Part shown: positions 1 through 64,000 of the stretch, one piece after another
How the letters are laid out: each line of letters opens with the position of its first letter
Numbering within the stretch: the first letter of the stretch is position 1
DNA from: Synergistetes bacterium HGW-Synergistetes-1
GTDB taxonomy: Bacteria; Synergistota; Synergistia; Synergistales; Synergistaceae
Direction of reading: 5' to 3'
Assembly: GCA_002839185.1 (NCBI GenBank)
Contig: PGXO01000005.1
Location: 124,001-188,000, forward strand
DNA: 64,000 nucleotides
Translations under genes and position numbers: made by a program
Notes under the pieces: model-generated
Told to the model about the DNA's origin: nothing
Seen by the model: only the letters and a program-made list of their open reading frames with translations
The model's database searches: none

Positions 1-2227
1 GGCAGTCTTTAAGTCTCCCCGCAAGCCTGGTGTATCTCTTTCGTGTCTTGTCGTTCTTCACCGCTATTGCAACAGCTTTTTTTGTTCCAACAAGCACGAC
101 AAGCTTTTTACCTCTTGTTATGCCTGTGTAAAGAAGGTTTCTCTGCAGCATCATGTAATGCTGAGTCATTATTGGTATGACAACTGCGGGATACTCTGAT
201 CCCTGAGATTTGTGGATCGAAACAGCATAGGCATGGATAAGCTCATCCAACTCAGAAAAATCATATGAGACACGGCCGCTGTCCATTTCGACTATTACTT
301 TGCTCTCTTCACCGTCTATTCTGAGGACTGTCCCAATATCACCGTTGTAAACATCCTTTTCGTAGTTGTTGCGTATCTGCATGACCTTGTCGCCTTCCTG
401 AACTATCCTGCCCATCCTCTGGACCTTTGATCCATGTTGGATATTAAGGACTTCCCTTAATTCTGAGTTTAGCCTTGTGGTCCCGACAGATCCCCTGTGC
501 ATTGGGGTAAGGACCTGGATATCCTTTACCGGATCGAAACCGAACTTCTGGGGGATCCTGAGTGTCACTAGTTCTTTTATTATTTCAAGAGCTTTGTCAG
601 GATCGTTTTGCTCAATAAAATAAAAATCACAGGGAGAAGTTCCATTGCTTTTGTCATCAAAGCAGGGCATCTCTCCGCTGTTGATTTTATGTGCATTTAC
701 AACTATCATGCTCTCTTCACCCTGCCTGAAGATCTCTTTGAGGTGGACAACAGGGCACACACCGGAGTCGATTATGTCTTTAAGGACATTTCCGGGGCCC
801 ACTGACGGAAGCTGGTCTACGTCCCCGACAAACACAACAGATGCGTCCTTAGGAATGGCTTTCAAGAGATGGTGGAACAGTATCTGGTCAATCATTGAAG
901 CTTCGTCCACCACCAGCAGGTCACAGTCAAGGGTGTTTGTCTCGTTTTTCATGAAGTCTCCGCCGGCCATTGAACTTCCTGTGTACTCAAGCATCCGATG
1001 GATCGTTTTTGCCTCATGCCCTGTCGCCTCTGTCATCCTTTTGGCCGCTCTGCCTGTAGGAGCAGCAAGCATTATGCGAAAACCCCTCGCAGACCTGATC
1101 TTGATTATCGCCTTTATCAGGGTGGTTTTCCCGGTCCCGGGACCGCCTGTGATAACCATTACCTGTGAGCTCAGAGCAGTCTTCAGTGCCTCGGTCTGCT
1201 GCCCTGCGAAGCTTATGCCCAGCTCCTGCTGAACCCAAGGTATTACTACATCAGGGGCAGCATACTGTCCGTTGAACGGTGATGAGAGTATCCTGCATAG
1301 ATTCTTCGCGGAATGGACCTCCGCGTAATGGAAGGGAGGAAGGTAGACTGCGCAGTCATCCTTTCCTTCAATATCCGTATACCATTCGATAATAAGTTCC
1401 TGATTGAGCCTGCCATCCTCTATACCTTTTTCTACCAGCTCCGGAGAGACTGAAAGGATCTCAGCTGCTGATGCTGTCAGCTCCTCTATCGGTACAAAGA
1501 CATGCCCGTCCCTGGTCAGTTCATTTATTACGTGAAGCACTCCTGCTCTTATACGAAGAGGAGATTCTTTGCTGAATCCCATGCTGGAAGCTATCTTATC
1601 TGCAGTCACGAAACCGATGCCGAAAATATCGACAGCTAGCCTGTATGGATTTTCCTGGAGCACCTGGACCGAGGCGCTCCCATAATGTCTGAATACTCTG
1701 AGTGCATAACCTGTGCCGATGCCGTAGCTCTGAAGGAAGAGCATTACTCCGCGCATCTCTCTCTGTTCAAGCCATGCTTCATGTATGGCCGCTGCCTTCT
1801 TATCTCCTATACCTTCAATTTCAAGCAGCTTTTCTGGTTTGGTGTCCAGTATCTTAAAAGCTTCAGCCCCGAAGAGTGAGACGATCTTTTCGGCTATCGA
1901 AGGACCTATACCTTTAATCAGACCCGAGCCAAGATACTTCTCTATACCCTGGATTGAGGATGGTGCAAATGATCTGTATTCCACTATTTTGAACTGCGAT
2001 CCGAATTTGGGATGGTCTGTCCAGAGACCTTTCATACTCAGCACTTCTCCTACTGCGGGAGAGGCAATAGTACCCACAGCAGTGACCAGATCGGGATAAC
2101 CCTTCACAGCTATGCGGAGAACAGCATAGCCGCTCTCCGCATCACTGTATGTTATGCGTTCGATCTGACCGGTAAGTTCTTTTATTTCCTTATCATCACC
2201 GGAGTACTGCGTTCCTTTGTATCCCAT
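1..2227 (-). CDS. recD2: RecD2-family DNA helicase (3' end beyond window)
   Basis: SF1B 5'-3' helicase of the RecD2/TraA type, acting in DNA repair without RecBC. Reading the minus strand from the ATG at 2227, I see a helix-hairpin-helix segment (GLIKGIGPSIAEKI) near residue 107, a Walker A GGPGTGKTT near residue 361, a Walker B-type VDEASMID near residue 440, and a late SIHKSQGSEYP motif. The frame stays open to the left edge, where it reads ERYTRLAGRLKDC. RecD2 proteins usually end soon after this region, so only a few residues are probably missing. The start lies 5 bp after the cyuA-like stop, so it is the last gene of a four-gene operon beginning with pepA. Identification is firm. Confidence 0.93.
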   Translation of the reverse strand, partial: MGYKGTQYSGDDKEIKELTGQIERITYSDAESGYAVLRIAVKGYPDLVTAVGTIASPAVGEVLSMKGLWTDHPKFGSQFKIVEYRSFAPSSIQGIEKYLGSGLIKGIGPSIAEKIVSLFGAEAFKILDTKPEKLLEIEGIGDKKAAAIHEAWLEQREMRGVMLFLQSYGIGTGYALRVFRHYGSASVQVLQENPYRLAVDIFGIGFVTADKIASSMGFSKESPLRIRAGVLHVINELTRDGHVFVPIEELTASAAEILSVSPELVEKGIEDGRLNQELIIEWYTDIEGKDDCAVYLPPFHYAEVHSAKNLCRILSSPFNGQYAAPDVVIPWVQQELGISFAGQQTEALKTALSSQVMVITGGPGTGKTTLIKAIIKIRSARGFRIMLAAPTGRAAKRMTEATGHEAKTIHRMLEYTGSSMAGGDFMKNETNTLDCDLLVVDEASMIDQILFHHLLKAIPKDASVVFVGDVDQLPSVGPGNVLKDIIDSGVCPVVHLKEIFRQGEESMIVVNAHKINSGEMPCFDDKSNGTSPCDFYFIEQNDPDKALEIIKELVTLRIPQKFGFDPVKDIQVLTPMHRGSVGTTRLNSELREVLNIQHGSKVQRMGRIVQEGDKVMQIRNNYEKDVYNGDIGTVLRIDGEESKVIVEMDSGRVSYDFSELDELIHAYAVSIHKSQGSEYPAVVIPIMTQHYMMLQRNLLYTGITRGKKLVVLVGTKKAVAIAVKNDKTRKRYTRLAGRLKDC

Positions 2228-2232
2228 CTCCG

Positions 2233-3567
2233 CTAAAAATTCTCTGCTGAAGGACGGTGGCGTTGATCCAGTATCTCTATGATCACCCTGTCTACATTTT
2301 TCATTCCTTCACGGGTGACTTTTGCGACATTTTCGATCGTTTCTTCAATGGATGATCCAAAAACACCCTGCGGTATCCCCAGTCTTTGGCCTGCGACAGC
2401 CCACCTGGCTGCAAAATACGCCTCGGATGAGGCAGAACTGACTTTAAGGGCACAGCTTTCCTTTGCTCCGTCACAAAGCATGCCTGCAAGGTTTGAAAGC
2501 AGCAGCTGCATTGCATCGGCCATCTGGTCTTCAGAACCGCCCATCAAGTAAGTCATGCCTGCTGCAGAACCTGCTCCGGCAGCTACAGAGCATCCGCAGA
2601 CAACGGACATGCGTCCAAGGCGTCTTTTTACAAAGCTGGTTGATATGTGGCTGATGGCAAGTGCCTTCGCTATGTCATCGTCAGTTTTTTTCAGGTGTTT
2701 GGCCAAAACCGCTATGGGGAGGATAGCAGTGATCCCATGGTTTCCGCTTCCGGCACTGCTCATTACAGGAAGCAGTATGCCAGACATCCTTGCATCCGCT
2801 GCCGCGGCAGTTATGCTTCTTATCTTCAGTGCTACATCTTCGCACTCTTCCAAAGCGAAAATATCCTTGAGGGTCCTTCCGAACCTGCTGCCCTGGACAC
2901 ATTCCCCACAGATCGAACATACGTCACTGGGTTTGTATCCTCCTTCTGCGACTGCTATGTTCATTTCTATTCCGGAAAGGAGGAATTTCCTGTCTTCATC
3001 ATCTATCTCGTCAGCCATTTTGAGGGCTTCTGTAAATATCTGTGGAAAACCGTCATCTTCAAAACCTATCGATGAGACTGAAGGGTCTGATCTGTCTTCC
3101 ATTACGGTAACTCCGTCGACAACGACTTTCTCTATGTGGTTATAATTCCCGCTGACCAGACATACAGACTTATGCTCGGGTGTAAAGATAGAGGCCAGCA
3201 CGTAGACTCCGCTCCTGTCAGGATCGCAGTAGATGGTCACCCTCTCGTCCCGGACCCATTTTTCAGCTTTTTCAACATCTTTTGCCGTGCTCTTCCTTAG
3301 AACTTCAAGGCCCAGGTCGGGATCTCCGCAGATAGCCCCCATTGCCGCAGCCATTGCGTTGCCTCTTGCACCTCTGGTTCCCGGGATACCTACCGCCATA
3401 CCGTTTTTATAAATGCTTCCGCTTACTGTGACCCTAACAGATGCCACTTCTTCCCTTTCAGGCAGTTCCTTACATGCCCTGGCAACAGCAAGAGCTACTG
3501 CACCCGGATCGGTGCACCCCAGTGCCGGTCTGACCTCTTTTGCCAGGAAATCTTTAAGCGTGAGCAT
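2233..3567 (-). CDS. cyuA: L-cysteine desulfidase / UPF0597 (CyuA/YhaM) family protein
   Basis: A 444-residue member of the UPF0597 family, whose characterised members degrade L-cysteine to pyruvate, ammonia and sulfide with an oxygen-sensitive Fe-S cluster. The N-terminal ALGCTDPGAVAL motif and the central CSICGECVQ motif supply the conserved cysteines, followed by Gly-rich SAGSGNHG and VCGCSVAAGAGSAAG segments. I chose the ATG at 3567 because AGGAGGG lies just upstream and LTLKDFLAKEVRPALG matches the family N-terminus; a longer in-frame start at 3606 would overlap the preceding gene. It sits 13 bp after the amidohydrolase and 5 bp before recD2. Substrate is inferred from the family; a serine dehydratase-like role is possible. 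Confidence 0.85.
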   Translation of the reverse strand: MLTLKDFLAKEVRPALGCTDPGAVALAVARACKELPEREEVASVRVTVSGSIYKNGMAVGIPGTRGARGNAMAAAMGAICGDPDLGLEVLRKSTAKDVEKAEKWVRDERVTIYCDPDRSGVYVLASIFTPEHKSVCLVSGNYNHIEKVVVDGVTVMEDRSDPSVSSIGFEDDGFPQIFTEALKMADEIDDEDRKFLLSGIEMNIAVAEGGYKPSDVCSICGECVQGSRFGRTLKDIFALEECEDVALKIRSITAAAADARMSGILLPVMSSAGSGNHGITAILPIAVLAKHLKKTDDDIAKALAISHISTSFVKRRLGRMSVVCGCSVAAGAGSAAGMTYLMGGSEDQMADAMQLLLSNLAGMLCDGAKESCALKVSSASSEAYFAARWAVAGQRLGIPQGVFGSSIEETIENVAKVTREGMKNVDRVIIEILDQRHRPSAENF

Positions 3568-3580
3568 GATTTGGTCCCTC

Positions 3581-5215
3581 CTAACGAATATAGCGGATCT
3601 TTCCATCCACGACTGTTAATCCGACTGTCAAGTTCTGGATCTCATGGTCATCGATCTTGAACGGGTTTTCCATGAAGGCTATGATATCTGCAGCTTTGCC
3701 AATCTCCAGCGTTCCCCTGAAATCTCCCTCTCCGCATATTAAAGCGCCGCCTTTCGTGTACATTGAAAAGGCTTCCACCCTGTCAAGCTTTTCGGATGGC
3801 AGCCAGCCGTGTTCCGGCAGGCCTGAAAGGTCTTTTCTAAGTATCGCTGCCCTTATTCCAAGCATCGGATCAAGCGGCTCGGTGGGTGAATCGGATCCTG
3901 CTCCTACTGTAATGCCGTACTGTATCAGCGTTTTCCATGCGTAGCTCCATCTTGCTCTTTCAGCGCCAAGCCTGGACATCACAATTGGCCAGTCGGAAGT
4001 TACAAATGCCGGCTGGATATCTGCCATAACACCCAAATCTGCCATCCTTTTATAAATGTCATGTGCTCCTACCTGGCAGTGTACTATCCTATGTGATATC
4101 GAGCTGTCTTTGTCAAAAAATCTCTTTGCTGATTCAACAGCGTTTAGGCATCTGTCTATTGCTCCGTCACCGATAGCATAGTAGGCTACCTGCATCCCGG
4201 CTTCCTGGGCAATTGCAGTAAGGCGGTCAAGTTCTCCCTGCGATCTTGCGTATATCCCCCTGTTCCCGGGTTCATCAGAATATTCTTCCCTTAGGGCAGC
4301 AGTCTTAGCTCCCAGGGTACCGTCAACATGAATTTTCAGCGGACCTGAAGCGAAATAGCTTATTCCGTTTCTCTTGTGATAGCCACACTCAATAAATGTT
4401 GTAAGTTCTGTTTCGTCCCTCAGATGCCACTGTTCTGCTATTCGCAGGGGCATCTTATCTTCAAGTTCCATCTGTTCGTATAGTCTGAATATCCTGTCAG
4501 TATTTCCCACTATACCCAGGTCATCTGTCTGTACTGATGTGATGCCGAGCTTGATCATTTCGTCTGTAGCTCTTTTGTACCACCTTATCAGTGTCTCGTC
4601 AGAAGATTCCGGGATATTCATCCTTACCCAGTTTACCGCTGCCTCGCTGACAACTCCGGTAGGTTCTCCGTTTTCATCCGAGTTGACTACACCCCCGGAT
4701 ATCTTGAAACCCTTTCCTATCCTCAATATCTCGAGAGCTTTGGAATTAAGGGAAGCGATATGTCCGCACGATCTTTCAAAGAAAAGCGGAATATCTTTCG
4801 TTATCTTGTCCAGGTCATACCTGTTGGGAAATCTTTTTTCTGCAAGGTGATTCTGATCCCATCCACGTGCAAAAAACCACTGTCCCTCATCTATCGGGGA
4901 CTCTGAAAGGAATCGGCGGCTATTGTCTATCATTTCTTCGATCGAAGAAGCTCCGGACAGGTTAAGTGTTTCAAGGCTCCTGCCTGTTGCAAGAAGATGG
5001 CTGTGCGTATCTGTCATTCCGGGCATAAGGAACTTTCCTTTGATGTCCAGAACTGTTGTCTTGCTGTCACAGAGCGACAGTATATCTTTGTCGCTCCCTA
5101 TTGCCTGAATGATCCCGTTTTTTGCGAACAGCGCCTTTGCCCGACCAGGAGATGACATCGGGTAGATAACGCCGTTGATGAGTGCAATTGAATCGTTCCT
5201 CTGTACATCCCCCAT
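3581..5215 (-). CDS. YtcJ-type amidohydrolase (Amidohydro_3 family)
   Basis: A 544-residue metal-dependent amidohydrolase of the YtcJ-like group. It has an N-terminal beta-sandwich segment (ALINGVIYPM), the PGMTDTHSH metal-binding HxH at residues 71-73, a FASGPLKIHVDGTLG segment, and a late GAGSDSPTEPLDPMLGI aspartate motif, ending with a strand returning to the N-terminal domain (GKAADIIAF). Family members hydrolyse amide or carbamate bonds in varied substrates, and the substrate here cannot be read from sequence. The ATG at 5215 is preceded by AAGGTGG. It lies 14 bp after pepA and 13 bp before the cysteine desulfidase, suggesting co-transcription in a peptide and amino-acid salvage operon. 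Confidence 0.85.
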   Translation of the reverse strand: MGDVQRNDSIALINGVIYPMSSPGRAKALFAKNGIIQAIGSDKDILSLCDSKTTVLDIKGKFLMPGMTDTHSHLLATGRSLETLNLSGASSIEEMIDNSRRFLSESPIDEGQWFFARGWDQNHLAEKRFPNRYDLDKITKDIPLFFERSCGHIASLNSKALEILRIGKGFKISGGVVNSDENGEPTGVVSEAAVNWVRMNIPESSDETLIRWYKRATDEMIKLGITSVQTDDLGIVGNTDRIFRLYEQMELEDKMPLRIAEQWHLRDETELTTFIECGYHKRNGISYFASGPLKIHVDGTLGAKTAALREEYSDEPGNRGIYARSQGELDRLTAIAQEAGMQVAYYAIGDGAIDRCLNAVESAKRFFDKDSSISHRIVHCQVGAHDIYKRMADLGVMADIQPAFVTSDWPIVMSRLGAERARWSYAWKTLIQYGITVGAGSDSPTEPLDPMLGIRAAILRKDLSGLPEHGWLPSEKLDRVEAFSMYTKGGALICGEGDFRGTLEIGKAADIIAFMENPFKIDDHEIQNLTVGLTVVDGKIRYIR

Positions 5216-5229
5216 CAGTCATACCACCT

Positions 5230-6693
5230 TTACATCATCATTAAGAGCGTTGCCAGGGTCCTGGTCCCGAAACCGGAAGCACCCTTGGCATAATAGCTCC
5301 TCTGTTCCTTTATAAAATCAGCCGCTGCAATATCCAGGTGCACCCATGGAATGTCTTTATCAACAAATGCTTCCAGGAACATCGCCGCTGTGATGGCGCC
5401 GCCGTAGCGTCCGCCGGAGTTTACCAGATCGGCAACAGGAGACTTTATTGCTTTTTTTAGAGTCGGATCGTCTATTGGGAGTTTCCAGAAACGTTCCCCC
5501 GCCATTTTAGCCGCTGTGAGCACATCTTCCCCAAATGGATCATTATTGGTGAAAAGCCCTCCTGTATTCGTCCCCAAAGCTACAGCGCAGGCACCTGTAA
5601 GCGTAGCTATGTCGATAATTTTGTCAGGCTTGAGTTCTGATGCGAAAGAGAGTGCGTCGGCAAGTGTAAGCCTGCCTTCCGCATCGGTATTGTTGACTTC
5701 TATGGTCTTTCCGTTGCGCGCCCTAAGGATATCGTCGGGCCTGTATGCATTACCTCCGGGCATATTTTCCGCTGCAGCTATTATCACTGTAACTTTCCAT
5801 GGCAGCTTAAGCTGAGCCGCTGCTTTTACAGCTCCAAGAACTGCACATGCTCCGCTTTTATCACCCTTCATTGTAGTCATGTGTTCCGCGGGCTTTATGT
5901 CCAGTCCGCCGCTGTCAAAGGTCAGGCCCTTACCTACAAGCGCAACATGACCTCTGCATTCACCTTCCGGTGACCATGTGAGGGTGATAAACCTCGGGGG
6001 ATTTGACGACCCCTTTGCAACAGCATGGTACGCACACATTTTTTCTTTCACTATTCTGTCTTCGTCCCATATTTCGCATTCCAGACCAAGCTCCCGGGCC
6101 AATGATTCAGCTTTTTCTGCAAGAGTCTCAGGGGTGATAACATTACCCGGTTCGTTCGCTATATCCCTTGTATAGCACTGCGCCTCACCAAGTATCCTTC
6201 CTTCCTCAAGCCCTGCGGGGTCTGCATCTGCAACACTGACAACATCAGGAGATATCAGTTTCTCATCCTCTTCCTGCGACAGATACTTGTCAAATCTGTA
6301 GCATCCAAGGACAGCCCCTTCTGCAGCAGATCTTGAATTGATCCTCTCTTCCGCACTTGGCATGGTGATGTGGACGCTTGAGCATCTTTTTGCCGCAGCA
6401 GTTCTCAGGATCATAAAACTTCCTTCCCTGATGTTTTCCTGGAGACTATACTTTTCATTTCCAAGTCCATGTATGACAACGTATTTGACTGAACTGTGCA
6501 TGACGGGGATCTTTATCGTGGAACCTGCCTTTGCCTTGAAGTTCCCGTTAATGACTGCTCTGCGGCAAAACTCCAACATATCTCCGGCAAGAGGTTCCAG
6601 GCACAATAACTCAGATGAGGCTTCCTCAGCAAGTATTCCGATCAACTGGACACTTTCCTGATCGAAGCCTTTTTCACATTTATTAATGTTCAA
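5230..6693 (-). CDS. pepA: Leucyl aminopeptidase (M17, PepA)
   Basis: Cytosolic M17 aminopeptidase releasing N-terminal residues from peptides with two divalent metals. Visible motifs are VGKGLTFDSGGLDIKP with the following MKGDKSGA (metal ligands and catalytic Lys), the M17 signature NNTDAEGRLTLADA, and TLTGACAVALG. I favour the TTG at 6693 because TATGGAGGG lies immediately upstream; this gives 487 residues, normal for the family. In-frame ATGs at 6738 and 6762 have no ribosome-binding site and would add residues between that site and the conserved region. First gene of the pepA-ytcJ-cyuA-recD2 operon, divergent from the FAD oxidoreductase. Confidence 0.92.
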   Translation of the reverse strand: MNINKCEKGFDQESVQLIGILAEEASSELLCLEPLAGDMLEFCRRAVINGNFKAKAGSTIKIPVMHSSVKYVVIHGLGNEKYSLQENIREGSFMILRTAAAKRCSSVHITMPSAEERINSRSAAEGAVLGCYRFDKYLSQEEDEKLISPDVVSVADADPAGLEEGRILGEAQCYTRDIANEPGNVITPETLAEKAESLARELGLECEIWDEDRIVKEKMCAYHAVAKGSSNPPRFITLTWSPEGECRGHVALVGKGLTFDSGGLDIKPAEHMTTMKGDKSGACAVLGAVKAAAQLKLPWKVTVIIAAAENMPGGNAYRPDDILRARNGKTIEVNNTDAEGRLTLADALSFASELKPDKIIDIATLTGACAVALGTNTGGLFTNNDPFGEDVLTAAKMAGERFWKLPIDDPTLKKAIKSPVADLVNSGGRYGGAITAAMFLEAFVDKDIPWVHLDIAAADFIKEQRSYYAKGASGFGTRTLATLLMMM

Positions 6694-6844
6694 TATATTC
6701 CCTCCATATAAGTAACTTGCTTTTATTCTGAACGTCATAATAATATCACTATTTAATCTCAATGTTGATGTACTTTCTGCTTACCCAATCTTTTCTGCTA
6801 TACTAATCAGGGTCGATTTTCTGCTTTTTACGGAGGAATGAAGG

Positions 6845-8236
6845 ATGGATCACAAATACGATGTAATAGTCGTCGGATCAGGTCCCGCAGGACTGTTTGC
6901 AACTCTCGAACTTATAAAAAATGGTAAAAAAGTTCTTCTCATTGACAAGGGAAGATCCATAGAAGCCCGTATTTGCCCAATGAAAACCGGCGCTCCTGAA
7001 TGCGTACACTGCAATCCTTGCAATGTTGTATGCGGATGGGGAGGCGCGGGCGCTTTCAGCGACGGTAAACTTACACTGACCCCTGAATTCGGGGGCAACC
7101 TTGAAGAATACTGCGGACGCGAGAAGCTTCTCTCTCTTATCGACGAGGCGGACCATGTATATCTGGAGCACGGAGCCAGCAGCACGCTGTTCAAACCAAG
7201 CGGCGACCTTGCAAAGAAGGTCATTACCAAAGCTCTTCAGGCAGGCCTCGATATAATACCTGCAACAATACGCCATATGGGAACAGACAGATCGAAGCAG
7301 ATCCTTGGTGCCATATATCAGACCATAAAAGACAGTTGTGAGGTAAGGACAAACACAATGGTAGAAAAAGTCCTGCTCAAACCTGACGGATCCGTTGCCG
7401 GCGTACTGCTTGCGAACGGGGAAGAGCTCTGCTCCGACAGGGTCCTTCTGGCACCCGGACGCGAAGGCGCTGCATGGATGGAAAAAACCGTGAAGGAACT
7501 TGGACTGGAGATCGAGTCCCTGCCCGTAGATATTGGCGTAAGGGTGGAAATACCCTCTGCCTGGGCTGAGGATATCACCGACCAGTTCTATGAGGTCAAG
7601 GCACTTCTCGACACGCCCACCTTTGATGACAAGGTGCGCACATTCTGCATGTGTCCGCACGGTGAAGTCACATCTGAGTACCAGAGCCACCACGAGATCC
7701 TGACTGTCAACGGCCACTCGAACCAGGAGAATGACTGCAAGACAGAAAATACAAACTTTGCGATACTGGTCTCGACAAAATTTACAAAACCTTTCAGGGA
7801 TCCGATCGGTTACGGCAGCCACATAGCCCGCCTGGCGAACATGCTTGGCGGAGGAATTATCGTCCAGCGACTCGGTGACCTCCGAAAGGGGAGACGCTCA
7901 ACACCGGACAGGATCGCCCGCGGACTTGTAAGACCCACTCTTACAAGCGCAGAACCGGGAGACCTTGCCTGTGTGCTTCCATACAGGCATCTGGTTGGTA
8001 TAATGGAAATGCTTGCAGCTCTTGATCATATTATACCCGGGGTCAACAGCGGCCATACCTTGCTCTATGGAGTCGAGGTAAAATTTTACAGCCTGAAAGT
8101 CGCTCTCGACAGCGGACTCAGGACCTCTATCAAAGGTCTGTACGCGGCCGGAGACGGAGCCGGAGTCACAAGAGGAGTGATACAGGCCTCCGCATCGGGC
8201 CTTTGGGTCGCCAGGGCAATGCTCTCAGAAAAATGA
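6845..8236 (+). CDS. FAD-dependent NAD(P)-type oxidoreductase (COG2509-like)
   Basis: A 463-residue flavoprotein. The N-terminus carries a dinucleotide-binding VVGSGPAGLFATLEL (GxGxxG near residues 11-16) followed by VLLIDKG. A cysteine-rich stretch CPMKTGAPECVHCNPCNVVCGWGGAGAFSDGKL follows, and a second FAD-contact motif GLYAAGDGAGVTRGVIQA lies near the C-terminus. This layout matches the uncharacterised FAD-dependent dehydrogenase family often annotated as a geranylgeranyl-reductase-like protein. No substrate can be assigned. The ATG is preceded by GGAGGAATGAAGG. It starts a plus-strand unit that continues into the potassium channel gene 26 bp later. Confidence 0.85.
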   Translation: MDHKYDVIVVGSGPAGLFATLELIKNGKKVLLIDKGRSIEARICPMKTGAPECVHCNPCNVVCGWGGAGAFSDGKLTLTPEFGGNLEEYCGREKLLSLIDEADHVYLEHGASSTLFKPSGDLAKKVITKALQAGLDIIPATIRHMGTDRSKQILGAIYQTIKDSCEVRTNTMVEKVLLKPDGSVAGVLLANGEELCSDRVLLAPGREGAAWMEKTVKELGLEIESLPVDIGVRVEIPSAWAEDITDQFYEVKALLDTPTFDDKVRTFCMCPHGEVTSEYQSHHEILTVNGHSNQENDCKTENTNFAILVSTKFTKPFRDPIGYGSHIARLANMLGGGIIVQRLGDLRKGRRSTPDRIARGLVRPTLTSAEPGDLACVLPYRHLVGIMEMLAALDHIIPGVNSGHTLLYGVEVKFYSLKVALDSGLRTSIKGLYAAGDGAGVTRGVIQASASGLWVARAMLSEK

Positions 8237-8262
8237 TAAACCTCATGGTCTGCTGAGTAAAA

Positions 8263-9234
8263 ATGATCAGTAATCTGAAGAAGAAGCGCCTTATTAGAAT
8301 TTACAAGATAATGCTGCCGATTCTGGCACTTATATCGGTTTTCACCCTTATGTCCTTAGGTTCATACTTTTTCAAATATAGTCTTCAGCCCAAATTGATA
8401 TTCCTCCTGAATCATCTTATATGGGTCGTTTTTACCGCTGATTTCTTTGTAAGGATGCACCTTACAGATAACAGAAAACATTTCCTGACGAGACATCTGG
8501 CAGAATTAATTGCAATAGTCCCCGTCTTCCCATTCATACTGCTTGCCAAGCTATTGGGCAACTTACACATGACAGATGCTGCTGCTGTAATATTTGAAAT
8601 AGTTTTTATAATAAAATTTTTTTCATACCTGATAAGGGCCTTCGTAACACAGCACAGATTCATCAGAACCAATCCTTTGCATTATGCGGCCGCTGTAACA
8701 ATGACAGCACTTGTCATTGCCGCAATGCTTTTTTCCAGTTTTGAAGGAAGAAATTATTCAGACAGTATATGGTGGGCTTTTTCGACAGCAAGCACTACAG
8801 GTTTTGGCGACATCGTGCCCGTGACCCCGGAAGGAAGAATTGTTGGAATGTTCCTGATGGTAGTCGGACTTGCCTGCATAAGCATGCTCACAGGCGTTAT
8901 TGCCGGGATAATGATGTACTCCAATAATCTTTCAGGACCAGAAAGCTCTGTCGTAATGGGGATAATCAAAGGACTTTCTCGGTTTTCAGAGCTAAGTGAG
9001 AACGATGTAGATGAAATATGCGCAGTTTTGAAAACATTGAAAAAAAGGCATTCAAAGACAGCAGTAAAGACCGATCATAGTCAAAGAGAAACGCCCGAAG
9101 ATGATATTGCTGAAAAGGCTAAAAATAGGAAGGGACCTTTTGCAAGGTGGCTCAATGATACCTTTATCTGCGATCCTCACGAAGACGCAATTATTGAAAA
9201 GAAACTTTCGGAGGAAAAAGATCCTAAAGAGTAA
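8263..9234 (+). CDS. Voltage-gated-type potassium channel
   Basis: A 323-residue membrane protein. Several hydrophobic segments in residues 15-140 are followed by a pore loop with the selectivity filter TTGFGD near residue 177 and a last transmembrane helix (GRIVGMFLMVVGLACISMLTGVIAG). The cytoplasmic tail from about residue 215 is charged and shows no RCK/TrkA-N nucleotide-binding domain. The layout suits a six-transmembrane Kch/KvAP-like cation channel. TTGFGD instead of TVGYGD is a common bacterial filter variant. The ribosome-binding site before the ATG is weak, so expression may depend on coupling to the gene 26 bp upstream. Confidence 0.85.
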   Translation: MISNLKKKRLIRIYKIMLPILALISVFTLMSLGSYFFKYSLQPKLIFLLNHLIWVVFTADFFVRMHLTDNRKHFLTRHLAELIAIVPVFPFILLAKLLGNLHMTDAAAVIFEIVFIIKFFSYLIRAFVTQHRFIRTNPLHYAAAVTMTALVIAAMLFSSFEGRNYSDSIWWAFSTASTTGFGDIVPVTPEGRIVGMFLMVVGLACISMLTGVIAGIMMYSNNLSGPESSVVMGIIKGLSRFSELSENDVDEICAVLKTLKKRHSKTAVKTDHSQRETPEDDIAEKAKNRKGPFARWLNDTFICDPHEDAIIEKKLSEEKDPKE

Positions 9235-9262
9235 TTAAGATAAACGACTAGCCCGGGCCAGC

Positions 9263-9301
9263 AAAAAAAAGCTCATGCCTTCTGTTGGAGACATGAGCTT
9301 T
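9263..9301 (-). terminator. Rho-independent terminator of the NSS transporter gene
   Basis: The inverted repeat AAGCTCATG / CATGAGCTT (9269-9277 and 9292-9300) encloses a 14-base loop. Read on the minus strand the stem is followed by eight T residues, as expected for termination of the transporter transcript ending at 9347. Confidence 0.75.
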
Positions 9302-9346
9302 CGAGTTATATCAATTCTGTCATCGTTACCTGTTGGTCATATTTGA

Positions 9347-10759
9347 TCAGAATTTCAGCAATCCCACAGAATTTAAGAAGATGATGAGGACCAACAGCGG
9401 GGTTACGTAACGAAGGAGGATTCTGATCACCCTTACCTTTCCTTCATTATTCAGTTTCCCGTGATTGGTCAGTTCGTCCATCAAGTCTTTTTCTTTCATC
9501 TTGTAGCCTGTATAGAGTGCAATAAAGAGGCCTCCCAAAGGCAGACATATGTTCGACGATAAGAAGTCGAAGAGGTCAAAGAATCCCCTGCCCATGACTT
9601 TGATCCCTCCGAAGAAGCTCGAGCTGTCGGCTGAACCGGCTGCCAGAACTCCTACCACTGCGATGATGGCACAATTGAGAATCGCAGCTTTTTTGCGCGG
9701 CATGTTGAATTCTTCCGACATCCATACAGTCGGAACTTCTACAAGCGAAAGCATCGCCCCATTGGCTGCGAATGACGTCAACAGGAAAAATGCAAATAGA
9801 AGTACCTGCCCAAAGGGCATCTGTGAGAAGACCAGAGGAATAGTGATAAACAACAGACCTGGTCCTGCCCCCGGTTCAACTCCGAAGGAGAAAACCGTTG
9901 GGAAGATCGCAAGACCTGCAAGCATCGATACAGAGATGTCTGCTATGGCTATCTTAAGCGGAGCAGTCGAAAGATCTGAATCCTCAGTGAAATATGATCC
10001 GTAAGTTATCATGGTCCCCATTCCAAGCGATAGCTTAAAAAAGGCAAGACCCATTGCCGCAAGCGTTACAGATGGTGTTATCTGTGAAAAATCCACATGG
10101 AAAAGGAAGCGAAGACCATCAGCGGCACCCGGAAGCGTAAGCGCACGGATAGCACAGATTATGAGAAGCAGGAATAGTACGGGCATCATGATCCTGATAG
10201 CCCTCTCTATACCGCGTGAAACACCCATGGAAATGATAGCGCCTATTACACAAAGTACCACCACCTGCCAGAATATCGGAGAAAGTACTGCTGCCGAAAA
10301 GAAACTACCTCCAGCAGTCCCGGCTCCGATGGCGCTGCCGAACATTGCTCCTGCCTTCTCTGCAGTGATCCCTGCAAAAGCTCCTGTTGCAGCCTTGAAT
10401 GTATAGTAATATACCCATCCTGCCACACAGCTGTAGAAAAACATTATCAGGTATGCAGCAAGTGCTCCCATAAAACCGATACCGGACCAGGGAGACTTAG
10501 GATCATTATCAAGTTTCCTAAAAGCGCCGACCGGGTTCATCCTTGATCTGCGGCCGATAACAAATTCGCTTATCATAATAGGAACAGCTACCATAAAGAC
10601 AAAAAAGAGGTACAGGACAAGGAAAGCGCCGCCGCCGCCTGTTCCTGTCATATAAGGAAATTTCCATATGTTTCCCAGACCAACGGCTGAACCAAGGGAT
10701 ACCATCAATGCAGCTAAAGTTGAACTAAAACCGTCTCTTTTCTTTGTTTCTAATGACAA
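9347..10759 (-). CDS. Neurotransmitter:sodium symporter (NSS/SNF) family transporter
   Basis: A 470-residue LeuT-fold Na+-dependent transporter. The first helix carries GSAVGLGNIWKFPYMTGTGGGGAF, the NSS signature forming the Na+ and substrate site, and SLGMGTMITYGSYF marks the TM6-7 region. About eleven to twelve hydrophobic segments are visible. Bacterial NSS proteins usually import amino acids such as tryptophan, leucine, tyrosine or glycine; the substrate here is not determined. The ATG follows AAGGGGGAGA. It is monocistronic, with its own terminator. A second NSS gene lies at 49409-50743 next to glycine reductase; the two are clear relatives, so substrate division between them is likely. 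Confidence 0.92.
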   Translation of the reverse strand: MSLETKKRDGFSSTLAALMVSLGSAVGLGNIWKFPYMTGTGGGGAFLVLYLFFVFMVAVPIMISEFVIGRRSRMNPVGAFRKLDNDPKSPWSGIGFMGALAAYLIMFFYSCVAGWVYYYTFKAATGAFAGITAEKAGAMFGSAIGAGTAGGSFFSAAVLSPIFWQVVVLCVIGAIISMGVSRGIERAIRIMMPVLFLLLIICAIRALTLPGAADGLRFLFHVDFSQITPSVTLAAMGLAFFKLSLGMGTMITYGSYFTEDSDLSTAPLKIAIADISVSMLAGLAIFPTVFSFGVEPGAGPGLLFITIPLVFSQMPFGQVLLFAFFLLTSFAANGAMLSLVEVPTVWMSEEFNMPRKKAAILNCAIIAVVGVLAAGSADSSSFFGGIKVMGRGFFDLFDFLSSNICLPLGGLFIALYTGYKMKEKDLMDELTNHGKLNNEGKVRVIRILLRYVTPLLVLIIFLNSVGLLKF

Positions 10760-10865
10760 TAAAATCTCCCCCTTAATTAGGTTTAACAGAGAATAAAATA
10801 ATGCGTTTTTAAAAAATCGCCTTAATTTTACACCTAATTATTTAAAAGAGGAGAGTAAACATTAA

Positions 10866-11780
10866 TTACATATTATCCTCTTCAAGTCCAGAAGTTCGAA
10901 CTGTAGCACAGACAATTGCAATAATAATAATGGAACAGCCTATTATCTCCTGCATTGATGGCGGCTGATTCAGTAAAAGAGAGGTCAGTCCGACTGCAAC
11001 AACTATCTCAAGCGTACAGAGGAGGCTGACCGTCGCGGCCGGCAAATATTTTAAAGCGGTGTAGAAGAGGCCGTATGCAAGAAGGCTCCCGCAAAATGCC
11101 TGGAAGACCAAGAGGCCAAAAAGAGGAAATGTAAAATTTATAATATCTTCCCATCCAATGATGGCACTTTTACCTAAAGCCAGGACTGTTCCACCCAGAA
11201 GATGTGCAAAAAAGAGCAGTACTAGCTGATCTGTTTCCTGTCCTTTACAGACTCTTCGTGCAACAAGAGCCTGCCCCGAAATGCCAATAATAGCGAGCCC
11301 CCCCCACATAAGTCCGGGCACGGAGAGGCCGGAAAAAGTCTTTTCTCCGCCTACCATCCCCAGATATACACCTGCTATTATCAGAAATCCGGATACTACC
11401 TGAAGAAATGTAGGCTTCTCATGCGTTATGTAGAGCGAACCAAGAAGGGTCACAAGGGGAAAAGTGTAGTGAAGTATCAGGGCTTCAGCCACAGAGAGAT
11501 ATTTTAGTGACATCAGGAATCCCCCGCCGGAGAAAACAACAGAGAGTATTCCGGAGAGAAAATAAAAACAGATCATGCTCCTGTCAGGTCTGAACACTCC
11601 GGGCCCTTTCGTGAAGTAAATAAAAGGACCTATTGTGACCACAACAAATAGGGCACGAAAAGCCATAACTGACATCAGGCTTATTCCCGCACTTGAAAGG
11701 ACTTTAGCTATTGGACTCATTATGCCCCAGCAGACAGCGGCGATAAGCGTCATAACAACTCCGTGCCAATATTTATTCAT
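10866..11780 (-). CDS. EamA/DMT-superfamily transporter
   Basis: A 304-residue inner-membrane protein with two EamA repeats, about ten hydrophobic helices in all; the first repeat begins WHGVVMTLIAAVCWGIMSPIAK and the second near VPGLMWGGLAIIGISGQALVAR. DMT proteins commonly export amino acids or metabolites. I chose the ATG at 11780, with AAGGCAGGTC upstream; a TTG at 11807 is an alternative. It is the last gene of the hom-racemase-dehydratase-OCD cluster, separated from the OCD-like gene by about 80 bp, which suggests it moves a substrate or product of that pathway. Confidence 0.85.
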   Translation of the reverse strand: MNKYWHGVVMTLIAAVCWGIMSPIAKVLSSAGISLMSVMAFRALFVVVTIGPFIYFTKGPGVFRPDRSMICFYFLSGILSVVFSGGGFLMSLKYLSVAEALILHYTFPLVTLLGSLYITHEKPTFLQVVSGFLIIAGVYLGMVGGEKTFSGLSVPGLMWGGLAIIGISGQALVARRVCKGQETDQLVLLFFAHLLGGTVLALGKSAIIGWEDIINFTFPLFGLLVFQAFCGSLLAYGLFYTALKYLPAATVSLLCTLEIVVAVGLTSLLLNQPPSMQEIIGCSIIIIAIVCATVRTSGLEEDNM

Positions 11781-11861
11781 TTTTTTGACCTGCCTTGCTG
11801 ATAACAATCAGTTCGCGGTCCCGTCTCGATGTCCGGGACACGGCGCCAAGTTTTAAAACAT

Positions 11862-12863
11862 TTATTGCTCCATCTCTACAACTGTACCGATGTTATGTGC
11901 TTCAGCCCGTTCCAGCGCTACTTTGGCAGTTATCAGATCCTGCAGCGCCATTCCTGTGGCGTCAAACATCGTTATCTCATCAGCTGAAGTCCTTCCGGGT
12001 TTAGTGCCGTTAAGCACCTCTCCGATCTCTGTGATGCATTCGGGCATTATCAGTCCCATTGATACAGCGTACTGACACTCTCCCTTGTGTGCCACCTGTG
12101 ACCTTGAATCTCCGAAAACTTTTACCGTTGCTGTTATTTCCGGATCTATCTCCTGTTTGCCGGGCATGTCAGCTCCTATCGTATTTATGTGACAGCCCTT
12201 CTTGAGCCAGCCGCTTTTGATGAACCCCTTTTTTGAGGGCGTGCACGTAACAACTATGTCGGCTTTTTTAACATACTCTTCAAGAGATGCAAATGGCCTG
12301 GCGGTTATTTGTATTCCCGGATAGCAAGGGGCGATCTCTTCTGCCATTTTTTCAGCTGCCGGATCCAGGACATCGAAAACATCGACCCTTTTCAGCTTCG
12401 GCATTACCTTTGAAAGACCCATGATCTGAGCTCTCCCCTGAGCTCCTGAACCTACCACAACAGCGTTTTCAGATCCGGGGCTCGCAAGTGCTTCAGCTCC
12501 TATTGCTCCTGCTGCTCCGGTCCTCAAAAATGTGACGGGAGTTCCCTCAAGTATACCCAGCGGTTGCTGACGCTCGATATCCATGACCACTATAAGTCCA
12601 GCAAGAGCCGGAACTCCCATGGTTGAGGGATTGTCTCTGTTCCAGCCCAGGATCTTAAGTCCATATATCCCCGCACCATCCATGTATGCGGATTTGATAT
12701 CCATATCTGTCCTTCCGGGGTCAAATTCATGTGTTATTATCGGGAAGAGCCCAGCCCTTCCGGAAGAAAACAGCTTGTATGCCTCTTTTACTCCGGGAAT
12801 TACGTCATCCATCGTGACCAATGCGCTAAACTGCTTTGAATCCAGTATCCTAAGTCTGTACAT
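11862..12863 (-). CDS. Ornithine cyclodeaminase / mu-crystallin family protein
   Basis: A 333-residue NAD(P)-dependent enzyme of the OCD/mu-crystallin family. The Rossmann motif VVGSGAQGRAQI is at residues 136-147 and an N-terminal substrate region includes THEFDPGRTDMDIKSAY; GTPVTFLRTGAAGAI is a typical family segment. Members include ornithine cyclodeaminase, alanine dehydrogenase, EutC of ectoine degradation and BhcD iminosuccinate reductase, so the function could be cyclodeamination or imine reduction. The ATG follows AGGAGA. It lies 9 bp after the threonine-dehydratase-like gene. Such dehydratase plus OCD pairs occur in ectoine (EutB/EutC) and beta-hydroxyaspartate (BhcB/BhcD) pathways, but the other partners of those systems are absent here. 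Confidence 0.82.
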   Translation of the reverse strand: MYRLRILDSKQFSALVTMDDVIPGVKEAYKLFSSGRAGLFPIITHEFDPGRTDMDIKSAYMDGAGIYGLKILGWNRDNPSTMGVPALAGLIVVMDIERQQPLGILEGTPVTFLRTGAAGAIGAEALASPGSENAVVVGSGAQGRAQIMGLSKVMPKLKRVDVFDVLDPAAEKMAEEIAPCYPGIQITARPFASLEEYVKKADIVVTCTPSKKGFIKSGWLKKGCHINTIGADMPGKQEIDPEITATVKVFGDSRSQVAHKGECQYAVSMGLIMPECITEIGEVLNGTKPGRTSADEITMFDATGMALQDLITAKVALERAEAHNIGTVVEMEQ

Positions 12864-12872
12864 CAGTCTCTC

Positions 12873-13847
12873 CTATCTTCCGCACTTTAGTGCGGAAAGG
12901 AATTTTTCTTCTCCGATATTGCCTCCTGAAACTACGATCCCGACCTTTTGACCTTTCAGGTCGATGCTCCCTGCAAGAGCCGCCGCCGCCGCTATTGCAC
13001 CTGCTCCCTCTACCAGCTGGTGGTGTTTTTCAAACATAAAGCGGATACCTTTTGCTATATCCTCTTCAGAGACGGCAATAAGTCCCTCCAGTTTATTAAG
13101 TACAAAATCCAGATGGTTCTGGCATGCTCCTCCTCCAAGGGCATCTGCAAGGCTTACTTCCTCGTCGACAAGTTCGACCATACCTTTTTTGACAGCTTCA
13201 GGCCAGGCAGGGTTGGCTTTTGCGTGAACTCCCCAAACTTTTATCGCCGGTCTCAGTGCTTTTGCAGCGGTTGCTACTCCGCGGATCAATCCGGCTCCGC
13301 TTATCTGACAGAGGATGATGTCAAGCTCGGGCTCATCCTGCAGCATCTCAAGGCCGACCGTTCCCTGTCCGGCTGATACATAGGGGTCGTCAAAAGCAGA
13401 GATGAAGACCAGGTTTTCTCTTTCAGCCATCTTCATGCTCTCTATCTCTGCCTCGTCATAATATGTTCCTATCACGCGGAGCTCGACAAACTCGCCGCCC
13501 TTTTCAAGAATGGATTCACGTTTTACCTGGGGGCACTGGCCCGGCACACATATAACTGACCTTACCTTAAGGTCCTTGGCAGCCATTGCTATTCCCTGTG
13601 CATGGTTTCCGCTTGAACAGGTAATAACTCCTTTTTGCCTCTCTTCTTCAGTCATCGCAAACATCCTGTTGAAGGCTCCCCTTGGCTTGAAAGAACCGGC
13701 GATCTGCTGGTTCTCCAGTTTGAGCCAGACCTTTCCTCCTGTTATTTTGCTAAGTGCTGGAGAAAATTCAATAGGTGTATGCCTGATCCTGTTTTTTAGA
13801 AATCTTGCTGCAAGCAGGATGTCGGTTATTGTAACTTCATATGGCAT
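12873..13847 (-). CDS. Threonine dehydratase-like PLP enzyme (fold type II), divergent
   Basis: About 324 residues of the IlvA/TdcB-type fold II PLP family. The Schiff-base lysine is K54 in GSFKPRGAF, and the asparagine loop is CSSGNHAQG. The Gly-rich loop that normally reads GGGGL is CQISGAGLIRG here, a departure from the canonical phosphate-binding loop. There is no C-terminal regulatory ACT domain. I chose the ATG at 13847; starts at 13868 or 13922 would overlap the racemase gene. GAAGGG, 13 bases upstream, is a somewhat distant ribosome-binding site and overlaps the racemase stop. It probably eliminates water from a hydroxy amino acid, with threonine or serine as default guess. Confidence 0.82.
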   Translation of the reverse strand: MPYEVTITDILLAARFLKNRIRHTPIEFSPALSKITGGKVWLKLENQQIAGSFKPRGAFNRMFAMTEEERQKGVITCSSGNHAQGIAMAAKDLKVRSVICVPGQCPQVKRESILEKGGEFVELRVIGTYYDEAEIESMKMAERENLVFISAFDDPYVSAGQGTVGLEMLQDEPELDIILCQISGAGLIRGVATAAKALRPAIKVWGVHAKANPAWPEAVKKGMVELVDEEVSLADALGGGACQNHLDFVLNKLEGLIAVSEEDIAKGIRFMFEKHHQLVEGAGAIAAAAALAGSIDLKGQKVGIVVSGGNIGEEKFLSALKCGR

Positions 13848-13857
13848 TATTTCTGCA

Positions 13858-14934
13858 CTACCCTTCATAAATTTTAGTGACGTAAGAGGATGTCGATGAA
13901 GAGAGCATTCCGGGATAATCAAGTCTGAAACGAAGTATCTCCCCGACCTTATGCAAAACAGGACAATCTTCGATGTCTACCAGGAGATGATCACTTGAAG
14001 CTGTGATTATTTTGACCCCTTCATCCAAGGGCGTTAGTCCGCCGATATTTACATCCTGCCTGCCTATCGCAAGTATCCCGCGAAGCCTTTCGCCCCTGTC
14101 CTCGAAATGGGGAACGTTGCCGAAAGCATCTCTTCCAACTTCGCCTATGGGCTTTGTCGGTTTCCTGCGGACTTCGACCAGTTCGGCTTCCAATTCCATA
14201 GTGTCCTGGCGCAGCCAGGGTACTATCACTCCCGAAGATTTATCCGAACCAAGCAGGTACCCTTCGCCTATCCTGAGGTTATTTATCCTCGCAGAGAAAA
14301 GACCGTCATCTAACGCGATAAGTGAACGTGTCGTAGCTCCTCCCGAATAGATATCGAGCTTTCTGCCAATTACGGATTCGATTTTTTCGCCGAAGGACAA
14401 AAATCTTTGCATGCTTTCTTTTGAAGGGAGGACTCCGCTGGCACAGCCGTAATTGACTCCGATCCCGCTTATTCTAAGGGCGGGGCTCAGTTTTTTGAGG
14501 CCCTCAGCAACGGCCTCAGCCTCATCCGGCCAGAAACCTTCCCTCAGGTCCCCCATGTCTGCCATCAGGAGGACAGAATGTTCTTTCTTTTTTGCTTCGC
14601 ATACTTTTGACATCAATTCCAGCGTCCCAATATCTGAAACCAGGGAATAATCTGCAAGGCCGATTACATCTTCGATCTCAGAACGCATTGGTATCCTTAT
14701 CAGAGCGAAAGGAGTTTTTATGCCATCCTCCTTCATCCTTCTGATATTCTTTATCCTGCTGTCTGCCAATGCAGATACCTTAGTACCGGAAAGCCGTCTG
14801 GCCAGTTCCAGGGGAGCGGATAATCCTTTTGTGACTGCCCAGACCGATATTCCATGTTCTGCGCACTTTGAAACGATCTTGTTCATGTTGCTTTCCATAA
14901 CATCCAGATGAACTCTAAGTACTGGGTATGACAT
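13858..14934 (-). CDS. Alanine/ornithine racemase family PLP enzyme (fold type III)
   Basis: A 358-residue PLP protein whose N-terminal barrel begins SYPVLRVHLDVMESNM and carries the Schiff-base lysine at K36 (VWAVTKGLSA). Later segments SDIGTLELMS, GIGVNYGCASG and SGGATTRSL match the alanine/ornithine racemase (Orr-like) branch rather than canonical Alr. It most likely racemises an amino acid. The ATG at 14934 follows AAAGGAGTGATAAAA; the GTG at 14943 sits too close to that site. It lies between homoserine dehydrogenase and the dehydratase-like gene. The substrate (ornithine, alanine, homoserine, threonine or another) cannot be fixed from sequence. Confidence 0.83.
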   Translation of the reverse strand: MSYPVLRVHLDVMESNMNKIVSKCAEHGISVWAVTKGLSAPLELARRLSGTKVSALADSRIKNIRRMKEDGIKTPFALIRIPMRSEIEDVIGLADYSLVSDIGTLELMSKVCEAKKKEHSVLLMADMGDLREGFWPDEAEAVAEGLKKLSPALRISGIGVNYGCASGVLPSKESMQRFLSFGEKIESVIGRKLDIYSGGATTRSLIALDDGLFSARINNLRIGEGYLLGSDKSSGVIVPWLRQDTMELEAELVEVRRKPTKPIGEVGRDAFGNVPHFEDRGERLRGILAIGRQDVNIGGLTPLDEGVKIITASSDHLLVDIEDCPVLHKVGEILRFRLDYPGMLSSSTSSYVTKIYEG

Positions 14935-14972
14935 TTTTATCACTCCTTTTCGATGTAATACAAATACTGATA

Positions 14973-16001
14973 TTATATCAAGCCTAATGAATCCCTTATA
15001 GTGATGAGGTCTTCTATTACTCCATATGCGGTATCCAGAAGGTCAGGGCAGTCCTGCACAATGATGTTGGGGTGCATCAGGTCTGACTCGATCCGGACTG
15101 CTGAACCATAATGGGAAATGAGACAGAAGACATCATCCCTGCTTACCTCCTCTACCCTTACGCTTGCATGGACATTATTCCCATCTTTCCAGCCTCTGCA
15201 GAGGAGTTTGAGCCTCATACCTCTTTTGACAGCATCCTGCGCCATATCAGGGGTCACTGCCCTTATTCCATCTCTCTCCACGTCAAGAGGTGTTATATTC
15301 CCACCCATCAGGACATTCGCAAGAGCGGCTGCTTTGGCTGAGGGATCCCATCCGTCAACGTCCATTGAAGGATCTGCCTCCGCGATCCCGGCTTCCTGCG
15401 CCATTTTTATGCCTTCTTCAAGAGACCCCCCTTTTTCCATGTGGGAGAGTATAAAATTAGTAGTCCCGTTCAGTATCCCAGAAAATCCATTTATAGTCGC
15501 GCCCTTCATGCAGCGGCTGCAGAAATTGAAGAGAGGTGCTCCGTCCATCACTGCGGATTCAAATAGATAGAGCGCTCCATTTTTTTCAGCAAGCTCTTTG
15601 AGTTCTCTATAGCGAAAACTGACCGGGCCTTTATTTGCAGATGCTACAGATTTTCCCCTTTCCAGGGCGGTTTTTATGTGAGAAGCTGCCGGTTCGCCCC
15701 TATCTTCAATAGAGAGGGCGGAAAGCTCAACAAGAACGTCGTAATCAAGTGTTTTCGCAGCTTCCAGCGGAGTCAGTGAGGAAAGTTCCCTCTCGGCTGC
15801 AGTAAGTCTGTTGTTAAGTTTGAGTTCATCCAAAACTTTTTTAAGGTCTATTCCATCTTTTTTCTCCAATCCACCGTGGCGGCCTGTAAAGATCCCGACA
15901 ACTCGGGACTCCAGATTAAGAGCCGGATATAGATCACGTTGAATAAATATTCGGGACATCTCTTTTGCCACATTACCGAAACCGATAAAAAGTATTCTCA
16001 T
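14973..16001 (-). CDS. hom: Homoserine dehydrogenase
   Basis: A 342-residue NAD(P)-dependent homoserine dehydrogenase interconverting aspartate semialdehyde and homoserine. It has an N-terminal Rossmann GFGNVA at residues 7-12, the catalytic-domain segment GFSGILNGTTNFILSHM, and GIAEADPSMDVDGWDPSAKAAALAN with the acidic and lysine active-site residues. It ends without an ACT domain, so end-product feedback of the usual kind is not expected. The start follows a GGGATGAGGGCAATAA leader. It begins the five-gene minus-strand cluster running to the EamA transporter and is divergent from the second dehydratase. No aspartokinase or homoserine kinase lies nearby, so a catabolic use is possible. Confidence 0.88.
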   Translation of the reverse strand: MRILFIGFGNVAKEMSRIFIQRDLYPALNLESRVVGIFTGRHGGLEKKDGIDLKKVLDELKLNNRLTAAERELSSLTPLEAAKTLDYDVLVELSALSIEDRGEPAASHIKTALERGKSVASANKGPVSFRYRELKELAEKNGALYLFESAVMDGAPLFNFCSRCMKGATINGFSGILNGTTNFILSHMEKGGSLEEGIKMAQEAGIAEADPSMDVDGWDPSAKAAALANVLMGGNITPLDVERDGIRAVTPDMAQDAVKRGMRLKLLCRGWKDGNNVHASVRVEEVSRDDVFCLISHYGSAVRIESDLMHPNIIVQDCPDLLDTAYGVIEDLITIRDSLGLI

Positions 16002-16146
16002 TTATTGCCCTCATCCCTTTAAAAGTGTTATACATTCGATTATAGTTACTGTAATATTGATGTCAATTTGCAATAAAGAAAAGATGCAGGCTCATACACT
16101 TCAGGGATCCCATGATCCTTAAAATATTACATTCCGAGGAGGATTT

Positions 16147-17130
16147 ATGTTGAACAAACTTCCTATCGACCCAAACATTACTGATGTTGCCAAGGCTTAC
16201 CGATTTCTTAAAAACCGTGTGAGACACACTCCTACCGAGTATTCTTTCCCGCTGAGCGAAATATGCGGCAGCCCAGTGTACTTGAAATGGGAAAACCAGC
16301 AGCTTTGCGGCTCATTTAAATTAAGGGGAGCACTTTATAAAATGAATTCACTCTCCCTTGAAGAACGGGCAAAAGGCGTTGTGACCTGCTCAAGCGGAAA
16401 CCATGGTCAGGGCGTTGCTCTTGCAGCTAAGGAACTTGGCATCAAGACACTGATCTTTGTCCCCAACGTATGTCCCGAAACTAAGAAAGCTGCCATAAAA
16501 CGAAGGGGCGGAGAATTTGTAAATCTTGTTGTTACAAGCGGAGATTATGACTTTGCGGAACATTCAGCCCACGAACATGCTGAAAAAAACGGGATGACCT
16601 ATGTCTCTTCTTTTGAAGATGCTACGGTGATCTCCGGACAGGGAACTGCGGGTTTTGAAATGTTTACCGATGAACCGGACATAGAGCTTCTGATCATTCC
16701 CGCGGGGGGCGGAGGCCTCATGAACGGGATCGCGATAGCGGCAAAAGCCCTTAACCCTGATGTTGAAATATGGGGAGTGCAGTCTGTCGCGTCTAATCCA
16801 TGGGTAGTCTCATGGGCTGACGGCATCGTCAGGGAGGTCACATACCTTGAAACTCTGGCTGACGGACTTGCAGGCTACATACCCCAGAGCCTGCTCTCAC
16901 TCGCAAAGAAACGCGTGACAGGCATCCTTGAGATCACGGAGGAAGACATCGCCAAAGCGATTGCCTTCCTGCACAGAGAACACCATCAGATAGTTGAGGG
17001 AGCAGGTGCTGTAGGAGTTGCCGCACTGCTGGCAGGCAAGATCGATCCGAAGGGAAGGAAGACAGGGATAGTAATATCAGGAGGCAATATCGATGAGGAA
17101 AAACTGAAAGCTATCCTTTCCAGATACTGA
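16147..17130 (+). CDS. Threonine dehydratase-like PLP enzyme (fold type II)
   Basis: A 327-residue catabolic-type threonine/serine dehydratase. The Schiff-base lysine is K58 in GSFKLRGAL, the loop CSSGNHGQG follows, and the phosphate-binding loop IIPAGGGGLMNG is canonical. It lacks a regulatory ACT domain. Threonine dehydratases give 2-oxobutyrate and ammonia. The ATG follows GAGGAGGATTT. It is a recognisable paralogue of the enzyme at 12873-13847, sharing the RFLKNR(V/I)RHTP(T/I)E opening and the EEDIAK(A/G)I/HHQ(L/I)VEGAGA C-terminal region, but that one has lost the GGGGL loop. It is followed by a strong terminator and appears monocistronic. Confidence 0.88.
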   Translation: MLNKLPIDPNITDVAKAYRFLKNRVRHTPTEYSFPLSEICGSPVYLKWENQQLCGSFKLRGALYKMNSLSLEERAKGVVTCSSGNHGQGVALAAKELGIKTLIFVPNVCPETKKAAIKRRGGEFVNLVVTSGDYDFAEHSAHEHAEKNGMTYVSSFEDATVISGQGTAGFEMFTDEPDIELLIIPAGGGGLMNGIAIAAKALNPDVEIWGVQSVASNPWVVSWADGIVREVTYLETLADGLAGYIPQSLLSLAKKRVTGILEITEEDIAKAIAFLHREHHQIVEGAGAVGVAALLAGKIDPKGRKTGIVISGGNIDEEKLKAILSRY

Positions 17131-17137
17131 TCTTTGT

Positions 17138-17176
17138 AAAAAACAAGTCCCGGGTATGACCCGGGACTTGTTTTTT
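17138..17176. terminator. Bidirectional Rho-independent terminator
   Basis: A perfect stem ACAAGTCCCGGG / CCCGGGACTTGT with a 5-base loop is flanked by an A-run on the left and a T-run on the right. It would stop both the dehydratase transcript (+) and the convergent rhodanese transcript (-). Confidence 0.88.
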
Positions 17177-17221
17177 AACATATATACTGCAAAACAGCAA
17201 TGCTGATCTGTTTTTACTTAG

Positions 17222-18316
17222 TTATTCCGACTTATCGAGAGGCAGCTCAGGATTTCCTGCCCACGCCTGGAATCCCTCATCATAACACTGGGATTTGTGG
17301 AATCCTGCGTAACGCAGTGCCATCGTGACAAAGGCGGCTCTTACTCCGGCAGTATCGTATACAACTATCTCGTTATCCGGCGTTATGCAATGTTTATTGA
17401 GAAGAGCAACTATCTCTTCAACTTCTTTAAAGTGATACTGATCCTGAACGAATTCCTGCATTTCTATGTGTATCGCTCCGGGAAGGTGACCGGCTCTCTT
17501 TTCCTGGAATGGCCTTATTTTGCCCTGGTATTCCGCGAGTGTGCGTACGTCAAGCAAAACCAGTCCGCTCTTGCCCATATTGTTGTTTATCCATTCTGTA
17601 TCAACAAGATAATGCTCTTTGTATTTAGATACTGAGAAGGCGACCGCCTTATTCTTGTGAGCGGTCCTGGATACTGCTCCGCCAGCCTTCTTCCAGGCTG
17701 TAAAGCCCCCTTCAAGTATTCTCGCATTCTTTATGCCGCTCATCCTGAGTACCCAGAGGGTCCATCCGCTCTGTCCCCATCCGCCTGCATCATCATATAC
17801 AACTACCTGTTTCTTTCCGTTTATACCTAGAGCTCCTATCCTCTTTGCCATTGTAGCAGGCTGCCAGACAGTACCCCATTTTTTTGAGCCCGTCGGAGCA
17901 TTCATATTTGCAAAGTATGTCCAGCTTGCGTTGACCGCTCCAGAGATGTGTCCGCCTGAATAAAGGCTTTCCGGCCTGGCATCGACTAGGACGACATTGC
18001 CCTTGTTTTTCTTCAGCCACTCAGCAGACACCAGAAGTGATTCCTCTGTCTCGGGTTCACCTACTTGCATCGGAGAAGGTTTCAATGGCCTGATCTGGGG
18101 GACCGTGACAGCAACAGGAGCTTTTTCTATCGGTGCTGCAGTTGCTGTTTTATTCTCCGGTACTTTTGTCTCGGGCGTGGCAGTGGTTTTGGACTGCTGT
18201 GATGTCTGTAATGTGTTGTCTGCCGATGAGGGTGTCTGTGTCTGGGCTGAAAGGGGCGGGACCATAAGGGTCAGGGCCATAAATGCGATCAATATTGCGC
18301 TGGACAATTTTTTCAT
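17222..18316 (-). CDS. Exported double-rhodanese-domain protein without catalytic cysteines
   Basis: A 364-residue exported protein. MKKLSSAILIAFMALTLMVPPLSAQ is a typical signal peptide, followed by a Thr/Pro/Ala-rich linker to about residue 90 and two rhodanese domains: one from SAEWLKKNKGNVVLVDARP, the second from DTEWINNNMGKSGLVLLDVR. The first domain's loop reads VVVYDDAGGWGQSG and the second reads VVYDTAGVRA, where SseA-type enzymes carry the sulfur-accepting Cys. Neither loop has a cysteine, so ordinary sulfur transfer is unlikely and a binding role is more plausible. I chose the ATG at 18316 because the signal peptide starts there and AAAGGA lies upstream. Confidence 0.85.
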   Translation of the reverse strand: MKKLSSAILIAFMALTLMVPPLSAQTQTPSSADNTLQTSQQSKTTATPETKVPENKTATAAPIEKAPVAVTVPQIRPLKPSPMQVGEPETEESLLVSAEWLKKNKGNVVLVDARPESLYSGGHISGAVNASWTYFANMNAPTGSKKWGTVWQPATMAKRIGALGINGKKQVVVYDDAGGWGQSGWTLWVLRMSGIKNARILEGGFTAWKKAGGAVSRTAHKNKAVAFSVSKYKEHYLVDTEWINNNMGKSGLVLLDVRTLAEYQGKIRPFQEKRAGHLPGAIHIEMQEFVQDQYHFKEVEEIVALLNKHCITPDNEIVVYDTAGVRAAFVTMALRYAGFHKSQCYDEGFQAWAGNPELPLDKSE

Positions 18317-18430
18317 AATATCATTCCTTTCATACTTCATGCTCTTCATATCAGGCACTATTACATTATCTAAGTCAGTATCATAACAAAATATAACTTT
18401 TTTAAATCTGCTAAATTACTGTTTTGATCA

Positions 18431-19612
18431 TCAATGCCAGTTCTCGTATATCCACTGTGCCGCTCTTTTCGCCTCATTGAATTCTTCCCACATTTTTCTT
18501 TCTTCCTCGTCCTGCGGCTCAACAATGGTCTCATGCCTTCTCTTTATCCATTCCCTGAACTCCAACAGAGCATCATGCCTTGCAAAGTGTTCAAAAACAA
18601 GATCGAACTTTGGGATGCCCCAAAGCATATTGGGAGCCAGAGCACCTATACCTACCAGCCATGCTGTTGCGTTCTGGAGCATTTTTTTGATTCCTTTTTT
18701 ATGTGCGACGCGGAGAAGAACTGCCCTATGCCCTCCTGTAACTGTCTCAGATATCATATTTACTGAATCCTCAGTACAAAAGACTTCAGTTGAAAAACCA
18801 AGCATGGCTGGAATAGGGTTGAAATCGCTTTCAGACGCAATCAGAAGGTATCTTACAGCAGTAGAATGGGAAGCAATATATTTCAGAGCCTCGACTGATC
18901 CGGGAGAGGTTCTTCTTGACGTTGTAATGTAGAGGTCGGCCTCTTCATGTTCAGCGATCTTCATTATATGTCCGATCTTTTTTTTGATCCATGCGGGCGA
19001 TACTGAATAGTTTCCGTCATCACCGCCGATAAGGATCGACCATATCCTCGAAGAATTCGCCGGATATTCCTGTAACAATGCTTCACCCTGCTTTTTAAGC
19101 TCATCCTTCATGATCGAATTGGGTGAACCAAGCGTGACAAGTACATTCGGTTTTCTGTCAGGATAATCATGCTCCGGCACTATCGCAAAATCAAACGGAC
19201 CGGTGCCTACGATCCCGGGTGTCATTACAGTGGCACACGCACACCTCCATATATAGCCAAGGGCAAGGTTGTAGGGGGCTGGTGTGCTTCCTGCGGAAAT
19301 TATGAGAACTTCCCTTGTTCCCTCGTGGATATCTCTCTCTGCGAACCACTGGCCCACCCTTCTGACAACAGCGTCTCCATCAGCCATGGCAAGCCAGTCC
19401 CTTGCGTCTCTTCTGTTTCCCTGTACAAGCTTTCTTGCTGCTGCCTTTGCCCTAGTTCTGGCAGCTCCACTGAGTAAGGGAACCTCTGCTTCCAGTATCT
19501 CGGCACCTGTCATCATGGACAGCCAAAGGGCCACACCACGGCTCTGGTTTAGGTGTCCCCTTATTCCGTCACTTAAGATGACTATCACCCTGATACTTTT
19601 ATCTTCGTTCAT
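18431..19612 (-). CDS. ELM1-like protein (mitochondrial fission ELM1 / COG3660 family)
   Basis: A 393-residue protein of the ELM1/COG3660 family, whose bacterial members are uncharacterised and often lie near envelope genes. It opens RVIVILSDGIRGHLNQSRG and includes LIGGDDGNYSVSPAWIKK, ITTSRRTSPGSVEALKYIA and FCTEDSVNMISE. The layout resembles a GT-B glycosyltransferase, although catalysis is unproven. Its ATG at 19612 overlaps the kdsB stop in an ATGA junction, so it is translationally coupled and is the last gene of the lipid A/Kdo operon. A role in lipooligosaccharide assembly is an inference from that position. Confidence 0.78.
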   Translation of the reverse strand: MNEDKSIRVIVILSDGIRGHLNQSRGVALWLSMMTGAEILEAEVPLLSGAARTRAKAAARKLVQGNRRDARDWLAMADGDAVVRRVGQWFAERDIHEGTREVLIISAGSTPAPYNLALGYIWRCACATVMTPGIVGTGPFDFAIVPEHDYPDRKPNVLVTLGSPNSIMKDELKKQGEALLQEYPANSSRIWSILIGGDDGNYSVSPAWIKKKIGHIMKIAEHEEADLYITTSRRTSPGSVEALKYIASHSTAVRYLLIASESDFNPIPAMLGFSTEVFCTEDSVNMISETVTGGHRAVLLRVAHKKGIKKMLQNATAWLVGIGALAPNMLWGIPKFDLVFEHFARHDALLEFREWIKRRHETIVEPQDEEERKMWEEFNEAKRAAQWIYENWH

Positions 19613-20370
19613 TGCACCCTGTTCTTGTCCTTTTCTTCTGCAAGTATCTTTCTTACTATCTGCAAATCTTCCTCTGTGTTGACGTTGGGGCCGAGAGAAG
19701 GATACTTTGTCGCAATTACAGCCATTGTATAGCCATGTTCCAATATCCTTAACTGCTCCAGTGATTCTTCTTTCATCAGCGGAGTAGTGGGAAGTTCAAC
19801 GAATTTCAGGAGGAATTCCTTTGTAAAAGCATATATGCCAAGATGCTCCCAGACGGGACATTCTGTAGCATTGCGCCTGAAAGGTATCGGTGACCTGCTG
19901 AAATAGAGCGCTCTGCCCTTTTGGTCGGTGACGACTTTAACAATGTTGGGGTTGTTGAAATCTTTTTCGCTGGTTATAGGCACGCACACCGTTGCAGAGT
20001 CTGCACCTGGGTCTGATACTATTCCCTCTGCAAGCTCCCTTAGCATCCTCGGATCTAGCATGGGCTCGTCTCCCTGGATGTTTATCACGTAGTCTGTATC
20101 GATGGTTCTGGCTACCTCTGCCACCCTGCTGGAACCATCAGGATGATCAGCTCTCGTAATAAGTACGTCTCCGCCGAATTTTTCAGCTGCGTTGTATATC
20201 CTTTCGTCATCTGTAGCAATCACTACTCTGAAGAAGACACCCGAAGCCAAGGCTCTCCTGTATACGTGTTCTACCATCGGTTTCCCGCAAATATCAAGAA
20301 GCGGTTTACCGGCCAGCCTTGTAGATGCGAACCTTGAAGGTATCACACCAAGAATCCTGGGTAAATTCAT
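19609..20370 (-). CDS. kdsB: 3-deoxy-manno-octulosonate cytidylyltransferase
   Basis: A 253-residue CMP-Kdo synthetase that activates Kdo with CTP before its transfer to lipid A. Typical motifs are ILGVIPSRFASTRLAGKPL at the N-terminus (CTP-binding), VATDDERI, INIQGDEPM (metal-binding Asp) and YFSRSPIPFRR. Length matches the family. It overlaps the preceding unrecognised gene (ATGA at 20370) and the following ELM1-like gene (ATGA at 19612), so all three are translationally coupled. Confidence 0.95.
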   Translation of the reverse strand: MNLPRILGVIPSRFASTRLAGKPLLDICGKPMVEHVYRRALASGVFFRVVIATDDERIYNAAEKFGGDVLITRADHPDGSSRVAEVARTIDTDYVINIQGDEPMLDPRMLRELAEGIVSDPGADSATVCVPITSEKDFNNPNIVKVVTDQKGRALYFSRSPIPFRRNATECPVWEHLGIYAFTKEFLLKFVELPTTPLMKEESLEQLRILEHGYTMAVIATKYPSLGPNVNTEEDLQIVRKILAEEKDKNRVQ

Positions 20371-21578
20371 TTACTCACATTCCATTCTCTGAACTTTTTC
20401 AGCATCTTTTCCCTGTCGAGAAACTTTACGTTTCTGACGATCCATTCGCGCATCTCTCTGCCGTCTTCTGTCTCCTGCTTGTAGCTTATGAAGTCAAGTT
20501 TAATTCCAAGTTCGTCAGCAATTTTAACAGCAAAGACGGGCCAGATCATACCAATATCACCGATCACCGGGATGCTGCCCTCGTGTCGTGCAAAGGCAGA
20601 CATTTCCATCCTGAATGGTATTTTGGATATCTTCGTCTTGGGAAGTCCTTTATCGATAGCTTCCTGTATCATGGAACTCTTTTTCTGGAGGTCCTGTGCA
20701 AGCCTCAGGTTTTCGTCCAGATCAAATCTGATGAGAGTTTTGCCTTCAAGGCTGAATACCGGCTGTCCCTGCCACCACGACCAGATTCCGTGTCCGGTAT
20801 ATGTTTCGAATGGACCATCGTGGATCTCCTGGGTAAGAGCCACTGCTGATTCGATAATGACATCTGCCGCACCGAGCATATCTGCTATACGCCTTGAACG
20901 TTCTGCTACAGGGATGCTGTCTCCTACTGCAAGTCCGACATGCCCTCCGCCTACCATCTGCGGTATGGTCACAAGAACGGGAAGTCCCTTTTCCGCTCCC
21001 ATCCCAAGCATAGTCCTGCTGTCACATCCCCATCCCGCTATTGTTTCAAAAGGAAGCCCCGACTGCCTTGAGAGAGAGAGTATCTCCTCGGCAATTTTCT
21101 CAGTTCTCAGTCCCATAGGGTAGGCCATATTGCCGGCCGCTTTAATGACCATCCTGCCCTCCGAGGCCTTACCTTTTTCCAATAGGTCCCCGTCAAGGAT
21201 CATCTCTTTGCGGATAAGGTCTATATCCTCATCAGAAAGCTCAGTGAATTCGAAGACATTTCCTCTTGGCATTTTTGTCCTGTCAAGTCCGAACCCGGAT
21301 GCATTGCACATTTTTACTCTATCCAGAGAACCGCTCATTTCATGGTTTATGACAGCGGAACTTGTCGTTACTCCGTCAACTATGCCCTTTCCCATTAGTT
21401 CAGCGATCAGTGTCGTCACGCCTTCGTGCAGATTGGGTCCGCTTCCGGTCACTACTGCTACCTTGCCGCCCTTTTTCTTCGTTTCGACTACCTTTGAAAC
21501 AGCACAATCAAGTCCTTCGCGGGAACGTTCATCCAACCCGTTGTAAAAATCATTTAAAAGATCCCTTTTAATTTCCAT
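20367..21578 (-). CDS. Unrecognised conserved-looking protein in the Kdo operon
   Basis: A 403-residue soluble protein that I do not recognise. The N-terminal part contains VAVVTGSGPNLHEGVTTLIAEL followed by KGIVDGVTTSSAVINHEMSGS, a nucleotide-binding-like pattern faintly recalling the LOR/SDH or deoxyhypusine-synthase-type NAD fold; this is a weak visual resemblance only. Central Gly-rich segments (AGWGCDSRTMLGMGAEKG, VGGGHVGLAVGDS) and GDIGMIWPVFAVKIADELG follow. I chose the ATG at 21578, preceded by AAGGAGGAG. It lies between waaA and kdsB and overlaps kdsB by an ATGA junction, so an envelope or sugar-related role is inferred from context. Confidence 0.7.
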   Translation of the reverse strand: MEIKRDLLNDFYNGLDERSREGLDCAVSKVVETKKKGGKVAVVTGSGPNLHEGVTTLIAELMGKGIVDGVTTSSAVINHEMSGSLDRVKMCNASGFGLDRTKMPRGNVFEFTELSDEDIDLIRKEMILDGDLLEKGKASEGRMVIKAAGNMAYPMGLRTEKIAEEILSLSRQSGLPFETIAGWGCDSRTMLGMGAEKGLPVLVTIPQMVGGGHVGLAVGDSIPVAERSRRIADMLGAADVIIESAVALTQEIHDGPFETYTGHGIWSWWQGQPVFSLEGKTLIRFDLDENLRLAQDLQKKSSMIQEAIDKGLPKTKISKIPFRMEMSAFARHEGSIPVIGDIGMIWPVFAVKIADELGIKLDFISYKQETEDGREMREWIVRNVKFLDREKMLKKFREWNVSK

Positions 21579-21662
21579 GTATACTCCTCCTTGCGCTGAG
21601 CAGATAGTTTTCAACTGAATAATTTTTCAAACCGTATATCTGACCAATAGCATAAAATGTGA

Positions 21663-22934
21663 TCAATAATATTTATATATCCGTTCCCATGTCCTTGACG
21701 ACGCTCCGGAACAGCGTTCAAAATATTTGCCGCTGATCTTCTCATAATTTTCTCCGTTGTCATTGTCTGATAACTGTATTATTTGTAACCATGCCTCACC
21801 AAGGCTTTCAGCATCTTTTACCTGTGTCGCTATACCGAGTTCTATAAACTCATCAGAAGCCTCGGCAAAATCCTCCATGTGAGGACCGTATTGAACTGGG
21901 ATCCCCCATGAGACAGGCTCTAAAATATTTTGACCGCCTTTATCTGCGAAACTGCCTCCCACGAATGCCGAGACAGCTGTTCCGTATAACTCAAAGAGGA
22001 TACCTATCTTGTCAACCACTGTTACATCTTGATCAAACTGATCGGATGAAAGCAAACCTGCGCTGAACTTCTGCCGGGCAACAGCAAGGATCTCTTCGGC
22101 TCGTTCAGGGTGTCTGGGCGCCAATATCAATTTTGTCTTAGGGTATCTTTGTTTAAGCATCTCAAAGGCCCTTATGACTTCCTCTTCTTCGCCTGGGTGG
22201 GTGCTCCCAGCTATAAATATTTTATACCTGTCGGACCCTAACTTTGCTGCCCAGCGGTCACGAACTGCCAGGTCCTTCCTCGAAAGGAGGGCGTCTGTCT
22301 TTGTATCCCCGAAAACATTCAATTTCCCAAGAGGGACCCCGATGGATCTGAGTCTTTCAAGATCTCTTTTTTCCCTCAGAAAAATTTCCGTAAAGAGATC
22401 GAAAAAAGATGCTCCAATTCTTTTTCTCAGAGTGCCTTCAAGGCGTTTCCAGGTCCTGTCAGATATCCTTCCGTTGACAAGGAAAGCCGGAATAAAAACA
22501 TCTTTTAGTTCCCAGAGCATATTCGGCCACAGCTCAGTCTCCGCTGTTGCAAATGCCCAGGGATCAATGCTTAGTATAGCCCTTTTTACAAATTCTTTTT
22601 TATCCCATGGGTAATATATATGATGATCAAAAAGACCTTCTCCCAAACGTATGGCCATATCTTTTCCTGTTTCTGTCGTTGTGGATATCACTATCGGTCC
22701 GCTGTAACCTGAAGCCCTCGCAGCACGGATCACAGGGATCAAAGCCTGGACCTCTCCGACGGAGACACCATGGGCCCAAAAGGGTCTTCTTCCTTTCAGT
22801 TTTTCGATCAATTCCTGAGACTGGAGGCCCCTTCTCTCGTCATAACCCTCGCTGTATTTATTCTTGAGCTTTGGCCAGGACAAAAGGAAAATTGAATCGA
22901 TAAGAGGCTGATAAAGAGATCTGAGCAGGGACAG
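21663..22934 (-). CDS. waaA: 3-deoxy-D-manno-octulosonic acid transferase
   Basis: GT30 Kdo transferase that adds Kdo to lipid IVA at the inner membrane. Seen are the N-terminal KYSEGYDERRGL, FWAHGVSVGEVQAL, IAGSTHPGEEE and VGGSFADKGGQNILEPVSWG. The conserved hydrophobic N-terminus (SLLRSLYQPLIDSIFLLSWPK) extends back to a CTG at 22934, directly after the kdsD TAG and in the same frame. No ATG, GTG or TTG lies between that TAG and the TTG at 22883, which would delete the conserved N-terminus. I therefore place the start at the CTG, with GGGGGTGG as likely ribosome-binding site, giving 423 residues, the usual family length. The start is the uncertain part. Confidence 0.88.
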   Translation of the reverse strand: MSLLRSLYQPLIDSIFLLSWPKLKNKYSEGYDERRGLQSQELIEKLKGRRPFWAHGVSVGEVQALIPVIRAARASGYSGPIVISTTTETGKDMAIRLGEGLFDHHIYYPWDKKEFVKRAILSIDPWAFATAETELWPNMLWELKDVFIPAFLVNGRISDRTWKRLEGTLRKRIGASFFDLFTEIFLREKRDLERLRSIGVPLGKLNVFGDTKTDALLSRKDLAVRDRWAAKLGSDRYKIFIAGSTHPGEEEEVIRAFEMLKQRYPKTKLILAPRHPERAEEILAVARQKFSAGLLSSDQFDQDVTVVDKIGILFELYGTAVSAFVGGSFADKGGQNILEPVSWGIPVQYGPHMEDFAEASDEFIELGIATQVKDAESLGEAWLQIIQLSDNDNGENYEKISGKYFERCSGASSRTWERIYKYY

Positions 22935-23939
22935 CTAGGCCACCCCCGCTTTAAGTATCTCATGGATATGGACCATACCGACGGGCTTGTCATCTTCGAC
23001 AGCGATAAGTGCCGAGACTTCCCACTCTTCAACTATGCGGACTGCCTCAACAGCAAGCCTGTCCGGCGAAATTACTCTAGGGGTACGTGTCATTCCCATG
23101 TGCACAGGCAAATCCAACCCCTGTACTCCCTCTCTTTCAATAAAACGCCTGAGGTCTCCGTCAGTAAATACTCCGACAAGTTTGCCCGAGTCATTTACCA
23201 CAGCAGTAGCTCCATAGCCTTTACTCGTTATCTCAAAGAGAGCATCCCTGACTCGCGATGATTCATTTGTTACCGGAAGTTTGTCTCCGGTACCCATAAG
23301 GTCTCTTACCCTCAGCAGAAGTTTCCTGCCAAGCGAACCTCCCGGATGGAAGAGTGCAAAATCATCTTTTCCCAGTCCAAGAAGGAGCGTAGCCATTCCT
23401 GCAACTGCATCTCCTAAAGCCATCTGCAGGGTAGTGCTGCTTGTCGGGGCAAGTCCAAGCGGATCGGCCTCGCATTCCACATGACAGTTCAGCACTACAT
23501 CTGCCTCTCTGGCCAATGTGGAATTTAAATTCCCCGTTACCGCTATTATCGGCGCTCCCAATCTTTTAAAATAGGGAATTATGTCAATAAGTTCCCTTGT
23601 CTCTCCGCTGTTGCTCAGAAAATAGCCAAGATCATCGCGGCATACCATTCCAAGGTCTCCGTGAGCTCCTTCGGTTGCGTGGAGAAAGAATGCCGGAACT
23701 CCCAGGGACGCAAAAGTAGCAGCTGTCTTTCGTCCGACATGGCCCGACTTGCCAAGCCCGGATACGACGACCCGTCCTTTGCACCTGCTTAAAAGATGGG
23801 ATGCTGCAACAAGTTCATTGCTTACCCTTGATGCTGCTGATGTCAGTGCATCTGCTTCTTTCTGCAGAATATTCCTTCCTGCTGCAAGCATATCTTCATC
23901 AGAAAATTTCTTTTCTTCACGCTCGTACGGAAGATCCAT
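22935..23939 (-). CDS. kdsD: D-arabinose 5-phosphate isomerase (SIS plus two CBS domains)
   Basis: A 334-residue KpsF/KdsD isomerase converting ribulose 5-phosphate to arabinose 5-phosphate, the first step of Kdo synthesis. The SIS domain spans about residues 30-180 (VVSGLGKSGHVGRKTAATFASLG, FLHATEGAHGDLGM, LSNSGETREL), followed by two CBS domains (from about 205: VRDLMGTGDKLPVTNESSRV; from about 275: GMTRTPRVISPDRLAVEAVRI). It starts 2 bp after the kdsA stop, with a GGTGA site inside the kdsA end. Its TAG stop is followed directly, in the same frame, by waaA. Confidence 0.95.
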   Translation of the reverse strand: MDLPYEREEKKFSDEDMLAAGRNILQKEADALTSAASRVSNELVAASHLLSRCKGRVVVSGLGKSGHVGRKTAATFASLGVPAFFLHATEGAHGDLGMVCRDDLGYFLSNSGETRELIDIIPYFKRLGAPIIAVTGNLNSTLAREADVVLNCHVECEADPLGLAPTSSTTLQMALGDAVAGMATLLLGLGKDDFALFHPGGSLGRKLLLRVRDLMGTGDKLPVTNESSRVRDALFEITSKGYGATAVVNDSGKLVGVFTDGDLRRFIEREGVQGLDLPVHMGMTRTPRVISPDRLAVEAVRIVEEWEVSALIAVEDDKPVGMVHIHEILKAGVA

Positions 23940-23941
23940 TT

Positions 23942-24817
23942 TTATTCACCTGCCCAATCAAGAGAAGCAAAACCTATCTTCTCCTTTACTATTCTGTCTA
24001 TTTCAGCAGTCTGTCTCAAAACCTCGCGCATGGAGTGCAGCGGAACCATATTTGGTCCGTCGCACATCGCAGAATCGGGATCGGGATGTACTTCCATAAA
24101 GAGGGCATCTATCCCCACGGCAACAGCGGCACGTATCAGGGACAAGACGAAGGATCTGTCCCCCCCGCTTCTGTCACCCTGACCTCCCGGCTTTTGAACG
24201 CTGTGGGTCGCGTCGAACATGACTGGAAAGCCAAGGTTTCTCATTACCGGAAATGAGCGAAAATCGACTGACAGTTCATGATATCCAAAAGCCGTTCCCC
24301 TCTCGCAGAGTATTATCTGCTCGTTGCCGGCCTCACGGCATTTGCTTACTACCGATCGCATATCTTCAGGCGCCATAAACTGCGCCTTTTTGATGTTCAG
24401 GGGTTTGCCTGTTCTGCTTGCAGCGACCAGAAGATCTGTCTGACGGCATAGAAATGCTGGGATCTGTATCAGGTCCACGGTCTCAGCAAGTTTTTCCGCC
24501 TGCCATGGTTCGTGCATATCAGTCACCACTGGGACGTCAAGCCTGTTCCTTATCTCTTTAAGCCATTCTAGGCCCTCTTCTATGCCAGGACCCCTGTAAC
24601 TTGAGATAGATGTCCTGTTTGCTTTGTCAAAAGAGGCCTTGAAGATATAGCCAAAACCAAACTCACTGCAGAGTTTTTTCATCTCTTCTGCAATGGCATA
24701 AGCACCTTCAAAACTTTCAAGTACACAAGGTCCTGCTGCTACAGCCAGCTTCTCTCCTCCGACAGTAATGCCGCGGACCTTGACTTTCGTTATTCCCTGT
24801 GACGATCCTGTATTCAC
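23942..24817 (-). CDS. kdsA: 2-dehydro-3-deoxyphosphooctonate aldolase (Kdo-8-P synthase)
   Basis: A 291-residue enzyme condensing phosphoenolpyruvate with arabinose 5-phosphate. Diagnostic segments are AVAAGPCVLESFEGAYAIAEE, FKASFDKANRTSISSYRGPGIEEGLEWL, VVTDMHEP, IQIPAFLCRQTDLLVAA and MFDATHSVQKPGGQG. The GTG start at 24817 overlaps the stop of the upstream lpxK fusion (GTGA), with AAAGGAGAGG about ten bases before it. Confidence 0.96.
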   Translation of the reverse strand: MNTGSSQGITKVKVRGITVGGEKLAVAAGPCVLESFEGAYAIAEEMKKLCSEFGFGYIFKASFDKANRTSISSYRGPGIEEGLEWLKEIRNRLDVPVVTDMHEPWQAEKLAETVDLIQIPAFLCRQTDLLVAASRTGKPLNIKKAQFMAPEDMRSVVSKCREAGNEQIILCERGTAFGYHELSVDFRSFPVMRNLGFPVMFDATHSVQKPGGQGDRSGGDRSFVLSLIRAAVAVGIDALFMEVHPDPDSAMCDGPNMVPLHSMREVLRQTAEIDRIVKEKIGFASLDWAGE

Positions 24818-27111
24818 CCGGCAGCCTCTCCTTTTTTATAGGGCGATTCCTTTCCGCTCTTTTGTTCTATAAAAGAACGGTATTTTTCATAGACAGCACA
24901 TCTATTATCCCATCCAAGAGCGGATGCGCAATACTCAACAACGTGATCAAGCGCTCCAAATCCACCCAAATTCCGTATACCTGCCTCTTTCATGCTCTTC
25001 TTCAGTTCAGGCTCGCTAAGAATTCGTTCAGCAGCTTTTGCAAGCTCCTGCGATTCAGCTTTTACAAGAATCTCCGCCTCTTTCAGAAGCTTTTTCTGTA
25101 TAAGTTTCCCTTTTTCAAGTATGGAGACAACTGGCACGCCAAGACCTGCACACAGCTGGTTTGCTGTCCCGCCAAGCCCGATAAGCAGATCCGCTCCTAA
25201 TGCTGCGTCTGCCACTTCTCCCCTGAATATCCTGACTTTTATCTCCTCTGACTCAAGTATGTCGCTGCAAGAAGTCAATTCCCAGCTGCCAAGGTTTTCA
25301 AACAGTTTATCCACATCGATCATAGGGGCCGGTACCATGACGAAGCTGCATTTCTTTCTTTTTGAGAGTTCCTTTGCAGAATCCAGGATCAGTATCACAT
25401 CTTCGTAAGTCCTTGGACGACTCCCCGGCAAAAGCAGGATCCTGTAGCCTTCTGTTCCACTCCATACATTTATTACAGACTTATCCTTATCTATAAGATC
25501 CATTACCGGATTGCCGCAAAATTCTGCATTAACTCCCCCCGACCTGAGTTCCTCTGCTGTTTCCGAGTCCCTTGTCCACACAAATCTGCTTCGGTGTTTA
25601 AGCAAAAATTGTTCGACAGAGAGGTGTCCGCTCAGATGTACAGATTTTGCGGTCGCGACAAGGACCGGTTTCATCCCCTGTCCCCAGAGCATGCTTGCGA
25701 TCAGGTAAACATCTCCGACACAAACAGGAGTCCTGTATCTGCTGTAAAGTGATGAAAGTGCGCTCATTTGAGAGGTGATAGAGCTTCCCAGTCCGTGCCT
25801 CAGATCCTTTATGAACTCGAGGAAACTGTATTTTATTACTCCTCCGCTTGGCATTTCAATAGACGGTGACAGGACTCTGAAACCCTCGTTCCTGTAATGT
25901 GTGCCTGAACCGACGAATGCAAAGGCTGAAACCTCTGCAGCAGTGAAGCGCTTCTTCAACTTTTTCGCAAGTACAACTCCTATCGCGTCTTCTCCATATC
26001 CGTTAGATGCTATCATCAAATTGGGCTTGAGCTTCTCCAAAATTTTCTTTCTGAATCCGAGATCATCATCAAGAGTTACAACTATACGGGGAATATATAT
26101 GGGAATATCCAGATCCAACCCCTCAGGAAGGTTCACAAGATCCTTTTCCGTGCAGATAAAACCGTCAACGCCTCTGTTCTTTGCCAGTTCGACCAGACCG
26201 TTTATGTCGCTTTCTGTAAAGATATGGTGATCCCTGAATGTTCGATGGTCAGAAATCGTAATATTTATTTGTTCAAGGAATCTATAAAATCCAGCAGGGC
26301 TGCCTATTGCAGAAAAGGCTATGTAATTTCCACGCGGACTTACTCCGGCAGGAAGGCTGCGTTCTTCTCTCCTGAGTATCTCTATCCATGATTCCATTTT
26401 GATTTCAGCGGTAAATATCTTATGCGGATCCAGAAGTTTTTCAAGTTCAGCCTTTGCCGAAGCAAGCTGACTAGGATTAGCCTGGTTTGCCTTGGTTATG
26501 ACAAGGATATCCGCCCTGCTGAAAGCTGATTTAGGCTCCCTCATAGAACCCGCAGGAATAACATTGCCGTTTCCAAAAGGACATGTTGCATCTACAAGGA
26601 CTATGTCTACATCGCGCGCCATCCTTCTGTGCTGGAATGTATCATCGGTCACAGCAACTTTGGCTCCCAGAGAAGCAAGCAGTGCGACTCCCTGGACTCT
26701 GTCTCTGGATACAACGATTTTTACTCCGGGAAGCCTTTTAGCCAGCATCAGAGGTTCGTCCCCTGCAGTATTCCTGTGAGTGCTCTCTTCGTCCTGGCCT
26801 ATCCATATGGGGCCATGCTCTTTAGTCCTGTATCCTCTGCTTACAAGCCCGGCCTCTATTCCGGCTTCCTGAAACTGCCTGACGACAAGCTCGGTCATGG
26901 GGGTCTTATTCGTACCTCCCAGGCTGTTGTTGCCAATGCTCACGACGGGAAGCGGAGGCTCCGTTACCCCCAGCAGGCCTCTTGCGTATAGGTTGATCCT
27001 TAACTTCATCCATAGGCGCGTAATAAACTGAAGGGGATAGAGCAGCGCCCAAGGTGATATCTTTCTTTCTCCCCTTGCGTATCTAAGATAACTGCGCAGT
27101 AGTTTTGACAT
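24814..27111 (-). CDS. lpxK: LpxK tetraacyldisaccharide 4'-kinase fused to an LpxB-like glycosyltransferase domain
   Basis: A single 765-residue reading frame with two parts. Residues 1 to about 345 match LpxK, the lipid A 4'-kinase, including PVVSIGNNSLGGTNKTPMTELV and VTDDTFQHRRMARDVDIVLVD; the usual P-loop GGTGKTP is GGTNKTP here and DDGFQH is DDTFQH. From about residue 350 (LMIASNGYGEDAIGVVLAKKL) to the end lies a GT-B-like domain of the lipid-A-disaccharide-synthase-related type (LLLPGSRPRTYEDV, LIGLGGTANQLCAGLGVPVV). It overlaps msbA upstream by 29 bp and kdsA downstream (GTGA). Kinase activity is probable from context but the altered P-loop leaves doubt; the acceptor of the second domain is unknown. 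Confidence 0.88.
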   Translation of the reverse strand: MSKLLRSYLRYARGERKISPWALLYPLQFITRLWMKLRINLYARGLLGVTEPPLPVVSIGNNSLGGTNKTPMTELVVRQFQEAGIEAGLVSRGYRTKEHGPIWIGQDEESTHRNTAGDEPLMLAKRLPGVKIVVSRDRVQGVALLASLGAKVAVTDDTFQHRRMARDVDIVLVDATCPFGNGNVIPAGSMREPKSAFSRADILVITKANQANPSQLASAKAELEKLLDPHKIFTAEIKMESWIEILRREERSLPAGVSPRGNYIAFSAIGSPAGFYRFLEQINITISDHRTFRDHHIFTESDINGLVELAKNRGVDGFICTEKDLVNLPEGLDLDIPIYIPRIVVTLDDDLGFRKKILEKLKPNLMIASNGYGEDAIGVVLAKKLKKRFTAAEVSAFAFVGSGTHYRNEGFRVLSPSIEMPSGGVIKYSFLEFIKDLRHGLGSSITSQMSALSSLYSRYRTPVCVGDVYLIASMLWGQGMKPVLVATAKSVHLSGHLSVEQFLLKHRSRFVWTRDSETAEELRSGGVNAEFCGNPVMDLIDKDKSVINVWSGTEGYRILLLPGSRPRTYEDVILILDSAKELSKRKKCSFVMVPAPMIDVDKLFENLGSWELTSCSDILESEEIKVRIFRGEVADAALGADLLIGLGGTANQLCAGLGVPVVSILEKGKLIQKKLLKEAEILVKAESQELAKAAERILSEPELKKSMKEAGIRNLGGFGALDHVVEYCASALGWDNRCAVYEKYRSFIEQKSGKESPYKKGEAAG

Positions 27112-28870
27112 TTTCTTCGCCGTGTTCTCCGTTGCTTGCTTTGAAAAGCTTGTAATAATGCCCTTTTAGCGACATAAGCTCATCGTGCGTGCCCTGTTCA
27201 ACAAGTCTTCCTCCCGAAAGTACAGCTATCCTGTCGGCATCACGTATCGTTGAAAGCCTGTGGGCTATTATGATCGCGGTCCTTCCTTGCATTGCCTTTC
27301 GCATCGCTTCCTGTACCTGCTGTTCTACCAAAGCGTCAAGCGACGAAGTAGCCTCATCCATTATCAGTATCCGCGGATCCCTTACTACAGCCCTTGCGAT
27401 CGCAATACGCTGTCTTTGCCCCCCGCTAAGAGTTACTCCTCTTTCTCCTACAGCTGTATCAAAACCATCGGGAAGGCTCCTGATGAAGCTGAGTATTCCG
27501 GCAGTCTCGGCGGCTCTTACAAGGTCATCGTCAGTAACTCCTTCATATCCATATCCAATATTGTATGCAAGTGTTCCCTTCATCAGGACTGGATCCTGAG
27601 GTACTACTCCTATCTGCCTGCGGTAGCTTTTCAGGTCAAGCTGTTTAATATCTGTTCCGTCAATCAAAAGTGTTCCTTTCTGCGGGTCGTAAAATCTCAT
27701 AACAAGATCAGCCAGTGTTGATTTTCCGGCACCGGTAGATCCAACAACTGCTACTTTCTGCCCCCTGGCGATCTCAAAATCCAGGCCTTTCAGGACCCAT
27801 GCTTTGTCGTTATAGGCAAACCAGACATCATTGAATGTTATTTGACCTTCCATCGGGGCGAGGATCAGTGGGTTATCAGGCAAGGGCACTTCGTTTTTTT
27901 CGTCAAGTATTTCGAAAACCCTGTCAGCTGAGGCAACTCCCTGTTGTATAGTGCTGATGACTCGGCTCAGTATCCTTATCGGCTGGACAAGAAGGCCGAT
28001 GTATGTAAGAAAAGCAAGAAGCGCGCCGGCAGTCAGCTTTCCTTTTATAACATCCATGCCGCCAAACCACAAAATAAAAGCAAGAGCCGCAATAAGTATC
28101 ACTTCAACTGTGCCTTCCAGGAAACCTCTCACCTGGGTCCCTTTCATTACCGCCTTAAAATGCCTGTTGCTTTCATACTCGAACCTTGCATATTCTTTCT
28201 CTTCAGTGACGAAAGCCCTGACTATCCTTATTGATGAGAGTGCTTCCTGTGCGATCGCCGCCACCATTGCCAGTTTTTCCTGTATAGTACCTCCGACTTC
28301 ACGCAGCTTTGAAGAAGCTTTATCAATAACTAGCACAGCCAGAGGAGTAACTATGAATGTAATAAGAGTAAGCTTCCAGTTTATGAAGAGAAGGAAACAT
28401 ATGATCCCAATAAACGTGCAGCCCTGCACTACGAAATCTACTATGACCGAAGCAAGGATATTCTGCAAAACGGCAACATCGTTAGTTATCCTTGAAAGGA
28501 ACTCTCCCGAACGCTTGCTGTAAAGTTTAGCAAGGGAAAGTCTTTGGGTGTGGTCGTAGAGCTCCAGCCTGATATCTATGACCACCTTCTGTCCGACCCA
28601 TGTCATAAGATACATATGCCCATATCCGAAGATAGCTTTCAGAACGTAGAGAGTTATTATTCCTATTGCAAGAAGATTCAGAGTTGAAGCTTCTTTGTTT
28701 ATAAGGACATCATCAACGATATTTTTTATTAGCCAGGGAGGGACGATCCCAAATATTGACGAAAGGATCATACACGCAAGGGCAGCTGCCAACCTCTTTT
28801 TGTAGGGCTTGCAGTATCCGAGCAAACGAATATAAGAGGACCATGCTTTTTTGTCTTTCAAAGAGAACAT
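27083..28870 (-). CDS. msbA: MsbA-type lipid A/multidrug ABC exporter
   Basis: A 595-residue ABC half-transporter with a six-helix transmembrane domain (residues about 20-310) and a nucleotide-binding domain (about 345-575). Seen are Walker A GSTGAGKST, Q-loop VVPQDPVLMKG, signature LSGGQRQRIAIARA, Walker B ILIMDEATSSLD and H-loop IIIAHRLSTI. Placed between lpxB and the lpxK fusion, it most likely flips lipid A core across the inner membrane. Its ATG follows the lpxB stop after one base (TGAGATG), and its 3' end overlaps the lpxK fusion by 29 bp. Confidence 0.92.
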   Translation of the reverse strand: MFSLKDKKAWSSYIRLLGYCKPYKKRLAAALACMILSSIFGIVPPWLIKNIVDDVLINKEASTLNLLAIGIITLYVLKAIFGYGHMYLMTWVGQKVVIDIRLELYDHTQRLSLAKLYSKRSGEFLSRITNDVAVLQNILASVIVDFVVQGCTFIGIICFLLFINWKLTLITFIVTPLAVLVIDKASSKLREVGGTIQEKLAMVAAIAQEALSSIRIVRAFVTEEKEYARFEYESNRHFKAVMKGTQVRGFLEGTVEVILIAALAFILWFGGMDVIKGKLTAGALLAFLTYIGLLVQPIRILSRVISTIQQGVASADRVFEILDEKNEVPLPDNPLILAPMEGQITFNDVWFAYNDKAWVLKGLDFEIARGQKVAVVGSTGAGKSTLADLVMRFYDPQKGTLLIDGTDIKQLDLKSYRRQIGVVPQDPVLMKGTLAYNIGYGYEGVTDDDLVRAAETAGILSFIRSLPDGFDTAVGERGVTLSGGQRQRIAIARAVVRDPRILIMDEATSSLDALVEQQVQEAMRKAMQGRTAIIIAHRLSTIRDADRIAVLSGGRLVEQGTHDELMSLKGHYYKLFKASNGEHGEENVKTTAQLS

Positions 28871-28871
28871 C

Positions 28872-29999
28872 TCAGGCTGCCCCCATTATTCTTCTTGCCC
28901 ACAACTCGTAGACTCCCGTCTCTCCAAGCATTTCCCTTGCAAGATCCATTTTTTGAGATATATATTTTTTGGTTTTATCATCACCATTTAGCCACTTCAA
29001 AACCTCTTTGAGTATATTTTCCTCTGTGGCTTCCTCCTGCATCAGCTCCGGAAAGAGTTCCATGTCCAGCAGGATATTTGGGATCGTATAATAAGGGGTC
29101 TTAACAAGACGTCTTGCCAGAAATGCAGAGAGCGGACTGAGCCTGTATGCCGCCACCATGTAGCTCCCCAGCATCATTGCTTCTACAGCGACGGTCCCGC
29201 TTGCAGCAACCGAGCAGCATGAAGCGGCAAGGAGATCCCTGCCCTGACCTGTGTAAACATCGAAATTACCTGCCTGAAGGCGCTCTGTCATCTTCATTTT
29301 TTCCCTCTCATGAAGTCCGGGGGCTATCGAAAAAACAGGACGCCATCCCATCGCTCTAAGTCCAGAGGCTGCTTTTTCCATTACAGGCAGGAGATTTCTG
29401 ACCTCGACTCCCCTGCTTCCCGGAAGGAAACCTATAAGCATTCTGTCGTCTCTGTAGCTCTCCGGCAGATTTGCTGCAAGGGCCTCTTTGTCTGAAAACT
29501 CCTCTATCATCGGATGACCTTTCCAATAGCTGCTGCAACCATTTTTCAGAAGAAATTCATGCTCAAACCTGAAAAGCGGAAAACATTCATCTACAACGGC
29601 AGCTATTTTTTTTACCCTTTCTCTTCTCCACGCCCATACGGACGGCGGAGAAATGTAGAAGACCCTGCCTTTGTATCCTTTCGACCTCAGTTTCTGCACA
29701 AGGCGAATATTGAAATCAGGACTGTCGGCGATCACAACGCTTTGAGGCCCCCTTTGCATTATTCGGTCTGTCATCTCATTCAACAGTCTGAATAATTTGG
29801 GCACTGAGGATAGCACCTCTGCAATTCCAAAAAGCTGAAGTTCCTCACCAGGCCACTCGACCCTTACGCCAGCTTCCTTCGGCTCTTTGCCGCCCATGCC
29901 CCATATATCGCCTTCATAACCCATTTTGCGGAGAGTTTTAGCGACAGAGGCGGTATAGTGATCTCCGGATGCTTCGCCTGAGCTCAGGAAGATCGACAC
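28872..29999 (-). CDS. lpxB: Lipid-A-disaccharide synthase
   Basis: A 375-residue GT19 enzyme forming the lipid A disaccharide from UDP-2,3-diacylglucosamine and lipid X. Typical motifs are FLSSGEASGDHYTA near the N-terminus, DSPDFNIRLVQKLR, YISPPSVWAWRRERVKKIA and FLPGSRGVEVRNLLPV, then a SVAASGTVAVEAM loop. The GTG start at 29999 lies 16 bp inside the lpxI end, with GATGGGA upstream. A second LpxB-like domain is fused to LpxK in the same operon. Confidence 0.94.
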   Translation of the reverse strand: MSIFLSSGEASGDHYTASVAKTLRKMGYEGDIWGMGGKEPKEAGVRVEWPGEELQLFGIAEVLSSVPKLFRLLNEMTDRIMQRGPQSVVIADSPDFNIRLVQKLRSKGYKGRVFYISPPSVWAWRRERVKKIAAVVDECFPLFRFEHEFLLKNGCSSYWKGHPMIEEFSDKEALAANLPESYRDDRMLIGFLPGSRGVEVRNLLPVMEKAASGLRAMGWRPVFSIAPGLHEREKMKMTERLQAGNFDVYTGQGRDLLAASCCSVAASGTVAVEAMMLGSYMVAAYRLSPLSAFLARRLVKTPYYTIPNILLDMELFPELMQEEATEENILKEVLKWLNGDDKTKKYISQKMDLAREMLGETGVYELWARRIMGAA

Positions 30000-30799
30000 T
30001 GTTCTATTCCCATCACGGTAATTTTTTCTTTTTCAGCAACGGAACGGAATTCTTCGGGTTCCATTATAAGAGTCCAGCCTGCGTGAAGAGCAAGACAGGT
30101 CAGTTTTGCCTGTGCCATGTTTCTCAGTGTGTTAGGTCCCACGGTTGGGATGTCATATCGCTGATCCTGGTCAAGCCGCATCATTTTAACTACAGTTCCT
30201 CCCGAGCAGATTGAGCCGGCCCTTAGAAGAGTGGCGTCCGTTCCTTCCATGGCCTCCACGGCGACTACCGAACGTTTGTTGACGACAACTGTCTGTCCAA
30301 ATGACAGAGGGACAAGAGTTTTACAGATCGAGAAACCATATTCCGCATCATCCATCTCTTCAGAAGTGGGCCTTCTTCCTGCTATATGCCCGGGCCTGGC
30401 AAGCAGGTCCGGGATGATCTCCCTGTAACTCATTACCTCGAATCCGGATTTTTCAAGAAAATCTACAAGAGCTCCCAAAAGTGAGTGATCGTCCCTGAAA
30501 ACCAAGCTTGCAAGAAATTTCTGCGTTGTAAGATCAAAAAGTGAGGGTTTGAATGCAAGAGTCTTTGATATGAGGCCAGCCATAATAATTTTTTTAACGC
30601 CTCGGCTTTTCATGTCCTTGATAGTGGACCCCAGATCAGGCTTTACAATGTTTACTACCTCGAGTGCATACTTAGATATCTCCCCGACTTTTTCCCTGAC
30701 AGAGTAAACGACCGGAGGTGTCCCCATGTCAGTAAGCCTGCTTGCTATTACGACAGGCAGATTTCCATCCCCGGCTATCAAGGCTATCTTATTTTCCAT
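29984..30799 (-). CDS. lpxI: UDP-2,3-diacylglucosamine pyrophosphatase LpxI
   Basis: A 271-residue LpxI (DUF1009) protein hydrolysing UDP-2,3-diacyl-GlcN to lipid X, the LpxH substitute in many phyla. Seen are the N-terminal KIALIAGDGNLPVVIA, MAGLISKTLAF, and C-terminal GTDATLLRAGSICSGGTVVKM and DIPTVGPNTLRNMAQAKLTCLALHAG. The ATG at 30799 follows AGGAGGAATAATTG; a TTG one codon earlier is less likely. It is the first gene of the lipid A/Kdo operon and is followed by an overlapping lpxB. Confidence 0.94.
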   Translation of the reverse strand: MENKIALIAGDGNLPVVIASRLTDMGTPPVVYSVREKVGEISKYALEVVNIVKPDLGSTIKDMKSRGVKKIIMAGLISKTLAFKPSLFDLTTQKFLASLVFRDDHSLLGALVDFLEKSGFEVMSYREIIPDLLARPGHIAGRRPTSEEMDDAEYGFSICKTLVPLSFGQTVVVNKRSVVAVEAMEGTDATLLRAGSICSGGTVVKMMRLDQDQRYDIPTVGPNTLRNMAQAKLTCLALHAGWTLIMEPEEFRSVAEKEKITVMGIEQCRSS

Positions 30800-30979
30800 C
30801 AATTATTCCTCCTGAAACCATATCTGCTGTAAAGTCACATACTATAATTGTCACTCATAAAAACGGAATTAGTCACATATCTTTGGTGCCATCGGGAAAG
30901 TATAGCACAGCTCGCTGTCCTGCCGTTCCGAAAGGGCAATGACAACGAAAGTCAGGAGCCTCTGTCGTTTATGTTTTTA

Positions 30980-31786
30980 CTATCCCAGTGCAACATCAAG
31001 GACCATCATTACAGCAAAACCAAACAAGACCCCCATTGTAGCCAGATCCCCGTTTCCGCTCGATTGCGACTCGGGGACTACCTCTTCAACAACAACAAAT
31101 ATCATCGCACCTGCCGCATAAGCAAGCGCATATGGAAGTACGGGCCGGGCTATCTGAACTAAAAGAGCGCCGATAAGGGCAAAAAAGGGTTCAACTACCG
31201 CAGAAAGCTGACCATATAAAAAAGCCTTCTGCCTGCTCAGTCCCTCACGGCGAAGAGGCATCGAAACAGCAAGCCCTTCCGGGAAGTTCTGCAGCCCTAT
31301 GCCTATAGCCAACGCTATCGCTCCGGCCATAGTTGCCTCCGGCATAAGTCCGATTGCTCCGAATGCGACCCCGACAGCCATGCCTTCAGGTATGTTATGG
31401 ATGGTTATAGCCAAAACAAGGAGCGTCGTCCTCCTCATTCTTGACGGAGGTCCTTCCGGGTCTGTTTCTGCCATTCCAGGATGGAGATGAGGCATGAGCA
31501 TGTCAAGAAGCCGCATTGAAATACCTCCGAGAAGGAAGCCAATAAAAGGAGGCAGCCATCCGGGGTAGCCCAGTTCCTCTGATATCAATATCGCCGGGGC
31601 AAGCAGAGACCAGAAACTGGCGGCGATCATTACCCCTCCGGCAAATCCCAGCATTACATCAAGAACTTTCTGATCAGGCCTCTTTGCAAGAAAGACTCCC
31701 GAAGCGCCCAAAGCTGTCAGGCTCCATGTAAAGCATCCTGCCAAAAGCGCCTGGATCGGCGCCGACAACTCCATAAACCAATTCAT
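30980..31786 (-). CDS. ZIP-family divalent metal transporter
   Basis: A 268-residue ZIP transporter of the ZupT/GufA-like type, probably for zinc or other divalent metals. Eight hydrophobic helices are visible. Helix IV carries LAITIHNIPEGMAVGVAFG and helix V carries GIGLQNFPEGLAVSMPLR, the paired H/N..PEG motifs forming the metal site. A short His-containing loop (MPHLHPGM) precedes helix IV. I chose the ATG at 31786, with GGAGG upstream; the in-frame extension to 31891 shows no family match. Confidence 0.92.
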   Translation of the reverse strand: MNWFMELSAPIQALLAGCFTWSLTALGASGVFLAKRPDQKVLDVMLGFAGGVMIAASFWSLLAPAILISEELGYPGWLPPFIGFLLGGISMRLLDMLMPHLHPGMAETDPEGPPSRMRRTTLLVLAITIHNIPEGMAVGVAFGAIGLMPEATMAGAIALAIGIGLQNFPEGLAVSMPLRREGLSRQKAFLYGQLSAVVEPFFALIGALLVQIARPVLPYALAYAAGAMIFVVVEEVVPESQSSGNGDLATMGVLFGFAVMMVLDVALG

Positions 31787-31906
31787 AGGGACACCATCCT
31801 CCAAAGAGTGATCTCTTGGAACAACTCCTATTTTACAAGCAAAACATAAGTACCAATAGCGCGGATTTAGCGCAACGGATATAAAAAGCATTTCAATCTG
31901 AGGTGA

Positions 31907-31912
31907 TATAAT
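31907..31912 (+). promoter_or_regulatory. Candidate -10 box of the HD phosphohydrolase gene
   Basis: A perfect TATAAT with no convincing -35 box 15-19 bp upstream. Its expected transcription start, about 31919, leaves almost no leader before the ATG at 31924, which is one reason the GTG at 31942 is preferred as the start codon. Confidence 0.4.
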
Positions 31913-31941
31913 ATTCTCTCAGAATGTGGGGGGCGAAGCCA

Positions 31942-32703
31942 GTGTTTTCTACCGATAGGACAAATGAATGGTTCAAAGTCTTCACAGATAGTTATAAGAC
32001 AGAAGGTATACTCCACCCTATGCTTGACCTCAAGCTCAAACACAGCAAAAGGGTTTCTGAAATATGCTCTGAAATAGCTGATTCAATGGGATGGGACGAG
32101 TATGGAGACAGCTGGCTGGCACATACCTCAGGTCTTCTGCATGACGTGGGAAGATTTCCACAATACAGTAAGTACGGTACCTTTTTCGACAGTATCAGTG
32201 TTGACCATGGAGACCGGGGCGCAGAAATAATCTCAAGAGAATTCAACTGGGAAGGCATCCCTGAGAATTTTAGGGAAAATGTCATATCTGCTGTTAAGTT
32301 CCACAACAAGAAATTAGTACCGACCGACATTAAGCTTGGTGCTTATAAGTGGTCATGCCTTGTCAGGGACGCGGACAAGATCGATATTTTCAGAATGGTA
32401 GAAGAGCGTATCGACAAAGGAACGATATTTGAAATGCTCCCGAGGCACCAGTCGGCAGAAGGCCTTTCTTCCGATCTTGTGGAAGAAATAAGGAAGACGG
32501 GCTCCGGTTCCTATTCAAATGCCAGCTCCCTTCAGGATTACAGGCTGATACAGCTGACATGGGGATGCGACCTGAATTTTCCTGTTTCAGTGGCTACTAT
32601 CAAAGAAGAAAAAATAATCGAGAGGATCCGGGAAGACCTCCTGCCCTTCGGTATAACCGACCTCGTTGACGATCTGATAAGCCGAATATATTCCATGGAA
32701 TAA
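31942..32703 (+). CDS. HD-domain phosphohydrolase
   Basis: About 253 residues with one HD domain: HSKRVSEICSEIA, then LAHTSGLLHDVGRFPQYS carrying the metal-binding HD pair, DHGDRGAEII and VRDADKIDIFRM. Proteins of this kind hydrolyse nucleotides or cyclic nucleotides; the substrate is unknown. Two starts are possible. The ATG at 31924 has no ribosome-binding site, while the GTG at 31942 is preceded by a GGGGGGCGAAG run, so I prefer the GTG. It is the only plus-strand gene between the ZIP and rubredoxin genes. Confidence 0.8.
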   Translation: MFSTDRTNEWFKVFTDSYKTEGILHPMLDLKLKHSKRVSEICSEIADSMGWDEYGDSWLAHTSGLLHDVGRFPQYSKYGTFFDSISVDHGDRGAEIISREFNWEGIPENFRENVISAVKFHNKKLVPTDIKLGAYKWSCLVRDADKIDIFRMVEERIDKGTIFEMLPRHQSAEGLSSDLVEEIRKTGSGSYSNASSLQDYRLIQLTWGCDLNFPVSVATIKEEKIIERIREDLLPFGITDLVDDLISRIYSME

Positions 32704-32704
32704 C

Positions 32705-32738
32705 AAAAGGGAGACCTGCATATCAATAAGGGTCTCCC
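32705..32738 (-). terminator. Probable terminator of the rubredoxin gene
   Basis: GGGAGACC (32709-32716) pairs with GGTCTCCC (32731-32738). On the minus strand the stem is followed by TTTTGTTA, a short U-rich tail. It lies 39 bp beyond the rubredoxin stop and could also fold in the converging HD transcript. Confidence 0.5.
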
Positions 32739-32776
32739 GTAACTATGACTTATCCTCGCTTTGTCTTGTTAACTGA

Positions 32777-32935
32777 TCACTGAGCTTCAAACATATCCTT
32801 GCCTACACCGCATACAGGGCAGGCCCAGTCATCGGGGATCTCTTCAAAAGGTGTTCCCGGAGCAACTCCTGAATCCGGATCTCCTGCTTCTGGATCATAA
32901 ACATAACCGCAAACGGTGCATACGTACTTCTTCAT
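32777..32935 (-). CDS. Rubredoxin
   Basis: A 52-residue one-iron electron carrier. Both iron-binding knuckles are visible: [14 protein letters not shown] near the N-terminus and [12 protein letters not shown] near the C-terminus, with the characteristic [14 protein letters not shown] between. In anaerobes rubredoxins feed superoxide reductase, rubrerythrin or oxygen-reducing flavoproteins, but no such partner lies next to it. I chose the ATG at 32935, with AAGGAGG upstream; a longer in-frame start would place that site inside the coding region. Confidence 0.96.
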
Positions 32936-33013
32936 TGTCCATAGTCCTCCTTTTAAATTGGGCCTCACCAACGGCCACTATTGCCGGAATCATTATCATT
33001 TTAACATTATTTA

Positions 33014-34105
33014 TCATACACGGTAAAAAGACTGATCAAGTTTTCCTGTCAGCCTTGTTCCCGCTTGCTCAATTATAAGGTAATTATCCTCTAATCTCAA
33101 TCCTCCCCAGCCATCGATATAAATTCCGGGTTCGATCGTGACAACGTCGTTATGTTTCAATTCATATGAATATTTTGAGGAAATGTATGGCGTCTCGTGT
33201 ATCTCAATGCCCAGGCCGTGCCCCAGTCCATGTGTAAAATATCTGCCCAGTCCCATTGATTCGAGCACATCATATGCAGTTTTATATACAACGGTTCCCT
33301 TTGCGCCGGAGCACAGAACTCTGACAGCCGCATGGTGCGCCTCTGACAATATTTCATGATAATCTTTTGCACGGGGATCCGGTGCACCAAATGAAAAATT
33401 TCTTGTAATGTCGCAAAAGTATTCCCTATACCTGACGCCAAAATCCACCGTGACCCACTCGCCCCGCACCATTTCTTTATCTGTGGCCCTTCCATGCGGC
33501 ATCGAGCTTCTTGTTCCTGACGCAACTATCATGTCAAATCCGGCCTCGCCGCCAAATTTATTGATGTTGAAATTGAGGAGCGCTTCAAATTCTTTTTCAG
33601 TCATTCCCGGCCTTACTAGGCCTAATGTTTCCAAAAAAGCGTCAGCGGCGATCTCTCCCGCCCTTATGATAAACCGGACCTCATGTTCATCTTTTGAACG
33701 GCGAAGTTCTGATATCAGATAAGATCCGTCGCTCCATCTGGTATTTTTAGCAGAGGATAGTTTTTCCCATGTTAAATGGGAAGTTTTTGTTGCTTCACAA
33801 AGTATTTTTTGAGCGCCGTGAGCGGATATGCTTTCAATAAGATCGTCGACCAGACTGTTTTTTTGGGCAGAGACCCGGTGCGGCGACTGTATTTCACCCT
33901 GCTGCCTGTACCTGGCATCAAGGATCAGTTCGGCAGAATCTTTATATACAGCCAGCGCTCCCGATGTGCCTCTAAAACCGCTAAGATAGTACAGTGACTC
34001 CCAGTTGTAGCTTTCCTCTGTGAAGACGACAAAAGCATCAGTACCCGTTTTTGCCATCTCTTCCCGCAGCTTTTCAGCTCTTTTCAGGATAAACTTATTA
34101 TCCAT
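33014..34105 (-). CDS. Xaa-Pro aminopeptidase (M24 family)
   Basis: A 363-residue M24B peptidase that removes residues N-terminal to proline. It has a creatinase-like N-terminal domain (LSGFRGTSGALAVYKDSAEL) and a pita-bread catalytic domain with VTVDFGVRYREYFCDITRNF (metal Asp pair), THGLGHGLGIEIHETPY (metal His) and VVTIEPGIYI / LRLEDNYLI (metal Glu residues). The ATG at 34105 follows GGTGGAG and overlaps the upstream HypE-like gene by 8 bp. It is the last gene of the tkt-trmI-queH-hypE-like operon. Confidence 0.93.
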   Translation of the reverse strand: MDNKFILKRAEKLREEMAKTGTDAFVVFTEESYNWESLYYLSGFRGTSGALAVYKDSAELILDARYRQQGEIQSPHRVSAQKNSLVDDLIESISAHGAQKILCEATKTSHLTWEKLSSAKNTRWSDGSYLISELRRSKDEHEVRFIIRAGEIAADAFLETLGLVRPGMTEKEFEALLNFNINKFGGEAGFDMIVASGTRSSMPHGRATDKEMVRGEWVTVDFGVRYREYFCDITRNFSFGAPDPRAKDYHEILSEAHHAAVRVLCSGAKGTVVYKTAYDVLESMGLGRYFTHGLGHGLGIEIHETPYISSKYSYELKHNDVVTIEPGIYIDGWGGLRLEDNYLIIEQAGTRLTGKLDQSFYRV

Positions 34106-35090
34106 TCTTTGCTCCACCCATCTTAAGGAGTCTCCAGAGCTCCTCTGAAGGTTCGGGCACCGGGTCTTGAAGTTTTTCTCCCATTGATCCTACAACAGAT
34201 GCATCAATATTTAATTTTGCAAGCTCCCGCAACGCTTCAGATGTCTTTTCCCCAGGCACAGCGGCAATGAGGCTGCCTGAAGCTATCAGTCGAAGCGGAT
34301 CGAATCCAAGTTTTTCTGCCGCCCTGGCTGTAAGGGGATGGACAGGAACTGAAGCATAGTCTATATCCGTCCTGAGACCGCTCAGGGCCGAAATCTCACC
34401 TATTCCTCCCATGAAGCCTCCTTCAGTGGGATCGTGCATGAACTTGGCTATTTTTCTCAATACTTTGGATTCTTCAAGTACTGAAGTCTTTTCAGCCCAT
34501 GAAACCATCTCGGTTATATCTGCTTCAGACATGAAGGGTTTTAAAAGCTCCGGCTTATCTGTTGCAAGGATAGACATACCCTCTATGCCTATATGTTTCG
34601 TGACAATCAGTGCATCGCCCGGTCTCAGTTCATTGGCCCTAAGCACTCTGTCTGCTGTGCCAATAAGGGCTCCCATGATCACAGGCCTTTCATATCTGTC
34701 GTTGAATTCCGTATGTCCTCCTGCAACAGCGATACCCTGAGCCAGACATTCCTCGTGTATCTCACTCATGATCCTTGCTGCGCCATCTTCCCCCCATGAA
34801 GGAGGAAGGATGAGTGTAACGGCAAGATAAGCCGGATCGCCGCCCTTGGATGCTATATCGTTTGAATTTATCCTTACAAGAAGTCTTCCCGCACCTTTTT
34901 CCGCGCCTACGATGGGATCGGATGAAAAGACAAGGTACTTTCCTTTCGGCCACTCGATGACAGCCGCATCCTCTCCCACTGCCGGGCCGATGAGAAGCTC
35001 TTGGCGTACTGCCCCGATGTAGCGCAGTACGTTCCGCTTAAGAGCTTCCGGCGAGAGTTTTCCGGATGGAAGTCCTTTGGTCTCGTCCAT
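34098..35090 (-). CDS. HypE-like AIR-synthase-family protein
   Basis: A 330-residue protein of the AIR synthase (PurM) superfamily, closest in appearance to HypE/ThiL. Seen are GPAVGEDAAVIEW, FSSDPIVGAEKGAGRLLVRINSNDIASKGGDP, AGGHTEFNDR and MHDPTEGGFMGGIGEIS, the ATP- and metal-binding set. The protein ends in LWRLLKMGGAKNG and lacks the C-terminal PRIC-type cysteine on which HypE builds its thiocyanate. No hydrogenase or hyp genes are present in the window, so hydrogenase maturation is not supported. It lies between queH and the aminopeptidase, sharing an overlap with the latter. Confidence 0.82.
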   Translation of the reverse strand: MDETKGLPSGKLSPEALKRNVLRYIGAVRQELLIGPAVGEDAAVIEWPKGKYLVFSSDPIVGAEKGAGRLLVRINSNDIASKGGDPAYLAVTLILPPSWGEDGAARIMSEIHEECLAQGIAVAGGHTEFNDRYERPVIMGALIGTADRVLRANELRPGDALIVTKHIGIEGMSILATDKPELLKPFMSEADITEMVSWAEKTSVLEESKVLRKIAKFMHDPTEGGFMGGIGEISALSGLRTDIDYASVPVHPLTARAAEKLGFDPLRLIASGSLIAAVPGEKTSEALRELAKLNIDASVVGSMGEKLQDPVPEPSEELWRLLKMGGAKNG

Positions 35091-35096
35091 TTTCAG

Positions 35097-35645
35097 TCAC
35101 CTGTTTCTTATCGAATATATACAGCCGCAGTAGTCCTGCCTGTAGAGTCCCAGTTTTTTGCTCTCATCCACGGACCTTTTGAATCCGTTGTTTTTTCGCC
35201 AGATCTTTGAGACCCAGATCAGACCGTAATCAGAACAAATTTTTTCTCCTATTTCGTTAATGACGGAGGGATCTTTATGCGGACTGATAGTGAGGGTGGT
35301 CGTCAACAGTCCTGCCCCGCTCCTGACTGCATATTGAGCCGCAGCTTTCAGCTGGAGCTCAAAACAGAGCAGGCATCTTTTCCCGCCCTCAGGCTCAGAT
35401 ACAAACGTTTTCGTTTCCCTTACCCACTTCTCGGGGTCGTAAGGCATTACATGACACACTATACCTTTCGCTTGGCATAGAAACACTACTGCATCTGCCC
35501 TTTTTTCAAATTCGTCCTTTGGGTGGATATTGCCCCCGTAGAAAAAACCTTCTGTACTATATCCCTCATCCAAAAGGAGATCTGCAGGTACTGTTGCATC
35601 AGGAGCACAGCATATATGAAGGATCAGTCGCTTTTTGTCATCCAT
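35097..35645 (-). CDS. queH: Epoxyqueuosine reductase QueH
   Basis: A 182-residue QueH (DUF208) protein, the non-cobalamin enzyme for the last step of queuosine synthesis. Four cysteine motifs expected for its Fe-S and metal sites are visible: ILHICCAPDA at the N-terminus, RCLLCFELQLKAAA in the middle and YRQDYCGCIYS at the C-terminus. TTTLTISPHKD is also typical. It lies between trmI and the HypE-like gene. Other queuosine-related genes (folE2, queD) occur at 59871-61009. Confidence 0.93.
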   Translation of the reverse strand: MDDKKRLILHICCAPDATVPADLLLDEGYSTEGFFYGGNIHPKDEFEKRADAVVFLCQAKGIVCHVMPYDPEKWVRETKTFVSEPEGGKRCLLCFELQLKAAAQYAVRSGAGLLTTTLTISPHKDPSVINEIGEKICSDYGLIWVSKIWRKNNGFKRSVDESKKLGLYRQDYCGCIYSIRNR

Positions 35646-35670
35646 GTATTTAAACGGCGCCTCTTTATAG

Positions 35671-36537
35671 CTACTCTTCTATTACCTCTTCTTCTGCCTC
35701 AGCCTCAGCCTCAGCTTCAGCTTCAGTTTCAGCATCTCCGTTATCCTCCGCCAGGGGTACCTGTTCCGGCAATGGAAGTGTCTTCACTGCAAAGATCAGG
35801 TATCCGGTATGACCGATCATCACATCTTCGGGCCTTATGCGGTTGGGTTCGGTCTTATAGTAGCGCAGCATAAGCTCGACCACCTGGACATCAGCGAAAC
35901 CAAATTCCGAGAGTTTTACAAGGGTCTCAGATATCTGATTTGCAGTAGGGACAAGTATGCCGAGATGATTTCCGGGAGCCAGTGCTTCATATGCCTTGTC
36001 TATGTACTCCCACGGAGTCGGAATATCAAGGAAAACTGCATCGGCATCCCTCTCTTTGAACCCATCGTCAAGCGACCTGACGTTGAATTCTATCCTGTGG
36101 GCAACTCCCCATTTTTCGGCATTCTTCTTTGCAAGCGCTGAGAATTCCTCTCTCCTGTCATAAGTACAGACCTTCCCCTCGTCACCGACAAAATGGGCAA
36201 AGGTACAACAGAGGCTTCCTGAGCCTGTGCCGCATTCGACGACAGTACAGCCCGGGAAGATGTTCATGTGCTGGAGTATAAACCCCGCATCTTTAGGGAA
36301 AACTATCTGGGTCTGTCTCTTAATTCTCCTGGTGTATCCGGCCAGGGTAGGCCTTAGCAGATAATAGACCTCTCCTTTCGGAGTAACTATGCCCTCCCCG
36401 TATCCGTGCTCCATAAGCTCGGTGTGCTTGATCTGTCCGAAATGAGTCCCCTGAGACATCCCCGGTGTTACTTTTATGAGGAAATTATCTCCCTTTTTGG
36501 GGTTCCAGATAAATACCAGGTCTCCTGCCTTTATCAT
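35671..36537 (-). CDS. trmI: tRNA (adenine-58-N1)-methyltransferase TrmI family
   Basis: A 288-residue class I SAM methyltransferase. The N-terminal beta domain (DLVFIWNPKKGDNFLIKV) is followed by RQTQIVFPKDAGFILQHMNIFPGCTVVECGTGSGSLCCTFA (SAM-binding motif I), CTYDRREEF and DAVFLDIPTPWEYI. The protein methylates A58 in the T-loop of tRNA. It ends in an acidic alanine-glutamate tail encoded by six copies of a hexamer (35698-35733), which is not part of the enzyme fold. The ATG at 36537 directly abuts the transketolase TAG. Confidence 0.9.
   Translation of the reverse strand: MIKAGDLVFIWNPKKGDNFLIKVTPGMSQGTHFGQIKHTELMEHGYGEGIVTPKGEVYYLLRPTLAGYTRRIKRQTQIVFPKDAGFILQHMNIFPGCTVVECGTGSGSLCCTFAHFVGDEGKVCTYDRREEFSALAKKNAEKWGVAHRIEFNVRSLDDGFKERDADAVFLDIPTPWEYIDKAYEALAPGNHLGILVPTANQISETLVKLSEFGFADVQVVELMLRYYKTEPNRIRPEDVMIGHTGYLIFAVKTLPLPEQVPLAEDNGDAETEAEAEAEAEAEEEVIEE
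35698..35733. repeat. Six-copy hexanucleotide repeat encoding an Ala-Glu tail
   Basis: Six tandem copies of CTCAGC or near variants (CTCAGC three times, TTCAGC, TTCAGT, TTCAGC). On the minus strand they encode alternating Ala and Glu near the TrmI C-terminus. The unit is a multiple of three, so copy-number changes would alter tail length without a frameshift. Confidence 0.85.
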
Positions 36538-38472
36538 CTAGTTCAGCGTTCCTTTGACTGCAGCTGCTATATCTGCCGGAGAAAGCTTCATCTCAGCCAT
36601 GACTTCATTGCCGGGCCCTGAGCATCCATAATGGGTCACTCCCAGATTGACTATCCTGACTGCTTTTCCGGCACGGGCAAACATCATTGCCGCTATCGAG
36701 CCGATCCCTGTGTTCACATGGTGGTCTTCACATGTGATAAGGGGCTTGTCTCCCACAAGCTCTATGAGTTTCTGAGCATCCATCCCCAGCGGCGAGGCAC
36801 AGTGAAGGACTTTAACACTGACACCTTCGGCAGCAAGGAGGTCACTTGCAGCCATGGCACGGCCAGCAAAATGTCCCATTGAGAGTATCGTTGCATCTTT
36901 GCCGTCCCTGAGAACATCTATATCCCCGTAGTTAAATGTGTATCCGTCACCGTAGTAAGGAGTCCCGTCTTCTTTAAGGACGACAGAAAGTACGCTCCTT
37001 CCCATTGCAAGGCAGATGTTGCCCGGTTCTTTCAGCATCCATCTTGTAGCCCTGTCCGTCTGGTTGGGGTCGGCCGGAACTATGACCTTCCATCCAAAAG
37101 TGTTGCGGAAAAGCCCGACATAATCTATGCACTGGTGGGTCATTCCGTCTTCGCCTACATCGAGCCCTGTGTGAGTGAGAACTGTTTTTATCGAAGCCTT
37201 GTTTATGTCGTTGAGCCTCTGCTGGTTGTAGACTTCATCAGCACCAAAAACGCCAAAAGCTGCCCACAGAGAGACTGCTCCGGCAGCGGAGGCTGCTCCA
37301 GCAACTGTAGCAGTCGCGTGTTCCTGAATACCGGACTGTATAAAATTGTCAGGACATACCTTGGCAAAACCGTCTACTTTGACCGAACCGGCGAGATCGC
37401 AGTCAAAGACGATCATCGGAGTACGTCCTTCTTTTTTGTAATTCAGCTCCCCAACCTGGGCGAGTGCCTTGCCAAAGGCGCCTCTGTTGTCCTTCTTGTC
37501 CTCTTTTGTATATGTTACAGGGGTCCCTGTATCGAGATCAGGCACGCATCTTGTTACCTCACGGCCCTTTGGAAGTTCTCCCTTTCTGGCTTCGAGCGCC
37601 TTTTCAAACATCCCCATATCAGCTCCAAGTTCACTCAGAGCTGTTGCAAGATCCTCGCCCGATGCAGCCTTGCCATGATAATCAGGGATATTCTGCATAA
37701 AAGAGACCCCTTTTCCCATGACTGTCCTGCAAAGTATCACGTAACAACCCTCATGGGTCACTGCACATCTCATCGCATCGTAGATCTGCGAATAGGAGTG
37801 TCCATCGCACTCTATGACATGCCATCCGTCTGCCTTCCAAAGTGCTGGGATATTGACCGGCATTACTTCTTCGATATGTCCGCTTATCTGTATATCATTC
37901 CAGTCCACAAGCACTGTGAGGTTGTTCAGCTTTTCTTTCGCTGCTATCCTTCTTGCTTCAGATACCTGTCCTTTTACCTGTTCCCCGTCACCCATTACTA
38001 CCCAGGTCTTGGAGTTTGATCCGCGGGCTCTTGCTGCCAGCGCAAATCCGACTCCTGCTGCAAGCCCCTGTCCAAGGTTGCCTGTTCCCCAGTCGACACC
38101 GGGAACATCCCTTTCAACATGTCCCTGGAATGGACTGCAGGTACGCCTGAAGTTCGGATACATCTCCTCGGGAGAGAAAAACCCGTATGCCGCAAGCGCG
38201 GAATAAAAGCCTGCGGATGTGTGTCCGTGACTTATTACGATCCTGTCGCGTTCCATGCAGTCAGATCTGTCAGGAGAGACTTCAGCCACAGCCAGCAGTG
38301 TCATGTATATGTCCATAGAAGAGAGTGCTCCGCCCGGGTGTCCGCTTTTTGCGGCTGAGGTCGCTATTACCGACCACACTCTGCCTTTTCGCGCTCTTTC
38401 CTTAAGTTCCGCTGTCATTTCCGGGCTGACCTTTGCAGCCCTGAAGCCTTTCATTTCAGTCGTTGGGTCCAT
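36538..38472 (-). CDS. tkt: Transketolase
   Basis: A full-length 644-residue transketolase of the pentose phosphate pathway, carrying both halves on one chain. Seen are SAAKSGHPGGALSSMDIYM, ISHGHTSAGFYSALAAYG, VMGDGEQVKGQVSEARRIA then LTVLVDWNDIQ (thiamine diphosphate motif GDG...N), and in the pyrimidine domain FIQSGIQEHATATVAGAASAAG. The ATG at 38472 follows GAGAGGAGTTATTAAGAA. It heads a five-gene minus-strand operon (tkt-trmI-queH-hypE-like-pepP) and is divergent from etfB. Confidence 0.93.
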   Translation of the reverse strand: MDPTTEMKGFRAAKVSPEMTAELKERARKGRVWSVIATSAAKSGHPGGALSSMDIYMTLLAVAEVSPDRSDCMERDRIVISHGHTSAGFYSALAAYGFFSPEEMYPNFRRTCSPFQGHVERDVPGVDWGTGNLGQGLAAGVGFALAARARGSNSKTWVVMGDGEQVKGQVSEARRIAAKEKLNNLTVLVDWNDIQISGHIEEVMPVNIPALWKADGWHVIECDGHSYSQIYDAMRCAVTHEGCYVILCRTVMGKGVSFMQNIPDYHGKAASGEDLATALSELGADMGMFEKALEARKGELPKGREVTRCVPDLDTGTPVTYTKEDKKDNRGAFGKALAQVGELNYKKEGRTPMIVFDCDLAGSVKVDGFAKVCPDNFIQSGIQEHATATVAGAASAAGAVSLWAAFGVFGADEVYNQQRLNDINKASIKTVLTHTGLDVGEDGMTHQCIDYVGLFRNTFGWKVIVPADPNQTDRATRWMLKEPGNICLAMGRSVLSVVLKEDGTPYYGDGYTFNYGDIDVLRDGKDATILSMGHFAGRAMAASDLLAAEGVSVKVLHCASPLGMDAQKLIELVGDKPLITCEDHHVNTGIGSIAAMMFARAGKAVRIVNLGVTHYGCSGPGNEVMAEMKLSPADIAAAVKGTLN

Positions 38473-38550
38473 TTCTTAATAACTCCTCTCAAAAAACAGA
38501 AAAATTGGTCAAAACACAGACAGGTCAATTGTAACCTTAATATGGAAAAT

Positions 38551-38579
38551 TTGGAAAAATATTTTTGATAGTTTATAAT
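38551..38579 (+). promoter_or_regulatory. Probable sigma-70-type promoter of etfB-etfA-glcD
   Basis: TTGGAA (38551-38556) and TATAAT (38574-38579) are separated by 17 bp, so transcription would start near 38586, about 62 bases before the etfB start codon. Confidence 0.55.
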
Positions 38580-38647
38580 AGCGAATCGCTTTATACTTAT
38601 CTGCGGTCTCACTCAATCGTCCAAAATGCATGGCAGGAGGAATCAAC

Positions 38648-39460
38648 TTGCGTATAGCTGTACTGGTAAAACAGGTCCCGGCAGTCGATAATGTCAAAAT
38701 TGATGAAAACACAGGAACAATGGTCAGAGAGGGAGTGGAGGCTGAACTCAATCCGCTCGATCTCCATGCTGTAGAAGCTGCTGTAAGGATAAAGGAGAGC
38801 ATGCCGGAAGGATCTGTTGAAATAACAGCCATTACCATGGGACCTCCTCAGGCAAAAGCATCTGCCGCATACGCTGTCTCTATGGGATGCAACAGAGGTG
38901 TGCTTGTTTCTGATAAAAAGTTTGGCGGATCTGACACCCTGGCCACAGCCAGAACTCTGGCTAAAGCGATCGAAAAACTTGGCCCTTTTGACATTATCCT
39001 GGCAGGCGAAAGAGCGACAGACGGAGAAACAGGACAGGTCGGACCTGCTTCCGCAGAATTCCTCAACATACCGGCGCTTACTTATGTGAGTTCGATAGAT
39101 GAACTTAATGATGAATATATAGAAGTCACCAGGTCAATAGAAGGAGGCCATGAGAAGCTGAGAGCTCCGCTTCCCTCAATGGTCATCCCTGTCAAGGAAA
39201 TGAACATTCCGAGACTCTGTACTCTCGGCGGGAAACTGCGCGCAAAAAAAGCAGAGATACCGCTCCTGAATGCGGATGACCTTGATCTTGACGAGAATTC
39301 AACAGGCTTGAAAGGCTCCGCTACGTGGGTCATAAACGTAACATATCCGCAGATGACAAGGCAGGGTAGAAAGATCACTTCTTCCGGAAGGTTGGAAGAG
39401 ACTCTTAATACGATCTTAAACTTTCTTGATGAGAAAAATTGTCTGGGGGAATCAAAATGA
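38648..39460 (+). CDS. etfB: Electron transfer flavoprotein beta subunit
   Basis: A 270-residue EtfB opening RIAVLVKQVPAVDNVKIDENTG, with LNPLDLHAVEAAVRIKE, ITMGPPQA and LAGERATDGETGQVGPASAEFL. I chose the TTG at 38648, preceded seven bases earlier by AGGAGG; the ATG at 38630 would put that site inside the coding sequence and has none of its own. Its TGA overlaps the etfA ATG (ATGA). With EtfA and the GlcD-like dehydrogenase downstream it forms a flavin-based electron-transfer module for 2-hydroxyacid oxidation. Confidence 0.93.
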   Translation: MRIAVLVKQVPAVDNVKIDENTGTMVREGVEAELNPLDLHAVEAAVRIKESMPEGSVEITAITMGPPQAKASAAYAVSMGCNRGVLVSDKKFGGSDTLATARTLAKAIEKLGPFDIILAGERATDGETGQVGPASAEFLNIPALTYVSSIDELNDEYIEVTRSIEGGHEKLRAPLPSMVIPVKEMNIPRLCTLGGKLRAKKAEIPLLNADDLDLDENSTGLKGSATWVINVTYPQMTRQGRKITSSGRLEETLNTILNFLDEKNCLGESK

Positions 39461-40458
39461 ACGTCAATAAAAATGAGGTATGGACACTTGCAGAGGTCAG
39501 GGGCAAAGAGATCCATCCTGTTTCCAGAGAACTTCTCGCATGGGGAAGGGAACTTGCCGACTCAATGGGCGCTCCTCTTGCAAGCATACTTATCGGATGT
39601 GGCGTCTCTCCAAAGGCAGAAGAACTTTTTCCTTACGGAGCTGACAAGGTATATGTAATAGACGACCCGTCACTTGAAAATTTTCTCTGTGACTCTCAGG
39701 TAAACATCCTTGAGGACCTTATCAACAGATTCAGACCGTCCATCCTGATAGCCTCCGCAACAACACAGGGGAGGACCGTTATGCCGATGCTCAGTGCCAG
39801 GATAGGCTGCGGGCTTACTGCTGACTGCACTGAACTGTCCATAGACCCCGGATCAGGTAAACTTATCCAGACAAGGCCTGCTATCGGAGGCAACGTTATG
39901 GCAGACATAAAGACAAGAGGACGTGATCCTCAGATGTGCACTGTGAGGCCGAAGTCAAAAAGACCTCTCTGTCCTGACATTACACGCAAGGGGGAACTGA
40001 TCAACGTCTCTCCTTCAACAAACTTGCTGGCATCCGCGCTGACATACCTGGGATTCACTCCTGAGACGTCAATAGGCCTCCCTATCCAGGAAGCAGAGAT
40101 CATAATTTCCGGCGGCAAGGGAATGAAAAACTCCAAAAATTTTGCAAAGCTTGAAGAACTTGCAAGACTGCTGGGAGGAACAGTGGGGGCTTCGCGTATG
40201 GCGGTAGATCTGGGCTGGGCTCCCTATTCAGCTCAGGTGGGACTAAGCGGCAAGTCTGTTACTCCAAGGCTTTACCTGGCATTTGGCATATCCGGTGCCG
40301 TCCAGCATATCGCAGGCATGTCAGGAGCTGAAACAATAATTGCAGTGAACCATGACCCCGAGGCACCGATCTTCAGGGTGGCAGACCTGAGCATCCAGGG
40401 CGACGCATTGGAGATCCTTGACGGACTTATTGAATCACTAAAGAAAAGGCAGTCATAG
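39457..40458 (+). CDS. etfA: Electron transfer flavoprotein alpha subunit
   Basis: A 333-residue EtfA. The N-terminal part (VWTLAEVRGKEIHPVSRELL) is followed by TTQGRTVMPMLSARIGCGLTADCT and the FAD domain, with ISGGKGMKNSKNFAKLEELA, GASRMAVDLGWAPYSAQVGLSGK and YLAFGISGAVQHIAGMSGAETIIAVNHDPEAPIF. There is no N-terminal ferredoxin-type cysteine cluster, unlike LctC of Acetobacterium. The ATG at 39457 overlaps the etfB stop, with GGGGGA just upstream. Confidence 0.93.
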   Translation: MNVNKNEVWTLAEVRGKEIHPVSRELLAWGRELADSMGAPLASILIGCGVSPKAEELFPYGADKVYVIDDPSLENFLCDSQVNILEDLINRFRPSILIASATTQGRTVMPMLSARIGCGLTADCTELSIDPGSGKLIQTRPAIGGNVMADIKTRGRDPQMCTVRPKSKRPLCPDITRKGELINVSPSTNLLASALTYLGFTPETSIGLPIQEAEIIISGGKGMKNSKNFAKLEELARLLGGTVGASRMAVDLGWAPYSAQVGLSGKSVTPRLYLAFGISGAVQHIAGMSGAETIIAVNHDPEAPIFRVADLSIQGDALEILDGLIESLKKRQS

Positions 40459-40460
40459 AA

Positions 40461-41894
40461 ATGGATGTATATGGCAGGCTGACAAAGGATATAGAAAAGG
40501 AACTGGCCTCAGTACTAGGCAGCGGGGGCATCATAACAGAAGACAGTGATGTCCTGGAAAACTATTCATGGGATCAGGCCGGCAGGATCTGGGGACACAT
40601 GCCTGATGCTGTCGTCCGACCTGAAAACACTGAACAGGTAAGCTCCGTAATGAAGATCGCATCCCGTTACAGGATACCTGTGACTCCAAGAGGAGCAGGT
40701 AGCGGACTGAATGGTGGTGCCGTCCCTCTTGCAGGAGGAATAGTAATGTCCCTTGAAAGGATGAATTCTATCCTTGAGATCGACCCTCTCAACCGTGTAG
40801 CAGTTGTGGAACCCGGCGTAGTCACGAACGACCTCTGCAGGGCCGCCGCTGAAAAGGGTTTTCTTTATGCAGGATATCCTATGAGCACAGAGACAAGCTT
40901 CATAGGAGGAAACTTCGCAACTAACGCCGGAGGCGGCAAGGTCGTGAGGTACGGCAGTACAAGAAGACACATACTGGGAGCAGAAGCCGTCCTTCCCTCC
41001 GGAGAGGTCATAAATCTCGGAGGCCGCTTCAGAAAAGATACATGGGGATACAACCTCCTTCAGCTGCTCATTGGGAGCGAAGGAACACTGGCAATAGTTT
41101 CAAAACTGATAGTTAATCTTGAACCCAAACCGGGAAAGACAGTAAATCTCCTTGCATGCTACCCGGACATAGAGACTTTGGTAGATAGCGTTTCAAAGGT
41201 AATAAGCTCGGGCAAGAAAATAATTTCCTGTGAATTCATGGACAGGAATCTTGTGAGATACACTACCGAGTATCTTGGGTGCAGACTGCCTGAACAGGAC
41301 AGAAGCGAAGGTTACCTGATAGTGCAGATCGAGGCTGATAACGAAGAACAGCTTGAAGAAAGCTACGAAGTCGTTGGCAAGATCTGCATGTCCTGCGGCG
41401 CTTTCGAAGTTTTTGTAGCAGAGAGCAGGACAGATTCCGCGGCTATGTGGAACGTAAGGCAGAACGGCCTCGAGGGCATGAGAGCCAAAGATCCCTATGC
41501 CTGTAGCTCGGGAGACCTGATGGTGCCGCTCTCGGCTGTTCCTGAGATGTTGAAGAGGATAAGCTCCGCCGGCAGTAAGTGGGGCCTTGAAATGGGCATA
41601 ATAGCTCACATCGGCGACGGGAATATCCATCCTATACCTATAAAGCCTGAAGGGATGTCACCTGAAAGATGGGCCGTATACTCGGAGGAATTTTTTGAGG
41701 AACTTATCAAAGAGGCTATCAGCCTTGGAGGCGTAGGCAGCGGAGAACACGGAGTTGGACATGTAAAACAGCATATAATCATCCAGAGCAAAACTCCCGC
41801 GGAACTTGAGTTATTAAGAGGTATCAAACGTTCATTTGATCCTCTCAACATATTGAACCCGGGAAAGATGTTTTTCCCTCTGGAAAATCAATAA
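40461..41894 (+). CDS. GlcD-like FAD-binding 2-hydroxyacid (lactate/glycolate) dehydrogenase
   Basis: A 477-residue FAD-linked oxidoreductase of the GlcD/LctD type. The PCMH FAD domain contains VTPRGAGSGLNGGAVPLAGGIVMSLERMN and YPMSTETSFIGGNFATNAGGGKVVRYG; the C-terminal domain has IAHIGDGNIHPIPIKPE and GSGEHGVGHVKQ and ends with FDPLNILNPGKMFF. The substrate is probably D-lactate, glycolate or another 2-hydroxyacid. It begins 2 bp after etfA. By analogy with LctBCD the three proteins could oxidise lactate with NAD+ by flavin-based electron confurcation, but the partner ferredoxin and substrate are inferred. Confidence 0.9.
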   Translation: MDVYGRLTKDIEKELASVLGSGGIITEDSDVLENYSWDQAGRIWGHMPDAVVRPENTEQVSSVMKIASRYRIPVTPRGAGSGLNGGAVPLAGGIVMSLERMNSILEIDPLNRVAVVEPGVVTNDLCRAAAEKGFLYAGYPMSTETSFIGGNFATNAGGGKVVRYGSTRRHILGAEAVLPSGEVINLGGRFRKDTWGYNLLQLLIGSEGTLAIVSKLIVNLEPKPGKTVNLLACYPDIETLVDSVSKVISSGKKIISCEFMDRNLVRYTTEYLGCRLPEQDRSEGYLIVQIEADNEEQLEESYEVVGKICMSCGAFEVFVAESRTDSAAMWNVRQNGLEGMRAKDPYACSSGDLMVPLSAVPEMLKRISSAGSKWGLEMGIIAHIGDGNIHPIPIKPEGMSPERWAVYSEEFFEELIKEAISLGGVGSGEHGVGHVKQHIIIQSKTPAELELLRGIKRSFDPLNILNPGKMFFPLENQ

Positions 41895-41910
41895 AAATCA
41901 ATAAAATTAG

Positions 41911-41939
41911 TTGACATTTATCGAACATCAATATAGAAT
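41911..41939 (+). promoter_or_regulatory. Sigma-70-type promoter of the leader peptide-metQ unit
   Basis: A perfect TTGACA (41911-41916) and TAGAAT (41934-41939) are separated by 17 bp, giving a start near 41946. It lies just after the glcD-like stop, so the leader and metQ have their own transcript. Confidence 0.7.
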
Positions 41940-41984
41940 TTCCGCAATTTAATAATTTCCCGACTGAGGAAAGGAGGAAGCGCG

Positions 41985-42068
41985 ATGCAGCATAATACCC
42001 TATTCGGAATAATGTGCATGATGATGTGCGGCATGGGCGGATCCTCTCCTGAAATGGTCGGCGCTTAG
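41985..42068 (+). CDS. 27-residue Met-rich leader peptide upstream of metQ
   Basis: A short reading frame with AAGGAGG seven bases before its ATG, encoding MQHNTLFGIMCMMMCGMGG followed by SSPEMVGA and TAG. Seven of 27 residues are Met, with MCMMMCGM concentrated at codons 10-17, plus two Cys. It sits between the promoter at 41911 and a strong terminator at 42086 that precedes a methionine-binding-protein gene. This is the layout of a leader peptide in ribosome-mediated attenuation, with Met (possibly also Cys) as the sensed residue. Alternatively it is a small functional peptide. The strong ribosome-binding site supports translation, and function is inference. Confidence 0.65.
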   Translation: MQHNTLFGIMCMMMCGMGGSSPEMVGA

Positions 42069-42085
42069 CCAGCTCTTGCCATATC

Positions 42086-42124
42086 AGGGCCGGACCCGCT
42101 AGGGTTCGGCCCTTTTCTTTTTTT
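42086..42124 (+). terminator. Strong terminator between leader ORF and metQ (candidate attenuator)
   Basis: AGGGCCGGACCC (42086-42097) pairs over 12 bp, including one G-U, with GGGTTCGGCCCT (42102-42113) around a GCTA loop and is followed by TTTCTTTTTTT. It lies before metQ and within its transcript, so metQ expression needs readthrough or antitermination. GGTCGGC at 42056-42062, at the end of the leader ORF, can pair with GCC-GACC of the 5' arm (42089-42096, one bulged base), giving a possible antiterminator. Confidence 0.88.
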
Positions 42125-42158
42125 AAATGGAATACAAATCACGAGGAGGAAGAAAGAA

Positions 42159-42944
42159 ATGAAGAAAGCATTGATCATCGCATTAATCGCAGCAATATTG
42201 ATACCAACAGCCTGTTTTGCAGCCGACAAAAAAATCGTACTCGGAGTAACGCCATTTCCGGCCAAAGACATCGCCGCAGTAGCAAAAGAAGTACTGAAAA
42301 AAGATGGATACGAGCTGGTGATCAAAGAATTCACCGACTTTGTCCAGCCAAACTATGCCCTTCAGGACAAAGACCTCGATGCCAATTTTTTCCAGCACGT
42401 CCCCTATCTTGACAACATGAAAAAGGAAAAGAAGCTTGACATAGTCCCCCTCGTGAAGGTGCACCTGCTTCCCATAGGCATATATTCACAGAAGATAAAA
42501 TCACTTAAGGACGTCAAAAAGGGAGCAGTAGTGGCTGTGCCGAACGATCCAACGAACGGGTTCCGCGCATACAAACTTCTTGAGCGTGAGGGACTCCTGA
42601 AAATGGACCCATCGAAAAAGGACCTGACGGCCAGGGATATAATCGATAACCCCAAATCTCTGAAGATAATTGAGCTTGAGGCGCCGCAGCTTCCCCGGAG
42701 CCTTCCCGATACAACGATATCGGTGATCACAATGAATTTTGCCGTTGATGCCGGGCTCAACCCGACAAAAGAGGCCTTGGCGCTTGAGGATAAGAATTCA
42801 CCATATGCAGTGGTCCTGGCGGTAAGGAGCGGAGACAAGGATACTCCGGCTATAAAAGCCCTTTCCAAAGCCCTCAATTCTCCGGAGGTCAAAAAATACA
42901 TAACAGAAGTTCTTTCTCCAAAGGGCGTCGTACCGGCTTTCTAA
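42159..42944 (+). CDS. metQ: MetQ/NlpA-family methionine ABC transporter substrate-binding protein
   Basis: A 261-residue exported binding protein. The signal peptide MKKALIIALIAAILIPTACFA ends in TAC-FAA, which could be a degenerate lipobox or a signal peptidase I site. The mature part has IVLGVTPFPAKDI, YALQDKDLDANFFQHVPYLDNM, AVPNDPTNGFRAYKLLEREGLL and ELEAPQLPRSLPD, all typical of MetQ. The ATG follows CGAGGAGG. No metN or metI lies in the window, so it is an orphan here. The ligand is probably D/L-methionine, although other NlpA-family ligands are possible. Confidence 0.92.
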   Translation: MKKALIIALIAAILIPTACFAADKKIVLGVTPFPAKDIAAVAKEVLKKDGYELVIKEFTDFVQPNYALQDKDLDANFFQHVPYLDNMKKEKKLDIVPLVKVHLLPIGIYSQKIKSLKDVKKGAVVAVPNDPTNGFRAYKLLEREGLLKMDPSKKDLTARDIIDNPKSLKIIELEAPQLPRSLPDTTISVITMNFAVDAGLNPTKEALALEDKNSPYAVVLAVRSGDKDTPAIKALSKALNSPEVKKYITEVLSPKGVVPAF

Positions 42945-42973
42945 AAACGATTGCTGAAAATATTTTAAGACAA

Positions 42974-43018
42974 AATATTGCCGGGATGTGCAAGTTCGCA
43001 TCCCGGCAATATTGTTTT
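42974..43018 (+). terminator. Terminator after metQ
   Basis: AATATTGCCGGGATG (42974-42988) pairs perfectly with CATCCCGGCAATATT (42999-43013) and is followed by GTTTTAC. It ends the metQ transcript and, being symmetrical, may also stop the grd operon transcript that ends at 43051 on the minus strand. Confidence 0.8.
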
Positions 43019-43050
43019 ACTATTTTTTGTTTTTTTAAGAGGTAAAGATG

Positions 43051-44214
43051 TTAAATATAACCGTTTTCTTTGAGAACTGCCTTCGCCTTTTCTATCCTGG
43101 CACCTGCCATTTTTATCACCGGCCCGGTGCATCCCATCGAGGATTCTGCGTATATTCCGGCTTTCCAGAGAATCTTGACAGCATCCTCTATCTCAAGGAC
43201 ATCTATCCCGTGTATTTCCTCGTCCGTCGGTTCTGACGGGGGTGAGGTTACATCTTCTTCAGATGAGGCCTGTTTCGGCTGAAGAGATGCGATGACCTCA
43301 TCAAGTCCGGCTTTTTTGGCAAGCTTCAATTCCTCAGCTACAGCCGCCGGCAGCCCGTTTTTTGCACATCTTGCGTTCAGCGTTATCGCCCCTGCCACTA
43401 CAGGAGCTCCGGATGCCCTTGATATTATCGACACGACCTTGTTCCAGTTTTCGCCAGCTGAAGGTCCGTATCCCCAGCCTAGAGCCTCGTAATTCCCTCC
43501 TGTGTTCCACGCTGCGAAAAGTTTCATCAGGACATTCCCTGTCAGTGTGTCTGTTACGCATACATCTACCGATCCGGCAAGAAGGTCATTGCCCCTTAGT
43601 ATCGCTCCGCCCTCTTTTCTCATGCTGGACCCGAATGTTATCGGGTAGCCTCCCTCACTAAGTTTCTGAAGAGCCCTGAGTACGGTCTGAGCTCCGTCAA
43701 GGTTCAATATGCCAACATTCGGGGAAACAATGCCGTCTGCCCTCGCCGCAGCGATGCCATATATCGCGTTCCTTACCATGGCCTCTACACGGTTGGATGA
43801 TGAAGTCCCGGTGGAGGATGCTATGAAACAAGGTTTTGCTCTTGCAGGGGTCAGCACCTTGCCTATGGTCGTCACGCCTAGGGGGAAGGGATAGTGCAGC
43901 GCTACCGCTCCCGATATTATTCCCTTATCCAGCGCATCTTCCATCGCTTTGGATATATCAGACTCGCAGGCAGGTGTCTCTATCCACTCCATCTGCTCGA
44001 AACCCTCTACCTTAGGGCCGATGGGTACGACATTGACTGACGGGTCATTCTGCATGGCAAGTGCGGCTCCCTTTAAAAGTTCTTCGCTTCCGAGCTCGCT
44101 GCCATATGCCATCAGTCCTATGCTGATTTTTTTGACACAACCGCTTTTTACATCCTCAATGATCTCAGCAAGGACTTCGCCAATGATCTTTTTTGTTGCA
44201 TTTCTCTCTTCCAT
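43051..44214 (-). CDS. grdD: Glycine reductase complex component C, alpha subunit GrdD
   Basis: A 387-residue GrdD. With GrdC it converts the acetyl-type intermediate on selenoprotein A to acetyl phosphate, conserving energy as ATP. The protein resembles phosphate acyltransferases of the PlsX type (ISIGLMAYGSELGSEELLKGA, LHYPFPLGVTTIGKVLTPARAKPCFIASSTGTSSSNRVEA) and contains VGILNLDGAQTVLRAL. A Glu/Pro-rich linker (EEDVTSPPSEPTDEE) precedes the last 60 residues. The ATG at 44214 is adjacent to an in-frame GTG at 44217. It is the last gene of the grdX-E-B-C-D operon. Confidence 0.93.
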   Translation of the reverse strand: MEERNATKKIIGEVLAEIIEDVKSGCVKKISIGLMAYGSELGSEELLKGAALAMQNDPSVNVVPIGPKVEGFEQMEWIETPACESDISKAMEDALDKGIISGAVALHYPFPLGVTTIGKVLTPARAKPCFIASSTGTSSSNRVEAMVRNAIYGIAAARADGIVSPNVGILNLDGAQTVLRALQKLSEGGYPITFGSSMRKEGGAILRGNDLLAGSVDVCVTDTLTGNVLMKLFAAWNTGGNYEALGWGYGPSAGENWNKVVSIISRASGAPVVAGAITLNARCAKNGLPAAVAEELKLAKKAGLDEVIASLQPKQASSEEDVTSPPSEPTDEEIHGIDVLEIEDAVKILWKAGIYAESSMGCTGPVIKMAGARIEKAKAVLKENGYI

Positions 44215-44225
44215 CACATGTACCC

Positions 44226-45764
44226 TTACTTTTTCATTCCTGCCGCAAGTTCTCCCAATGCTTCAAGAATAAGCTCGCGGATCTCTTCACGGGTAACGCC
44301 TTTATCACCTTCGGGTTTGCCCAGCGATGGCTTTTCCATCAGGAAGGAGGCACCGTCAGCAAGGTTTGTAAGCCTGCCGAGGAAGAGGCTTCCCTTGCCT
44401 ATTATCATCGCTCTTGTTATCTTGCCTGAGCTGATAGCTTCTGCAGCGTGTCCCATGTACGGCACTCCTGATGGGATGTGCCCCTGGGTGTGAGCGAAAC
44501 CCTTCATGCCACGGGTCTTTATGAATTCCGGCATATCTGCCTTTTCTATCTGCTTTTTCATCACTCCAAGCGCCGCTATCATCTTGAAGTTTGCCTCTGG
44601 CACGTTTCCTGCTCCCGCTGGAAGAGTGATTTCCGGGTTATGGAGCTCGGGTGCATATTTATCAACGTCAGTCAGCAGCAGCCCTACTTTCTGAAGCGGT
44701 TCAAGAGTGAGGACACTCGTAACTGTCTGCGGTGATGCGCCGGCTCCGACAGTGTGTTTGCCTATGGCATCCAGCCTTATCACTGGAAGTGTCCCGTCAT
44801 CAGGTACGATAAGAACACCAAAGGAGCCAAGGCAGTTTTCCAGAGCCGGCAATGATTTTTTAACATGATCACGGCTGTTCATGTACAGTTTGGGAATAGC
44901 TCCTCCGGCTACAACAGCCACGTTTTTGCGTGTACCGGCTGCTACCATTGAGGCTCCTGCCAGCACTGCATTGACCGGTCCGGCGCAGAACCCCCTCACG
45001 TCACATCCTGAGGCGTTTAAGCACCCTGCTATCTCGGCAATGGCCTTCGCAAAGTTGCCTCCTCCGCGCTGGTTCATATCTCCCGCAGCCTCTTCAGAAC
45101 ATTCAACAACAAAATCCACATCCTCAGGTTTTATCCCACTGTTCTCGATGAGGTGAAGCAGGGAGAGGACCGCACTAGCTTTGCTCGTCATATTAACAAG
45201 CAGCTCGTATGCTGTCAGGTTTGGGTCAAATTCATGACCTCTTCTGCTGCAGCCAACGATCTTTCCTCCTGAATAAAGGGGGAGTGCAGCAGAGCTCGCT
45301 ATCTCATGTTCGATCTCGCTTAATTCATGGCCTGATTCAAGGCGGGCCAACAAGTCTTCCCTTATCAACGGATGCTTTGCCAGTTTTTCTTTTACTTTCG
45401 CCGCAAAGTCTTTCTCAAGCCACACGAGGTCAAACACATCACAAAGATCAAGAAAACCAATTGTTTCGTCCTCCGGCATTATCTCCCCGTACTTACCATA
45501 TCTGACAGATACCTGCTCAAGTTTTTCATACCAGGGCTGTTCCTTTTTTTCAAGCTCTTCAATATCCATCGCCCCAATGTAAACAAGGTTTGGAGCATAT
45601 CTTGAACATTCATCGTAGCTCTGGACATGCTTTGGAAGAACAGAGAGGAATTCCGAATCCGGATGAGCTTCTCTCTCGACGAACGGGGTATTACCGTAAT
45701 GGAGCGCCAATTCGGGAGTGTGATTGAGAGAATATGATGTACCTTTAACCGCTGCATTGGGCAT
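44226..45764 (-). CDS. grdC: Glycine reductase complex component C, beta subunit GrdC
   Basis: A 512-residue GrdC, distantly related to ketoacyl synthase III. It includes YGNTPFVEREAHPD, PEDVDFVVECSEEAAGDMNQRGGGNFAKAIAEIAG, CDVRGFCAGPVNAVLAGASMVAAGTRKNVAVVAGG with the candidate thiolase-type cysteine, and HTQGHIPSGVPYMGHA near the C-terminus. I chose the ATG at 45764, which has GGAGGA seven bases upstream; an in-frame ATG at 45779 would overlap that site. A 249-bp gap with inverted repeats separates it from grdB, and grdD follows after 11 bp. Confidence 0.94.
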   Translation of the reverse strand: MPNAAVKGTSYSLNHTPELALHYGNTPFVEREAHPDSEFLSVLPKHVQSYDECSRYAPNLVYIGAMDIEELEKKEQPWYEKLEQVSVRYGKYGEIMPEDETIGFLDLCDVFDLVWLEKDFAAKVKEKLAKHPLIREDLLARLESGHELSEIEHEIASSAALPLYSGGKIVGCSRRGHEFDPNLTAYELLVNMTSKASAVLSLLHLIENSGIKPEDVDFVVECSEEAAGDMNQRGGGNFAKAIAEIAGCLNASGCDVRGFCAGPVNAVLAGASMVAAGTRKNVAVVAGGAIPKLYMNSRDHVKKSLPALENCLGSFGVLIVPDDGTLPVIRLDAIGKHTVGAGASPQTVTSVLTLEPLQKVGLLLTDVDKYAPELHNPEITLPAGAGNVPEANFKMIAALGVMKKQIEKADMPEFIKTRGMKGFAHTQGHIPSGVPYMGHAAEAISSGKITRAMIIGKGSLFLGRLTNLADGASFLMEKPSLGKPEGDKGVTREEIRELILEALGELAAGMKK

Positions 45765-45937
45765 TTCGCATTCCTCCATATATTTGCTGTTTTATTGTTA
45801 AACTTAACTTGTACGTATGACTAATTATAATTTTTTAAAAAATCAAGGTCTTTGTCAGATCGAATAAAGAAACATTGAAACCACTCAATATTTATGTTCT
45901 GATAAACAGTCCATTCTTTTGCTCTGATTTACAAAGA

Positions 45938-45986
45938 GCGGCAGAACAGTCAAAAGAAAGAAGACTATCCTGCCGCGATCTTCTTT
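45938..45986. other. Interleaved inverted repeats in the grdB-grdC gap
   Basis: Two inverted repeats interlock: GCGGCAG (45938-45944) with CTGCCGC (45970-45976), and AAAGAAGA (45957-45964) with TCTTCTTT (45979-45986). They cannot nest, so the transcript could form a pseudoknot or two alternative hairpins. On the minus strand the AAAGAAGA hairpin is followed by a CTTTT tract, so one form could act as a weak terminator. Confidence 0.5.
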
Positions 45987-46013
45987 ACGGCCTATCGGAT
46001 CAAAATGATCGGT

Positions 46014-47318
46014 CTAATTGAAAACCGTCTGTTCCTTGATCGGTGTCATTAGTGCCTTGAGTGCCTTCTGAAGAATAGCCCTTCTTATTACTATCTCCTC
46101 TTCATGGGTCTTTGAGGGATCTCCCAGCGGATGAGGGATCGCCACTGCAGGGACTATCCTGTTAGCACCGACCGTCTGAGAAATGGGAACTATCGTGCAT
46201 ATGTGGACCACTGCTATCCCAGTTGCTTCAATTGCTTTTACCATCGTTGCCCCGCAACGTGTGCAGGTTCCTCAGGTGGATGTGAGGATCACGGCATCAA
46301 CACCGTCTTTTTTCAGCCGCTCTCCAATTTCAGAACCGAATTTCTTTGAACTGGCTACTGAGGTTCCGTTTCCTACAGTTGTAAAAAAGTAGTCGTAGAG
46401 CTTACTGAACATACCTTCTTTTTCCATCTCACGAAGGACATCTATAGGAAGTACCCGGTTAGGATCTGTATTGGCGTATGTAGGATCATAACCTCCGTGA
46501 GCTGTTGCGTAGGCGACTTCATCTGCGCTCTGCACACCTGCTATACTGTAAGTTCCATATTTAGACGCGCTTGAAGCTTCGATATGGTCAGGATTTCCCT
46601 TCGGCACTATCCCGCCGGACGTTACGAGCGCGATGACCGCGTTTTTCATGTCCTTTATCGGTTCTGCAGGAGGCACCCTGTCAAAAACAGGCATCGGGTA
46701 TTCTGTCTTGAATTCTTCCCCTTTCAGTTTTTTGACAAGCATATCAACAGCTCGCGCAGCGCCTATCTTATCGTGGAAGCGGTTGACCCTGACTCCACGC
46801 TGGATATAGCCGTCATCAGCAGGGCTTCCAATAGGTTCTCCCCTGAGCATCTTCATTATAAGTTTCGACATCGCTGGGACTGCATCCTTAATACCTCTTG
46901 CGCTGTCAGAGGTCTCAAGTATATAAACGCTCTTCCTGAACATGTCGACTCCTGGGTTCTCAGGATACATTCCTGTAACGACCGGTATCCCAAGTTTTTT
47001 GATAACAGCTTCACTTACAGCGCCGCATGCCGTTCCGTAGCGTCCTGCGTTGAAAGCAGGGCCTGCGATGACGGCATCGGGCTTAAAGTCTGCGATCATC
47101 TTAAGTATCTTTTCGCCTGCTTCGTCCATGTTTTCGGCAAAATAACCATCCCCGCAGATAACAGTGCCGACTATCTCAGCTTCATTTCCGAAAACAGCCT
47201 TGAAAGCCATCCCCGGACCAAGTACCCCATTACGGAATTCTGGTCCGACACCCGCTTTTTCTTCTCCGCCTATTCCGGCGAAAAACTGATTGATGTAGTG
47301 AACTATCCTGTAAGTCAT
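46014..47318 (-). CDS. grdB: Glycine reductase component B gamma subunit GrdB (selenoprotein)
   Basis: The catalytic selenoprotein of the substrate-specific component B. The frame starts at the ATG at 47318 (GGGGAGGGTTAAAA upstream) and reads to an in-frame TGA at 46272-46274, then continues without other stops to TAG at 46014, for 434 residues. The TGA lies in VILTST-U-GTCTRCGATMVKAIE, the conserved GrdB selenocysteine motif, and the downstream part (VVHICTIVPISQTVGANRIVPAVAIPHPLG) is typical GrdB. A SECIS-like hairpin follows the codon. Conventional gene calling would split it into 46272-47318 and a fragment at 46014-46244. It reduces glycine together with GrdE and transfers the carboxymethyl group to selenoprotein A, which is not in this window. 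Confidence 0.96.
46245..46259 (-). promoter_or_regulatory. SECIS-like hairpin after the grdB UGA
   Basis: On the minus strand CGTTGC-GGG-GCAACG forms a six-bp stem with a three-G loop, beginning 12 bases after the UGA at 46272-46274. Position and shape fit a bacterial SECIS element that recruits SelB. The helix may extend with imperfect pairs on its lower side. Confidence 0.72.
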
Positions 47319-47331
47319 TTTTAACCCTCCC

Positions 47332-48627
47332 CTACCAGGTCTCTGCTCCGAGCTTATTGAAACCAAGCTCGCATGTCGCGCCTGTTATCGCCTGAAGTTC
47401 AACTTCTATCGACCCGTCGGGTTTCAGTGATCCGTCAAAGCCTCCTGCTATTACATCAACATATTCAGTGAAACCTATGATCCTCTCCTGAGGAGGGAGG
47501 GTAACGGTCATGTTGGCGTTACCTGCGGTAACGACAGCATTTGCCTCCGTCGCAGCGTCTGCAAGGGATTGGCTTGCTCCGTCCCTGCCTGCGAACTCAT
47601 CTGTTATCAGTACCGTTTTCATCCCCGCCATTTCTGCCTTGCGGCAGTTCATGATCAGGTCCGCGTCAGGGTTGCCGAAGCCCTCCTCGCTGATGACAAG
47701 TCCGTCTACCCCGAACATTCCTGCAATTTTTACCGCAAAAGAGGAACTTCTTTTTTTGTCTGCGAGAGTAACGTTTTCATTGGTGATTATGACCCCAACA
47801 AAATTGATATCCTTGCCATGACGCTCATAAAGAGATCTTATGACCGGGTTGTTCTGATGGACATAAGTGCTGTTTTTATCACATGCTGAAACGCAGTTGC
47901 CCGACACAATGGCCCCGTCCATCGTTTCGTTCGGATGGATGATGGTTGGAAGGATCCTTTTGGCATCAATACCGTATACATAGGTATCGTGGAGGAGCCC
48001 CTGCGTCTGGAGCATGTAGAGGTATGCCACTTTCGGAAGACCTGAATAGGACTTCATGCTCTCAGCAAAAGGAGCTATCTCATATGTCTCAGTCTTATCG
48101 GCTCCATGCCCCGACTCATATACACTTTTCGCAAGGTACATCGCGGCCTTGAGTCCGGCCAGCCTGCAGGCTTTTTCGTAATCATGCTTTTCCAGGCCAT
48201 CCCTAGGCTCAAAAACCAGGACTACATTGCATGTTTTGGAAAAAGGCGTGTACTCGGCACCCTTTCCTGACATGTCAATTATGCCTTCCTGAAATCCCAC
48301 TATTTTGCCACATGTAACAACTGCAGCGCCCTCAAGGACAAGTGTCTTTCCCTCCCCAACAGATTCAACATCGCTTACCATTCCTGGGAAGACCTGCCCG
48401 CCGCCTTCGATCTTATATCTCGGCTCGATAACATCTTTTACAGGTACTATTCTTACACTTTCTCCGGGAAGAGCGATATCCGCATTAATGCTTTTAAGGT
48501 TGTCATCATCTGCTACAAAGGCCAAAAGGTCTTCTTTGCTTACCTGAAGGGTACCGTCTTTCAGCACTTCAGTGCTGCCGCCCCACTTCACACCTTTAAT
48601 ACTTACCTTCAACAGTTCAAGTTTCAT
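47332..48627 (-). CDS. grdE: Glycine reductase component B alpha/beta proprotein GrdE
   Basis: A 431-residue proprotein of component B. It opens KLELLKVSIKGVKWGGSTEVLKDG. The sequence AIVSGNCVSACDKNSTYVHQNNPVI contains the Asn-Cys bond at which GrdE proteins are cleaved to create the pyruvoyl-bearing subunit that binds glycine as a Schiff base. Later segments IITNENVTLADKKRSSSFAVKIAGMFGVDGLVISEEGFGNPDADL and ELQAITGATCELGFNKLGAETW are typical. The ATG at 48627 follows GAGGAGGATTTTT. It lies 63 bp after grdX and 13 bp before grdB. The upstream glycine riboswitch supports glycine rather than sarcosine or betaine as substrate. Confidence 0.95.
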   Translation of the reverse strand: MKLELLKVSIKGVKWGGSTEVLKDGTLQVSKEDLLAFVADDDNLKSINADIALPGESVRIVPVKDVIEPRYKIEGGGQVFPGMVSDVESVGEGKTLVLEGAAVVTCGKIVGFQEGIIDMSGKGAEYTPFSKTCNVVLVFEPRDGLEKHDYEKACRLAGLKAAMYLAKSVYESGHGADKTETYEIAPFAESMKSYSGLPKVAYLYMLQTQGLLHDTYVYGIDAKRILPTIIHPNETMDGAIVSGNCVSACDKNSTYVHQNNPVIRSLYERHGKDINFVGVIITNENVTLADKKRSSSFAVKIAGMFGVDGLVISEEGFGNPDADLIMNCRKAEMAGMKTVLITDEFAGRDGASQSLADAATEANAVVTAGNANMTVTLPPQERIIGFTEYVDVIAGGFDGSLKPDGSIEVELQAITGATCELGFNKLGAETW

Positions 48628-48690
48628 AAAAATCCTCCTCATGATCAATGATTGGAATTTTTTTCAAATCAAAAAACTTATTTTAGCTTC

Positions 48691-49122
48691 TCACCCCCTG
48701 GTGCATCTGTGAAGATCACAACGAAGAATGCCGCATTCCCGCAAAGTATCTTCCATTAATGCAAAGTCAACATATTTATAGTCACTGTCAATTTGGTCGG
48801 GCATGTCACCGGGAATTCTTTTGATTTCACATTCGCGGAAAATGTTCATGGCTGATTCGATCAGTTCAAGTGAATAGCTGTCTGCAGAAATCTGTGTGTT
48901 TTCGTCCCTCCTACTCAAAATAAGCGTCCTGTAAGGCTGTTGAGCAGGCTTGAAATTTCCGTATAACGGGCTAGCTACAAGTTTCCATCCCTGATGTACC
49001 ATATCTCTTGCAATAGTGAGGACTGATATCGCAGATCCTTCAACAAGCCTTGGATCATCAACACATTCCGCAAGATCCTTGTTGTTCGTTATACAGACAT
49101 AAAAAAAAGGGAACAAGCCCAC
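48691..49122 (-). CDS. grdX: GrdX family protein
   Basis: A small protein of the GrdX family, found at the head of glycine reductase operons, function unknown. The core reads YVCITNNKDL, VEGSAISVLTIARDMVHQGWKLVASPLYGNFKPAQQPYRTLIL, matching the family pattern. The start is uncertain: no ATG lies in frame near the family N-terminus. The GTG at 49122, five bases after AAGGCGGGG, gives 143 residues; TTGs at 49116 and 49143 are alternatives. All these starts fall inside the riboswitch terminator hairpin, so folding would affect both transcription and initiation. It is followed by grdE. Confidence 0.85.
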   Translation of the reverse strand: MGLFPFFYVCITNNKDLAECVDDPRLVEGSAISVLTIARDMVHQGWKLVASPLYGNFKPAQQPYRTLILSRRDENTQISADSYSLELIESAMNIFRECEIKRIPGDMPDQIDSDYKYVDFALMEDTLRECGILRCDLHRCTRG

Positions 49123-49165
49123 AGGAACCCCGCCTTCCAGCAAGAGATCCTCTGTCCTCGTTCCC
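49101..49165 (-). terminator. Riboswitch-linked terminator overlapping the grdX start
   Basis: On the minus strand GGGAAC (49160-49165) pairs with GTTCCC (49109-49114), with further ACAG/CTGT pairing inside, and is followed directly by eight T residues (49101-49108). It lies 36 bases after the glycine aptamer, so it is the probable expression platform. Its 3' half contains the grdX start candidates. Confidence 0.75.
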
Positions 49166-49200
49166 TAAAAGTCATACAAACAACCTTTAGCCGTCTTCAG

Positions 49201-49302
49201 AGTACTGTCCGGCAGCAATCCTTATGCCTGAGAGTTTCAGCTAATTAATGCCTTGCCCCTTCGGCGCTCCCGACGATAAACCAGGAGTCTCTCTTGCTGC
49301 TT
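49201..49302 (-). promoter_or_regulatory. Glycine riboswitch (single aptamer)
   Basis: Read on the minus strand, the region contains GCAAGAGAGACTCC, then GCGCCGAAGGGGCAAGGC, then GAAACTCTCAGGCATAAGGA and CGGACAG, the ordered conserved blocks of the glycine aptamer. Only one aptamer is seen; no second CCGAAGG block precedes grdX. It starts about ten bases after the inferred transcription start and precedes a terminator and the grdX-E-B-C-D operon. Glycine binding is expected to turn on glycine catabolism. Confidence 0.93.
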
Positions 49303-49319
49303 TCATACAGATTATTGTC

Positions 49320-49347
49320 AGTATAACAAGAGCCACGTTCTTGTCAA
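49320..49347 (-). promoter_or_regulatory. Promoter of the glycine riboswitch-grd operon
   Basis: On the minus strand TTGACA (49342-49347) and TATACT (49320-49325) are 16 bp apart, giving a start near 49313, just before the aptamer. A 12-bp inverted repeat (ACAAGAGCTACG with CGTGGCTCTTGT) overlaps the promoter and may be an operator or the end structure of the upstream transporter mRNA. Confidence 0.7.
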
Positions 49348-49408
49348 CCGTAGCTCTTGTTTTGCAAAAAAATATTTTCTGGTTACTTTATACGATATAC
49401 GATGCTAT

Positions 49409-50743
49409 TTACCACTTGAGTCCTGTAATAAATATCAATCCAATGCATACAGGTGCTACAACGCGGCAGATCCAAAGCCAGACAGTGTACATCGGGAAGG
49501 CGAGCTTGCCGTTGTCAGTAACTTCGGCCTTGGCGCCATCTGTCCACACCCATCCAACGAAGATTGCGATAAAGATACCGCCAAGAGGCATTATGACGTT
49601 GTTAGTAAGGAAATCTGCAGCGTCAAGGAAATCCTTGCCCGCGATCTGCGGTATGTGTCCCCCGACAGAAAGAGCTGAGGGGATCCCCAGCAAAGCTATG
49701 GCTGTTCCCATGATTATTGCAGCCTTTGCCCTGCTCCACTTTAGCTGGTCGATAGCATATGTGACGACGACCTCAAGCAGAGAGATGGCAGAAGTAAGCG
49801 CCGCGATGAAAAGGAGAAGGAAGAATGCAAATGAGAATACCGCTCCCATGGGCATCTTAGCGAAGACCGCGGGAAGTGTTACGAAGGTAAGACCAGGTCC
49901 TGCTCCGGGCTCGATCCCAAATGCGAAAACTGCCGGGAAGATAACAAAACCGGCCAGAATAGCAACAGAGGTATCAAGAAAAACAACAGTCCTTGCTATC
50001 GACGGCAGGTAGTCGTCTTTTCCAAGATAGCTGCCATAAGTGATCATACAGCCCATGCCAAGGGAGAGCGAGAAGAAGCCCTGCCCAACAGCAGCAAGTA
50101 TGGCTTCGCTGGTAAGTTTGGAGAAGTCAGGTTTGAGGTAGAATTCAAGCCCTGCACCCGCCCCTGGGAGAGTGACTGAACGGACGATCAGGACAAGTAG
50201 TATAACGAACAGGGCAGGCATAAGTATCTTGCAGCTTTTCTCAATACCGCCGCTGATGCCTTTGTAAACGATACCGCTTGTTATCGCCATTACTGCTACA
50301 TGATAAGAAATCGACTGCACCGGATCTGAAACAAAAGCGCCAAAAACATCTCCCGCTTTCCCTTCTCCTGCAGCAGCCATAAGACCACCAAAGGACTTGA
50401 ACATGTATGCAAGAGTCCAGCCGGCAATGACCGCATAATAAGACAGGATAACAAAACCGCAGAAAAAGCCCATCCAACCTACCATAGGCCACGCTCCGCC
50501 ACCAAGTTTCCTGAAAGAGCCGACTGCGTCAGACTGTGCTTTCCTACCAATTACAAATTCCGCAAGCATTACAGAAATCCCCAAAACTATAACTACAGCA
50601 AGATAAACCGCAACAAAAGCCGCTCCGCCAAATTTCCCCGTGATGTAAGGGAATCGCCAGATATTACCAAGACCTACCGCCGAACCTGCAGCAGCCATAA
50701 TAAACCCAAACCGGCTGCCCCACTGTTCTCTGTTCTCAGACAT
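49409..50743 (-). CDS. Neurotransmitter:sodium symporter (NSS) transporter, probably glycine
   Basis: A 444-residue LeuT-fold Na+ symporter. The first helix has AAAGSAVGLGNIWRFPYITGKFGGAAFVAVYL and the middle has SLGMGCMITYGSYLGKDDYL. About eleven to twelve hydrophobic helices are visible. Its position directly upstream of the glycine riboswitch and glycine reductase operon makes glycine (or alanine/sarcosine) the likely cargo, an inference from context. The start follows GAGAGGAGAGG. It shares motifs and length with the other NSS gene at 9347-10759. Confidence 0.92.
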   Translation of the reverse strand: MSENREQWGSRFGFIMAAAGSAVGLGNIWRFPYITGKFGGAAFVAVYLAVVIVLGISVMLAEFVIGRKAQSDAVGSFRKLGGGAWPMVGWMGFFCGFVILSYYAVIAGWTLAYMFKSFGGLMAAAGEGKAGDVFGAFVSDPVQSISYHVAVMAITSGIVYKGISGGIEKSCKILMPALFVILLVLIVRSVTLPGAGAGLEFYLKPDFSKLTSEAILAAVGQGFFSLSLGMGCMITYGSYLGKDDYLPSIARTVVFLDTSVAILAGFVIFPAVFAFGIEPGAGPGLTFVTLPAVFAKMPMGAVFSFAFFLLLFIAALTSAISLLEVVVTYAIDQLKWSRAKAAIIMGTAIALLGIPSALSVGGHIPQIAGKDFLDAADFLTNNVIMPLGGIFIAIFVGWVWTDGAKAEVTDNGKLAFPMYTVWLWICRVVAPVCIGLIFITGLKW

Positions 50744-51049
50744 ATGATCCTCTCCTCTCGATAATTAAAAAAGCCACAGCCAAAGAAAAGCCCCTTCAGC
50801 GCTTAAGTTGTATATCATATTACAGTCAAAAACACAAGTTTGCAAATAGTTACAAAGCGGTCGTAATATCACATAATGGTATGATTATTTAAACTAATTA
50901 CCATAAAAAACAACATAACAAAGGTTCCATATAGTAAAACTTGTTTATAAGAAAAGGTGGATTTAGTAAAAGTAATGGCGGGAGAAAAACAAGAAACCAT
51001 GAAGGCAATCTCCCGCCATTACTTTAATATCAGCGTTAAATATTAGTTA
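50744..51049. other. 306-bp intergenic region between ymdB and the NSS transporter
   Basis: No gene was seen. It contains a candidate minus-strand promoter for the transporter, TTGTGT (50832-50837) and TATACA (50809-50814) 17 bp apart, and a 17-bp inverted repeat at 50969-51025. The rest is AT-rich. Confidence 0.6.
50969..51025 (-). terminator. 17-bp inverted repeat after ymdB, probable terminator
   Basis: AAAGTAATGGCGGGAGA (50969-50985) pairs perfectly with TCTCCCGCCATTACTTT (51009-51025) around a 23-base loop. On the minus strand it lies 24 bp after the ymdB stop and ends in ACTTTTACT, a poor U-tract. It may be a terminator or an mRNA 3'-end stabiliser. Confidence 0.5.
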
Positions 51050-51832
51050 TCAGTTATCACACTGAGTGTTGATCCGTCGAATATCCATTCCCCTGCCTGT
51101 TTCATCATCAACATCAATTACCACGGCCTGGAACCTTACGTCTGTATCACATATCTCGAATTTGCTCGGGGTGCCGTATAAAAATTTAGGGATCACAGAC
51201 TCTGCGGTCATCCCAATTATTCCACCATGTCCACCTGTCATTCCTACATCAGATATAAAAGCGGTACCCCCTGGAAGGACCTGTTCGTCCGATGTCTGTA
51301 CATGTGTGTGGGTCCCTGCTATTGCAGAAATTTTACCGTCAAGCCAATACGCAAGTGCCTTTTTTTCTGACGATGCCTCTGCATGGAAATCAACAAAGAT
51401 ACATGGAGTCCTGGATTTCTCTATCAGTTTCTCTGCCGTACGGAATGGGCAATCGAGAGGGGGCATGAAGGTTCTTCCCTGAAGGGAGATCACTGCAAGT
51501 TCCTTTCCATTCTTTTCAAATATCCCAAATCCTCGCCCGGGAGTTCCTTCCGGATGATTGGCAGGTCTCAGTATGCGTTTTTCACTGTCGAGCAGAGGTA
51601 AGATCTCTTTCTTGTCCCATACGTGGTTGCCGCTGGTCAGAATATCTATGCCCATTGAGAAGAGTTCTTTCAATACTGATTCAGTCAGGCCAAAGCCAGC
51701 AGCGCTATTTTCTCCGTTGGCAATTATAAAATCAAAACCGCCATATTCTTCGCGCAAAGAAGGCAAAACCCGGGGGACAGCTTTCCGCCCGGGTCTTCCC
51801 ATTATGTCTCCGATAAAAAGGATCCGCATCAT
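51050..51832 (-). CDS. ymdB: YmdB-family metallophosphoesterase
   Basis: A 260-residue calcineurin-like phosphoesterase of the YmdB (TIGR00282) family, shown elsewhere to hydrolyse 2',3'-cyclic nucleotides. Metal-binding motifs are MRILFIGDIMGRPGR at the N-terminus, NGENSAAGFGL, SGNHVWDKKEI, FVDFHAEASSEK and AGTHTHVQTSDE. It follows rny by 7 bp, the gene order seen in many bacteria, which suggests linked roles in RNA turnover. Confidence 0.93.
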   Translation of the reverse strand: MMRILFIGDIMGRPGRKAVPRVLPSLREEYGGFDFIIANGENSAAGFGLTESVLKELFSMGIDILTSGNHVWDKKEILPLLDSEKRILRPANHPEGTPGRGFGIFEKNGKELAVISLQGRTFMPPLDCPFRTAEKLIEKSRTPCIFVDFHAEASSEKKALAYWLDGKISAIAGTHTHVQTSDEQVLPGGTAFISDVGMTGGHGGIIGMTAESVIPKFLYGTPSKFEICDTDVRFQAVVIDVDDETGRGMDIRRINTQCDN

Positions 51833-51839
51833 GCCTCAC

Positions 51840-53378
51840 CTATTTTGCGTATTCTACAGCTCTTGTCTCTTTGAGCAGGGTCACTTTGATCTGCCCCGGG
51901 TATCTCATTTCTTCTTCTATCTTTCGGGCGATGTCATAGGCCAGTTTCTGCATGGCTCCGTCATCAGTCACAGAAGGAGAAACGGCGACACGAACTTCGC
52001 GACCTGCCTGGATGGCAAAAGCTTTGCTTACGCCGCTAAAGGACTTGGCAACTTCTTCCAGTTTTTCAAGCCTCTTGACATAAGCATCAAGACTTTCTCT
52101 TCTGGCTCCCGGACGTGATGCGCTGACCGCATCAGCTGCAGCTACAAGTACAGCATAAATAGTCTGCGGCTCTTCATCTTCATGGTGAGCTGCGATCGAG
52201 TTTACGATGTCAGGGGCTTCTCCATATCTTTTTGCAAGATCGGCTCCGATTTTTGCATGAGGTCCTTCTACCTGATGGTCAACAGCCTTTCCGATATCAT
52301 GGAGAAGTCCTGCTCTTCTTGCCTTAAGCTCATCAAGACCCATTTCTGCAGCCATGATCCCTGCGAGGTGAGCTACTTCAAGGCTGTGAGCAAGTGCATT
52401 CTGACCATAGCTGGTACGATATCTAAGTTGACCTATGATCTTCGTAAGTTCTATATGCATGTTTTTGATACCAGTTTCAAGCAGTGCCTGTTCCGCTGTT
52501 TCAAGTATCTGTATCTGGACGTCTTTTTCTGCACGTTCAATAATTTCCTCTATCCGCGCAGGATGGATGCGTCCGTCAACAACAAGCCTTTCAAGGGAAA
52601 GACGTGCAACTTCACGCCGCACTGGGTCAAAGCTGCTCAACGTAACAGCTTCCGGAGTATCATCTACAATCAGGTCGACACCGGTAAGTGTTTCAAAGGT
52701 CCTTATATTGCGGCCTTCTCTGCCGATTATCCGGCCTTTCATCTCGTCGGAAGGAAGATTTACAACGCTGACCACTGCGTCAGACGTAAATTCAACACTG
52801 CAGCGCTGGACTGCGGTTGCAATAATTTCCTGAGCTTTACGATCTGCATCACGCTTCGCACGTTCTTCCAGTTCTTTAAGCCTGAGACCTATAAGATGGT
52901 TGGCTTCAGTTTCTACTTCAGCCAGCAAGAGGTCTCTGGCCTGTTCGCGTGAAAGCTGGGCGATCTGTTCGAGATTGGAAATCAGTTCCTGTTCCTTAAC
53001 GGAGAGCTGGTTCAGTTTTTCCTGTGCTTGTTCGTGTTTTTGGATAAGTTCCTCTTCTTTGCGGCTTATGCTTTCGATCTTCCTGTCAAGGTTCTCTTCT
53101 TTTTGTTCGAGACGCCTTTCAGAACGCTGCAGTTCATTCCTTCGTTCTTTAGTGTCCCTGTCAAGTTCTTGTCTTAATCTGTGTATCTCTTCTTTTCCTT
53201 CGGAAACGATATCCCGCTTCATCTGTTCGGCTTTTTTTACTGCTTCGGAAATTACCCTTTCTGATTCAGAGAGCGCTCCTTTGTACTTCTTATCTGATGC
53301 ATTTTTTTGATACATAAACCCTATCAGGACTCCAACAGCGAGTCCTGCAATCACACTCAAAATTACTGTCATTGTCAT
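51840..53378 (-). CDS. rny: Ribonuclease Y
   Basis: A 512-residue membrane-anchored endoribonuclease initiating mRNA decay. An N-terminal transmembrane helix ([19 protein letters not shown]) is followed by a long Glu/Arg/Lys-rich coiled coil (residues about 30-190), a KH domain ([25 protein letters not shown]) and an HD domain with [25 protein letters not shown] and [12 protein letters not shown]. It ends [14 protein letters not shown], typical of the family. The ATG at 53378 has GAGGTGA six bases upstream. Confidence 0.96.
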
Positions 53379-53548
53379 TATCTATCACCTCAGTTTCAAT
53401 TGTCATGGTTCGGTTGGTCACATACATTTAAACCTTGATCATTCTATTTACAATTTGACTATATTGCATACTGCTTCATGTTTCACGCCGATGGGATGTA
53501 TTGTACAGAATAAAACCTAACTTCACAAGTGGTAGTTATATGTATATA

Positions 53549-55615
53549 TTATGCCTTAAATGATGCATCAATGCCATTCATCCGGAAAATTTCAAGTTTT
53601 TTAGCAAATCCGGGATCATTTAAAAGGGCCGGGGCATCAGAGATCAGCCATTCTGCATCTTCCTTCGCATATTTAAGTAATTCACTATCCCTTAAAACAT
53701 CCGCAATTTTGAATCCGGCAGCTCCATGCTGTTTCAAACCGGTTATCTTTCCCGGACCCCTCAAAAGGAAATCAGCCTCGGCAATTTTAAAACCGTCATC
53801 TGTCTTCAGCATTATCTTAAGCCTTTCAGCAACTTCGTCCCCGATCATATTTATAAGCAGCAGACAAACTCCACGTCTGCTTCCCCTGCCCACTCTCCCT
53901 CTAAGCTGATGGAGTTGGGAAAGGCCATACATATCAGGAGATTCTATTACTACCACCGAGGCTTCAGGGACATCCACGCCTACTTCAAGGACTGTCGTTC
54001 CGACTAGTACCTTTGTAGTTCCATCCCTAAACTTTTCAAGCTCGGTATTTTTTACATTACCTGCCATTTTACCGTGGATAAAACCTATCCCGAGTGGTCC
54101 CAAATGTTTTTTCAGGAAAGCGTACCTTTTTTCAACTGAAACCAGTTCGTTTTCTGCGTCGTCTTCCACTCTTGGGCAGATCCAGTATGTTCTGCCCCCC
54201 GCAGCAGATTCATTTATGATAAATTGCATCAGATCCCTGATTTTTGTGAAATCGATCAGTCTGGTTTCAGTCTTTTTTCTTCCTACCGGTCTTTCTCGGA
54301 TCAGCGAAATATCCATATCACCAAACAGACATACAGATACAGTTCTGGGTATAGGGGTCGCTGACATCATCAGAAGATGAGAGGTTTTTCCTCTGCTGAG
54401 CATTTCTCCTCTTTGCATTACCCCAAAGCGCTGCTGTTCATCTATGATCACCGTTCCCAAATTTAAGAACTCAACACCATCCTGTATCATCGCGTGAGTC
54501 CCTACGACTACTTTAGTCCGGCCATCCCTTATCGATCCGATCAATGGGATCCTTTCTGACCTGGCTTGCCCTCCTTTAAGCAGTGCGCACGATATTCCGG
54601 AAGGAGAAAGAAATTTTTGAGTCTGTGAGTAAAGCTGTTCTGCAAGTACCTCTGTCGGCGCCATGATCGCCGTCTGTATTCCGGCATCAGCGCCCGCAGC
54701 AGCAAGGCCAAGCGCTATGACAGTCTTTCCTGAACCTACATCTCCCTGTAATAGCCGCGACATAGGATGACCATTTTTCGTATCTTTAAATATCTGGGCA
54801 AAAACATTTTTTTGAGAAGCAGTAAGTTCAAAGGGCAGAGAGTCCATGAAACTTAAGTAGTAATATCCGTCCGGCGTTATTTTTGCTGCCTCATGAGATC
54901 TCTTAAGTCTTTCTTTTCTCAAAACCAGAACTGTCTGGAGAAAAAGAAATTCCTCATAGGCGAGTCTCTTGCGGGAATCTTTCCATCGTTCTTCTGAATC
55001 AGGTCTGTGCATACCCCAGAGGGCCTCACTAATGCTTTGCAAACTCCTTTTTTCCATGATCCCTTGGGGAAGATATTCCGGAACAAGAGGAAGATGATCT
55101 TCCAATACTTTGCACATAAACTTTCTGAACCACCTGACAGGCAAACCCGCTGTTGAAGGATATACAGGCACTATTCCTGAAAAACTTTCGACATCTGATT
55201 TATTTTTTACTACTTCAAAATCGGGATTTGAAAATTCTATCTTGCCGTCACAAAAAGAAGGGAGTCCGAAAATCGCTATGGACATCCCTTGTTTTAAAAT
55301 ATTATTAAGGCCTTTTCTGTTGAACCATACTATAGAGACAGTTCCGGTCCCGTCTTCTGCTTCGCACAGACAAATGTGAGTGCCCGTCCTGAAACTTCTT
55401 TTACAGTTGACGCTCGTTATCCTTGCGGCCACTACAGAGCTTAGGCCTTCCTTCAACGCAGAAATTTTACATATTTCTCTTCTGTCCTCATACCTTCGTG
55501 GGAAAAACCATAAAGCATCATTTACTGTAAAAATGCCCAGGTTTCCCAAAAGCCCGCCTCTTCCAGGACCGATCCCTTTAATATTTATTACCGGTTCATA
55601 GATATCTGCGGTCAC
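53549..55615 (-). CDS. recG: ATP-dependent DNA helicase RecG
   Basis: A 688-residue branch-migration helicase for stalled forks and Holliday junctions. An N-terminal wedge/OB region (SSVVAARITSVNCKR, GIVPVYPSTAGL) precedes the SF2 motor: RLLQGDVGSGKTVIALGLAA (Walker A), VVGTHAMIQDGVEF, VIIDEQQRFGVMQRGEM (DEQQ) and MSATPIPRT, then VLVGTTVLEVGVDVPEASVVVIE and QLHQLRGRVGRGSRRGVCLL. The GTG start at 55615 lies 7 bp after divIVA and has no clear ribosome-binding site, so coupling to divIVA is likely. Confidence 0.95.
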   Translation of the reverse strand: MTADIYEPVINIKGIGPGRGGLLGNLGIFTVNDALWFFPRRYEDRREICKISALKEGLSSVVAARITSVNCKRSFRTGTHICLCEAEDGTGTVSIVWFNRKGLNNILKQGMSIAIFGLPSFCDGKIEFSNPDFEVVKNKSDVESFSGIVPVYPSTAGLPVRWFRKFMCKVLEDHLPLVPEYLPQGIMEKRSLQSISEALWGMHRPDSEERWKDSRKRLAYEEFLFLQTVLVLRKERLKRSHEAAKITPDGYYYLSFMDSLPFELTASQKNVFAQIFKDTKNGHPMSRLLQGDVGSGKTVIALGLAAAGADAGIQTAIMAPTEVLAEQLYSQTQKFLSPSGISCALLKGGQARSERIPLIGSIRDGRTKVVVGTHAMIQDGVEFLNLGTVIIDEQQRFGVMQRGEMLSRGKTSHLLMMSATPIPRTVSVCLFGDMDISLIRERPVGRKKTETRLIDFTKIRDLMQFIINESAAGGRTYWICPRVEDDAENELVSVEKRYAFLKKHLGPLGIGFIHGKMAGNVKNTELEKFRDGTTKVLVGTTVLEVGVDVPEASVVVIESPDMYGLSQLHQLRGRVGRGSRRGVCLLLINMIGDEVAERLKIMLKTDDGFKIAEADFLLRGPGKITGLKQHGAAGFKIADVLRDSELLKYAKEDAEWLISDAPALLNDPGFAKKLEIFRMNGIDASFKA

Positions 55616-55622
55616 GGATAAT

Positions 55623-56255
55623 TCAGTTATGTCCCTCTCTGCCCGGATCCTTCTCCATTATTTCCTTTGGATCAACTCCAAGCATTGCATAAGCAGCTTC
55701 CAGATCTCCCTTGTCAACAGAAGTTGCTGTTTCCCTTTCCATTGGATCATCCGTTACTGGGATCTCTTCAAGTATCGAATTTACCGCTGCAGTTAGTGTG
55801 GAAGAGTTAATGCTCTGGTTGAGCATGTTGTCAAACTTTGCAAGCAGGCCCCTAAACTCCTGTTCGTATAAATTTCTTACATTTCTGATCTGGGATACTC
55901 CATCGCGCAGGCGCTCTGCCTCTTGCGCAGCATCCTTGCATATTATGTCAGCTTTTTCTTTTGCCTCAAAAATTATTTTTGACGCCTGCTCCTGCGCGCT
56001 TTTGACTTTTTCATCAGCACTTTTTTGTGCCATAAGGAGCGCTTCATGAAGTATATCCTTCATTTTTTCATATTCCGCAAGGCTATCCTCTTTTACAGTC
56101 AGGTCACGCTCCAGATCCTTTGTCCTTTGTGCATATGTCTGAAGTGTCTCCGCCACATTGTCAAGGAATTCATCTACCTCAGCTGAATCGTAGCCTCTCA
56201 TGCTTTTTTTGAAAGATTGATTGACCACATCAAGAGATGTTAAAAGCTCAACCAT
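55623..56255 (-). CDS. divIVA: DivIVA-domain protein
   Basis: A 210-residue DivIVA-like protein that marks negatively curved membrane and guides division or polar growth. The N-terminus LTSLDVVNQSFKKSMRGYDSAEVDEFLDNVAETL is the conserved membrane-binding DivIVA motif. A long coiled coil rich in Glu, Lys and Ala (about residues 35-140) follows, then a less ordered C-terminal part ending in VDPKEIMEKDPGREGHN. DivIVA is unusual in diderms but occurs in Synergistota. It lies between yggS and recG. Confidence 0.9.
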   Translation of the reverse strand: MVELLTSLDVVNQSFKKSMRGYDSAEVDEFLDNVAETLQTYAQRTKDLERDLTVKEDSLAEYEKMKDILHEALLMAQKSADEKVKSAQEQASKIIFEAKEKADIICKDAAQEAERLRDGVSQIRNVRNLYEQEFRGLLAKFDNMLNQSINSSTLTAAVNSILEEIPVTDDPMERETATSVDKGDLEAAYAMLGVDPKEIMEKDPGREGHN

Positions 56256-56372
56256 AAAAACCCACCGTCCTTTTCGCTTTTACATAAAAAAGCACTAATT
56301 CTGTTCATTCATTATATATATTTAATAATAATTATACATTTATCTAAGGTATAAATTGGTAATTAAATAATT

Positions 56373-57080
56373 TTAACTCTGTAATTTTGGTCTTGAACCG
56401 AATATCCCTGTCCCAATCCTGACTATCGTACTTCCTTCTTCGATCGCAATTTCATAATCGCTGCTCATTCCCATTGATAGGTCATAAAGGGAAAGCCCTG
56501 AAAACAACCTTAAGTTATCTCTTAAGAGGCGGAGCCCTTCAAAAGCTTTTCTTATTTCTCCACTATCATCCGTGTTGGGTCCTATCGTCATCAATCCTTC
56601 TACAGATAAACGTGGGCAATAACGCATCACTCTTTCAAGAAGGCTAGCAGCTTCCTGAGGAACTGCTCCGCTTTTTGTCAGCTCACCGGACATGTTTATC
56701 TCAATATAAATTGGAAAACCATGATCATCAGTTTCAGCCAGTATCCTGTCCAGCATACGTGCAAGATCAAGTGAATCGACAGTTTCTATCAGATCAAAGA
56801 CTTCAAGCGCTTTTCTTGCCTTATTCCTCTGGAGGTGACCAATAAGGTGCCATGGCGTCTTATCTTCTGAGGGCCATTTAAGCCTTTTGTCAGCTGCCTC
56901 CTGGACTCTGTTTTCTCCAAACATGTCAAGTTTAGCTGCAGCAGACAACATGTATTCTATAGGTTGGGTTTTTGAGACCCCCATCAGCTTTATCTCCGCC
57001 GGATCAAGACCGCTCCGCTTTGCTGCGGATCTTATCTTTTCACGGATGTCAACTATGTTCTGATCTATGAAATCTACCAA
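56373..57080 (-). CDS. YggS-family PLP homeostasis protein
   Basis: A 235-residue PLP-binding protein of the YggS/PROSC family, which maintains free PLP and amino-acid balance without known catalysis. It has KLMGVSKTQPIEYML carrying the PLP lysine, FGENRVQEAADKR, WHLIGHLQRNKAR and GLMTIGPNTDD, and ends with LSMGMSSDYEIAIEEGSTIVRIGTGIFG. The TTG start at 57080 has GGGGAGG about nine bases upstream and overlaps the HlyD-like gene stop by 7 bp. Frequent neighbours sepF and yggT are not present here. Confidence 0.93.
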   Translation of the reverse strand: MVDFIDQNIVDIREKIRSAAKRSGLDPAEIKLMGVSKTQPIEYMLSAAAKLDMFGENRVQEAADKRLKWPSEDKTPWHLIGHLQRNKARKALEVFDLIETVDSLDLARMLDRILAETDDHGFPIYIEINMSGELTKSGAVPQEAASLLERVMRYCPRLSVEGLMTIGPNTDDSGEIRKAFEGLRLLRDNLRLFSGLSLYDLSMGMSSDYEIAIEEGSTIVRIGTGIFGSRPKLQS

Positions 57081-58015
57081 AGCTGTATCCTCCCCTCACG
57101 AGCAGTAGAGGCGTCTTCTACTACGGCATCTCCCACAGAGACCCCTTCAGTAATGATAAACATATTGTTGTCTACTCTTTTGCCCTTAACAGGAACAAAA
57201 ACAACTCTGGAACCTCTTACCATGTATACTCCTGATCTTCCATCAAGTTCTATGATCGAGGTTTGCGGTACCAGTGCGCCCTCTGTCCTTCCTGCTTCTA
57301 TTGTCAACGTATATTTTCTTGAAAGGACAGATTCGGGCTGGAACCAGGGCAGCGTAAGATATAATTTTATTTTATTGTCTGCCTTCGTGCTTACCCTTAT
57401 GTCTGCTGCGGAAACTGTGTCTACCCCGTCCATTTTTACTCGCAGTTTTTTATTCTTTATTTGTTCCGCCATATTCCCTAATATCCTTGAGTAGCCAATA
57501 AACCTCAGCTCCTGCGGCTGCTCGATAAGCTTTCCAACCGGCTGGCCTTTTCCTACAAGCAAACCATTTTTTAAACGATTTAATGCCCCCGGCTCAGGCA
57601 AAGTCTGAAATCCAGGCCAGATCTCTGAGTAACGCCAGGTCTGTTCCTTCCCGTCAAGTGCCGCGACGAAATACCCCTGCTGATATGCCTTGACATCAGA
57701 GGCCCTGTTTCCTGAGGTGATCTTCGCAACGACAGAACCTCTTGAAACACGTACCGGCCCGGTACCCTGAGGATATGTTACTATACCCCCAGCAGAAGCC
57801 GGAAGGGGAACTTCTTTCCATAGCAAAACTCCGCGGATCTTCACCAGTTCTACATCTATCCCAGGTATAGCCCATGTTATCTCCGGGTGGAGATACTCGT
57901 ACCTGTCAAAATAGAGTTTAAAAGCCCAGATCCATATGACAATTATTAAAAATACCATGAGCCAGTACATTGGTTTGAATCTTCTTGGTTCATCGGGCTC
58001 AAAACGTCTTACCAT
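57074..58015 (-). CDS. HlyD-like single-pass membrane protein of the division-gene cluster
   Basis: A 313-residue protein with one N-terminal transmembrane helix (MYWLMVFLIIVIWIWAFKLYF, near residues 16-36) and an extracytoplasmic part. The segment VPLPASAGGIVTYPQGTGPVRVSRGSVVAKI is a lipoyl/barrel-sandwich-type hairpin seen in HlyD-family adaptors, and the C-terminal VPQTSIIELDGRSGVYMVRGSRVVFVPV is a beta domain. It resembles the HlyD-like proteins encoded beside yggS and divIVA in clostridia; no transporter partner is adjacent. It overlaps yggS and follows the HAD phosphatase by 15 bp. Function unknown. Confidence 0.75.
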   Translation of the reverse strand: MVRRFEPDEPRRFKPMYWLMVFLIIVIWIWAFKLYFDRYEYLHPEITWAIPGIDVELVKIRGVLLWKEVPLPASAGGIVTYPQGTGPVRVSRGSVVAKITSGNRASDVKAYQQGYFVAALDGKEQTWRYSEIWPGFQTLPEPGALNRLKNGLLVGKGQPVGKLIEQPQELRFIGYSRILGNMAEQIKNKKLRVKMDGVDTVSAADIRVSTKADNKIKLYLTLPWFQPESVLSRKYTLTIEAGRTEGALVPQTSIIELDGRSGVYMVRGSRVVFVPVKGKRVDNNMFIITEGVSVGDAVVEDASTAREGRIQLW

Positions 58016-58030
58016 CGATTATACCTTCTG

Positions 58031-58675
58031 TCACTCAGCAAAAAGCAGTGGGATCTCTCCGAGGTCGTCCTTGACCTCCCATGCTCCGGCTTCACTCAAA
58101 GCTCTCTTGTCGAAATTGCCCGTAGTCATTCCTATTCCCCTGCAGCCGGCAGCCACTGTCGTCATCATGTCTATGTCCGTATCTCCCGCATAAAGTCCTT
58201 CTGACGGCGCTACTCCCAGAATTTCAAAACCCTTGAGGAGGGAGTCAGGTTCTGGTTTAGCCCGTTCAACATCTTCCAGGCCGACAACCACATCAAGCAT
58301 TGGAGTGAGTCCCATAAACTCAACGGGTCTTTTTGCAAAACGGCGGTTCGATACTACTCCGACCTTGATCCCCATCATCCGCAGCCGTTCAAGAGTGCTG
58401 AGTGTGTTTGGGAAAAACTTCAGCCTCGCCTGTTCTTCTTCCCTGTAGTTTGCCCTGTAGAAATCCACCCATTCCTGGCGAAAATCTCCCCAAAACATCC
58501 GCCAGCTGTCCTCTATCGTCAGCCCTATCGCCGAAAGGACTTTTTCTCTTGAAATCTGATCAAACCCAAGATGACCTGCGAGTAAATTGGTACAGTGGTG
58601 TATTGCATAGCTGCTGTCGACAAGCGTCATGTCAAAATCGAACAGTACAGCTTTGATTTTTTTTGTGCATACCAT
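58031..58675 (-). CDS. HAD-family hydrolase (phosphoglycolate phosphatase-like)
   Basis: A 214-residue HAD phosphatase. Motif I is VLFDFDMTLVDSS with the nucleophilic Asp, motif II VVSNRRFAKRP, motif III KPEPDSLLKGFE and motif IV YAGDTDIDMMTTVAAG. The helical cap suits the Gph/PGPase group, but pyrophosphatases and other phosphatases share this layout. Its ATG overlaps the TAA of the upstream methyltransferase by one base (TAATG), so it is translationally coupled. Confidence 0.88.
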   Translation of the reverse strand: MVCTKKIKAVLFDFDMTLVDSSYAIHHCTNLLAGHLGFDQISREKVLSAIGLTIEDSWRMFWGDFRQEWVDFYRANYREEEQARLKFFPNTLSTLERLRMMGIKVGVVSNRRFAKRPVEFMGLTPMLDVVVGLEDVERAKPEPDSLLKGFEILGVAPSEGLYAGDTDIDMMTTVAAGCRGIGMTTGNFDKRALSEAGAWEVKDDLGEIPLLFAE

Positions 58676-59871
58676 TAAGACTGGACCCCCATAACAAAAC
58701 CTTTGAGATAATCTGTTTCAGGTACTGCGGAAAGAGCCGGATGATCAAAAGGCTGATGTATCTCCAGCGCAATGCGGCATGAGATCCCTGCATCTATGGA
58801 GGCTTCGTTGAGCACAGAGAGAAGCATTTCTCTTGTAAAAGCATGGCTGCAGGAAAGGAAAACAAGATGCCCTCCATCTTTGATCCGGTTAAGTCCTCTG
58901 ATGGCAAGTTCCTTGTATCCGCGACGTGCTGAATCCACCTGTCCTTTGGCTGGTGAGAAGGGAGGCGGGTCCATTATTACTATGTCGAATCTCTCCCTGT
59001 CGCTGTCCATCTTCCTCATGATGTCGAATGCATTCCCGCATATCCACTCCATCTTTTTGGGAAGACCATTTATCTCCAGGTTTTTCCGTGCAATCTCTAT
59101 TGCAGATTGTGACTGTTCTACAGCCACGATCTCAGAAGCTCCTGCGGCAAGGGCATGAAGCCCGAAATGCCCCTGATAGCTGAAACAGTCCAGCACTCTG
59201 GCTCCTTTGAAAAGAGGTGCTATCATATCGGGAATACTTTTAACATCCAGATATGCCCCAGTTTTTTGTCCGTTTTGAATGTCTACGAGTTCATAAATGG
59301 AACCCATTTTTATCTTGAGCGGTTCCTTAGGTATCTCTCCAAGGAGAGCCCTTATCTCTTTGGGTATACCCTCTTTTTCGAGATGTTTGGTCTCGTTGCG
59401 AAGCACTATCGCAGATAGTTTGCGAACCTTCCTGAAAACATCCGCAACCTTGTCGATGTGCTTGTACCATCCTGCAGCTGATATCTGAAGAGATAAAACA
59501 TCACCGTAGAGATCAGCGACTATCCCCGGCAGGCCATCAGCTTCCCCATGTACCCACCTGAAAGCTTCTTCTCCCTGATACCATGTCTTGCGCCAGTTTA
59601 GCGCTGATGTCAGTCTTTCCCTCAAAAGCCCCATCTGATCAGGCTCTTTGGCTCCGTAAGTCAGGACACGTATTGAAAGAGCGCTTTCGCTCCAAAGGCC
59701 CCATCCTTTGATCGAACCAGCCCTGTCAGTAAAAGCGATCAGATCTCCCTGTGCGCATTGCGGGATCTGCCTGAGATTGCCCCTGAATATCCATGGGTGC
59801 TTCATCCTGACCCTCTCAAGACCCGATTCGTCAAGGACAGCCCTTCTTGCAAGTCTTTTTTCTGAAGGCAC
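58675..59871 (-). CDS. RlmI-like class I SAM-dependent rRNA methyltransferase
   Basis: A 398-residue protein with an N-terminal PUA-type domain (KHPWIFRGNLRQIPQCAQGDLIAFTDRAG) and a C-terminal methyltransferase: VLDCFSYQGHFGLHALAAGASEIVAVEQSQSAIEIARKNLEINGL (SAM motif I), FDIVIMDPPPFSPAKGQ (DPPxF motif) and LVFLSCSHAFTREML. Known relatives such as RlmI methylate C5 of a 23S rRNA cytosine; the position here is not determined. The GTG start at 59871 overlaps the folE2 TAG (TAGTG), with GAGGAG upstream. Confidence 0.9.
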   Translation of the reverse strand: MPSEKRLARRAVLDESGLERVRMKHPWIFRGNLRQIPQCAQGDLIAFTDRAGSIKGWGLWSESALSIRVLTYGAKEPDQMGLLRERLTSALNWRKTWYQGEEAFRWVHGEADGLPGIVADLYGDVLSLQISAAGWYKHIDKVADVFRKVRKLSAIVLRNETKHLEKEGIPKEIRALLGEIPKEPLKIKMGSIYELVDIQNGQKTGAYLDVKSIPDMIAPLFKGARVLDCFSYQGHFGLHALAAGASEIVAVEQSQSAIEIARKNLEINGLPKKMEWICGNAFDIMRKMDSDRERFDIVIMDPPPFSPAKGQVDSARRGYKELAIRGLNRIKDGGHLVFLSCSHAFTREMLLSVLNEASIDAGISCRIALEIHQPFDHPALSAVPETDYLKGFVMGVQS

Positions 59872-60644
59872 TAATTTTTGCTCCTCTCTACACTGGCGAA
59901 AGCATCATGATTATGTATGCTTTCGTGGCTTGTCACAGAAACGCTGTACCATGTTATCCTGTGATCTTTTTCCATCGCAATTGATAGTTCACGGACCGAA
60001 TCCTCCACAAAACGGGGATTGGCATATGCTTTTTCTGTTACTGCTTTCTCGTCCTCGCGTTTAAGTATACTGTAGACCGGAGCAGAGGCGCAGAGATCAG
60101 CCGCCTCGGCAAGTTCTTCGATCCAAACAAAAGTCTTCATCCTTACTGAGATCTTTGCATGTGCTCTTTGGTTGTGCGCTCCTCTGTCCGATATCTCTTT
60201 TGAGCAGGGACACAATGTCTGAATAGGAGCTGTAAGTTCAGTTATGAGATCAAACTTGCTGCCCTTAAGTTCCGCGAAGAAACGGACATCATATCTCATT
60301 CGTCCTGGAGCACCGCTTACAGGAGCTTTTTTTGTAATAAAATAGGGAAATTCAAAATCAGCATGGGCTTCATCCGCGTCAAGCCTCTTCTGGAGCATCT
60401 TAAGAAGATTCTCCATGTTGTGAAATGTGACCTGATTTTCCTGTTCTCCCAGCACTTCAATAAAACGGCTCATATGCGTTCCCCTATAGTCACGAGGCAG
60501 AAAAACAGAAAGGCTGACATTTGCGACAGTATCCTGGATACCATTTGAACGGTCAAGGACCTGTATCGGCCAGGACAGACCTCTTATGCCAACTTTGTCT
60601 ATCGCAATATTCCTTTTGTCATGCTCACTCTGAACATCACGCAC
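59871..60644 (-). CDS. folE2: GTP cyclohydrolase FolE2 (type IB)
   Basis: A 257-residue zinc- or manganese-dependent GTP cyclohydrolase IB, giving dihydroneopterin triphosphate for folate or queuosine. The sequence RDVQSEHDKRNIAIDKVGIRGLSWPI is the family N-terminus, and the catalytic stretch is TELTAPIQTLCPCSKEISDRGAHNQRAH. I chose the GTG at 60644, nine bases after GGGAGG and 2 bp after the queD stop; a TTG at 60668 would overlap queD. Pairing with queD suggests queuosine precursor supply. Confidence 0.95.
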   Translation of the reverse strand: MRDVQSEHDKRNIAIDKVGIRGLSWPIQVLDRSNGIQDTVANVSLSVFLPRDYRGTHMSRFIEVLGEQENQVTFHNMENLLKMLQKRLDADEAHADFEFPYFITKKAPVSGAPGRMRYDVRFFAELKGSKFDLITELTAPIQTLCPCSKEISDRGAHNQRAHAKISVRMKTFVWIEELAEAADLCASAPVYSILKREDEKAVTEKAYANPRFVEDSVRELSIAMEKDHRITWYSVSVTSHESIHNHDAFASVERSKN

Positions 60645-60646
60645 CT

Positions 60647-61009
60647 CTAGACATCCTCCCTGCGGCAAATAACAGATGAGCTTTCTGTCTCCCAGACTTT
60701 GACCTCGTATAGCTCACAGTTATCGCGTTTTAGCGGCTTGTCCAGTATTTTAAATATCCACATAGCAATATACTCTGCTGTCGGCTGAGGCAGTATGTCA
60801 TTGATATAAGCATGATCCAGCTTTGATAAGACAAGCTCTGTGACATGCTTTTTGAGCTCCACAAAATCAAATACCATACCTTCATCGTCAGGCTGCCCTT
60901 TTAACATGACCGCAAGCCTGTATGTATGGCCGTGGAGGTTCTCACATTTTCCGTGATAGTTTACAAGATTATGGGCTGCGTCAAATTTGAATTCCCTGCA
61001 AAGAAACAT
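60647..61009 (-). CDS. queD: 6-carboxy-5,6,7,8-tetrahydropterin synthase
   Basis: A 120-residue QueD/PTPS-family enzyme for the second step of 7-deazaguanine synthesis. The zinc histidines lie in FKFDAAHNLVNYHGKCENLHGHTYRL, which also contains the CENLHGH pattern with the catalytic Cys. DHAYIND and WETESSSVICRR complete the family signature. It is the first gene of the queD-folE2-rlmI-like run. Confidence 0.94.
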   Translation of the reverse strand: MFLCREFKFDAAHNLVNYHGKCENLHGHTYRLAVMLKGQPDDEGMVFDFVELKKHVTELVLSKLDHAYINDILPQPTAEYIAMWIFKILDKPLKRDNCELYEVKVWETESSSVICRREDV

Positions 61010-61050
61010 CTGAGATACACCTCACAAATAATCAGAAACCTTCTGATAGA

Positions 61051-61080
61051 TTGTACCACTGCTTCAATAGATGATATACT
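61051..61080 (+). promoter_or_regulatory. Candidate promoter of the DapA-family gene
   Basis: TTGTAC (61051-61056) and TATACT (61075-61080) are 18 bp apart, in the divergent gap between queD and the aldolase gene. The start would be near 61087, leaving a 20-base leader with an AAAGGGGG site. Confidence 0.45.
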
Positions 61081-61107
61081 CTACCAAACAAAAAGGGGGC
61101 AACGCAA

Positions 61108-62007
61108 GTGAAAATAACAGGCATTTTCGCACCCGTCCCGACGCCCTTCGCGTCGGACGGATCGCTTGACATAGAAGCGTGGAAGATCAACTTAAGGATA
61201 TGGAAAGAGTCAGCTCTGGACGGCATCGTAATATGCGGATCGAACGGGGAAATGCCTTTTGTGACACAGGAGGAACGTGTTGTATTAACTGAGATTGCCG
61301 CGGAAGAAGCTGAAGGCAAGCTCATGCTTATGGCTGGAGCACACTTCCCATCGACTCGTGAAACTATTTCGTGCGCAAAGGTTCTCGCATCTGCCGGCGC
61401 CGGATCACTTCTGCTGCTTCCCCCGCACTACTTCAAAGGGAATCAGACAGCAATATTAAATTATTTTATTGAAGTCGCCGATAATTCCCCGGTTCCGATA
61501 TTCATTTATAACATGCCGGCAAATACCGGGGTCGACATAGAGACAGAAACGATAATATCAGCTTCGCGACATTCAAATATCAAGGGGATAAAAGACACTT
61601 CAGGAAACATGACCAAGCTGGGGTACCTTGCCGCAGCCGCTCCTGAAGATTTTTCGGTTTTCGGAGGCACAGGCAACTGGTTCCTTGCAGCCCTTTCAAT
61701 GGGTGCCTGCGGAGGCACGATGGCTGCATCTATCCTATATCCCAACACATGCAGAAAAATATACACCTCCTTCCATGAAAACAACTTGAAAGAGGCAATG
61801 GAGCTGCAGGCTAAGCTCCTGCCGGTAAGTGATGCGCTGACTCGCAGATTCGGCGTACCTGGACTTAAGGCAGCGCTTGACAGCAAGGGCATGAAAGGCG
61901 GCCCCTGCAGATCGCCGCTGCTCCCTGTATCTGAAGAAGTAAAAAAAGAGATCATTAAGATACTGGATAATTCCGGTCTGGATAAATATGAGACATGGAG
62001 AGGTTAA
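61108..62007 (+). CDS. Dihydrodipicolinate synthase/N-acetylneuraminate lyase family aldolase
   Basis: A 299-residue class I aldolase of the DapA superfamily. It has VPTPFASDGSLDIEAW, ICGSNGEMPFVTQEE (in place of GTTGE), FIYNMPANTGVDI with the catalytic tyrosine, and IKGIKDTSGNMTKL with the Schiff-base lysine. True DapA would normally have GTTGES, so a pyruvate-dependent aldolase acting on another keto sugar or acid is as likely. The GTG start follows AAAGGGGGCAACGCAA. It precedes the FMN-reductase-like gene by 29 bp, likely the same transcript. Confidence 0.87.
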   Translation: MKITGIFAPVPTPFASDGSLDIEAWKINLRIWKESALDGIVICGSNGEMPFVTQEERVVLTEIAAEEAEGKLMLMAGAHFPSTRETISCAKVLASAGAGSLLLLPPHYFKGNQTAILNYFIEVADNSPVPIFIYNMPANTGVDIETETIISASRHSNIKGIKDTSGNMTKLGYLAAAAPEDFSVFGGTGNWFLAALSMGACGGTMAASILYPNTCRKIYTSFHENNLKEAMELQAKLLPVSDALTRRFGVPGLKAALDSKGMKGGPCRSPLLPVSEEVKKEIIKILDNSGLDKYETWRG

Positions 62008-62036
62008 TTTTTAATATTTTATAAGGAGGTCCGGAA

Positions 62037-62600
62037 ATGGAAGATAAAAAAGTTCTCACCCTGCTTCTGGGAAGTCCCAGAATCGGAGGCAACACAGAAA
62101 AGTTAGCTGACGCCCTGGCGGAGGGAGCCGCTGAAAAAGGTTATGAAGTCAAAAAAGTCCATCTTGCGGCTTTAACACTCAAAGGATGTCTCGATTGCAG
62201 AAAGTGCTGGAGCACAGGCAAGCCCTGCATACAAAACGACGACATGGATCAGGTCTACCCTGATATAGAGGCGGCCTCTGTTATAGCATTTGTTTCCCCT
62301 CTATATTTTTATTCCTGGACCTCACAGATCAAGCCAGTGTGGGACAGGCTCCTGCCCTACTACATGCCCGGAGCGCTACGCACAACTCCGTCCAAAAAAG
62401 CGATACTACTGGCAGCAGCCGGTGATACGGAAGAGCGTGTATTCGACGGAATGCGTGCTTCGTTCAAGCTCGCGACTAATTTTCTGGGATGGGAAGTGTT
62501 AGGGGAAATCTGCGCACCTGACATTTACTCAAGGGGAGATATCGAAGCCAAGGGAGTTAAATGGATTGAGGAAGCAAAAGAACTAGGTGCTTCACTATAG
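62037..62600 (+). CDS. NADPH-dependent FMN reductase-like flavoprotein
   Basis: A 187-residue flavodoxin-fold protein. The FMN phosphate loop is TLLLGSPRIGGNTEKLADAL, followed by LKGCLDCRKCWSTGKPCIQNDDMDQVY, which contains a CxxCxxC-like cysteine set seen in iron-sulfur flavoproteins, and AFVSPLYFYSWTSQIKPVWDR. It probably reduces flavin or a small electron acceptor; an Fe-S cluster is possible but unproven. The ATG follows AAGGAGG. Confidence 0.88.
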   Translation: MEDKKVLTLLLGSPRIGGNTEKLADALAEGAAEKGYEVKKVHLAALTLKGCLDCRKCWSTGKPCIQNDDMDQVYPDIEAASVIAFVSPLYFYSWTSQIKPVWDRLLPYYMPGALRTTPSKKAILLAAAGDTEERVFDGMRASFKLATNFLGWEVLGEICAPDIYSRGDIEAKGVKWIEEAKELGASL

Positions 62601-62993
62601 AAAAATTAATATTCAACATCCGGATATTTAAATTTTAGTGACAAGAACTCAAAGGATGATCGCTCAGTAAAATTAGATGGTCATCCTTTTTTTAACAGTT
62701 AAACTTGATATTTTAACAATATCTGAATAAATATTATTTAAGTTATAGGGGTTAAGGAAAATTAGATAGTTTTTACTTACACCTCAGACAAATAATTAAA
62801 AAATCTTTAATAATTGAGCAGGTAATCGATATTGACGTTTTTAATAAACGGGCAACAATTATGCAAACATAAAACTATGCTAGTCAAACAATAAAACACC
62901 ACGGTACTAATTCAATTATATAAAAGCAATATCTGCCTCATTGATACAGGTTATTAAACACTGGAACTGCAATATATTCGAGGTGGTTTTTAA
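62601..62993. other. 393-bp AT-rich intergenic region
   Basis: No gene was seen. It holds the terminator at 62651-62693; the rest is strongly AT-rich with no clear reading frame, promoter or repeat that I can support. Confidence 0.6.
62651..62693 (+). terminator. Terminator after the FMN-reductase-like gene
   Basis: AAAGGATGA (62651-62659) pairs with TCATCCTTT (62681-62689), with extra weaker pairs inside the loop, and runs into a T-tract ending at 62693. Confidence 0.75.
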
Positions 62994-63881
62994 ATGAGTA
63001 GACACGCATATTTGATAACAGCACATCACCAGTTCGAGATACTGGAAAAGTTGCTCATTTTGCTTGATGACCCAAGGAATGATATCTACATCCACATAGA
63101 TGACAAAGTAAAAGACTTTGATTCTGATCGTTTTGCAGGCATCCTAAAATGTTCTTCTGTTTTTTTTGTACCCCGCATCCCTGTTTTTTGGGGAGGTTAC
63201 AGTCAAATAGAGGCGACTCTCATACTCTTGAAGGAATCAACTAAGAAAGGCTATGCTTACTATCATTTTATTTCAGGAGTTGATCTTCCTTTAAAAACAC
63301 AAGACCATATACATAACTTTTTTGACAAGCACCAAGGCACTGAATTTGTAGGTTTTGAAGCCCCAATTATGGCACAGAGATTTTACTCCAGATTTCAGAT
63401 CTACCATCTGCACCAAGACAGTATAGGGAGAAAAAAAAGTCTTCTTTACTATTGGGAGGAGATCCTGGTATTCATACAGAAAAGGTTTCGTTTACACAGG
63501 ATCAAACCTGAAGAAATCATTTTTCAGAAAGGCTGCAACTGGTTCAGCATTACAGATAATCTTGCCAAACACATATTAAGTAAAGAAAATTTTATCAAAA
63601 GCACTTTTGCAAACTCAAGATGCTGTGATGAACTGTTCATACATACATTGATCATGAATTCGGATTTCAAAGAAAAGATCTACCAGAATAAATACGATAA
63701 TGATGAGGGAAGTTCTGCGTGCTTGAGGTATGTAAATTTTAAATATAAAGACAACGTCTTCAGAACTGCTGATTACGATGACCTAATATCTTCAGAGCTT
63801 TTCTTTGCAAGAAAATTCGATATAAACGTAGACAGAGATATTATTGAAAAAGTTTTTTTGTATGTATCCGCAACTAAGTAA
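62994..63881 (+). CDS. Core-2/I-branching-type beta-1,6-N-acetylglucosaminyltransferase (GT14)
   Basis: A 295-residue GT14-family glycosyltransferase. It opens HAYLITAHHQFEILEKLLILLDDPRNDIYIHID, contains YAYYHFISGVDLPLKTQDHIHNFF and FQKGCNWFSITDNLAKHIL, then DELFIHTLIMNS, matching bacterial branching-enzyme homologues. No transmembrane segment is obvious. The ATG follows GAGGTGG. The gene and its upstream region are more AT-rich than the rest of the window, suggesting acquisition by transfer, perhaps as the edge of a surface-polysaccharide locus. Acceptor and donor are unknown. Confidence 0.88.
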   Translation: MSRHAYLITAHHQFEILEKLLILLDDPRNDIYIHIDDKVKDFDSDRFAGILKCSSVFFVPRIPVFWGGYSQIEATLILLKESTKKGYAYYHFISGVDLPLKTQDHIHNFFDKHQGTEFVGFEAPIMAQRFYSRFQIYHLHQDSIGRKKSLLYYWEEILVFIQKRFRLHRIKPEEIIFQKGCNWFSITDNLAKHILSKENFIKSTFANSRCCDELFIHTLIMNSDFKEKIYQNKYDNDEGSSACLRYVNFKYKDNVFRTADYDDLISSELFFARKFDINVDRDIIEKVFLYVSATK

Positions 63882-64000
63882 TTGTGATGCTTCAATTATT
63901 TACTCAAGTCTTTGAATAAAGGGCTAAGCTCGTTTATCACTTATATGAGAGGATTGAGACCTTCCTGGAATTACGAGAAGTAATCCCCAAACAGCCCAAA
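63882..64000. other. Right-end non-coding remainder
   Basis: The last 119 bases contain no supportable gene or signal; the next gene is presumably beyond the window. Confidence 0.5.

Follow-up and report, generated by a model that had tools for sequence, protein, structure and literature searches.

The metQ-like gene described here, from a member of the Synergistaceae, very probably has a transcription attenuator of the kind known from trp, his, and ilv, in which the translating ribosome is the sensor and methionine provides the control codons. The gene lies in a stretch of 64,000 nucleotides, which we call the window, from an assembly of 2.17 Mb that is 99.93% complete. A first-pass annotation of this DNA had proposed methionine sensing by leader-peptide attenuation. 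The class of mechanism is now strongly supported by conservation of the leader ORF and its Met run, by covariation in the helices, by recurrence of the leader at metNIQ, metY, metA, and metX, and by the match between control codons and pathway. From these features we infer that the leader ORF is translated, that ribosomes would stall on it, and that readthrough would occur in vivo.

The metQ leader and its competing helices

The leader follows a GlcD-like gene that ends at 41894, and all of its elements are on the forward strand. It has a sigma-70 type promoter, TTGACA-17-TAGAAT (41911–41939), which matches the consensus at 11 of 12 positions and is kept upstream of orthologous leaders. The 5′ UTR ahead of the ORF is only about 40 nt long and thus leaves small space for any additional sensor. 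The Shine–Dalgarno sequence AGGAGGA (41972–41978) precedes an ORF of 27 codons, MQHNTLFGIMCMMMCGMGGSSPEMVGA (41985–42068), which is seen in the sequence and conserved in relatives. Met occupies codons 1, 10, 12, 13, 14, 17, and 24, and Cys occupies codons 11 and 15, so that the putative control codons, codons 10–15 (42012–42029), read Met-Cys-Met-Met-Met-Cys. An intrinsic terminator hairpin of 12 bp (42086–42113), with a T-tract reaching 42124, is followed by the predicted controlled gene (42159–42944), whose product is a methionine ABC transporter substrate-binding protein of the MetQ/NlpA family (Pfam Lipoprotein_9, E 8.5e-86). The consensus promoter, the ideal ribosome-binding site, the seven Met codons with MCMMMCGM at codons 10–17, and the terminator before metQ had all been described correctly in the first-pass annotation. 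It also called metQ an orphan, which holds for the immediate neighborhood; contig C15 of the same genome, however, carries a metN-metI-metQ2 operon with a Met leader of its own. Scans for promoters and terminators gave results near the chance level for the region when taken by themselves; these two calls are convincing because both elements are conserved upstream of orthologous metQ genes.

The end of the ORF can form a second structure with the terminator. Segment 2, the 5′ strand of this antiterminator (GGCGGATCCTCTCCTGAAATGGT, 42036–42058), codes for ..GGSSPEMV and is complementary to segment 3 (42078–42100). The pairs are 42036–42040/42096–42100, 42042–42044/42092–42094, 42047–42052/42084–42089, and 42054–42058/42078–42082. 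Segment 3 includes the entire 5′ arm of the terminator and the two structures are therefore mutually exclusive. A different pairing, between GGTCGGC (42056–42062) and GCC-GACC of the terminator 5′ arm, had been suggested earlier. This helix fits poorly, with GGTCGGC falling in the inner part of the larger antiterminator hairpin, and we rejected it because the longer helix explains the conserved bases and covaries. In folding predictions, nascent RNA from 42036 to 42101 adopted the antiterminator (–32.1 kcal/mol), the terminator formed at –26.2 kcal/mol once segment 2 was masked, and the minimum-energy fold of the full-length leader (–39.0 kcal/mol) included the terminator. Within segment 2, UCCUCU (42042–42047) is complementary to the leader Shine–Dalgarno sequence as well; this possible 1:2 protector pairing for RNA without a ribosome appears, weakly, in one predicted ribosome-free fold. 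At another leader, L099, the Shine–Dalgarno sequence and segment 2 are complementary over 8 bases (GGAGGAGA / TCTCCTCC).

To gain a better idea of how general the two helices are, we compared leaders. In 23 of 23 leaders of a first set, the strongest complementarity joined the last part of the ORF to the RNA that extends as far as the loop of the terminator, which gave an antiterminator of the same layout. Among 16 diverse leaders, cognate strands paired with a mean of –27.4 kcal/mol versus –21.2 kcal/mol for swapped strands, and none of 20,000 permutations reached the observed sum. The same comparison was made separately within the metN (20 leaders), metQ (13), metY (24), and ilvN (14) classes, which guards against class effects, and the result was 0/20,000 in each. 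The antiterminator had a covariation score of 0.239, compared with 0.025–0.107 in slid controls, and this is probably an underestimate because the metN-class alignment is poor. For the terminator, 95.6% of cells were paired and 30 cells had changed on both sides, far above slid controls.

The arrangement suggests how the leader would work. RNA polymerase would transcribe the leader with a ribosome translating behind it. The 3′ edge of a bacterial ribosome usually lies about 15 nt after the first base of the P site. When Met-tRNA is short, the ribosome would stall at Met codons 12–14 with its 3′ edge near 42033–42039; a ribosome waiting for Met at codons 13–14 would have this edge at 42033–42036 and one waiting at Cys15 at 42039. 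By this arithmetic the antiterminator 5′ strand begins just past the stalled ribosome. RNA from about 42036 would then be free, 42036–42058 would pair with 42078–42100 as it emerges, and the antiterminator would consume the terminator 5′ arm, allowing polymerase to continue into metQ. With an ample supply of Met, the ribosome would reach the stop codon (42066) and cover approximately 42049–42078. This would block the antiterminator, and the terminator at 42086–42113 would stop transcription. The geometry of stalling and covering is an arithmetic fit that uses a footprint taken from general knowledge.

Related leaders and the match between codons and genes

Orthologues of metQ are present across the genus and the family, and in many genera the same block recurs upstream of them: a promoter, a Shine–Dalgarno sequence, an ORF with MMM, a GGSSPE..GA segment that ends in the stop codon, and a terminator. 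Leader codons 2–9 drift between orthologues. By contrast, ATG ATG ATG is kept; the exceptions are single substitutions, for example MMI (two genomes) and MIM (one other). Loss of the ORF or its Met codons in close relatives, which the original annotation had named as a refuting outcome, was not what we saw. The C-terminal part of the leader peptide is conserved as GSSPE or GSPPG. We attribute this to the encoding RNA, which pairs with the terminator 5′ arm; a functional GGSSPE peptide is unnecessary to account for it.

The same genome (G000) contains Met leaders at four places, before metQ, metN-metI-metQ2, metA, and metY. The sequence ATGATGATGYGC occurs only three times in the 2.17 Mb, at the metA, metQ, and metNIQ leaders. 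The metNIQ leader, MLINNIGINNMMMCMYTRGSSPDLAGA followed by a terminator, is on the minus strand of contig C15 at about 5497–5670. The leader before the homoserine O-acetyltransferase gene metA (MSMNSYTMMLMCCMMMRGSAFGVYNGSSRP, G000:C4:83740–83862) was a weak match to our covariance model (E 0.35). It has 11 Met among 30 codons, start included, and its segment 2 is unrelated in sequence, yet still pairs with its own terminator 5′ arm (–31.0 kcal/mol). The leader before the O-acetylhomoserine sulfhydrylase gene metY (..NIMMMYYTRGSF.., G000:C11:44587–44689) was also found by the model. Its frame is without the early stop of its relatives, and reading would continue through the terminator, which is a point against the methionine attenuator. 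Leaders for other amino acids occur in this genome too. A classic Val/Leu/Ile leader, SLVLVLVLLISSGSPEVADA, precedes ilvN-ilvC (G000:C2:119168–119262, minus strand), and a leader with six Ile codons precedes a 2-oxoacid:ferredoxin oxidoreductase operon (L113, G000:C12:44426–44534, minus strand). L222 is likewise a leader with six Ile codons before such an operon. The oxidoreductase is possibly an amino-acid fermentation gene.

We built the covariance model from 21 leaders and searched 188 Synergistota genomes with it; the leader architecture was matched in 127 of them. About 125 matches were read, their downstream genes were clustered and representatives assigned to families, and richness in control codons was scored in a window of 8 residues. 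Before met genes (metN, metQ, metY, metX, metA), 59 of 61 leaders were Met-rich, and MMM was missing in only 2 of the 61. Leaders before branched-chain amino acid genes (ilvN, ilvC, leuA, panB) were Val/Leu/Ile-rich in 18 of 19 cases and Met-rich in none of the 19. Fisher's exact test for this contrast gave p 1.8e-16, a nominal value since the genomes compared are related and the counts are not independent. Because Met leaders also served as the training set, their share among the matches is inflated; the match between codons and genes is unaffected by this.

Other specificities were also seen. All six leaders before phenylacetate-CoA-ligase-like genes have Phe/Tyr runs (L136, L196, L199, L200, L210, L212), and leaders with Ile runs precede a 2-oxoacid:ferredoxin oxidoreductase and a threonine-dehydratase-like gene. 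Met and Thr synthesis share aspartate kinase, and the leaders of its genes (L194, L215, L217, L228) contain both Met and Thr codons, as AMTMTS or AMMMMTS. One Met-run leader (L221) precedes a gene related to the phenylacetate-CoA-ligase-like genes. An MMC leader (L123) precedes a predicted protein that had no match in Pfam or NCBIfam and that is perhaps a transporter, judging from its hydrophobic sequence. On this comparative evidence, the change of codon run according to the gene is the strongest argument that the run acts as the sensor.

Other possible signals and the SAM riboswitch

The same attenuator could instead sense a general shortage of sulfur amino acids, with Met and the flanking Cys (CMMMC) together as control codons. 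In 51 of 59 met-gene leaders the residue right after the last MMM is Cys, and the window leader has Cys on both sides of the run. This is a point against pure Met sensing and leaves room for Cys, or the nascent peptide, to matter. However, the downstream genes serve to take up or to make Met and not to make Cys, Cys is replaced in the remaining 8 of the 59 leaders (by Arg, Tyr, or Gln) while loss of MMM is rarer, and a stall at Cys15 would free slightly less of segment 2. We regard joint sensing of Met and Cys as unlikely.

A nascent-peptide arrest is less probable still. In TnaC, the nascent peptide stalls the ribosome in response to Trp, and MMMC in the exit tunnel could similarly sense free Met or SAM. 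The strong conservation of MMMC and of the C-terminal GSSPE/GSPPG would fit such a role, but the C-terminal conservation is already accounted for by RNA pairing. Moreover, the sister leaders switch to Val/Leu/Ile or Phe/Tyr according to the gene, which fits tRNA supply and not one arrest motif, and stalling by excess ligand would switch on an uptake gene when Met is high.

It is highly improbable that a riboswitch or T-box at this locus directly senses SAM, Met, or uncharged tRNA-Met. These are the usual means of Met control in bacteria, and 113 of the 188 Synergistota genomes carry a SAM riboswitch; the notion that the phylum lacks them is wrong. Nevertheless, an Rfam scan of the leader locus gave no match to any family, RF00162 and RF00230 included, and the short 5′ UTR offers little room. 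In the whole genome no SAM riboswitch (RF00162) was above the cut-off, the best score being 21 bits versus 44.4. At the gathering score, the window had no T-box (RF00230) match. Three T-box-like matches at E ≤ 0.001 were found in the genome, the best of them weaker than the matches listed above the cut-off. The window does contain, above gathering score and both on the minus strand, a SECIS element (RF01990, 46234–46271) and a glycine riboswitch (RF00504, 49206–49306). Equally hard to credit is the view that metQ simply has a promoter followed by a fortuitous small ORF and a leaky terminator, with no Met regulation: the near-background promoter and terminator scans would allow it, but the conservation, the two exclusive covarying helices, the recurrence of the leader at four met loci of this genome, and the codon–gene match all speak against it.

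In some relatives, Met leaders and SAM riboswitches occur together. At eight loci a SAM riboswitch (RF00162, 70.8–90.5 bits) lies just upstream of the Met leader. These precede metQ (L099, L100, L243, L244), metX (L134), and metY (L105, L107), or belong to L242; L243 and L244 are the same places as those also labeled L156 and L152. A hairpin scan found a terminator candidate after the aptamer and another after the leader at seven of the eight loci, and only the second, after the leader, at L244. This order of elements suggests a series logic in which transcription would require low levels of both SAM and Met-tRNA.

Comparison with known systems and implications

Leader attenuation is known from textbooks for Trp, His, Thr, Phe, Leu, and Ile/Val, and Met genes are known to be controlled by repressors, SAM riboswitches, and T-boxes. 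The window leader shares with the amino-acid leader attenuators of Proteobacteria (trp, his, thr, ilv, phe, leu) and of Corynebacterium ilvBNC (PMC10272879, PMC11857589) a Shine–Dalgarno sequence, a short ORF with runs of cognate codons, exclusive antiterminator and terminator helices, and a predicted geometry of a stalled versus a terminating ribosome. It differs from them in its methionine control codons and its Synergistota host, and in that segment 2 in this phylum has a conserved G-S-S/P-P coding sequence common to different specificities. The SAM-I riboswitch (S box, RF00162) likewise controls metQ, metX, and metY through premature termination, but its aptamer senses SAM and there is no leader peptide. 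The Met-specific T-box of Firmicutes (RF00230) in effect also reads the aminoacylation of tRNA-Met; it binds the tRNA directly, whereas the Met leader would act through the ribosome.

As a further comparison, a uORF motif of Streptococcus fthC has been linked, speculatively, to a Met response via initiator tRNA (PMC11109978); the gene and phylum are different, and the portions of that paper used here do not mention a run of Met codons. Leader ORFs of cys operons in Actinobacteria also carry a run of sulfur amino acid codons, but these are Cys codons (PMC1262725). For those of Mycobacterium no terminator was found, and no conserved RNA regulatory structures were reported upstream of Met operons in Actinobacteria (PMC1262725). 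The Synergistetes species Thermovirga lienii was included in a screen whose main text does not refer to methionine (PMC6429828). In mainly open-access literature we found neither a Met-specific leader attenuator nor a Met leader attenuator from Synergistota.

One point against a methionine attenuator is that initiation, which needs fMet, is itself limited when Met is short, and the leader might lose ribosomes when a stall is needed. This raises the question of how a leader initiated with fMet can report a shortage that lowers initiation. Together, the data make it likely that many amino-acid pathways of Synergistota are served by one leader-attenuator frame, whose conserved segment 2 encodes G-S-S/P-P, and that Met runs in this frame define a Met regulon of metQ, metNIQ, metA/metX, and metY. 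In several genera a SAM riboswitch and a Met leader, each with its own terminator, would act in series, and the gene would be transcribed only if SAM and charged Met-tRNA are low. If so, an entire phylum gains a predicted Met regulon, a single attenuator frame may be re-specified through a change in its codon run, and the tandem loci would be natural two-input gates that read SAM and Met-tRNA in series.
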